Part shown: positions 1-32,149 of the stretch, piece after piece
Numbering within the stretch: position 1 is the stretch's first letter
How the letters are laid out: the number at the start of each line of letters is the position of its first letter
Assembly: GCA_037379885.1 (NCBI GenBank)
Contig: JARRJC010000034.1
Coordinates: 1 to 32,149 of the forward strand
Length of the DNA: 32,149 nucleotides
Reading direction: 5' to 3'
Source of the DNA: Limibacillus sp.
GTDB taxonomy: Bacteria > Pseudomonadota > Alphaproteobacteria > Kiloniellales > CECT-8803
The notes under the pieces: generated by a model
The model's database searches: none
What the model was told of the DNA's origin: nothing
What the model saw: the letters and a program-made list of their open reading frames with translations, nothing else
Translations under genes and position numbers: made by a program

Positions 1-109
1 CCTGCACCCATCAGGGCGCGCTCTCCTTCTCCTGGCGTCTGATCCTGGCGCCCGAAGAGATCCTCGACTATCTGGTCGCCCACGAGGTCGCGCACCTGGT
101 GGGTGCAGG
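1..109. repeat. 10-bp inverted repeat bounding a flipped 89-bp segment
   Basis: Bases 1-10 (cctgcaccca) and 100-109 (tgggtgcagg) are perfect reverse complements. The 89 bases between them encode, on the plus strand, the missing middle of the minus-strand metallopeptidase. This is either an assembly or library fold-back at a contig end, or a genuine small inversion. Confidence 0.8.
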
Positions 110-602
110 ACCCCCAGCGGCTTCTGGTGTCGCGCACCGTGACGCGGGTCACCTTGCGCTCCAGCCGCGCGGCCATCTCCCGGGCCCGCCAGACCAGCTC
201 GCTCTTGGCCTCGGCCTTCAGGTAGTCGGCGACACGCCGGGGCAGGTGTTCGGGCCTGCCGGAGACGTAGAGGCGCCCGGCCTCCCGCCAGACGCCGCGC
301 CGCGCTTCGGGCAGCGAGACGATCTCGTGCGTGACGCCCAGGATGGGAAGGCTGCCGCCCGGCTCGAAGGCGATGCGCCGGGGCAGGCGCTTCAGCCGTT
401 CGGCCAGCCAGCCCCGGTTCTTCTCGAGGAAGGCCAGCGCCTCCCGGTTGGAGAAACCCGGCGGCAAGGTCAGGGCCGCCGCGCCCTCGGCGGCGTCCAG
501 GCGCAGGATGACGCGGCGCGCGCGGCTGTTGCGCTTGACCTTCAAGGGCAAGCTGCGCCCCTCGATCTCCAGCGTTTCCGGTAAGTCTGGCTGACCCCAC
601 AT
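1..602 (-). CDS. YgjP/DUF45-family metallopeptidase (partial, 3' part inverted)
   Basis: Predicted zinc-dependent hydrolase of the YgjP/DUF45 (M48-like, SprT-type) family. The ATG at 602 opens a frame that runs to the window edge. Residues 1-168 look native: a basic N-terminal part (RNSRARRVILRL) and, near residues 161-168, the family motif SRWGSCTH. The next expected segment (QGALSFSWRLILAPEEI, then LVAHEVAHLV with the HExxH-type zinc site) is not on this strand. It lies on the plus strand at about bases 11-101. On the minus strand the frame continues beyond residue 168 as antisense of that segment, so the last 30 or so residues are not real protein. Flipping bases 11-99 would restore the family sequence in frame. 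The gene lies 59 bp downstream of the Ada-like gene on the same strand and may be co-transcribed with it. The family call is firm; the integrity of the gene is doubtful. Confidence 0.75.
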   Translation of the reverse strand, partial: MWGQPDLPETLEIEGRSLPLKVKRNSRARRVILRLDAAEGAAALTLPPGFSNREALAFLEKNRGWLAERLKRLPRRIAFEPGGSLPILGVTHEIVSLPEARRGVWREAGRLYVSGRPEHLPRRVADYLKAEAKSELVWRAREMAARLERKVTRVTVRDTRSRWGSCTHQVRDLVGDQIVEDLFGRQDQTPGEGERALMGA

Positions 603-661
603 GCCTTATCTTTTAGAGCGCGCGCCAGAGTCTCGGCAAGCAGGTCGTCTCGGCAAGCGCG

Positions 662-1519
662 TCAGGCTTTCCCCGCCAACTGCTTTTCGAGCGCGAGCAG
701 CGCTTCCTTGCGCGGCAGGCCCCAGCGGTAGCCGCCCAGGCCGCCGTCCGAACGCAGCGCCCGGTGGCAGGGGATCAGCAGCGAGACCGGGTTGGAGCCG
801 CAGGCCGTGCCGACCGCGCGCTGTCCCTGAGGCTGGCCCAGCGCCTCGGCGATCTGCCGGTAGCTGCGGGTCTCGCCCGGCGGGATCGCCAGCAGTTCCT
901 GCCAGACCCGGCGCTGGAAGGCGGTCATGCGGATGTCGAGCGGCAGCTCCAGGTGCGGCGCCTGGCCGGAGAGGTAATCGAGGATGTCCTCGACCGCGGG
1001 GGCGAGCAGCGCGTCGTCCCTCTGGATGACCCGGGCCTGCGGAAACTCTGCGCGCAGTTCGCGCTCCAGCGGCGCGTCCTCCCCCAGGGCGACGAAGCAG
1101 ACGCCCTTGGCGGTGGCGGCGACCAGCAGGCGGCCGAGGGTCGAGTCCACCAGGGTGAAGGCGATCTCCGCGCCCTTGCCGCCCTTGGCGTAGGAGGCGG
1201 GGGTCATGCCGAGCTGGCGCGCCGCGCGCTCGTAGACCCGGCTGGAGGAGCCGAAGCCCGCGCCGTAGGTGGCGCTGGCCACGCCCTCGCCCAGACGCAG
1301 TTCGGCGCGCAGCCGTTCGCCGCGCTTGGCGTCCAGGTACTCGCGCGGGGAGATGCCGAGGTGCTTCTTGAAGAGGCGTTGCAGGTGCCAGGGCGAGAGC
1401 CCGGCGGCCTCGGCCGTTTCGGCCAGCGTGGCGCCTTCCTCCAATCGGCTGTCGAGGAACAGGCAGGCGGCCTTCACGGCCTCAAGGGCGGGTTCGGGTT
1501 TTGTCATGGTGGCGGTCAT
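662..1519 (-). CDS. Ada-like HTH / methylated-DNA-protein cysteine methyltransferase
   Basis: Repairs O6-alkylguanine by transferring the alkyl group to its own cysteine, and probably also binds DNA as a regulator. Of 285 residues, about 10-110 form an AraC-type helix-turn-helix region (LSPWHLQRLFKKHLGISPREY), and about 118-280 form the methyltransferase. The active-site motif PCHR puts the acceptor cysteine at residue 251, preceded by the DNA-binding helix (GETRSYRQIAEALG). The N-terminal zinc domain of E. coli Ada, whose cysteine senses methylphosphotriesters, is absent. How the protein would be switched by methylation is therefore unclear. I chose the ATG at 1519 because it has an AGGA-type ribosome site just upstream. 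An in-frame GTG at 1549 is possible but has no good site. It lies between a SCO1 gene (97 bp upstream) and the metallopeptidase gene. Confidence 0.9.
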   Translation of the reverse strand: MTATMTKPEPALEAVKAACLFLDSRLEEGATLAETAEAAGLSPWHLQRLFKKHLGISPREYLDAKRGERLRAELRLGEGVASATYGAGFGSSSRVYERAARQLGMTPASYAKGGKGAEIAFTLVDSTLGRLLVAATAKGVCFVALGEDAPLERELRAEFPQARVIQRDDALLAPAVEDILDYLSGQAPHLELPLDIRMTAFQRRVWQELLAIPPGETRSYRQIAEALGQPQGQRAVGTACGSNPVSLLIPCHRALRSDGGLGGYRWGLPRKEALLALEKQLAGKA

Positions 1520-1583
1520 GGTTTCCTGGGCTCCGGCGTTGTCGATCACTATCGCTCAACAACGGTGTTAGCCGAAAGCCCCC

Positions 1584-1611
1584 GGCGCGCTCTATCCGAA
1601 GCTTGCGCGCC
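1584..1611 (-). terminator. Possible terminator hairpin after the SCO1 gene
   Basis: A perfect 7-bp GC-rich stem (ggcgcgc / gcgcgcc) with a 14-nt loop lies a few bases past the SCO1 stop. It has no clear T run, so a Rho-independent role is uncertain. Confidence 0.3.
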
Positions 1612-1616
1612 CTCGT

Positions 1617-2258
1617 TTAGCCCGCGATCTTGGCGAGCGCGGCCGCGATCTCCTCCGGCGGCGTGCCGTGGGTGAAGAGCCGTACGAAGTTACCCTCCGG
1701 GTCCATCAGGATGAAGGCGCTGGTGTGGTCCATCAGGTAGTCGTTCTCGCCCCGCTCGTCGCCCTTCTTCGCGAAGACGCGAAAGCCCTTGGCGACGGCG
1801 GCGATCTCCTCCGGCGAGCCGGTCAGGCCGATCAGGCGCGGGTGGAAGTGCACCACGTAGTCGGCGAGGACTTCCGGCGTGTCCCGCTCGGGATCGATGG
1901 TGATGAAGAGCGGTTGGATGCGCGCCGCCGCCTCGGGGTCCTGGCGCTCCAGACGGCTCATCGCCTGACCCATGACCGCCAGGCTGGTGGGACAGACGTC
2001 CGGGCAGAAGGTGTAGCCGAAATAATAGAGCCGGAAGGAGCCTGCGAAGTCGCTGCGCGATACCGTGGAGCCGTCCTGGCTGGTCAGGCTGTAGTCGACG
2101 CCCAGGCTGCTTTCCTGCCCGGCGGTCGAGCTGTCGAAGGAGCCGCCGTCCAGTTGTCCGCGCGGCTGCATGTAGAGCCAGCCCGCGAGGCCCAGCAGCA
2201 GGATCAGCAGGCCGATCAGGAAGATCACCAGGGCGCGGATCATGGGGTTCTGCGGCAT
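1617..2258 (-). CDS. SCO1/SenC/PrrC-family copper chaperone
   Basis: Membrane-anchored thioredoxin-fold protein that supplies copper to, or reduces, the CuA site of cytochrome c oxidase. Of 213 residues, about 8-29 form an N-terminal membrane anchor and the rest should face the periplasm. The copper ligands are visible: CPDVC (Cys85, Cys89) and the distal His178 in MDHTSAF. The ATG at 2258 has a near-perfect site (aaaggagg, 7-nt spacing) that overlaps the end of the upstream phosphatase gene, so the two are probably translated from one mRNA. In Rhodobacter the homologue (senC/prrC) sits in the regB/regA locus. Here regB/regA lie about 2.7 kb away, beyond the cobalamin genes, which suggests a shared respiratory or redox context. 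Confidence 0.9.
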   Translation of the reverse strand: MPQNPMIRALVIFLIGLLILLLGLAGWLYMQPRGQLDGGSFDSSTAGQESSLGVDYSLTSQDGSTVSRSDFAGSFRLYYFGYTFCPDVCPTSLAVMGQAMSRLERQDPEAAARIQPLFITIDPERDTPEVLADYVVHFHPRLIGLTGSPEEIAAVAKGFRVFAKKGDERGENDYLMDHTSAFILMDPEGNFVRLFTHGTPPEEIAAALAKIAG

Positions 2259-2271
2259 CGGGCGGCCTCCT

Positions 2272-2922
2272 TTAGCTTTGGGCGGCGTGGGGCCTGGGGT
2301 CCAGGTTGACCGTCACGACGCGCCAGGCCTCCGGCCCGTGGCCGCCTTCGGGCCAGTGCTGGATGCGGGTCACCGAGCAGTTGTCGATGGAAAAGCCCAG
2401 CGCGCGCTCCGGCGAGAGGTCGAGCGCCAGGGCGAGAGCGGCGCGGATGGTGCCGCCGTGGGCGAAGGCGACGATGTCCTCGCCCCGCCGCGCCAGCGAT
2501 ATCTCGCGGATCGCGGGATGCACGCGCTCCATCAGGTCGATGAAGGACTCGCCGCCCTTGGGCCGCGTCTCGGCGGGGGCCAGCCAGAAGCGGTGCCCCT
2601 CCGGCCCCGCCCGGGTCGAAAGTTCCTCATAGCGCAGGCCCTGCCACTCGCCGAAGTGCTGCTCGGCGAAGGCGGCCACGGGCTCCAGCGGCTCGCCGCC
2701 CGGGTTGCGGTGGCGCTGCACCGCCTCGGCGGTGTCGCGGGTGCGCCGCAGGTTGGAGGTGAGCCAGAGCGCGCCTTCCGGCAGAATCCGGGCGAGGCCG
2801 GTGAAGTAGCCCTCCTCCCCGCAGTCGCCGGGCAGGTCCGTTTGGCCATAGATGCGCCCGCCGTGGCTGGTCACGGGGGCGTGGCGGATCCACCACCAGG
2901 TCGTGGGCGCAGTCTCGCTCAT
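2272..2922 (-). CDS. cobC: Histidine phosphatase, probable alpha-ribazole phosphatase CobC
   Basis: 216-residue member of the phosphoglycerate mutase-like histidine phosphatase superfamily. The phosphorylated histidine is His14 in WIRHAPV, followed by the typical IYGQTDLPGD stretch and a TSNLRRTRDTAEA segment. The second catalytic histidine is in FAHGGTIRAAL. Sequence alone does not fix the substrate. Its place 88 bp downstream of cobS, with cobT divergent just beyond, makes dephosphorylation of alpha-ribazole phosphate (or adenosylcobalamin phosphate) in cobalamin nucleotide-loop assembly the best guess. Its stop lies 13 bp before the SCO1 start, so cobS-cobC-SCO1 look like one transcription unit. 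The RHG triad is RHA here, a common variant. Confidence 0.85.
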   Translation of the reverse strand: MSETAPTTWWWIRHAPVTSHGGRIYGQTDLPGDCGEEGYFTGLARILPEGALWLTSNLRRTRDTAEAVQRHRNPGGEPLEPVAAFAEQHFGEWQGLRYEELSTRAGPEGHRFWLAPAETRPKGGESFIDLMERVHPAIREISLARRGEDIVAFAHGGTIRAALALALDLSPERALGFSIDNCSVTRIQHWPEGGHGPEAWRVVTVNLDPRPHAAQS

Positions 2923-3010
2923 GAAGCTTTCCGCTCCTCGGTTTTGTCTCCAGCCCGCTAGATAAGGGCTTTGACGCCCGCCCGCAATCGCGACGGCTTG
3001 CCGCGCGGCA

Positions 3011-3793
3011 TCAGGAGTGCAGCATGGCCGCCACGCTCAGCACCGCCATCTCCGCCAGTTGCTCGGCCGCGCCCAGCACGTCGCCGGTGTAGCCCTGGAT
3101 CTGCCTCAGCGCGAGCCAGCGCAGCGCCAGGGCCGCCGCCGCTGCCGCCAGGATCAGCCCGAGGGCGGGCCCGAGCCCCAGGCCGGGACCGGCCAGCAAT
3201 AGCGTCAGCAGCACCCCGCCGCCCAAGGCGGTCCAGAGCACCGCGCCGCGCGGCGGCTCGTGGTAGGAGGCAAGGCCGGTGGTGTTGGCCTGGGGCGTCA
3301 CCGCCATGAAGCCGGGGATGACCGTGCGGCCCAGGATGTGCGCGACCGGCAGCACGGCCCAGAGCGCGCCGGCCTCGATGACGGCGGCCAGGGCCGCTGC
3401 GCGGATCGCGATGGAAAGGATCAGGGCCGCCGCCCCATAGGTGCCGGTGCGGCTGTCCTTCATGATCTCCAGCTTGCGCTGCCGCTCGAACGCGCCGCCG
3501 AAGCCGTCGGCCAGGTCGGTCAGGCCGTCCTCGTGGAAGCAGCCGGTCAAGAGGATCGACCCGCCGACGGCCAGCAGCGCCGCCAGCAGCGGCGGCGCTC
3601 CCGCCCAGAGCGCCAGGGCCGCGAGCCCCGCCGAGGCCAGGCCAATGCCGAGGCCGACGAACGGCAGGCAGCGGAGCGCGCGGCTCAGGTCCTTGGGTCC
3701 GATCTCTCCCCGGTAGCGCAGCGGCACGCGCGTGAAGAAGATCGTCGCGATGGTCAGATCGCGCTGGATCTCTTTGATGCCGCCGAACGCCAT
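3011..3793 (-). CDS. cobS: Adenosylcobinamide-GDP ribazoletransferase (cobalamin synthase)
   Basis: Integral membrane enzyme that joins adenosylcobinamide-GDP to alpha-ribazole (or its phosphate) to give adenosylcobalamin (phosphate). The 260-residue length is normal for the family. Recognisable parts are the N-terminal FFTRVPL motif, the acidic cluster HEDGLTDLADGFGG, the KDSRTGTYGA motif, and several alanine/leucine-rich membrane helices through the C-terminal half. The frame is open farther upstream, but ATG 3793 (MAFGG) is chosen because residues before it match nothing in the family and it leaves a 109-bp divergent gap to cobT. That gap is too short for a normal cobalamin riboswitch and I see none. 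Confidence 0.93.
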   Translation of the reverse strand: MAFGGIKEIQRDLTIATIFFTRVPLRYRGEIGPKDLSRALRCLPFVGLGIGLASAGLAALALWAGAPPLLAALLAVGGSILLTGCFHEDGLTDLADGFGGAFERQRKLEIMKDSRTGTYGAAALILSIAIRAAALAAVIEAGALWAVLPVAHILGRTVIPGFMAVTPQANTTGLASYHEPPRGAVLWTALGGGVLLTLLLAGPGLGLGPALGLILAAAAAALALRWLALRQIQGYTGDVLGAAEQLAEMAVLSVAAMLHS

Positions 3794-3902
3794 GTGACCC
3801 GCCCCTTGATCCCGGACTTGGGATTCCGTTGCCGTTGTGGAGGCTTTGCGGTTATCACTGCCGCCCGGGTTCGGCAAGTCACGATGAGAGAGGCCAGAGG
3901 CG

Positions 3903-4934
3903 ATGAGCAGCGACCAATCACCCGTCAGCTTCGAGGAAATCCGCAAGCTTCTGCGCGAGCTGCCGGGTCCCGACCTGGAGGCGGCGGCGCTCGCCGAGGA
4001 GCGGCAGGCGCAGCTGACCAAGCCCGCGGGCTCGCTCGGGCGGCTGGAGGAACTGGCGGTCTGGCTCGCCACCTGGCAGGGCCGCGCCCAGCCCTCGCTC
4101 GACCGGCCGCGCGTCGCGGTCTTCGCCGGCAATCACGGCGTGGCGGCGCAGGGCGTCTCCGCCTATCCGCCGGAGGTCACCCAGCAGATGGTGCGGAACT
4201 TCATTTCCGGCGGCGCGGCGGTGAACCAGCTGGCCGGGCTCGCCGACGCCGATCTCCGGGTCTACGAAATGGCGCTCGAAAGCCCGACCGGGGACATCTC
4301 CCAGGGGCCGGCCATGAGCGAGGAGGCCTGCGCGCGCGCCATGGCCTACGGCATGATGGCCGTGGAGGCGGGTTTCGACGTCATGGCGCTGGGCGAGATG
4401 GGCATCGCCAACACCACCAGCGCGGCGGCGCTTTGCCTGGCGCTCTTCGGCGGCAAGGCCGAGGACTGGGTCGGGCGCGGCACCGGGCTGGACGACCAGC
4501 GTCTGGTCCACAAGGCCGGCGTCGTCGCAGCAGCGCTCGAGGCGAACGCGGCGGCCAAGGGCGATCCCTTGGAGGTTCTGCGCTGCCTTGGCGGACAGGA
4601 GCTGGCCGCCATCGCCGGGGCGATCCTGGCGGCGCGTCTCGCCAAGACGCCAGTGCTGCTGGACGGCTTCGCCTGCACCGCGGCGGCGGCGGTGATCCAT
4701 GCCCTCGACCCGCGCGCGATCGATCACTGCCTGGTCTCCCACCGCTCCGCCGAGCAGGCCCACGCCAAGCTCTGCGAGGCGCTGGGCAAGAAGCCGCTGC
4801 TCGATCTGGACATGCGGCTGGGCGAGGCGTCGGGTGCGACGCTCGCCATCCTGCTCGCCAAGGCGGCGGCGGCCTGCCACAACGGCATGGCGAGCTTCGA
4901 GGACGCCGGGGTCAGCGGCCCGGCGGCCGGCTGA
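3903..4934 (+). CDS. cobT: Nicotinate-nucleotide:dimethylbenzimidazole phosphoribosyltransferase
   Basis: Makes alpha-ribazole-5'-phosphate from nicotinate mononucleotide and 5,6-dimethylbenzimidazole, supplying the lower ligand for CobS. The 343-residue length is typical. Visible family motifs are LTKPAGSLGRLE (about 38-49), FAGNHGVAAQGVSAYP, the glycine-rich NFISGGAAVNQLA, GEMGIANTTSAAAL, and the C-terminal LDMRLGEASGATLA. Glu308 in that last motif corresponds to the catalytic base. It is divergent from cobS and lies 14 bp before regB on the same strand, so cobT and regBA may share an mRNA. Confidence 0.95.
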   Translation: MSSDQSPVSFEEIRKLLRELPGPDLEAAALAEERQAQLTKPAGSLGRLEELAVWLATWQGRAQPSLDRPRVAVFAGNHGVAAQGVSAYPPEVTQQMVRNFISGGAAVNQLAGLADADLRVYEMALESPTGDISQGPAMSEEACARAMAYGMMAVEAGFDVMALGEMGIANTTSAAALCLALFGGKAEDWVGRGTGLDDQRLVHKAGVVAAALEANAAAKGDPLEVLRCLGGQELAAIAGAILAARLAKTPVLLDGFACTAAAAVIHALDPRAIDHCLVSHRSAEQAHAKLCEALGKKPLLDLDMRLGEASGATLAILLAKAAAACHNGMASFEDAGVSGPAAG

Positions 4935-4948
4935 GAAAGACGGGGCCC

Positions 4949-6325
4949 ATGGCGCGCTTCACGCCGCGCGGCGGCGTCCTTCTGGAGACCAGGCCCAGCG
5001 CCAGCCGAGTCCGGCTGCGCCTTCTGACCCGGATCCGCTGGGTCGCGGTGGTCGGGCAGGCGGGCGGCCTGCTCGCCGGGCAGTATCTCTTCGGGATCAC
5101 GCTGCCGCTTCTGCCCGCCTTCCTGGTGGTCGCCGTCTCGACCCTGCTGAACCTCCTGATCCAGCGTTACCGCCCCAGCGGGCTTTGGCTCGGAGACCGG
5201 GAGGCCGCGCTCTACCTGGGTTACGACCTGCTGCAACTGGGTGTGCTGCTGTCGCTGACCGGGGGCCTGACCAATCCCTTCGCGATCCTGATCCTGGCGC
5301 CGATCACGGTCTCCGCTTCGCTCCTGTCGCGCAGCGCGACCCTGGCGCTGTCGGCCATGGGGCTGGTCGCCGTCAGCCTGCTGGCGCTGGTCTACATCCC
5401 CTTGCCCTGGCATCAGTTCGGCGTGGAGATCCAGCCTCTCTATCTGGCGGGCCTCTGGGGGTCCCTGGTGATCGCGATCGTGTTCATCGCGGCCTACGTC
5501 TATTCCATGTCCTCAGAAGCGCAGACCCTCGCCAACGCACTGCGTGCGGCGGAGCTGGCCTTGGAGCGCGAGCAGCGCCTGTCCGCGGTGGGCGCGCTGG
5601 CCGCCGCCGCCGCGCACGAGCTGGGCACGCCGCTTTCCACCATCGCCCTGATCGCCCCGGACCTGGAGCGGGGCGCGCCCGATGAAGACTCGCTCGAACA
5701 GGACCTGGCTTTGCTCCAGGAGGAAAGCGCGCGCTGCCGCGAGATTCTCAATCGCCTGGTGGCCGATCCGGCCTCGGACGGCGGCGCGCCCTACCACAGG
5801 ATACCCGCCGAGGCGCTGGTGGAACTGGCGGCCAAGCCCTACCTGCGGGACGGCGTGGAGCTTGAGGTGCGCTGCCTGCCGCCCGAGGGCGAAAGCGCAG
5901 CGGATCAGCCGGGCGTGCGCCGTTCTCCAGCGCTGGTGCAGGGACTTGGCATGCTGCTCCAGAACGCCCTTCAGTTCGCGCAAGAGAAGGTCGAGGCGAC
6001 GCTCTCCTGGGATGCCGGAACGCTGCGCCTGACGCTGCATGACGACGGGCCGGGTTTCGACGCCGCCCGCCTGGAAAAGCTGGGACAGCCCTACGTGGGC
6101 GAGGGATCGCGCCGCCGGGCAGCCCGAGGCGAGCCCGACGGCCGGCAGGAAAGCCCGCACATGGGGCTCGGTATCTTCATCGCGCACGCCCTGCTGGCGC
6201 GAAGCGGCGCGCGCCTTCTGTTCGAGAATCACCCCGCAGGCGGGGCGACCGTTGAGATCACCTGGGATCGCGCCACATTGGATTTGCAAGACGAGGACCA
6301 AACTGCCGGGTTAAGATCAAGGTGA
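4949..6325 (+). CDS. regB: Redox sensor histidine kinase RegB/PrrB/ActS
   Basis: Membrane sensor kinase that responds to respiratory redox state and phosphorylates RegA. Of 458 residues, about 30-190 form six hydrophobic segments. The quinone-sensing heptapeptide GGLTNPF is intact at 105-111. The phospho-acceptor is His223 in the RegB-type H-box AAAAHELGTPLSTI. Cys263 in SARCREIL lies 40 residues after the histidine, the same spacing as the redox-active Cys265/His225 pair of Rhodobacter capsulatus RegB. The N-box (LLQNALQF) and G-box (DDGPGFD, then MGLGIFIA) are present. Between the G-boxes sits an Arg/Gly-rich lid of about 20 residues (GEGSRRRAARGEPDGRQE) that looks long. ATG 4949 starts where family similarity begins. 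The TGA stop overlaps the regA ATG by one base, indicating translational coupling. Confidence 0.93.
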   Translation: MARFTPRGGVLLETRPSASRVRLRLLTRIRWVAVVGQAGGLLAGQYLFGITLPLLPAFLVVAVSTLLNLLIQRYRPSGLWLGDREAALYLGYDLLQLGVLLSLTGGLTNPFAILILAPITVSASLLSRSATLALSAMGLVAVSLLALVYIPLPWHQFGVEIQPLYLAGLWGSLVIAIVFIAAYVYSMSSEAQTLANALRAAELALEREQRLSAVGALAAAAAHELGTPLSTIALIAPDLERGAPDEDSLEQDLALLQEESARCREILNRLVADPASDGGAPYHRIPAEALVELAAKPYLRDGVELEVRCLPPEGESAADQPGVRRSPALVQGLGMLLQNALQFAQEKVEATLSWDAGTLRLTLHDDGPGFDAARLEKLGQPYVGEGSRRRAARGEPDGRQESPHMGLGIFIAHALLARSGARLLFENHPAGGATVEITWDRATLDLQDEDQTAGLRSR

Positions 6326-6894
6326 TGAACGGGACACAAAGGGAAGAGGCCGCCGCCGTGGAGCTTGCCGCGAAAAGCCTGCTGATCTGTGACGACGACG
6401 AGCGTTTCGGCGAGCGCTTGGCGACGGCCATGGAACGGCGCGGGTTCCAGGTGCGCGTGGCCTCCTCGGTCGCCGCGGGAATCGAAGAGGCGCGCCGTGA
6501 TGCGCCTCACTATGCAGTGGTCGATCTGCGCCTGGGCGACGGCAGCGGCTTGGACGTGGTCCAGGCCGTGCACGACGCCAGGGAGGATGCGCGGGTCGTG
6601 GTGCTGACCGGCTACGGCAACATCGCGACCGCGGTCGCCGCCGTGAAGGTGGGGGCGGTGGACTACCTGCCCAAGCCCGCTGACGCCGACCAGATCGAGG
6701 CTGCCCTCCTGACCGAGGACGAGCTGCTGCCGCCGCCGCCGGAAAACCCCATGAGCGCCGACCGCGTCCGCTGGGAGCATATCCAGCGGGTCTACGAGCA
6801 GTGTGGCAACAACGTGTCGGAGACCGCCCGCCGCCTGCGCATGCACCGCCGCACCCTGCAGCGCATTCTTGCCAAGTACGCGCCCCGCGCCTAA
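6325..6894 (+). CDS. regA: Response regulator RegA/PrrA/ActR
   Basis: Cytoplasmic DNA-binding response regulator partner of RegB, a global controller of respiration, carbon and nitrogen metabolism in related bacteria. The receiver domain (about 15-125) has the acidic pocket LLICDDDE, the phospho-acceptor aspartate in VVDLRLGDGSGL, the switch threonine in VVLTGYG and the lysine in YLPKPAD. A proline linker (PPPPENP) leads to the Fis-type helix-turn-helix (about 145-188): GNNVSETARRLRMHRRTLQR, nearly invariant in the RegA family. The ATG at 6325 overlaps the regB stop. A GTG one codon earlier is also possible. With this start it has 189 residues, close to the usual 180-185. Confidence 0.95.
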   Translation: MNGTQREEAAAVELAAKSLLICDDDERFGERLATAMERRGFQVRVASSVAAGIEEARRDAPHYAVVDLRLGDGSGLDVVQAVHDAREDARVVVLTGYGNIATAVAAVKVGAVDYLPKPADADQIEAALLTEDELLPPPPENPMSADRVRWEHIQRVYEQCGNNVSETARRLRMHRRTLQRILAKYAPRA

Positions 6895-6912
6895 GCGCGA
6901 ATCTTTTCTTTA
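6886..6912 (+). terminator. Weak intrinsic terminator at the regA stop
   Basis: A 5-bp perfect stem (cgcgc / gcgcg) with loop ctaa straddles the regA stop codon and is followed by the T-rich stretch atcttttcttt. The short stem suggests partial termination. Confidence 0.4.
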
Positions 6913-6987
6913 TGAAAATTGCCACGGAGCCGTCACAAGCCGCTCCCGGTTCTCTGCTACCATGATGGCTCCTCTGAGGGAGAGGTC

Positions 6988-7755
6988 ATGCGACTGGCAC
7001 GAAGAGATGAGGCGCGGAACCCGCCGCCCGGCGTCGCCGCCGCGCCGCCCGGCACGCGGGTCTATGCGGTCGGCGACTGCCACGGCAGGCTCGACCTGCT
7101 GCGCCGTCTGGAGTCCGCGATCGCAAAGGACGCCGAGGCGGCCGCGCCGGAGCGGGCTGTGGTTGTCTATCTGGGCGACTACGTCGACCGGGGGCCGGAG
7201 TCCGCCGGGGTCATCGAGCACCTGATCGCCGAGCCGCTGACGGGCTTCGAGAGCGTCCATCTGATCGGCAACCACGAGGCCATGATGCTGGAGTTCCTGC
7301 GGCTGGGAGACGCCGCCGGGCTCATCTGGCTGATCAACGGCGGGGAGGAAACGCTCGCCAGCTATGGCGTCGATGTGGCGGGCGGGCGTGATTCAGACCG
7401 TCCGCTGAGCCGTCTGCGCGCCGACCTCGAAGAACGTTTGCCGGAGAGCCACCGCCGGTTCCTGGAAGGATTGCAGCGGACCCACCGCGAAGGCGGCTAC
7501 CTCTTCGTCCACGCGGGCGTCGATCCGCTGAGGCCCCTGGACAAGCAGGACCCGGAGGATCTGATCTGGATCCGCGAGCCCTTCCTCAATGACTCGAATG
7601 AACTCGGGCAGGTCGTGGTCCATGGCCACACGCCCTCGCGCCTGCCGGTCGAACGCCCGAACCGCATCGGCGTCGATACCGGGGCCGTCTACGGCGGCGC
7701 GCTCACCGCTGTGGTGCTGGAAGGCGCGACGCGCCGTTATCTGGAGGTGGCCTGA
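6988..7755 (+). CDS. PP2A-like metallophosphatase (serine/threonine phosphatase family)
   Basis: 255-residue calcineurin-like phosphoesterase with a complete two-metal site: GDCHG (Asp30, His32), GDYVDRG (Asp64), GNHE (Asn95, His96), the histidine in LFVHAGVDP, and HGHTP. This motif order is that of bacterial PrpA/PP2A-like protein phosphatases and of ApaH-like enzymes. The ORF cannot distinguish protein phosphate from dinucleoside polyphosphate as substrate. ATG 6988 has a strong purine-rich site (gggagagg) 4-5 nt upstream. An open frame extends 69 bp farther but resembles nothing in the family. It follows regA by 93 bp past a weak terminator. A role in reversing a phosphorylation signal is only a guess from position. 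Confidence 0.88.
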   Translation: MRLARRDEARNPPPGVAAAPPGTRVYAVGDCHGRLDLLRRLESAIAKDAEAAAPERAVVVYLGDYVDRGPESAGVIEHLIAEPLTGFESVHLIGNHEAMMLEFLRLGDAAGLIWLINGGEETLASYGVDVAGGRDSDRPLSRLRADLEERLPESHRRFLEGLQRTHREGGYLFVHAGVDPLRPLDKQDPEDLIWIREPFLNDSNELGQVVVHGHTPSRLPVERPNRIGVDTGAVYGGALTAVVLEGATRRYLEVA

Positions 7756-7764
7756 GCCGCATCC

Positions 7765-8562
7765 CTAGCCAAAGGCATAGGCGTCCATCGCCAGCGTTCC
7801 GTAAGTGAAGGAGCGGTGCAGCGCCCGCGCCTTGCCGCCACCGCCGCCGCCGCCACTCCCGGCGCCCAGCGCGACATAGAAGGGCAGCAGGTGCTCGTCG
7901 CTGGGGTGGGCGTGGACCGCGTGGGGCGCGCGGGCGCGGTAGTCGAGCAGCGCTTCGCGGTCCCCGGCCTCGGCCTTTTCAGCCATCCAGTTGGCGAAGG
8001 CGCGCGGCCATTCCGGGGTCGGTGCCTTGGCCTCGCCCCAGGCGAGATCGCGCAGGTTATGGGTGAGCGCGCCGGTCGCCAGGATCAGGACGCCTTCGTC
8101 GCGCAGAGGCGCCAGCGCCGCGCCCAGGGCGGCGTGGTAGGCCGGGTCGCGGTCCGGCTGGATCGAGAGTTGGGTGACCGGCAGGTCCGCATCAGGCATG
8201 CCGAGCAGGAGCGGCATCCAGGCGCCGTGATCGAGACCGCGATCGGGGTCGCGCGCCACCTCGAAGCCGGCCTCCTCCAGCAAAGCCGCCGTGCGCTCCG
8301 CCAGGGCCGGCGCGCCGGGCGCGGGGTATTGCATCTGGTAGAGCGCCTCGGGAAAGCCCCGGAAGTCGTGGATCGTCGCGGGCTTCTCCGCCAGGGAGAC
8401 GCTGGGCTTTTCCGTCTCCCAATGGGCGGAGACCACGAGGATCGCCTTGGGCCTTGGCAGCAGGCCGCCGAGACTCTTGAGGAAATCCCGTGCGGGTGAG
8501 TCCTCCAGAATGGTCATGGGCGAGCCGTGGGAAACGAAGACGGCGGGTTGGCGCTCGGTCAT
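7765..8562 (-). CDS. DODA-type extradiol dioxygenase (YgiD/LigB superfamily)
   Basis: 265-residue member of the 4,5-DOPA dioxygenase family, non-haem iron or zinc enzymes that open catecholic rings. Probable metal ligands are His12 (SHGSPM), His47 (SAHWET) and His224 (SDEHLLPF), with the active-site His112 in LDHGAWMPL. The usual C-terminal FTYGTLAMDAYAF is intact. The true substrate is unknown; E. coli YgiD acts on DOPA only in vitro. A run of seven glycines (237-243) encoded by GGC/GGT-type codons sits just before the C-terminal strand and may be a slippage-prone tract. The gene is divergent from the membrane methyltransferase gene, with a 16-bp perfect palindrome between them. Confidence 0.92.
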   Translation of the reverse strand: MTERQPAVFVSHGSPMTILEDSPARDFLKSLGGLLPRPKAILVVSAHWETEKPSVSLAEKPATIHDFRGFPEALYQMQYPAPGAPALAERTAALLEEAGFEVARDPDRGLDHGAWMPLLLGMPDADLPVTQLSIQPDRDPAYHAALGAALAPLRDEGVLILATGALTHNLRDLAWGEAKAPTPEWPRAFANWMAEKAEAGDREALLDYRARAPHAVHAHPSDEHLLPFYVALGAGSGGGGGGGKARALHRSFTYGTLAMDAYAFG

Positions 8563-8637
8563 GGTTCGGGCCTTTCAAAGGAGGCGGCAAGCGTGCCTTA
8601 CGAACAGGATAAGGCCTTTGGGGCCGGGCGCGACAAT

Positions 8638-8653
8638 ATTGCAGCGCTGCAAT
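8638..8653. promoter_or_regulatory. 16-bp perfect palindrome, operator-like
   Basis: The sequence attgcagcgctgcaat is an uninterrupted perfect palindrome in the divergent region between the dioxygenase and the membrane methyltransferase genes. Its position suggests a dimeric repressor or activator site controlling one or both genes. Confidence 0.4.
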
Positions 8654-8678
8654 GGCGTCTTGCGCTACCTTCGCCCGC

Positions 8679-9296
8679 ATGACGCCGCTCGATCATCTGC
8701 TCTATGGCTTGGCCTGGCTCTCCTTCGGACTGCTGCACTCGCTGCTTGCGCGCGAAGGCGCCAAGCAGCGCCTCGGCGGGCTCCTCGGTGGCGGCTACCG
8801 TCTCGCCTACAATGGCTTTGCGCTCTTGCATATTCTGGCGGTCGCCGGCTTCGGGGATTGGCTGGCCCGGGGCGGGGCTGGTGGGAATTTCACCGCGCGT
8901 CCGGACTGGCTCTCCTGGCTGCAGAGCGCCCTCGCCCTCGCCGGTTTCGCGGTCATGCTGCTGGCCTTGCGCAGCTACGATCTCGGCCGCTTCGGCGGAC
9001 TGACCCAGTTCCGGCAGAAGATTCCGCCGCACACCCAAGCCGCCGAGGAGCCGCTGGTGATCTCCGGCCTGCACCGCTACGTGCGCCACCCGATCTACTT
9101 CGGCCTGCTGCTCTTCGTCTGGGGTCTGGCGCGCGATCAGCTGTCGCTGGCGACGGCCTTTTGGGCAAGCCTTTATCTGGTGATCGGCAGCCGCTTCGAA
9201 GAGCGCGATCTCTTGCGCCGCTTCGGGGAGTCCTATGCCGACTACCGGCGGCGTGTCCCGGCGCTGATCCCTTGGCGCGGGCGGAGGGAAAGCTAG
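8679..9296 (+). CDS. NnrU/isoprenylcysteine methyltransferase-like membrane protein
   Basis: 205-residue polytopic membrane protein. Hydrophobic segments lie at roughly 5-22, 40-60, 78-98 and 135-165. The C-terminal part carries the ICMT/PEMT-type cofactor region: GLHRYVRHPIYFGLLL, then FEERDLLRRFGESYADYRRRVPALIPW. The N-terminal half (GLLHSLLAREGAK) resembles NnrU and MddA-like relatives. Members methylate small thiols, lipids or prenylcysteines, or have no proven activity, so the substrate is not assignable. ATG 8679 is preferred because the hydrophobic N-terminus begins there. It and the in-frame ATG at 8652 both lack a ribosome site, so the message may be leaderless. Its TAG stop overlaps the stop of the opposing mmcB gene in a shared CTAG. 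Confidence 0.82.
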   Translation: MTPLDHLLYGLAWLSFGLLHSLLAREGAKQRLGGLLGGGYRLAYNGFALLHILAVAGFGDWLARGGAGGNFTARPDWLSWLQSALALAGFAVMLLALRSYDLGRFGGLTQFRQKIPPHTQAAEEPLVISGLHRYVRHPIYFGLLLFVWGLARDQLSLATAFWASLYLVIGSRFEERDLLRRFGESYADYRRRVPALIPWRGRRES

Positions 9297-9760
9297 CCGA
9301 AGCGCGGGTCGAGCGCGGTCAGCAGGCGGTTCCCGGCCAGCCGCGCGAAGCGTAGCGTCAGCGCCTTGCGCCGCGCGGCGGCCAGCGGTGTCAGCGGCGA
9401 CTCGCGCAGGATTTCCGCCTGGAAGGCATCGCAGATCATCAGGCCCGGTTCGGCGGGCAAGACCTCGCGGGGAAAGTCCGCGGGCACGGCGAAGTAGAAG
9501 AGGTCGCAGAACTCCAGGTACTGCTCCCACTTCTGGTCCGCCTTGAAGTCGGCCAGAGAGGATTTCACCTCGACCACCGCGATGCGGCCCTTGTCGTCCA
9601 GGGCCATCACGTCGACTCGCCGGCCGGTCTTCAGCGAAACCTCGAAAAGGCAGGACCAGCCCAGGTCGGTCAGGCCGCGCGCCACGCCGCGCGCCAGCCG
9701 GTGGCCGGGCGCCAGCGCCTCCAGGGACTCCTCCTTCTCAAGACCGTCGCGACTCGTCAT
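9293..9760 (-). CDS. mmcB: MmcB-family DNA repair protein
   Basis: 155-residue protein resembling MmcB, a nuclease-fold protein of alphaproteobacteria that in Caulobacter is SOS-induced and takes part in mitomycin C tolerance. The PD-(D/E)XK-like core is visible: RRVDVMALDDKGRIAVVEVKSS with acidic residues and VEVK, then DFKADQKW and YLEFCDLFYFAVPADF. ATG 9760 (MTSRDG) is used; the frame is open upstream but without similarity, and no strong ribosome site is seen. I looked for the alphaproteobacterial LexA site (GTTC-N7-GTTC) just upstream and did not find one, so SOS control is not supported here. It converges on the membrane methyltransferase gene. Confidence 0.85.
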   Translation of the reverse strand: MTSRDGLEKEESLEALAPGHRLARGVARGLTDLGWSCLFEVSLKTGRRVDVMALDDKGRIAVVEVKSSLADFKADQKWEQYLEFCDLFYFAVPADFPREVLPAEPGLMICDAFQAEILRESPLTPLAAARRKALTLRFARLAGNRLLTALDPRFG

Positions 9761-9857
9761 GCCCGCGAGTCTAGCAGGCCGCTGCTTGCCTTGTCGCGCC
9801 GGCCTCGGCCATGCTTGGCCCCACGCCCTCGGCCCCAAGCCCCAGGAGAGTTCAACC

Positions 9858-11579
9858 ATGGTCCGCCGCTTCGCCGCCTTCGCCGTCCTCACCCTCTTCC
9901 TTCTGCCGCAGATTGCAGCGGCGCAGGAACAGGCGATCCTCTCCTACCTCGACCGGTTCCATCCGGTGCGCGCGCAGAACGGCATGGTCGCAACGCAGGA
10001 GGCCATCGCCAGTGAGGTCGGGCTCTCGATTCTCCAGCAGGGCGGCAACGCCGTGGACGCGGCGGTCGCCATCGGCTTCGCGCTGGCGGTGACGCTGCCG
10101 CGCGCGGGCAACCTGGGGGGCGGCGGCTTCATGATCATCCACGACGCCGAGACCGGGGAGACGGTGGCGCTCGACTACCGGGAGATGGCCCCGGCGGCGG
10201 CCAGCCGGGACATGTATCTGGCCGAAGACGGCGCGGTCGATCCCACCGCCTCGCGCTTTTCCCACCGCGCCTCCGGCGTGCCGGGGACCGTGGCCGGGTT
10301 GCTGGCCGCGCTGGAGCGCTACGGCAGCCTGCCGCGCGGCGCGGTGATCGAGCCCGCGATCGCCCTGGCCGAGGAGGGCTTCGAGGTCAGTCAGGCGCTG
10401 TCGGACTCCCTGAAGGCCTCGGAAGGCCGCCTCAGCCTTTTCCCGGCGGCGCGCGAGGTCTTCTTCAAGGGCGAGGACGACTACTACGAGCCGGGCGACA
10501 TCCTGCGCCAGCCCGACCTGGCCCGGAGCCTGCGGCTGATCGTCGAGGCGGGCCCCTCGGCGTTCTACCAGGGCCCCATCGCGGTCAAGATCGCCGAGGA
10601 GATGGAGCGCAATGGCGGCCTGATCACGCTGGAGGATCTGGAAGCCTACCGCCCCGTCTTCCGCGAGCCGGTCAAGGGCAGCTACCGGGGCTACGACATC
10701 GCCTCCATGCCGCCGCCTTCCTCGGGCGGCGCGCACCTGATCCAGATACTCAATCTGCTGGAGGACTATCCGCTGGCCGAGATGGGCCACAACTCGGCGC
10801 TCTCGGTCCACATCATGGCCGAGGCCATGCGTCTCGCCTACGCTGACCGCAGCCTGCACCTGGGCGACAGCGACTTCGTGCCGGTGCCGCTTTCGGGCCT
10901 CACCTCCAAAGCCTACGCCGATGAACTGCGCCCCAAGATCGACAGCTACCGCGCCACGCCCTCCAGCCAAGTGAATCCCGGCAACCCGGCGCCCTACGAG
11001 AGCAACCAGACGACCCACTTCTCGGTCATGGACGCGAAGGGCAATGCGGTCGCCAACACCTACACCATCAACTTCAGCTACGGCAGCGGCATCATGGCCG
11101 AGGGCACCGGCATCCTGCTCAACAACGAGATGGACGACTTTTCCGCCAAGCCCGGCGTTCCCAACGCCTACGGCCTGATCGGCGGGGAGGCGAACGCCAT
11201 CGAGGCGGGCAAGCGCCCGCTCTCCTCCATGACGCCCACCATCGTCTTCAAGGAGGGCGAGCCCTTCCTGGTGACGGGCAGTCCCGGCGGCAGCCGCATC
11301 ATCACCACCACGCTTCAGATCATCCTGAACGTGGTCGACCACGGCATGAACATCGCCGAGGCGACGGCCGCGCCGCGCGTCCATCACCAGTGGCTGCCCG
11401 ACGAGCTGCGGGTGGAGGAGGGCATGAGCCCCGACACCCTCGCGCTGCTGCGCGCCCGCGGGCATGAGATCGCGGTCAAGAACGCCATGGGCTCGACCCA
11501 GTCGATCCTGAAGACGGAGGAGGGGCTGACAGGCGCTTCCGACCCGCGCAGTCCCGGCGCGCTCACCCTTGGCTACTGA
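9858..11579 (+). CDS. ggt: Gamma-glutamyltransferase (periplasmic glutathione hydrolase)
   Basis: Autoprocessing N-terminal-nucleophile enzyme that cleaves the gamma-glutamyl bond of glutathione and related peptides in the periplasm. Of 573 residues, 1-22 form a signal peptide (two arginines, hydrophobic core, AAAQ cleavage region). The self-cleavage site is in NQTTHFSV, making Thr385 the new N-terminus and nucleophile of the small subunit. The large-subunit start (MVATQEAIASEVGLSIL) and GNLGGGGFM are typical. Small-subunit motifs GTGILLNNEMDDFS, KRPLSSMTPTIV and GSPGGSRIITT are present, as is a lid loop like that of E. coli Ggt. ATG 9858 has AGGAG upstream. Rpe follows 64 bp later on the same strand. 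Confidence 0.96.
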   Translation: MVRRFAAFAVLTLFLLPQIAAAQEQAILSYLDRFHPVRAQNGMVATQEAIASEVGLSILQQGGNAVDAAVAIGFALAVTLPRAGNLGGGGFMIIHDAETGETVALDYREMAPAAASRDMYLAEDGAVDPTASRFSHRASGVPGTVAGLLAALERYGSLPRGAVIEPAIALAEEGFEVSQALSDSLKASEGRLSLFPAAREVFFKGEDDYYEPGDILRQPDLARSLRLIVEAGPSAFYQGPIAVKIAEEMERNGGLITLEDLEAYRPVFREPVKGSYRGYDIASMPPPSSGGAHLIQILNLLEDYPLAEMGHNSALSVHIMAEAMRLAYADRSLHLGDSDFVPVPLSGLTSKAYADELRPKIDSYRATPSSQVNPGNPAPYESNQTTHFSVMDAKGNAVANTYTINFSYGSGIMAEGTGILLNNEMDDFSAKPGVPNAYGLIGGEANAIEAGKRPLSSMTPTIVFKEGEPFLVTGSPGGSRIITTTLQIILNVVDHGMNIAEATAAPRVHHQWLPDELRVEEGMSPDTLALLRARGHEIAVKNAMGSTQSILKTEEGLTGASDPRSPGALTLGY

Positions 11580-11643
11580 GCCGCCGGCCGCTATTAACCA
11601 TTGCGCTATTGAGGCCCCGCCGGGGACTTGCTAAGGAACTCCC

Positions 11644-12306
11644 ATGCAGCAGGACATTCGCATCGCCCCCTCCATCCTCTCCGCCGACTTCGCCAAGCTG
11701 GGCGAGGAGGTGCGGGCCATAGACGCGGGCGGCTGCGACTATGTCCACATCGACGTGATGGACGGCCACTTCGTGCCGAACCTCACCATCGGACCCGGCG
11801 TGGTGAAGGCGCTTAGGCCGCACACGGAAAAGACCTTCGACGTCCACCTGATGATTTCCCCCGTCGACCTCTTCGTGGAGGACTTCGCAAAGGCGGGCGC
11901 GGACATCATCACGGTTCACCCCGAAGCGGGTCCGCACATTCACCGCACGCTCCAGCTCATCAAGTCGCTGGGCAAGAAGGCCGGCGTCTCGCTCAATCCC
12001 GGCACGCCGGTCTCGGCGGTCGAGCACATCATGGATCTGGTCGACCTGGTCCTGGTGATGTCGGTCAATCCGGGTTTCGGCGGGCAGAAGTTCATCCCCT
12101 CGGCCCTGGACAAGATCGCCAGATTGCGGGAGATGATCGACGCCAGCGGACGGCAGATCGACCTGGAGGTCGACGGCGGCATCAACCTGGAGACGGCGCC
12201 GCTCGCCATCCAGGCGGGCGCCGATGTCCTGGTGGCCGGGACCGCCACCTTCACCGGCGGGCCGGAGGCATACGCGGCCAACATCAAGGCGCTGAAAGGC
12301 GGCTGA
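11644..12306 (+). CDS. rpe: Ribulose-phosphate 3-epimerase
   Basis: 220-residue TIM-barrel metalloenzyme that interconverts ribulose 5-phosphate and xylulose 5-phosphate in the pentose phosphate (and, where present, Calvin) pathway. The start APSILSADF, the metal-binding [12 protein letters not shown], the HLMI strand, the [10 protein letters not shown] phosphate loop and the VDGGIN strand with the second catalytic aspartate are all present. ATG 11644 is preceded by aaggaa. A heparinase-like gene follows 41 bp later, an order common in Rhodospirillales. Confidence 0.97.
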
Positions 12307-12347
12307 GAGGCCGCGCAGGCGGCCAGCAAGGGAAACGACGGGCGACG

Positions 12348-14093
12348 ATGGATGCCGAGACGGCCGACCTGAACAGCCCGGAGGCGCTAGAGCCCTCGGA
12401 TATCCGCCTGGGCCGCGAGCCCGGACGCTGGCGCTTCCTGCCCAAACGCCTGCTTTTCCAACGTCTGCGCTACCGCTTGCGCGTCGCCTTCCTGCGCCTG
12501 CCCGGCGCCTGCAAGCCGCTTCCCGGCTGTCACGGCACGGCGCTCATCTTCAGCCACAGCGACATCTGGCCGGGCGACCTGGAGTCAGGGCGCGCCCTGC
12601 TGACCGACGGTTACTTCCTGGCCGGCGAGTACCTGGAGAACCCGGAGCCGCTCTGGACCACGCCCAAGGCCTCGCGCGACTGGAAGGAGGGGCTGCACGC
12701 TTTCGATTGGCTGCGCGACCTGCGCAGCGCGGGCGGCGATCAGGCCCGCCGCAAGGCGCGCGATCTGACCGCGCTCTGGCTGGCGAACTACGCGCGCGGC
12801 TGGGACGGGCTCGCCTGGGCGCCTCAGGTGCTGGGGCGGCGGCTGGCCAACATCCTGGGTCACTTCGAATACTACGCCGCCAATGCCGAGCCGCCCTTCC
12901 AGGCCGCCCTAATCGATTCGCTGGGCCGTCAGGCGCGGCACCTCGCCAAGGTGCTGCCCGCGGGGCTCACCGGCTCCGACCTGCTGGCCGCGATCAAGGG
13001 TCTCAGCTTCGCGGCGCTCTCCCTGCCGGGCGGGGAGACCTTGCTGCCGCGCGCCCGCGCGCTTCTGGAGGAGGAACTGGAGCGTCAGGTGCTGCTGGAC
13101 GGCGGGCAGGCCGAGCGCGACCCCTTCGCCCAGGTGGCGGTGCTGCGCGATCTGATCGACCTGCGCGCCCTGTTCCACGCCGCCGGGGAGGAGCCGCCCG
13201 CCGAGCTGACCCTGGCGATCGAGCGCATGGGCCCCTTCCTGCGGCTGCTGCGCCACGGCGACGGCGGCCTGCCGCTCTTCAACGGCGGGTTGGAGGGCCC
13301 GGCCTGGTACCTCGACCTGCTGCTGCAACGCGCGGGCGGGCGCTCGCGGCCCTTCTACGCGGCGCCCCAGGCGGGCTTTCAGCGGCTCCAGGCCGGGCGC
13401 AGCGTGCTGGTGGCCGACAGCGGACGGCCCCCGCCCGCCGGGCTCGACGGCGCGGCCCACGCCGGTACGCTCTCCTTCGAGATGTCGGTCGGGCGCGAGC
13501 GCATGATCGTCAACTGCGGCAGCCATCCCTTCAGCGAGCGCTGGCGCAGCCTGCTGCGCGGCACGGCGGCGCACTCCACGCTCTGTTTCGATGGCCGCAA
13601 CTCCTCCCAGCTCCTGGCCGAGGGCGGGCTCGGCAAGCGCGCCGGTGACGTGCGCTGCCGCCGCGAGGAGCAGGAGGGCAACGTCTGGCTCCAGCTTTCC
13701 CACGACGGCTACCGCGAGCGCTATGGCCTGATCCACCACCGCCGCCTGTTCCTGGCGGCGGGCGGGGAGGACCTGCGCGGCGAGGACCGCCTGGAGGTGG
13801 TCGATCCGGAAAAGCTGACGGCGGCGGCGGGCGAGGGAAAGCTGGTCACGCTGCGCTTCCACCTGCACCCGGAAGTCGGCGCCAACCTCTCGCAGGGCGG
13901 CTCGCTCCTGCTGCGCCTGAAGCGTGGCGGCGGCTGGCGCTTCCACCAGACCGGCGGCGCGTTGAGCCTGGAGCCCAGCATCTACTTCGGCGGCTTTCCC
14001 GAGGTGCGCCGCTCCGAACAGATCGTCGTCACCGCCCCCCTCGACGGCCGCGACACCACCATCAAGTGGACCTTCAAGCGCGAGGGGCGGTGA
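12348..14093 (+). CDS. Heparinase II/III-family protein
   Basis: 581-residue protein with the two-part layout of the family. An all-helical N-terminal region (about 60-340) includes WLRDLRSAGGDQARR, WAPQVLGRRLANIL and HGDGGLPLFNGG. A beta-rich C-terminal Hepar_II_III domain (about 365-575) includes ERMIVNCGSHPF, RGTAAHSTLCFDGRNSS and HHRRLFLAAGGEDLRGEDRL. No signal peptide is apparent, which is odd for a secreted polysaccharide lyase. Together with its fixed place after rpe in alphaproteobacteria, this suggests an intracellular or envelope-related role, not heparin breakdown. The substrate is unknown. ATG 12348 lacks a strong ribosome site; gggcgacg is the only purine stretch upstream. Confidence 0.88.
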   Translation: MDAETADLNSPEALEPSDIRLGREPGRWRFLPKRLLFQRLRYRLRVAFLRLPGACKPLPGCHGTALIFSHSDIWPGDLESGRALLTDGYFLAGEYLENPEPLWTTPKASRDWKEGLHAFDWLRDLRSAGGDQARRKARDLTALWLANYARGWDGLAWAPQVLGRRLANILGHFEYYAANAEPPFQAALIDSLGRQARHLAKVLPAGLTGSDLLAAIKGLSFAALSLPGGETLLPRARALLEEELERQVLLDGGQAERDPFAQVAVLRDLIDLRALFHAAGEEPPAELTLAIERMGPFLRLLRHGDGGLPLFNGGLEGPAWYLDLLLQRAGGRSRPFYAAPQAGFQRLQAGRSVLVADSGRPPPAGLDGAAHAGTLSFEMSVGRERMIVNCGSHPFSERWRSLLRGTAAHSTLCFDGRNSSQLLAEGGLGKRAGDVRCRREEQEGNVWLQLSHDGYRERYGLIHHRRLFLAAGGEDLRGEDRLEVVDPEKLTAAAGEGKLVTLRFHLHPEVGANLSQGGSLLLRLKRGGGWRFHQTGGALSLEPSIYFGGFPEVRRSEQIVVTAPLDGRDTTIKWTFKREGR

Positions 14094-14112
14094 TCCGAGC
14101 TGCCTCCAATCC

Positions 14113-15054
14113 CTAGCTGCCCCCAACCCTGAGCAACACCGCCCCGCAGGCGACCAGGAGGGCGGCGGCGAGGCGGAGGGGGCCGAAGCCTTCGCCGAGG
14201 AAGAGCATGCCGATGGCCGCGGCCAGCACCACGGAGGTTTCGCGCAGGGCGATCACATGGGCCAGCGGCGCCACGCTCATGGCCCAGATGACGATGCCGT
14301 AGGCGACCCCGGAGATGATCCCGCCGATCAGCCCGCGCTTCCAGTACGGACGAAAGGGCGCCAGCGACCAGCCCCGGCGGCTGAGCGCGAAGAAGACCAG
14401 CGGCAGCGGCTCCAGGATGAAAAGCCAGACGATATAGGAAAACACCGTCTCGGCGGCCCGCCCGCCGATCCCGTCGATCAGCGAATAGCCGCCGATCGTG
14501 AACCCGGTCGCGAGCGCCAGCAGCACCGGGCTGCTGCCCGCCTTGAAGGCTTCCCGCTCGCCGCCCGACCGCCGCCGCCAGGCGAGCGAGATCAGGCCCG
14601 CCGAGAGGATCAGGAGGCCGATGCTCTCGAGCGGGGACAGCGTCTCGCCCAGGATCATAAAGGCGCCCAGGGCCACCAGGAGGGGCGCGGAGCCGCGCGC
14701 GATGGGATAGACCTGACTGAGGTCGCCGACCCGGTAGGCGCCGACCAGCGCGGCGTAATAGAGCGTATGCACCAGGGTCGAGCCCGCGATGCAGAGCCAG
14801 GCGAGCGGCGTGGGAAAGGGCACGAAGGGCAGGAACAGCAGGGCCGGCGGGATATGGAAGAAGATCACCAGCGTCTGCACCGCCAGCTTGTCGCCGCCCG
14901 ACTTGACCAGCGCGTTCCAGCTGGCGTGCAGCAGTGCGGCCAGCAGCACCAGACCGTATACGAGATAGGGCGAGAACGAGGGCTCCAGGGTCAAGGTTGG
15001 GCTTCCATGGGGGCGGGCGGCCATAGAGGCGGGCAGCCCGAAGAGGCGCTTCAT
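14113..15054 (-). CDS. EamA/DMT-superfamily transporter
   Basis: Inner-membrane protein with about ten predicted hydrophobic helices in two EamA-like halves (about 30-165 and 175-312). The first half has ALLHASWNALVK, and each half closes with a characteristic helix pair (ALGAFMILGETLSPLESIG; AAAIGMLFLGEGFGPLRL). Members export or import small metabolites or amino acids, and the substrate cannot be predicted. The start is uncertain. ATG 15054 has no ribosome site, and residues 1-28 are not membrane-like, so an internal start (for example Met11 at 15024) is possible. It converges on the heparinase-like gene and is divergent from the DUF4242-like gene. Confidence 0.85.
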   Translation of the reverse strand: MKRLFGLPASMAARPHGSPTLTLEPSFSPYLVYGLVLLAALLHASWNALVKSGGDKLAVQTLVIFFHIPPALLFLPFVPFPTPLAWLCIAGSTLVHTLYYAALVGAYRVGDLSQVYPIARGSAPLLVALGAFMILGETLSPLESIGLLILSAGLISLAWRRRSGGEREAFKAGSSPVLLALATGFTIGGYSLIDGIGGRAAETVFSYIVWLFILEPLPLVFFALSRRGWSLAPFRPYWKRGLIGGIISGVAYGIVIWAMSVAPLAHVIALRETSVVLAAAIGMLFLGEGFGPLRLAAALLVACGAVLLRVGGS

Positions 15055-15167
15055 CGCAGGGAGTTATGGCTATAGCATGACGGATGCGGAGCGATCCCGC
15101 AGGAATTTGGCGGGAGGCTGCCTCGACAGCCCTTTCTTGCGCTCTGCTCAAGAGGGGAGGGAGCATC

Positions 15168-15467
15168 TTGAAGCGCTATATCATCGAACGCGATATTCCC
15201 GGCGCCGGAAGCCGGACGACCGCGCAGATCCGCGAGGCGGCCCGGCGTTCCAACGCCGCGCTGGCGCAGTTGGCGCCGAATATCCAATGGGTGCAGAGCT
15301 TCACCACGGGTGAAAAGGTCTTCTGCATCTATCTGGCCGAGGACCCCTCCTGGATCGAAAAGCACTCGGAGTTGAGCGGCGCGCCCATCACCGCGATCCG
15401 CGAGGTGGTGCGGACCACCGATCCGACCTCCGCGCTCCGCCGCACCGGCCCGAAGAAAAAGGACTAG
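15168..15467 (+). CDS. DUF4242-like small protein (TTG start)
   Basis: 99-residue protein resembling the DUF4242 (SCO4226-type, nickel-binding ferredoxin-like) family: KRYIIERDIPGAG at the start, then AAQ/AAR-type helix, an IQWVQSFTTGEKVFCIYLA strand, and the C-terminal SGAPITAIREVVRTTDP. Its biochemical function is not established. TTG 15168 is chosen because it directly precedes the family N-terminus and has the strong site ggggagggag about 5 nt upstream. The frame is open to 15084, but those residues are unlike the family. The TAG stop shares a CTAG with the stop of the opposing OsmC-like gene. Confidence 0.75.
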   Translation: MKRYIIERDIPGAGSRTTAQIREAARRSNAALAQLAPNIQWVQSFTTGEKVFCIYLAEDPSWIEKHSELSGAPITAIREVVRTTDPTSALRRTGPKKKD

Positions 15468-15970
15468 AGCAGCGTCAATTCGCGCTCGACCGGCAGGGCT
15501 GCGGCCATGTTGTAGAACCAGGGACTGTGGGCCTCGACCGAGGACAGCAGCTCTTCCACCGTCTCGCGCGGCGCATCGGCCTTGAGCGAGACCTTGCAGG
15601 TCAGGCGCTGGTAGCCCGCCGGCACATCGGCCAGGGCCATGTTGCCGCGCCCGTCGGATTCCCCGCAGACCTCGACCTCCAGATGTTCCAGCGCGATCCC
15701 GGCCTTTGCGAAGGCGATGGCGTAGCCTTGGACCAGACAGGCCGCCACCGCCGCGCGGCCCGCGAACCCTGGGTCGGGCGCGCTGTCCGTGCCGCCGTAG
15801 TTCTCCGGCTGGTCGAAGGTCATCCGCCAGGGGCCGCCGCTCGCCTCGCAGACCAGGCCGTCGCGCAGCACGGCCTTCGTGACTCCGGTCCCCTTCGCGG
15901 CGGAGGGCCGTTTTTCAAAGAGCCGCACCAGGCGGTCCTGGGCGGCGACGATCCTTTCGCGCGCGTTCAT
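15464..15970 (-). CDS. OsmC-like protein lacking the second cysteine
   Basis: 168-residue protein of the OsmC/Ohr fold. The first conserved cysteine is present as Cys78 in AAVAACLVQGYAIAFAKAGI, and the beta strand LEHLEVEVCGESDGRG follows. In OsmC and Ohr peroxidases a second cysteine normally lies in a C-P-V/CPxS motif near the C-terminal helix. Here the matching stretch reads EAHSPWFYNM, with serine in that place, so the usual thiol peroxidase cycle is unlikely. The ATG at 15970 has the strong site gaggagg; a longer in-frame start would add residues without similarity. It lies 45 bp downstream of the cyclase-TPR gene on the same strand and is probably co-transcribed. Confidence 0.8.
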   Translation of the reverse strand: MNARERIVAAQDRLVRLFEKRPSAAKGTGVTKAVLRDGLVCEASGGPWRMTFDQPENYGGTDSAPDPGFAGRAAVAACLVQGYAIAFAKAGIALEHLEVEVCGESDGRGNMALADVPAGYQRLTCKVSLKADAPRETVEELLSSVEAHSPWFYNMAAALPVERELTLL

Positions 15971-16015
15971 GTTTTCCTCCTCGTCAAGGCGGCAGCCCTC
16001 GCCCATGGGTCGGGG

Positions 16016-17776
16016 TCAGGCGGCCAGCAGCCCCTTCTCGTCCAACAGGCGCACGCCCTTGCGGCCCAGAAGCTGCGCCATTTCAGAGCCGCGGATATCG
16101 GGCCGGATGCGCTTGGCGTCTGCGATTGCCTCGCGCGCCTCGGCGTCGCGCCCGGCGTCGGCGGCGATCAGCGCCAGCACCACGCGCGCCATGTAGTTCT
16201 TGTCGTCCCGGCGGCAGGCGAGCCGCGCTTCCTCCAGCGCCTCCTCCTTCTTGTGCAGGCGGAAGAGCGCGTAGGCCAGGTTGGTGCCCCAATAGGCGAG
16301 GCGGTTGTCGAGCGGGGAGAGGCGCATGCCGTGGCGCAGCAGCTCGACCCCCTTGCGCGCCTTGCCGCCCCGGATCTGGGCGACGCCCAGCGCCACCCAG
16401 GCCTGGGCGTTGGAGGGGTCTTCCTCGACGGCGCGCTCCAGGATGCCGATGCCGCGCGCGACGTGGCCCAGGTCGGCCAGCGCGCAGCCCGCGTAACCCA
16501 GCACCACCGAGTTGTAGGCGTCGATGGTCATGGCCCGCTCGGCCGCCTCCACGGCGGTCTCCTCGGCGTTCTCGCCTTCCGGATTCAGATCGAAGAGGTG
16601 GCCGAGCGCGGTCAGGAGCGAGAGGTAGGCGTGGGCCAGCGCGAAGTCCGGCTCGATCTCGATGGCCTTGTTGAGCAGGCGGCTGCCCTCCTCGAAGGTC
16701 TCCCGGTGCCAGCCGCGCAGGGAGAGCAGGCCGTTCGCCTCGCGGTAGAGCGCCCAGGCGTCGCGGTTGGCCGCGGGGCTGCGCTGGATCTGCTGGACCT
16801 CGGCGCGGGCCAGCGCCGGCTCCAGCCGGGCGGCGATCTTCTGGGTGATCTCGTCTTGTATCTCCATGGCCGCCCCGGCGTCGCAGTCGAAGCGCTCGGC
16901 CCAGAGGTGACGCCCGTCGCCGGTGTCGATCAGCTGCACTGTGACGCGCAGGCGCTTGCCGGCCTGACGAATGCTGCCCTCTACCATGTAGCGCACGCCC
17001 AGGGTCTTGCCGACTTCCCGCGCGTCGGGCGACTTGCCCTTGTAGGCGAAGGAGGAGTTGCGCGCGATCACCAGGAAGCCCGGCATCCGGGCCAAGAGGG
17101 TGATGATGTCTTCGGTCAGGCCGTCGGCCAGGAACTCCAGATCATCGTCCTTGGACATGTTGGTGAGCGGCAGCACGGCGATGGAGGGCAAGGAGCCGCC
17201 GGCTTTCTTCAGGTCGCTTTTCCCGGCCTCCTGCCCGGCGAGCCGCTCAAGCGGGTCGAGCCCGCGCCGGCGCCAGGAATAGACGCCGATCGGCCGGGAG
17301 ATGTTCTTGACCTGTTGGGGGCCCAGGTCCTCGAAAGGCGCGTCGATCTCGCCGCGCACCTGATCGTAGGCGCTGGCGGAAATGCAGATGCCCGCGGGCT
17401 CGGCGATCTGCTCCAGCCGCGCGGCGACGTTCACGCCGTCGCCGTAGATGTCCCCGTCGCTCTCGATGATCTCGCCGAGGTTGATGCCGATCCTCAGACA
17501 GAGCGGATCGGCGTTGCCGCAGGCCGCTTCGGAGTCCGCGAGCTTCTCCTGGACCGAGAGCGCGGCCTTGATGGCCGAGATGATCGAGGTGAACTCGACC
17601 AGCGCGCCGTCGCCGGTCAGCTTGACGATGCGCCCGCCCTCGGCCTCCATCCCCGGCGTGAAAATCTCCCGGCGCAGACGGCCCAGCCGGTCGAGCGTGC
17701 CGGGCGTGTCCCTTTCCATCAGGCGGCTGTAGCCCACCACGTCCGCTGCCAGGATCGCCGCGAGGCGTCGTTGCAT
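16016..17776 (-). CDS. Class III adenylate cyclase-TolB-like-TPR protein
   Basis: 586-residue protein in three parts. Residues 4-170 form a class III nucleotide cyclase domain with the metal-binding aspartates Asp12 (AADVVGYSRLM) and Asp56 (KLTGDGALVEF), substrate lysine Lys52, and Asn116/Arg120 in GDGVNVAARLE. All key residues appear intact, so cAMP synthesis is plausible. Residues about 200-330 are a TolB/FlgO-like domain (SIAVLPLTNMS, LADGLTEDIITLLAR). Residues about 345-570 are TPR-like repeats (EIEPDFALAHAYLSLL, DPSNAQAWVALGVAQ). This architecture is frequent in alphaproteobacteria, and the input signal is usually unknown. There is no transmembrane segment. ATG 17776 begins the cyclase motif and has a gagagag-type site. 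The OsmC-like gene follows. Confidence 0.9.
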   Translation of the reverse strand: MQRRLAAILAADVVGYSRLMERDTPGTLDRLGRLRREIFTPGMEAEGGRIVKLTGDGALVEFTSIISAIKAALSVQEKLADSEAACGNADPLCLRIGINLGEIIESDGDIYGDGVNVAARLEQIAEPAGICISASAYDQVRGEIDAPFEDLGPQQVKNISRPIGVYSWRRRGLDPLERLAGQEAGKSDLKKAGGSLPSIAVLPLTNMSKDDDLEFLADGLTEDIITLLARMPGFLVIARNSSFAYKGKSPDAREVGKTLGVRYMVEGSIRQAGKRLRVTVQLIDTGDGRHLWAERFDCDAGAAMEIQDEITQKIAARLEPALARAEVQQIQRSPAANRDAWALYREANGLLSLRGWHRETFEEGSRLLNKAIEIEPDFALAHAYLSLLTALGHLFDLNPEGENAEETAVEAAERAMTIDAYNSVVLGYAGCALADLGHVARGIGILERAVEEDPSNAQAWVALGVAQIRGGKARKGVELLRHGMRLSPLDNRLAYWGTNLAYALFRLHKKEEALEEARLACRRDDKNYMARVVLALIAADAGRDAEAREAIADAKRIRPDIRGSEMAQLLGRKGVRLLDEKGLLAA

Positions 17777-17862
17777 GAAGGCTCTCTCTCGTTTTTCTCC
17801 GTTGCTTTCGATTCTAGGACAGGATTCCCCGCGCGACCAGACAAACAGCGACAGACTGGATG

Positions 17863-17878
17863 CCCTGGCTGGCCAGGG
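17863..17878. promoter_or_regulatory. Inverted repeat between the cyclase and MAPEG genes
   Basis: A perfect 6-bp inverted repeat (ccctgg / ccaggg) with a 4-nt centre lies in the 179-bp divergent region. It could be an operator or a small hairpin. Confidence 0.25.
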
Positions 17879-17955
17879 AAGACGCCCGCCCCTGGTCCAA
17901 GGACCAAACCGGGCTATCCGGCAGGCCTGGCCGAGCGGAGAAGAAGGGGTTTTCG

Positions 17956-18336
17956 ATGCTGTTGCTGATTGCCGCCGTCCTGCTGCTGGCGGCACTCCAG
18001 ATCCTGCTGACGCTGCGCACCATCCGCCAGCGCCGCGCGAACAAGGTTTCCTTGGGCGACGGCGGGGTCGAGTCCCTGCAGCGCGCCATCCGGGCCCACG
18101 CGAACTTTGCCGAGACCGTGCCGCTGGGCCTGGCGCTTGCGCTGCTTCTGGCCTTGCAGGGCTGGGCCTATGCGGGGGGCGGCGTCGCTCTCCTGCTGTT
18201 CGCGGGGCGCGCCTGTCATGCCTGGGGCGTCTCGCGCAGCGCGGAGGACTTCCGCTTTCGCGTGACCGGTATGGCCGTCACCTTCACCAGCTATTTCGCG
18301 GCTGCGGCGCTGCTGATCGGAAGTTTGCTGTCCTGA
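17956..18336 (+). CDS. MAPEG-family-like membrane protein
   Basis: 126-residue membrane protein with four hydrophobic segments (about 1-20, 53-72, 75-90, 104-125). The family signature lies between helices 1 and 2: RRANKVSLGDGG, then LQRAIRAHANFAETVPLGLAL. MAPEG relatives of the Gsta/YecN type bind glutathione, but bacterial members of this length mostly have no proven activity. ATG 17956 has aagggg upstream. It is divergent from the cyclase gene. Confidence 0.85.
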   Translation: MLLLIAAVLLLAALQILLTLRTIRQRRANKVSLGDGGVESLQRAIRAHANFAETVPLGLALALLLALQGWAYAGGGVALLLFAGRACHAWGVSRSAEDFRFRVTGMAVTFTSYFAAAALLIGSLLS

Positions 18337-18510
18337 GCCGGGCGCGGGGCAGGGCCTAAACGGGCACCCTCGACGCGAATTCGCTTGTATTTATCTTCCG
18401 TGTGGACCACTTATCCTTTTAGACGCCTTGCATTCGTTTGGTGCTACCTTCAGTAACCGGTACGCCGATTAGTTTAGCGACCCTCCCGACAATGTGGACG
18501 TTGACCCTGC

Positions 18511-18539
18511 CCCGCCCCTCAAGGTTGAGGCTTGGCGGG
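18511..18539 (+). promoter_or_regulatory. Leader hairpin upstream of the cold shock gene
   Basis: In the 239-bp space before cspA, cccgcc pairs with ggcggg around an inner stem cctca / tgagg with loop aggt. The hairpin is followed by the T-rich stretch ctctttcctcttt and ends 36 nt before the start codon. It could act as an attenuator or as a structured cold-shock 5' leader. The rest of the space holds no recognisable gene. Confidence 0.45.
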
Positions 18540-18575
18540 CTCTTTCCTCTTTGTCGAATAAGGACATGAAAAGCT

Positions 18576-18785
18576 ATGACCATCGGTACCGTTAAGTGGT
18601 TCAACCCGGTAAAGGGTTTCGGTTTCATCACGCCTGAGGGCGCGACCAACGACGCATTCGTTCACATCTCCGCCGTTGAGCGCGCAGGCCTTTCCACCCT
18701 CAACGAGGGCCAGAAGGTTTCCTTCGAGCTGCAGCGCGGCCAGAACGGCAAGTCGTCCGCTGAGAATCTCTCTCTGGTCGACTGA
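18576..18785 (+). CDS. CspA-family cold shock protein
   Basis: 69-residue single cold shock domain that binds single-stranded RNA/DNA and melts mRNA structure. The start [17 protein letters not shown] contains RNP1 (KGFGFI), and RNP2 appears as AFVHISAV. The end ([21 protein letters not shown]) is typical. The ribosome site (aagga) is rather far from ATG 18576 (about 11 nt), with a small out-of-frame ATG between, so translation may depend on leader folding. The long upstream leader with a hairpin is what one expects of a post-transcriptionally controlled csp gene. Confidence 0.96.
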
Positions 18786-18802
18786 ACCGACACCATCGGG
18801 AA

Positions 18803-18835
18803 GAGCGGGGGCCGCCCTGGCGGCGGCTCCCGCTC
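18803..18835 (+). terminator. Strong hairpin after the cold shock gene
   Basis: A 14-bp stem (gagcggggg... pairing with ...ctcccgctc, one G-T wobble) with a 5-nt loop lies 18 bp after the cspA stop. It lacks a T run, so it may be a processing or stability element instead of a classical terminator. Confidence 0.5.
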
Positions 18836-18886
18836 GCCTCGCGCCATCGATCAAGAATTAAAAGCAACAGGAAAGGAGACTGCGCC

Positions 18887-19159
18887 ATGAACCGAGCGGT
18901 TCGCTCCAAGGCCGAAGAACGCTTCGAGGCCCTCAAGAAGAAGGATAAGCAGTTCCTGACCGACAAGATGAAGGCGGAGAAGAAGATCTCCGACCGGATC
19001 GAGGCCCAGCGCGCCGCGCGCCTGGCCCGCGACGCCGCCGAGGCCGAAGCCGCCGAGGCCGAGGCCGCGGTCAAGGAAGCGGAGAAGGCGGCGAAGTCCG
19101 CCAACAAGGCGAAGAAGCCGGCCACCAAGAAGAAAAGCGCCACGGCCGCCTCGTCCTGA
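18887..19159 (+). CDS. Small Ala/Lys/Glu-rich coiled-coil protein, unknown function
   Basis: 90-residue highly charged protein. Residues 1-40 are lysine-rich (FEALKKKDKQFLTDKMKAEK), 40-70 form an Ala/Glu helix ([20 protein letters not shown]), and the tail is basic (KKPATKKKS). It is predicted to be one long helix or coiled coil and nucleic-acid or ribosome association is possible. Similar low-complexity proteins, such as the DUF6481 type, are often found beside cold shock genes, but the match is compositional only. ATG 18887 has an excellent site (aaaggaga, 8-nt spacing), which supports real translation. Confidence 0.65.
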   Translation: MNRAVRSKAEERFEALKKKDKQFLTDKMKAEKKISDRIEAQRAARLARDAAEAEAAEAEAAVKEAEKAAKSANKAKKPATKKKSATAASS

Positions 19160-19265
19160 AGGGCGCCACTCTCCTGAAAGGCGTCGTCATACTGAAACAG
19201 GGCGCCCCTAGACTCTTTGGTCGCCCGCCGCACCCTGTCCAACGCCCCTTAGAGGTTGCCGCGCC

Positions 19266-19448
19266 ATGCTACACATCCCCGACGACCTGAAGCCCTTCAG
19301 CCACGAGATCACCGGCGTCAACAAGACCGACAACGGCTTCCTGTTGACCGTCACGGTCCACGAATCCACCCCCGACTGGGTCCGAACCCGCATCGCCGAA
19401 ATGGCCAAACGCTCCCATAGGGGCGAAGTTAAGGTCGTGGTGCGGTAG
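19266..19448 (+). CDS. Small hypothetical protein (60 residues)
   Basis: I do not recognise this protein. It is short and mixed in composition, with an alternating beta-type stretch (NGFLLTVTVHESTPDWVRTRI) and a basic C-terminus (KRSHRGEVKVVVR), compatible with a small alpha/beta fold. ATG 19266 has agagg about 11 nt upstream. Competing frames exist on the minus strand over the same bases, but they look less protein-like. It lies tail-to-tail with ftsY, 33 bp apart. Confidence 0.5.
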   Translation: MLHIPDDLKPFSHEITGVNKTDNGFLLTVTVHESTPDWVRTRIAEMAKRSHRGEVKVVVR

Positions 19449-19481
19449 GGCTGTTTCCCGCCGTTTCCGCCAGCGCACTGC

Positions 19482-20423
19482 TTAGCGCTCCGCCCCCGTC
19501 AGCGCCCTCGCGAAGGCCTTGGCTTCGAAGGGCCTCAGGTCTTGGGCGGATTCGCCGACGCCGATGGCGTGGACGGGCAGGGCGAATTTCTCGGCAAGCG
19601 CCACCAGGATGCCGCCGCGCGCGGAGCCGTCGAGCTTGGTCAGCACCAGGCCGGTGACCTGGGTCAGTTCCTTGAAGGTCTGGACCTGTTGCAGCGCGTT
19701 CTGGCCGGTGGTGGCGTCCAGCACCAGCAGGGTGTCGTGGGGCGCGCTCTCGTCCAGTTTCTTGATGACGCGCACGACCTTCTCCAGTTCAGCCATGAGA
19801 TCGGCCTTGTTGTGGAGACGCCCGGCCGTGTCGATCAGCAGGAGGTCGATCCCTTCCTCCTTCGCGCGCTTGACCGCGTCATAGGCGAGGCCGGCGGCGT
19901 CGGCCCCGGTCTCCTTCGCCACCACGGGGCAGCCCGTGCGCTCCCCCCAAATCTGAAGCTGCTCCACGGCGGCGGCGCGGAAGGTGTCGCCCGCGGCCAG
20001 CATGACCGATTTGCCCTCGGCCCGGAACTGGGTCGCCAGCTTGCCGATGGTGGTGGTCTTGCCGGAGCCGTTGACCCCCACCACCAACACCACGTGGGGC
20101 TTTCTCGCGGGATCGACCGTAAGGGGCCTGGCGACCGGCTCCAGGATCGGGGCGATCTGTTCGGCCAGCGCCTCGCGGATCTCCTCGGGGCTGACTTCCT
20201 TGTCGAAGCGGGTGCGCGCGATCTCTCCGGCGATGCGGGCCGAGGTGGCGACGCCTAGGTCGGCCTGGATCAGAAGTTCTTCCAGCTCCTCCAGCGCGTC
20301 GTCGTCCAGCTTGCGCTTGGTGAAGATGCCGGTGATGCCTTCGCCCAGCTTGGAGGAGGAGCGCTTCAGCCCCTGCGTCAGCCGGGAGAACCAGCCCTTC
20401 TTCTCGCCCGTCTCCTCGCTCAT
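19482..20423 (-). CDS. ftsY: Signal recognition particle receptor FtsY
   Basis: SRP receptor GTPase that docks ribosome-SRP complexes at the inner membrane. The 313 residues comprise an N domain (about 20-100), then the G domain with GVNGSGKTT (G1, 116-124), [11 protein letters not shown] (G2 region), DTAGRL (198-203), [10 protein letters not shown] (262-271) and [12 protein letters not shown]. The acidic A domain of the E. coli protein is missing and the N-terminus is short and basic, as in most alphaproteobacteria. It is the last gene of dapF-mtaB-ftsY on this strand, 10 bp after mtaB. Its partner Ffh is encoded about 5 kb away. Confidence 0.97.
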
Positions 20424-20433
20424 GCGGTCCCCA

Positions 20434-21696
20434 TCAGGCGGCCTCGGCGATCAGGCGGTCGCCCTCGCGCGCGACCAGCCGCGCCTCGATCACGCTGCCG
20501 ACGGGCCCGAAGAGCGTGACCGGCGCGAAGTGCTCGCTGCGGCCCATGCCGTCCTTTTCGATCAGCACCTGGGCGCGCGCGCCCAGACGGCTTTCCAGGA
20601 AGCGCTCGACCTGCCGCTCGCCGAGGTCGCGCAGCCGCTGGGCGCGCTCCTTGCGCTCGGCCTTGGCGACCTGGGGCATGCGCGCCGCCGGGGTGCCGGG
20701 CCGCTCCGAATAGGGGAAGACGTGCAGCCAGGTGAGGCCGCAGTCCCCGACCACCTTCAGGCTTTCGCGAAACTGCTCTTCGGTCTCGGTCGGGAAGCCC
20801 GCGATGATGTCGGCGCCGAAGACCACGTCGGGGCGCAGCGCCCGCACCCGCTCGACAACCCTGTGGATATCGGCTTGGAGATGACGGCGCTTCATGCGCT
20901 TCAGGATCAGGTCGGCGCCTGCCTGCATGGAAAGGTGCAGGTGCGGCATCAGCCGTTCCTCCTCGCCCAAAAGGCGCAGCAGGTCCTCGTCCACCTCCAC
21001 CGGATCGACCGAGGAAAGGCGCAGGCGCTTCAGCCCCGGCACGTTGATCAGCAGGCGGCGGCAGAGCTGGCCCAGGCTCGGCCGACCCGGCAGGTCGCGG
21101 CCGTAGTCGGTGATGTCGACGCCGGTCAGCACCACCTCGGCGACCTCGTTCTCCACCAGCAGGCGCACCTGGCGCACGATCTCGCCCATGGGAACAGAGC
21201 GGTTGTTGCCGCGCCCGAAGGGGATGATGCAGAAGGTGCAGCGATGGTCGCAGCCGGTCTGGATCTGGATGAAGGCGCGGGTGCGCTCCTCGAAACCCTC
21301 GATCAGATGGCTGGCGGTCTCCTCCACCTGCATGATGTCGCGGACCTGCACCGGCTCGCGCGCCTCGGGCGCGAAGGAGGCGGGGTCCATCTTCTCCATG
21401 TTGCCGAGAACGCGGTCGACCTCGGCCATGCCGGCGTACTTGTCCGGGTCGATCTGCGCGGCGCAGCCGGTCACGATGATGCGCGCCGAGGGGTTGTCGC
21501 GGCGCGCGCGGCGGATCGCCTGGCGGGCCTGGCGCTCCGCCTCGGCGGTGACGGCGCAGGTGTTGACGATGACGGCGTCCCCCAGACCGGCGGCGCGCGC
21601 GTGATCGCGCATCACCTCCGACTCATAGGCGTTGACGCGGCAGCCAAAGGTTATGATCTGCGGGTCCCTGGGGGTATCCGGAGAGGCGGGCTTCAT
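20434..21696 (-). CDS. mtaB: tRNA t6A37 methylthiotransferase MtaB
   Basis: Radical-SAM enzyme that adds a methylthio group to t6A37 of tRNA, giving ms2t6A. Of 420 residues, the N-terminal UPF0004 domain has iron-sulfur cysteines Cys19 (TFGCRVN), Cys47 and Cys78. The radical-SAM cluster CDHRCTFC uses Cys149, Cys153 and Cys156. The C-terminal TRAM domain (about 355-420) includes AQVLIEKDGMGRSEHF. ATG 21696 has ggag 8-9 nt upstream. It follows dapF by 5 bp and precedes ftsY by 10 bp, so the three genes are one operon. Confidence 0.95.
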   Translation of the reverse strand: MKPASPDTPRDPQIITFGCRVNAYESEVMRDHARAAGLGDAVIVNTCAVTAEAERQARQAIRRARRDNPSARIIVTGCAAQIDPDKYAGMAEVDRVLGNMEKMDPASFAPEAREPVQVRDIMQVEETASHLIEGFEERTRAFIQIQTGCDHRCTFCIIPFGRGNNRSVPMGEIVRQVRLLVENEVAEVVLTGVDITDYGRDLPGRPSLGQLCRRLLINVPGLKRLRLSSVDPVEVDEDLLRLLGEEERLMPHLHLSMQAGADLILKRMKRRHLQADIHRVVERVRALRPDVVFGADIIAGFPTETEEQFRESLKVVGDCGLTWLHVFPYSERPGTPAARMPQVAKAERKERAQRLRDLGERQVERFLESRLGARAQVLIEKDGMGRSEHFAPVTLFGPVGSVIEARLVAREGDRLIAEAA

Positions 21697-21701
21697 GGCG
21701 C

Positions 21702-22571
21702 TCACTCCTCCAACTCGCCGAGCAGTGAGGGCGCGAGGCGCCCTTGGTAGCTGAGCGCGTAGGGTCCGGTCATCAGCACGTGGCCGTCGGACTTGCGCCA
21801 CTCGATCTCCAGGTCCTCGCCGGTCTCCTCGTCCAGGCTGCCGTCCACGGTTATGGAGACCTTGCGGTTGGTCAGCCCGCGCCGGACGGCGGCCACGGCG
21901 GCGACGCAGGCGCCCGACCCGCAGGCCAGCGTGATCCCCGCGCCCCGCTCCCAGACGCGAAGGCGCAGCGCGTCCTTGCCAATCAGGCTGGCGACGCCGA
22001 TGTTGGCGCGCTCTGGGAACAGCGGGTGGTGCTCCAGCTCCGGGCCCAGCTCTTCCAGCTCGACCTCCTCGGCGTCCTCCACGAAGAAGACCGCGTGGGG
22101 GTTGCCCATGGAGACGCCGACCGGATCGCTGAGCTCCTCCAGTTCGATCCCCAGGTGCAGCGTGTCGCGCTCCTCGGCGAGAGGGACCTCCTGCCAGCCG
22201 AGGTGCGCTTCGCCCATGTCGACCCGCACCCGTCCGTCATCGAGCAGTTCGCAGGCCAGAAGACCGCCGGCGGTCTCGATGGTGACGGCGTGCGAGTCCG
22301 CCTGCATCATCAAGAGCCAGGCCAGACAGCGCGTGCCGTTGCCGCAGGCCCCGGATTCGCTGCCGTCGCTGTTGAGAAAGCGCGCGAAAGCCGCCGCGTC
22401 ACCGGAGGACGCGCGTTCGATCAGAATCAACTGATCGAACCCCACGCCGCGGTGGCGGTCTGCTATGCGCTGGGCCTGGGCGGGCGAGGGCCGGAAGGGC
22501 TCCTCGCGGGCGTCGATGATCACGAAGTCGTTGCCCAGGCCATGCATCTTCAAGAAGCTCCGGCCCGTCAT
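21702..22571 (-). CDS. dapF: Diaminopimelate epimerase
   Basis: Converts LL- to meso-diaminopimelate for lysine and peptidoglycan synthesis. The 289 residues include both catalytic cysteines, Cys76 in GACGNGTRC and Cys217 in LACGSGACV, as well as the start motif FLKMHGLGNDFVIID and MGNPHAVFF. ATG 22571 is the natural start. An open frame extends 114 bp upstream without similarity. No ribosome site precedes it, and a TATATA box ends 8 bases before the ATG, so the message may be leaderless. It is the first gene of the dapF-mtaB-ftsY operon. Confidence 0.96.
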   Translation of the reverse strand: MTGRSFLKMHGLGNDFVIIDAREEPFRPSPAQAQRIADRHRGVGFDQLILIERASSGDAAAFARFLNSDGSESGACGNGTRCLAWLLMMQADSHAVTIETAGGLLACELLDDGRVRVDMGEAHLGWQEVPLAEERDTLHLGIELEELSDPVGVSMGNPHAVFFVEDAEEVELEELGPELEHHPLFPERANIGVASLIGKDALRLRVWERGAGITLACGSGACVAAVAAVRRGLTNRKVSITVDGSLDEETGEDLEIEWRKSDGHVLMTGPYALSYQGRLAPSLLGELEE

Positions 22572-22578
22572 GGCGCGA

Positions 22579-22607
22579 TATATAGGGCCGCGGCCCGGTG
22601 CGAGTAA
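22579..22607 (-). promoter_or_regulatory. Candidate dapF promoter giving a leaderless mRNA
   Basis: On the minus strand, TTACTC and TATATA are separated by exactly 17 bases. The -10-like box ends 7 bases before the dapF ATG, which places the expected transcription start at the ATG itself. The -35 match is weak. Confidence 0.35.
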
Positions 22608-22672
22608 ATGGCCGATTGGCGCTCTTGGCCCGTGGGCTGTCTTGTCAGACCCTTCTTGAGACGCAATACTTT

Positions 22673-22691
22673 CATTGAATTGCAATCAATG
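22673..22691. promoter_or_regulatory. Operator-like inverted repeat before the kinase-like gene
   Basis: A 6-bp inverted repeat (cattga / tcaatg) with a 7-nt A/T-rich centre overlaps a plausible promoter: TTGAAT at 22675-22680, 17-base spacer, CAGAAT at 22698-22703. It is 41 bp upstream of the start codon at 22732. Confidence 0.35.
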
Positions 22692-22731
22692 AGTTATCAG
22701 AATGTAACCGGAAACCCTGGGGGATTGGACC

Positions 22732-23046
22732 ATGGCGAAGGCAGCGCTTGCGCGGTCCGAACGGCTGCAGCCTGTCGAGGAGGGTGAGCTTCTGGCGCTG
22801 GTCGCCGCTCAGCCGCGAGTGCGCATCTGTTCGCTGGAGTACCGGGGCCGCAAGCTCTGGCTGAAGCACAACAGCGTGGAGATCCTGCATCCCGGACGCC
22901 TGCTGCACTTCATTCTGACGCCGGTCATCTACCCGCGTTTCATGAAGTCTTCCTCCATCACCACCCGCGCCGGCATGGTCCGGCGCGAGACGCGCAAGCT
23001 GAAAGCCTTCGCTCGCGCCGGGCTGCTGCCGCCGGAGTTGATCTGA
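22732..23046 (+). CDS. Kinase-like N-lobe, ends at an in-frame UGA
   Basis: 104-residue reading frame that looks like the N-terminal lobe of a small-molecule or lipid A/RIO-type kinase (WaaP/Kdo-kinase-like fold). Lys45 in RKLWLKHN fits the ATP-binding lysine and Glu86 in RRETRKLKAFARAGLLPPEL fits the helix-C glutamate. It stops at TGA 23044-23046, exactly where a kinase would continue into the hinge strand. The next codons in the same frame encode that continuation (SLLLSDLSISVKHQLRNL). I read this as the 5' part of a longer gene (22732-25437) interrupted by one UGA. It may be a disrupted gene, a read-through product or a sequencing error. ATG 22732 has ggggga about 8 nt upstream. Confidence 0.6.
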   Translation: MAKAALARSERLQPVEEGELLALVAAQPRVRICSLEYRGRKLWLKHNSVEILHPGRLLHFILTPVIYPRFMKSSSITTRAGMVRRETRKLKAFARAGLLPPELI

Positions 23047-23088
23047 CAGCGGGGGCGCAGCCTGCTGCTCAGCGACCTCAGCATCTCG

Positions 23089-25437
23089 GTGAAGCATCAG
23101 CTCCGCAACCTGGACCAGGCGGGCGAGCGGGCCGCGCACGAAGCCTTGCTGGCTCAGCTCTCAGAGGCCCTCGGGCGGTTTCACGCCGCGGGGCTCTGTC
23201 ATGGCCGCCCGCTGGCGCGCGACGCCTACTACCATGAAGGGGAGGTCGGCTTCGGCGACTTCGAGGAAGAGCCAGAGGCGGTCATGCCGCTGGCCGAGGC
23301 GCAGACCCGCGATCTCGCGATCCAGATGCTGGAGACCGTGGCCCTGGCGCGCGACCCTGGGACCCCGGCCCGCTGCTTTGCCGCCTACCGCCGCCATGCG
23401 CCGGAGGAGACGCTGGCGGCGCTTTCCCGGCTGATCCGCTTTTGCGAACGCTTTCTGCCGCTGACCTGTGGCTACTGCCGCTTGTCGCGCTTCCTCTTCG
23501 GGGGCTATGAGCCGCGCGACTTCCTTCGCTTGGAGCGGACACTGGAGTTCCTCAAGACCGCGCTCGGCTGCGAGCGGGACGAGGAACTGCCGTCGGTCGA
23601 CCTGCCGGTCAAGCAGCAGCGCGCCCGGGCGCGTCCAGGGAGTGAGAGCAGCGGGGCGAGGGCGTTGAGCGGCCAGGATTCAAGCAGCAGGGCGAAAGAG
23701 GCGCTGGCGCAGGCCCGCGAATGCCTGTCGGCTCAGCAGCCGGCGAAGGCCCTTGCCGTCTTGCGCCGCGCGCTGGCGGCCGAACCTTCCGAGAAGCGGC
23801 TCTGGCGGCTCTTCGTGCGGGCGCTCTCCCTCCAGCCCAGGGTGGAGGTGACGCGTGGCCTGCCGGGCGAACTGGCGCACTGTCTTGCCGATCCCGAGCT
23901 GGCGACGCCGGAGATCCGCAATCTCGCCAACAATCTCTTCATGGGTCAGGCGTTGATCCAAAAGCTGATGGCGGACTTCGACGGCCTGACGCTGAGGGGC
24001 CTGTTCGAGCGCGCGAAGGACAAGGACCCGGAGCAGGCCCGGCTGTTCGCCAACCTGAAGCACCCGCTGGTCCTGAACCTGCTGACCGGGGAGCGCATCC
24101 CCTACCGGGAGACCGAACTGCTGCTGGCCGCCTTCCGCCGCGCCTTTCTGGAGCAGGCTCTGAAAGGGGAAGGACTGGACGCCGCCCTCTGGCCAGGGGC
24201 GGAGGACTTCCTGGCCGCGCTCGCCTGCCAGTGCTTCATCAACGAGTACATCTATTTCGAGACCGAGGTGGAAAAGGCCGGGGCCGAACGGCTGCTGGCC
24301 GGAGCGGGCGCCGATGCGGGCGCGGCGCGCCTCGCGCTCCTAGGGTGCTATCGCCCTCTGGCCGACTTGCCCTTCGCCGATGACCTGCCCATCGCCGATG
24401 AGGGGGCGGAGAGCGCCGCCGGCCTGGCCGCGCTCAAGCAGAGCGCGCCGGGCCGCAGCCTCCTGCGCCTGCAACTGGAGGAGCCCCGCCGCGAGGCGGC
24501 GCTGCGCGGCACCATCGAGAGCGTGACGCCGGTCGAGGATGCGACCTCCCAGGCCGTGCGCGCGCAGTACGAGGCCAACCCCTATCCGCGCTGGATGGCC
24601 CTGCCGCCCTTGCCAGAGACGGCGCTGGGCGGCGGCGCGCGCGGCTTCCTGAAACGCGCCCTGCCGCTGGCAGGACCGGCGGTTCTGCCGGAGTTGCCGG
24701 AGCACCCGTCTGTGCTGATCGCGGGCTGCGGCACCGGGCGTCAGGCGCTCGACATCGCGCGCCGCCTGCCGGAAGCGAAGATCACCGCTCTGGACCTCAG
24801 CGTCTCCTCGCTCGCCTACGCCAAGCGAAAGGCGGAGGGGGCGGGGGTGGAGAACGTCAGCTTCGTGCAGGGCGACCTGCTGGCGCTGACCGAAACGGGC
24901 GGCGCCGGATTCGACATGATCTTCTGCTCGGGCGTGCTGCACCACCTGGCGGAGCCGGAGGCGGGGCTGGCGGCCATCACCTCACGGCTGAAGCCGGGCG
25001 GGGTGATGAAGCTGGCGCTCTACAGCCGCGAGGCGCGCGCCTTCTTGAAGCCCGCGCGCGAGAAGCTCGCGGCGCTGGGCCTTTGCGCCGACGCGGAGGG
25101 CATCCGCCAGGCCCGCTTCGCGCTCTTCAACCTGCCCGAGGGCGACCCGGCGCGCGCCGTCACGGCCTGGCTCGACTTCTACAGCCTCTCGGACTGCCGC
25201 GATGCGCTCTTCCATGTGCAGGAACGCGACTACCACGCGTTGGAGTTGGCGGAATACCTCGCGACCCAGGACCTGACGTTCCTCGGCTTCCAGGGCCTGC
25301 CGCGTGAGACGGCCCAAGCCTACCGCGCGCGCTTCCCGCAAGACCCCGAGGCCCGCGACCTCACTAACTGGGCCGCCTTCGAACCCGACCACCCCCTCAC
25401 CTTCGTCGCCATGTACCAGTTCTGGGTCAGCCGCTAG
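23089..25437 (+). CDS. Kinase C-lobe + helical/TPR-like + SAM methyltransferase fusion
   Basis: 782-residue frame in phase with the preceding kinase-like piece. Residues 1-160 continue the kinase: hinge and catalytic region (ALGRFHAAGLCHGRP, then GEVGFGDFEEE in the place of the DFG-type metal loop). About 165-205 is a Ser/Gln/Arg-rich linker. About 205-470 is helical, starting with a TPR-like pair (CLSAQQPAKALAVLRRALAA). About 480-782 is a class I methyltransferase introduced by VRAQYEANPYPRW, with motif I LIAGCGTGRQALDIA, acidic ALDLSVSSLAYAK, QGDLLAL and FCSGVLHHLAEPEAGL. Substrates are unknown. The first start codon, GTG 23089, has no ribosome site and lies inside the kinase fold, so an independent start is doubtful. 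A later start such as ATG 23284 is possible if only the methyltransferase part is expressed. Confidence 0.7.
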   Translation: MKHQLRNLDQAGERAAHEALLAQLSEALGRFHAAGLCHGRPLARDAYYHEGEVGFGDFEEEPEAVMPLAEAQTRDLAIQMLETVALARDPGTPARCFAAYRRHAPEETLAALSRLIRFCERFLPLTCGYCRLSRFLFGGYEPRDFLRLERTLEFLKTALGCERDEELPSVDLPVKQQRARARPGSESSGARALSGQDSSSRAKEALAQARECLSAQQPAKALAVLRRALAAEPSEKRLWRLFVRALSLQPRVEVTRGLPGELAHCLADPELATPEIRNLANNLFMGQALIQKLMADFDGLTLRGLFERAKDKDPEQARLFANLKHPLVLNLLTGERIPYRETELLLAAFRRAFLEQALKGEGLDAALWPGAEDFLAALACQCFINEYIYFETEVEKAGAERLLAGAGADAGAARLALLGCYRPLADLPFADDLPIADEGAESAAGLAALKQSAPGRSLLRLQLEEPRREAALRGTIESVTPVEDATSQAVRAQYEANPYPRWMALPPLPETALGGGARGFLKRALPLAGPAVLPELPEHPSVLIAGCGTGRQALDIARRLPEAKITALDLSVSSLAYAKRKAEGAGVENVSFVQGDLLALTETGGAGFDMIFCSGVLHHLAEPEAGLAAITSRLKPGGVMKLALYSREARAFLKPAREKLAALGLCADAEGIRQARFALFNLPEGDPARAVTAWLDFYSLSDCRDALFHVQERDYHALELAEYLATQDLTFLGFQGLPRETAQAYRARFPQDPEARDLTNWAAFEPDHPLTFVAMYQFWVSR

Positions 25438-25464
25438 CGGGCTGGTACGGGCCAACCCGATCGC

Positions 25465-25494
25465 AGGTTTGTAATCCAAACCTTCTTCCTCTTG
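25465..25494 (+). terminator. Intrinsic terminator after the methyltransferase gene
   Basis: A perfect 7-bp stem (aggtttg / caaacct) with loop taatc lies 28 bp past the stop and is followed by tcttcctctt. Confidence 0.5.
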
Positions 25495-25520
25495 ACGCCC
25501 CGGTTCCGCGCGCGTAAAAC
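25492..25520 (+). promoter_or_regulatory. Candidate ffh promoter
   Basis: TTGACG at 25492-25497 and TAAAAC at 25515-25520 are separated by 17 bases, a good sigma-70-like match directly after the upstream terminator. It would start the ffh-rpsP-rimM-trmD-rplS mRNA with a leader of roughly 140 nt. Confidence 0.5.
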
Positions 25521-25666
25521 CGCGGCGTTCAGTTTCAGGGCCGCTTTTTTCGGTTCCGAGGAGCCCCATCAGTCCGCGAGTGTCGCGCACTGGTGCGTTT
25601 GTGCTTTGGGGTGTTTCGGGGAGGGGCGGCGGCCTTAACGAGGGAAGAGAAGGGGCGCGTTTAGCC

Positions 25667-27118
25667 TTGTTCGAGTCTTTGCAGGAACGCCTGGGCGGCG
25701 TCTTCGACAGCCTGAAGCGCCGCGGCGCGCTGAGTGAGGCCGATGTCTCCGAAGCGCTGCGCGAGGTGCGCGTGGCGCTGCTCGAGGCCGACGTCGCCCT
25801 GCCGGTGGTCAAGGACTTCGTCGAGCAGGTGAAGGCCAAGGCCGTGGGCCAGGAGGTCCTGCGCTCGGTCCAGCCCGGCCAGCAGGTGGTCAAGATCGTC
25901 CACGACGAGCTGGTCGCCATGCTGGGCGGCGCGCCGGAGGAGGGCCAGGAGGGAGGCAAACAGCCGCCGCAGCCCGGGCAGTCGCCTTCTCTCGGCCTCA
26001 ACCTCAAGGCCAGCCCGCCGGTGCCGATCCTGATGGTCGGCCTCCAGGGTTCGGGCAAGACCACCACCACCGCCAAGATCGCCAAGCGCCTGACTGAGCG
26101 CGAGAAGAAGAAGGTCCTGATGGCCTCCCTCGACGTGCGCCGCCCGGCCGCGCAGGAGCAGTTGGCGCTGCTGGGTCTCCAGGCCTCGGTCGCCACGTTG
26201 CCGATCGTGCCCATGGAGAACCCGGTGATGATCACCCGCCGCGCGCTGCAGACCGCGCGCCGCGAGGGCTACGATGTGGTGCTGCTGGACACCGCCGGGC
26301 GTCTGGCCATCGACGAGGAGCTGATGGCCGAGGTCGCCGCCGTGCGCGACGCCGCCCAACCGGCGGAGACGCTGCTGGTGGCCGACGCCATGACCGGTCA
26401 GGACGCGGTCAACGTCGCCAGCGCCTTCAACGAGAAGGTCGGGCTGACCGGCCTGGTGCTGACCCGCGTGGACGGTGATGCGCGCGGTGGTGCGGCGCTT
26501 TCCATGCGCGCGGTCACCGGCTGTCCCATCAAGCTGATCGGCACGGGCGAGCAGATCGACAAGATCGAGGTCTTCCACCCCGAGCGCATCGCCGGGCGCA
26601 TCCTCGGCATGGGCGACGTGGTCTCCCTGGTCGAGAAGGCCGCCGAGACCATCGAGCAGGACGAGGCCGAGAAGCTAGCCAAGAAGATGCAGGCGGGCAA
26701 GTTCGACATGGACGACTTCGCCTCCCAGCTGCGTCAGATGCTCAAGATGGGCGGGCTCTCCGGCATGATGGGCCTGCTGCCCGGCGTCGGTAAGATCAAG
26801 GACCAGCTGAAAGACGCCAAGATCGACGACTCCATGGTCAACAAGCAGCTCGCGATCATCTCCTCCATGACTAAGCAGGAGAGAAAGCGCCCCGAACTCA
26901 TCAAGGCCAGCCGCAAGCAGCGCATCGCCAAGGGCTCCGGCACCACGGTGCAGGAGGTCAACAAGCTGATGAAGCAGCACATGGAGGCCAACCGCATGAT
27001 GAAGAAGGTCAAGAAGATGGGCAAAAAGGGCCTGATGCGTCACGGCCTGCCCGGCATGCCGCCCGGCGGCATGGGCGGTGGGGGCATGGGCGGCGGCGGC
27101 CGCGGCCCCTTCGGCTGA
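25667..27118 (+). CDS. ffh: Signal recognition particle GTPase Ffh (TTG start)
   Basis: SRP protein that binds signal sequences and 4.5S RNA and docks with FtsY. The 483 residues comprise an N domain ([32 protein letters not shown]), a G domain with [10 protein letters not shown] (125 on), [27 protein letters not shown] and [12 protein letters not shown], and an M domain rich in methionine. The tail is Gly/Met-rich ([16 protein letters not shown]). About 20 extra Gly/Gln/Pro-rich residues ([20 protein letters not shown]) sit between the N and G domains. The TTG at 25667 is chosen because homologues begin MF(E/D)SL there. The upstream frame (GTG 25580) would add 29 unlike residues. Confidence 0.95.
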
Positions 27119-27197
27119 CAAGAGACTTTATTTAGCGAACCGGACAACAGAACGACTTAACAGAACGACTTTACGAAAGAACGAAAGGAAGAACCCC

Positions 27198-27752
27198 ATG
27201 TCCCTCAAGATCCGTCTGTCCCGCGGCGGCGCCAAGAAGCGCCCCTTCTACTCGATCGTGGTAGCCGACAGCCGCTCCCCGCGCGACGGCCGCTTCATCG
27301 AGCGCGTCGGCACCTACAACCCCATGCTGGCCAAGGACCACGCCGAGCGCGTGATCCTGAAGCAGGAGCGCATCCAGCACTGGATCTCCGTCGGCGCGAC
27401 CCCGACCGACCGCGTGCTGCGCTTCCTGGAGCAGGCCGGCCTCGGCAAGCGTTCGATTCCGCAGCAGACCACGAAGGCCGAGCCCTCCAAGCAGACCCTG
27501 GAGCGCCGCGCTGAGCGCGACGCCAAGCTGCAGGACGCCGAGGAGGCCAAGAAGGCCGCCGAAGCCGAGGCCGCCGAAGCCAAGGCCGCAGCCGAGGAAG
27601 CGCCTACCGAGGAAGCGCCCGCCGAGGAAGCTCCGGCTGAAGAGGCTGCGGCTGAGGAAGCTCCGGCTGAGGAGGCTGCTGCCGAGGAAGCTCCCGCTGA
27701 AGAGGCTCCCGCCGAGGAGACCCCGGCTGAAGAGGAAGAGAAGAAGGGCTGA
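27198..27752 (+). CDS. rpsP: 30S ribosomal protein S16 with long acidic tail
   Basis: S16 binds 16S rRNA early in small-subunit assembly. Residues 1-85 are the normal protein ([54 protein letters not shown]). E. coli S16 has 82 residues; this one has 184. The extra part is a charged helix (about 95-131) followed by nine near-perfect pentapeptide units EEAPA (133-177) and EEEEKKG. Many alphaproteobacterial S16 proteins carry an alanine/glutamate tail, but the regular repeat is striking. ATG 27198 follows aaaggaag. It is part of the ffh-rpsP-rimM-trmD-rplS group. Confidence 0.97.
27594..27728 (+). repeat. Nine 15-bp tandem units inside rpsP
   Basis: The bases encode nine consecutive EEAPA-type pentapeptides, with third-position drift between units and A or T replacing P or A in a few. 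The unit is in frame, so copy-number change would alter only tail length. Confidence 0.85.
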
Positions 27753-27786
27753 GGTCCTTCTTTCCCAGGCGGGGCGGTAGGCAGCC

Positions 27787-28287
27787 GTGAGCGATACGCG
27801 CGTCTGTCTCGGCGTGATCGCCGGGGCGCATGGGGTGAAGGGACTGGTCAAGGTCAAGCCCTTCACCGAAACGCCCCAGGGACTGGCCGCCTATGGCCCG
27901 CTCTCGGACGAGCCGGGCGGGCGGCGCTGGACCGTCACCTTCAAGGGCGAGCAGAAGGGCGTGGCCCTGCTGGCGCTGGAGGGGGTGGCCGACCGCAACG
28001 CGGCTGAGGCGCTGAAGGGCGTGCGGCTCTATGTCGAGCGGGACCGCCTGCCGCCAGCCGATGAAGACGAGGTCTACCACACCGACCTGATCGGGCTGGC
28101 GGCGGAGACCCGTAGCGGAAAGTCTCTCGGCCGGGTGCTGGCGGTCCACAACTTCGGCGCCGGCGACCTGATCGAGGTGGGCGAGGACAAGAAGCGCTCC
28201 CAGCTCTACCCCTTCACGCGGGAGGTGGTGCCCGAGCTGGACCTTGAAGGCGGAAGGATCGTGATCGATCCGCCCTACGAGGTCTGA
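27787..28287 (+). CDS. rimM: Ribosome maturation factor RimM
   Basis: 166-residue 30S-assembly factor that binds S19 and assists 16S processing. The N-terminal domain opens with CLGVIAGAHGVKGLVKVKPFT. The C-terminal PRC-barrel has the YHTDLIGL strand, the VHNFGAGDLIEV strand and the ending YPFTREVVPELDLEGGRIVI. The GTG at 27787 is the only start that fits the family N-terminus, and its ribosome site (ggtagg) is weak. It follows rpsP by 34 bp and precedes trmD by 130 bp. Confidence 0.95.
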   Translation: MSDTRVCLGVIAGAHGVKGLVKVKPFTETPQGLAAYGPLSDEPGGRRWTVTFKGEQKGVALLALEGVADRNAAEALKGVRLYVERDRLPPADEDEVYHTDLIGLAAETRSGKSLGRVLAVHNFGAGDLIEVGEDKKRSQLYPFTREVVPELDLEGGRIVIDPPYEV

Positions 28288-28417
28288 AGCCCTGATCGGC
28301 TTTTGGGGCAGGTGCGAAGGCGGGGCTGGACAAGCGGGACGGCAGCAGGCATAACGGCGCCCGCTTCGCCCCTGGAGGCCTGAAAGGGCCCGCCTTTTAA
28401 GGAAGGGAGCCGGGTCT

Positions 28418-29179
28418 GTGGCGGAGGCGAGCGGGGACAGGCAGGGAGCTGCGACGGGAGACGATCCCTGGCGCGCGACGCTGCTGACGCTCTTCCCGGA
28501 AGTCTTTCCGGGACCGCTGGGCGCGAGCCTTGCGGGAAAGGCGCTGGAGCAGGGGCTCTGGAGCCTGGAAACGCTGGACATTCGCGGCTTTGCACGCGAT
28601 AAACACCGCACCGTCGACGATACGCCCTACGGCGGCGGCGCGGGAATGGTGATGCGGCCCGATGTGGTTGACGAGGCGATCCAAGCGGTCGCCGACCGGC
28701 CCGGGCCGCTGATTTACTTGAGCCCGCGCGGCCGTCTCCTGACTCAGGAGCGCGTGCGCGAGCTGGCGGCGGGGCCGGGCATCCGGCTTCTCTGCGGCCG
28801 CTACGAGGGTGTCGACCAGCGCGTCCTGGATGCGCACGGGGTCGAGGAGATGAGCGTGGGCGACTACGTGCTCTCCGGCGGTGAGATGGCCGCGCTGATC
28901 GTTATGGACGCCGTGATACGGCTCCTGCCCGGCGTCATGGGCAACGAGGACAGCGGCGGCGAAGAGTCATTCGAGCGGGGACTCCTGGAGTACCCGCACT
29001 TTACGCGGCCCGCCGTTTGGCAGGGACGCGCGGTGCCGGAGGTTCTGACCTCGGGCCACCATGAGAAGGTCCGCCAGTGGCGTCTCGCCGAGGCGGAGGA
29101 GATCACCCGGCGGCGGCGGCCCGACCTTTGGGCGGCCTACCGGCCAGCGGACGACGAAGACGGAACGAAAGAGGATTAG
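28418..29179 (+). CDS. trmD: tRNA (guanine37-N1)-methyltransferase TrmD
   Basis: SPOUT-fold enzyme that makes m1G37 in tRNAs, preventing frameshifts. Of 253 residues, about 18-175 form the knotted catalytic domain: [50 protein letters not shown] and [11 protein letters not shown], which cover the SAM-binding knot. The C-terminal domain has [23 protein letters not shown]. Start GTG 28418 is preceded by aaggaaggga. About 15 N-terminal residues precede the family start, so a start a few codons later is conceivable. Confidence 0.96.
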
Positions 29180-29233
29180 AGGCGCTTGGTTTCCCTGCAA
29201 GGGACCCGCCTCGGCAAAGGAAGGACGAGAGTC

Positions 29234-29689
29234 ATGAACGTGATCCAGCAGCTCGAGCAGGAGCAGGTCGCCAAGCTCACCGAGGGCAAGACCATTCCGG
29301 AGTTCACCCCCGGCGACACCATCCGCGTGAACGTGCGCGTGGTCGAAGGCAACCGCGAGCGCGTGCAGGCCTTCGAAGGCGTCTGCATCGCCCGCAAGAA
29401 CCGCGGCCTGCAGTCCTCCTTCACGGTGCGCAAGATTTCCTACGGCGAGGGCGTCGAGCGTGTCTTCCCGCTCTACAGCCCGCGTCTGGACTCGATCGAG
29501 CTGATCCGCCGCGGCGACGTGCGCCGGGCCAAGCTCTACTACCTGCGCGGCCGCCGCGGTAAGTCCGCGCGCATCGCCGAGGCCACCACCGGCGCCGCCG
29601 CCAAGGCCGCCCAGGCCGACCGCGAGGCCGCCCAGGCCGCCAAGGAGGCCCAGAAGGCCGCCGCCCAGGCCGAGAAGACCGACAGCTAA
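29234..29689 (+). CDS. rplS: 50S ribosomal protein L19 with Ala-rich tail
   Basis: L19 sits at the 30S-50S interface. The core (1-118) is standard: [65 protein letters not shown] and [18 protein letters not shown] (longer motifs given in parts of 20 or fewer in the protein order). The protein has 151 residues against about 115-120 usually; the extra 30 or so are an Ala/Lys/Glu helix. ATG 29234 fits the family start and has aaggacgagag upstream. A strong terminator follows. Confidence 0.96.
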
Positions 29690-29736
29690 GACGAGCCCGG
29701 GCAGGTCCAGCGAGGGACCGCCCGCAGATTGCCGCC

Positions 29737-29776
29737 AAACGCCCGCCGCTCCGCTAAGAGAGTCGGCGGGCGTTTT
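29737..29776 (+). terminator. Strong intrinsic terminator after rplS
   Basis: A perfect 12-bp stem (aaacgcccgccg / cggcgggcgttt) with a 15-nt loop runs directly into tttt. It ends the ffh-to-rplS unit before leuC. Confidence 0.9.
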
Positions 29777-29901
29777 GGCTTCTTTTCCGTTCCGGCGGGC
29801 CGCATTCCTGCCATGCGCCCTCAATCCCTTTGCCTTTCTTGCGCTTGGCGCTATTCTCCCGCCCGCTTCATTACCAGCAGACAGACGGAGACCAAGCGGC
29901 C

Positions 29902-31314
29902 ATGAGCCAGCCGAAGACGCTATTCGACAAGATCTGGGACAGCCATGTGGTGGAACGGGACGAGGACGGCACCTGCCTCATCTACATCGACCGTCATCTG
30001 GTTCACGAGGTGACCAGCCCCCAGGCTTTCGAAGGGCTTCGCATGGCGGGCCGTAAGGTACGCCGCCCGGACCAGACGCTGGCCGTGGCCGACCACAACG
30101 TGCCGACCTCCGACCGCGCCAAGGGCATCGCCGACGAGGAGAGCCGCATCCAGGTCGAGACCCTGGAGGCCAACTGCCGCGAGTTCGGCATCCCCTATTA
30201 CGAGGTCGCCGACGCGCGCCAGGGCATCGTCCACATCATCGGGCCGGAGCAGGGCTTCACCCTGCCGGGCGCGACCATCGTCTGCGGCGACTCGCACACC
30301 TCGACCCACGGCGCCTTCGGGGCGCTGGCCTTCGGCATCGGCACCTCCGAGGTGGAGCACGTGCTGGCCACCCAGACGCTGATCCAGAAGCCCGCCAAGA
30401 ACATGCGCATCACGGTCGAGGGCAAGCGCCCCGCCGGCACCACGGCCAAGGACCTGATCCTCGCCATCATCGGCAAGATCGGCACCGCCGGGGGCACCGG
30501 CCATGTGATCGAGTACGCCGGCGAGGCGATCCGCGAGCTTTCCATGGAAGGCCGCATGACCATCTGCAACATGTCGATCGAGGCGGGCGCGCGCGCCGGC
30601 CTGATCGCGCCGGACGAGACCACCTTCGAATACCTGAAGGGCCGCCCCCTTGCGCCCAAGGCCGGAACCTGGGAGCAGGCGGTCGCCTACTGGAAGACCC
30701 TGCCCTCCGATGAAGGCGCTACCTACGACAAGGAAGTGGTGCTGAAGGCCGGGGAGATCGTCCCGCAGGTCACATGGGGCACCAGCCCGCAGGACGTGCT
30801 GCCGATCACCGGCAAGATTCCCGATCCCCTCGCCGAGGAGGACGAGACGCGCCGCGAGACCATCCAGCGCGCGCTCGACTACATGGGCCTGAAGCCGGGC
30901 ATGCCGCTCTCCGAGGTGAAGGTCGATACCGTCTTCATCGGCTCCTGCACCAACGGGCGGATCGAGGACCTGCGCGCCGTGGCCGAGGTCGCCAAGGGCC
31001 GCAAGGTCGCCGAGGGCATCCGCGCCATGGTCGTGCCGGGCTCCGGCCTGGTGAAGGAGCAGGCCGAGTCCGAAGGGCTGGACAAGATCCTGATCGAGGC
31101 CGGGTTCGACTGGCGCGAGCCGGGCTGTTCCATGTGTCTGGCCATGAACGCGGACAAGCTGGCGCCGGGCGAGCGCTGCGCCTCCACCTCCAACCGCAAC
31201 TTCGAGGGCCGCCAGGGCCGGGGCGGACGCACCCACCTGGTCAGCCCCATGATGGCCGCCGCCGCCGCCCTCACCGGCCACCTCACCGACGTGCGCGAGC
31301 TGATGGAGCAGTAA
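29902..31314 (+). CDS. leuC: 3-isopropylmalate dehydratase large subunit
   Basis: Catalytic 4Fe-4S subunit of isopropylmalate isomerase in leucine synthesis, an aconitase relative. The 470-residue length is standard. Cluster cysteines are Cys349 (GSCTNGR), Cys409 and Cys412 (GCSMCLAMN). Active-site stretches include [31 protein letters not shown] and [20 protein letters not shown] (19-20 residue pieces). ATG 29902 ([13 protein letters not shown]) fits the family; the open frame upstream does not. It is followed by leuD after 39 bp. LeuB would be expected beyond the right edge. Confidence 0.97.
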
Positions 31315-31353
31315 CGCCGCCCCCGGTCGCCAAAGAAAAGGACGAGAAACGCC

Positions 31354-31971
31354 ATGCAGAAATTCGACAAGTTGACGGGGACGGCGGCGCCTCTGCCGAT
31401 CACCAACATCGACACCGACATGATCATCCCCAAGCAGTACCTGAAGACCATCAAGCGCACCGGCTTGAGCGCGGGGCTGTTCCATGAGCTGCGCACGGAT
31501 GAGAACGGCAACCCCAAGGACTTCGTCCTGGACAAGGAGCCCTGGACGCAGGCCCAGATCCTGGTGGCGGGCGACAACTTCGGCTGCGGCTCCTCGCGCG
31601 AGCATGCGCCCTGGGCGCTCTTGGACGCGGGCATCCGCTGCGTGATCTCCACCTCCTTCGCCGACATCTTCTACAACAACTGCTTTAAGAACGGCATCCT
31701 GCCCATCGTGGTGACGCCGGAACAGAGGAAGGCGCTGATGGCCGACGCCAACCAGGGCGCTAGCCTGAAGATCGATCTGGAGGCGCAGACCATCACGCGT
31801 CCCTCCGGCGAGGCGGTGAAGTTCGAGATCGAGCCCTTCCGCAAGCACTGCCTCTTGAACGGTCTGGACGACATCGGCCTGACACTCGCGCGCGGGGACG
31901 TCATCGACTCCTATGAGGAGAAGCGCCAGTCGGCCCAGCCCTGGCTGGACGGCGCAGGGGCGCGGGCCTGA
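31354..31971 (+). CDS. leuD: 3-isopropylmalate dehydratase small subunit
   Basis: 205-residue swivel-domain subunit that pairs with LeuC. Family motifs are the start [34 protein letters not shown], the substrate-recognition [17 protein letters not shown], and [23 protein letters not shown] 31354 has aaaggacgag upstream. The two subunits are translated from the same message as far as spacing shows. Confidence 0.97.
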
Positions 31972-32018
31972 GGTAACGCGGGGGGAGGCAAGGAAGCAGG
32001 GGAGGCAAGGCGCCGCCC

Positions 32019-32149
32019 ATCCTTCGAGACGCGGACCTTCGTCCGCTCCTCAGGATGAGGCGGGAGCTTGTACCAAGCCCTCTCCGCCACAGTATGAGTT
32101 TGCGCCCAACCTCATCCTGAGGAGGTCCCGGGACGGGGCCGTCTCGAAG
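32019..32149. repeat. Pair of inverted palindromic intergenic repeats (REP-like)
   Basis: Copy one (32019-32060) reads atccttcgagacgc at one end and tcctcaggatgagg at the other, with an inner hairpin gcggac/gtccgc closed by cttc. Copy two (32110 to the window edge) is the reverse complement arrangement: cctcatcctgagga ... gtctcgaag. The outer motifs match between copies while the inner stems differ, as in interspersed palindromic elements of many alphaproteobacteria. Copy two is cut by the window edge. Confidence 0.75.

Follow-up and report, generated by a model that had tools for sequence, protein, structure and literature searches.

According to Belinky et al. (2021; PMC7918605), in-frame stop codons under purifying selection are widespread in bacteria; most of them are described as short-lived, and many of the raw cases as artefacts. 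Forms of tRNA-Trp able to read UGA have also been described, having a 4-bp anticodon stem or carrying A9C or G24A variants (PMC13092985). The case considered here lies in the window, that is, the whole stretch of 32,149 nucleotides analysed from the alphaproteobacterium Limibacillus sp. (assembly GCA_037379885.1, contig JARRJC010000034.1, positions 1 to 32,149 of the forward strand), where a frame apparently coding for a kinase-like domain, a TPR region and a methyltransferase is interrupted by one TGA.

Organization of the locus

Translated, 22732-25437 (+) gives 902 codons interrupted by one stop, the TGA at 23044-23046 (residue 105 of 901, next base C), as the preliminary description had it when it held the frame to be interrupted by this codon alone. 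The natural stop of the fusion frame is the TAG at 25435-25437; between 23047 and 25434 the frame runs without any stop, and no stop or frameshift other than the TGA was found in 22732-25437. The features of the locus are as follows.

21702..22571, minus strand: dapF, divergent neighbour (TIGR00652, 249 bits)
22642..22670, plus strand: promoter-like match preceding the gene (agreeing with the consensus at 9 of 12 bases)
22732..23043, plus strand: first part of the putative kinase domain, codons 1-104, with K45 and E86 (codon score, alignment of 27 homologues, SD-like energy at the start)
23044..23046, plus strand: in-frame TGA, at a turn position that varies in the kinase alignment (translation, column composition)
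23047..23589, plus strand: remainder of the putative kinase domain, with hinge, HGR...RD and DFE (codon score over 23047-23448, profile match)
23089..23091, plus strand: GTG, first possible start past the stop, within the kinase domain
23590..23700, plus strand: linker, with weak coding signal (40-codon window at 23590, -0.12)
23665..23667, plus strand: TTG in the linker, candidate internal start for the TPR-methyltransferase (SD-like stretch weak)
23701..25437, plus strand: TPR region and class I SAM methyltransferase (PF13649, 6.9e-21; TPR_14, 19.1 bits, cut-off 23.5)
25679..27118, plus strand: ffh, next gene downstream (PF00448, PF02978)

The fusion gene is flanked by dapF-mtaB-ftsY and by ffh-rpsP-rimM-trmD-rplS. 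In the three relatives having both dapF and ffh in the stretch compared (G028, G005 and G001, the last being the sole other genome of the family among those searched; G013, whose ffh falls outside the stretch, was not counted), the order of the flanking genes is kept and the dapF-ffh interval differs: it measures about 0.6 kb in G028 and 1.0 kb in G005, and is filled by 4.5 kb of unrelated ORFs in G001. Since the interval varies between relatives, the fusion gene most likely belongs to the accessory genes and occupies a variable site.

Some other elements of the region may be recorded. Just upstream of ffh, at 25552-25603 (+), the window matches the Rfam ffh sRNA family RF01793 (37.5 bits, gathering score 35), and this stretch is the only clearly similar DNA between the window and G001 in the dapF-ffh interval. 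Within the G001 interval (L160, 6595-9609) several small look-alike ORFs, with ITGFT and FHL...P motifs recognized by eye, perhaps represent a repeated family. Elsewhere in the window, 16016-17995 (-) encodes an adenylate/guanylate cyclase domain with TPR repeats (PF00211, TPR models).

Coding signal and start codons

A codon log-odds model was trained on 400 kb of the organism's own genome (20 stretches of 20 kb, 308 ORFs selected; GC content of the genome 66%). The fusion frame scores +0.20 per codon before the stop, +0.21 at 23047-23448, +0.07 in the linker and +0.27 to +0.30 in the TPR-methyltransferase, to be compared with a mean of 0.25 (sd 0.08) for the genes of the genome; over the same segments, scores range from -0.39 to -0.64 in the two other frames of the same strand and do not exceed 0.08 on the opposite strand, with a single 40-codon window, at 23140, in which an opposite frame beats the fusion frame (0.20 vs 0.15). 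GC3 is 0.85 before the TGA and 0.87 just after it. The frame 22732-25437 is more than a chance open frame, and its codon usage is gene-like on both sides of the TGA.

The promoter-like match at 22642..22670 is the only one in 22400-25700, where shuffled sequences average 0.2. The ATG at 22732 has an SD-like energy of -8.4 kcal/mol, a strength equalled at 5-10% of in-frame positions (5% quantile -8.6, 10% quantile -6.9). The claim that the first start codon past the stop lies inside the fold and has no ribosome site holds: the GTG at 23089 corresponds to residue 120 and its SD-like energy is -0.2 kcal/mol; for the TTG at 23665 the value is -6.6, between the 10% and the 25% quantiles of in-frame positions. 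From -30 to +40 bases around the TGA, the sole start codon is the TTG at 23038, in frame and before the stop; since this codon lies upstream and the GTG at 23089 lacks an SD sequence, reinitiation at the TGA is not set up.

The kinase-like domain and its homologues

Kinase-like sequence had been proposed to flow across the stop, and the alignment agrees: K45 and E86 precede the TGA, LLLSDLS, HGR...RD and DFE follow it. A protein-kinase-like set of residues (K45, E86, H151, R163, D176, E178) can be recognized in the alignment; the conserved Lys, the helix-C Glu, HGR...RD and DFE are what we take to be the kinase motifs. The arrangement of two ordinary genes separated by an intergenic gap at the stop was rejected, since the TGA sits in the middle of the aligned domain.

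Similarity to known families is weak. With the stop written as X, the read-through protein matches PF06293 (Kdo/WaaP kinase) at 12.8 bits over residues 85-177, below the gathering score of 21.3 and hence outside the family, and neither half alone matches PF06293 at E <= 1. When nine of the homologues described below were searched, one (L061) passed the PF06293 threshold (22.6 bits) and also that of PF01636 (27.8 bits), two fell below the PF06293 cut-off, and six gave no match to it at E <= 0.01; the Bud32 model TIGR03724 matches five of eight homologues, with a maximum of 36.8 bits vs a cut-off of 125. A profile made from the alignment, the window row included, finds a serine/threonine kinase as its best match among solved structures (1.3e-8), followed by TTK, RIO3, an aminoglycoside phosphotransferase and TP53RK at 1e-5 to 2e-4; a single-sequence structure model of the kinase, at a pLDDT of 38.8, is too poor to be of use. 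To judge from these matches, the TGA falls inside what appears to be a small Kdo/WaaP/Bud32-like kinase domain. Its substrate might, at a guess from the faint similarity to Kdo/WaaP kinases, be a surface polysaccharide or lipid.

The read-through kinase region matches 7 other genomes of the 289 examined at the level of the class, and 23 other genomes of 398 in the phylum, 2 of them already in the class set; it was found in none of the others among the 61 order-level genomes searched, and the own genome holds no second match to the kinase profile. From the 28 loci collected, one (L070) was left out for its poor alignment over much of the domain. All of the 27 remaining homologues lack a stop inside the match and have a residue in the column of the TGA: Ala in 12, Asp in 4, Gly in 3, Glu and Cys in 2 each, and His, Tyr, Met and Leu in 1 each. 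A profile built from these 27 sequences, the window protein being left out, scores 126.5 bits with the read-through protein and 89.9 with the post-stop frame alone. The window protein keeps all five invariant columns (W43, E86, H151, D176 and D194 in its numbering) and agrees with the consensus in 13 of the 15 columns that 22 or more homologues conserve; the exceptions are position 117, with S in place of G, and position 196, with A in place of L. Its leave-one-out score of 128.9 bits is the fourth lowest of 28, three homologues scoring 99-126 and the remaining 24 scoring 172-280; judged by its sequence, the putative kinase of the window is divergent or slightly eroded, the low score fitting both.

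The methyltransferase half and the fusion

The only Pfam family found with confidence on the fusion protein is that of the methyltransferase, which belongs to PF13649 (class I SAM methyltransferase) with 75.2 bits vs a cut-off of 27. Strong TPR-methyltransferase frames numbered 19, that is, 14 from relatives of the order and 5 from named records; in the 17 with the start in view (the other two, L047 and L049, run off the contig start) the kinase profile gives no match at E <= 0.01. Conversely, the 27 kinase homologues contain no TPR-methyltransferase match at E <= 1e-20: in 26 of them the open frame holding the kinase has 238-375 codons, and in L057 the kinase occupies the end of a frame of 880 codons, 701 of which were examined and gave no Pfam family. 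Two of the TPR-methyltransferase relatives, L047 and L048, 32-39% identical, come from records titled Candidatus Kuenenia and Prochlorococcus, which suggests either wide transfer or misassigned contigs.

Searches with the full-length protein gave a similar picture. Matches were found in 60 of 385 class genomes, the own one included (two candidates being scored per genome), and among those listed in other genomes none begins before residue 262. The kinase profile matches 19 of the same number of class genomes, again including the own one, with at most six candidates scored each; in the other genomes, the frames holding the 11 strong places have 247-368 codons, and the 8 weak places cover part of the profile only and fall in frames of 345-621 codons. 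Of 72,556 plasmid records, 47 match the full query, none over 80% of its length, and the ten matches listed are all to the methyltransferase half. No ortholog of the whole fusion that could serve for dN/dS was found in the order and class genomes searched. Within the candidate limits of these searches, the kinase-TPR-methyltransferase fusion is seen only in this genome, and in the genomes searched kinase and TPR-methyltransferase are otherwise separate.

Signals and machinery for recoding

A UGA followed by C is a leaky context in bacteria, and this had been put forward as a hint of read-through. The context itself is as described; as a mark of leakiness it carries little weight, since TGAC is an ordinary terminator in this genome: TGA terminates 154 of 280 called genes, and TGAC, with 53, is the commonest quartet, followed by TGAG with 50. 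In a cruder gene set TGAC (26 of 166) is second to TGAG (34), so that its narrow lead over TGAG is absent from one of the two sets.

A search of the genome for tRNA-Sec gave at best 46.5 bits, under the cut-off of 47, and the top candidate is a tRNA-Ser with anticodon tga (ARAGORN); the SelB model reached at best 191 bits vs a cut-off of 242.25, in a 398-codon frame that, by its size, is presumably EF-Tu. With both scores below cut-off and Cys in the TGA column of just 2 of the 27 homologues, the gene cannot be counted among selenoprotein genes. None of the 42 tRNA genes found has the anticodon UCA, an absence which is not absolute because the draft lacks some tRNAs (the set is without tRNA-Asn). 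The tRNA-Trp has the anticodon CCA, and inspection by eye shows A9, G24 and an anticodon stem of 5 bp; a tRNA-Trp with a 4-bp stem as the reader of UGA is therefore unsupported. No stimulating hairpin was detected in the 100 bases from the stop (z +1.06, with 172 of 200 shuffles folding at least as well), and Rfam has no match at the TGA at 23044. With this z value, no UCA anticodon and an ordinary tRNA-Trp, the site does not qualify as read-through by RNA structure or by a specialised tRNA. Programmed recoding has little support: the TGA column is variable, and neither machinery nor signal was found.

Other interrupted genes and the age of the lesion

The assembly is a draft of 128 contigs, 99% complete. 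In the 400-kb sample and the window, stops having coding-like stretches of 60 codons on both sides in one frame number 29, of which 3 lie inside the window and 26 outside. Seven of the latter, chosen for the least clear downstream starts, were checked with Pfam, and the other 19 were judged by eye from their start codons; none of the seven splits a domain by one stop: in five the family before the stop is not the one after it, and in two (L103 and L093) a family is found before the stop only. Outside the 400-kb sample, on the 5.2-kb contig C86, a gene at 1141-1962 (-) (L004) has its class I methyltransferase domain split by a TAG at 1573-1575: PF13649 scores 75.7 bits across the TAG and 56.5 on the first part, the second part alone giving nothing, and NCBIfam models show the same pattern below their cut-offs. 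Since this gene is cut by a TAG, single-stop interruptions in the genome are not specific to UGA.

About 2.7% of the possible single substitutions in the fusion frame create a stop (transitions being assumed to weigh double). The absence of a second stop limits the neutral change since inactivation to about 4% or less, and adding the absence of frameshifts lowers the bound to about 0.6-1.4% if each substitution is assumed to be accompanied by 0.05-0.15 frameshifting indels. Three readings fit these bounds, namely a young lesion, a gene that selection still maintains, or an erroneous stop; recency is inferred from the absence of further damage, no ortholog with a sense codon at the site being available.

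Nature of the interruption

Insertion of selenocysteine, or a reassigned UGA, would agree with the identity of the stop and with the Cys found at this column in two homologues; given the SelB and tRNA-Sec scores reported above and the regular use of TGA as a terminator, it is, as far as a draft 99% complete can show, almost certainly not the explanation. Read-through of a leaky or regulated UGA by a near-cognate tRNA, giving a little full-length kinase-methyltransferase with the stop kept by selection, is in our view quite unlikely. In its favour, coding signal and conserved residues are present on both sides, the variable turn in which the stop lies should tolerate any residue, and bacterial in-frame stops with dN/dS below 1 have been reported as widespread; the same report has such stops as mostly short-lived (PMC7918605), however, TGAC is here as common as any natural stop, a stimulating fold and a suppressor-type tRNA were not found, and the UGA is shared by no relative found in the genomes searched, for which reason its conservation cannot be shown. 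It is very improbable that the UGA works as a maintained leaky valve, at which most ribosomes would halt after residue 104, few would make the bifunctional enzyme and internal initiation would give the methyltransferase alone, the stop thereby setting the ratio of kinase-linked to free methyltransferase.

If the TGA arose from a wrong base call or from faulty assembly, or if the assembler chose the allele of a minority strain, the gene of the organism would be intact; one substitution is enough in a draft of this fragmentation, both halves look conserved, and the second single-stop gene sits on a contig of only 5.2 kb. Nevertheless, real nonsense alleles probably outnumber substitution errors in drafts of this kind, and at the 7 sites checked out of the 26 candidates in the 400-kb sample no other domain is split by a single stop; we regard an error as unlikely. 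The locus could also give two independent products, with a meaningless 104-residue piece, a TPR-methyltransferase that is a gene of its own starting in frame, and a kinase that is decayed upstream sequence, an account which overlaps with the preferred one given below. TPR-methyltransferases are indeed separate genes in relatives, the coding signal is weak in the linker and the TTG at 23665 has a moderate SD-like stretch; yet 23047-25434 is in frame without a stop, the post-stop kinase part retains coding signal, and SD-like stretches of that strength are common by chance, all of which makes this account highly improbable. The interruption is probably best explained by a recent nonsense mutation at codon 105 of a lineage-specific accessory kinase-TPR-methyltransferase fusion, with the kinase half reduced to a young pseudogene or to a null allele that is segregating. 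Sequencing error, young pseudogene and read-through were the right three options to consider at the outset; that earlier assessment is partly supported as a whole, and a recent nonsense mutation is the simplest of the options remaining.

Such a mutation would have struck the accessory fusion gene once, at codon 105. Ribosomes starting at 22732 would then release a 104-residue fragment and, because this fragment is devoid of the catalytic loop, kinase activity would be lost or nearly lost; the TPR-methyltransferase half would be made, if at all, at a reduced level, from internal starts (such as the TTG at 23665) or by basal misreading of the UGA, and the gene would be, in its kinase half, a pseudogene of recent origin or else a null allele still segregating. 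The stop comes early (residue 105 of 901) and the 27 kinase homologues are uninterrupted, none of them being an ortholog of the whole fusion. In favour of a nonsense mutation are the coding signal and conserved residues on both sides of the TGA together with these uninterrupted homologues, the interval that varies in the three relatives compared, as with a dispensable gene, and the C86 gene of the same genome, likewise split by one TAG; against it, there is no sign of decay past one stop, the lost columns 117 and 196 could be ordinary divergence, and an error would look identical.

Comparison with known systems

The putative kinase resembles the PF06293 and TIGR03724 (Bud32-type) families in that profile matches, though weak, link the read-through protein to the former and its homologues to both; it differs from them in that the read-through protein stays below the PF06293 cut-off, the Bud32 matches of the homologues are far below 125 bits, and the window kinase is joined to a methyltransferase. 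The other half is about 31-47% identical, over the methyltransferase, to the TPR-class I SAM methyltransferases of alphaproteobacteria (e.g., those of Azospirillum plasmids), which, unlike the window protein, have no kinase domain at E <= 0.01 in 17 of 19 frames, those with the start in view. The fusion, unseen in the other genomes searched here, may deserve annotation. Read-through, if shown, would make the locus a rare example of a chromosomal enzyme gene switched by UGA; if it is a recent nonsense allele, it is an ordinary event, yet one clean case for the question of pseudogene versus tolerated leaky stop in bacteria. The single-stop genes of Belinky et al. (2021; PMC7918605) are the closest parallel: their stops are shared by at least two species and accompanied by dN/dS, whereas the case of the window comes from one genome, and common to both is a conserved gene undamaged except for one in-frame stop.
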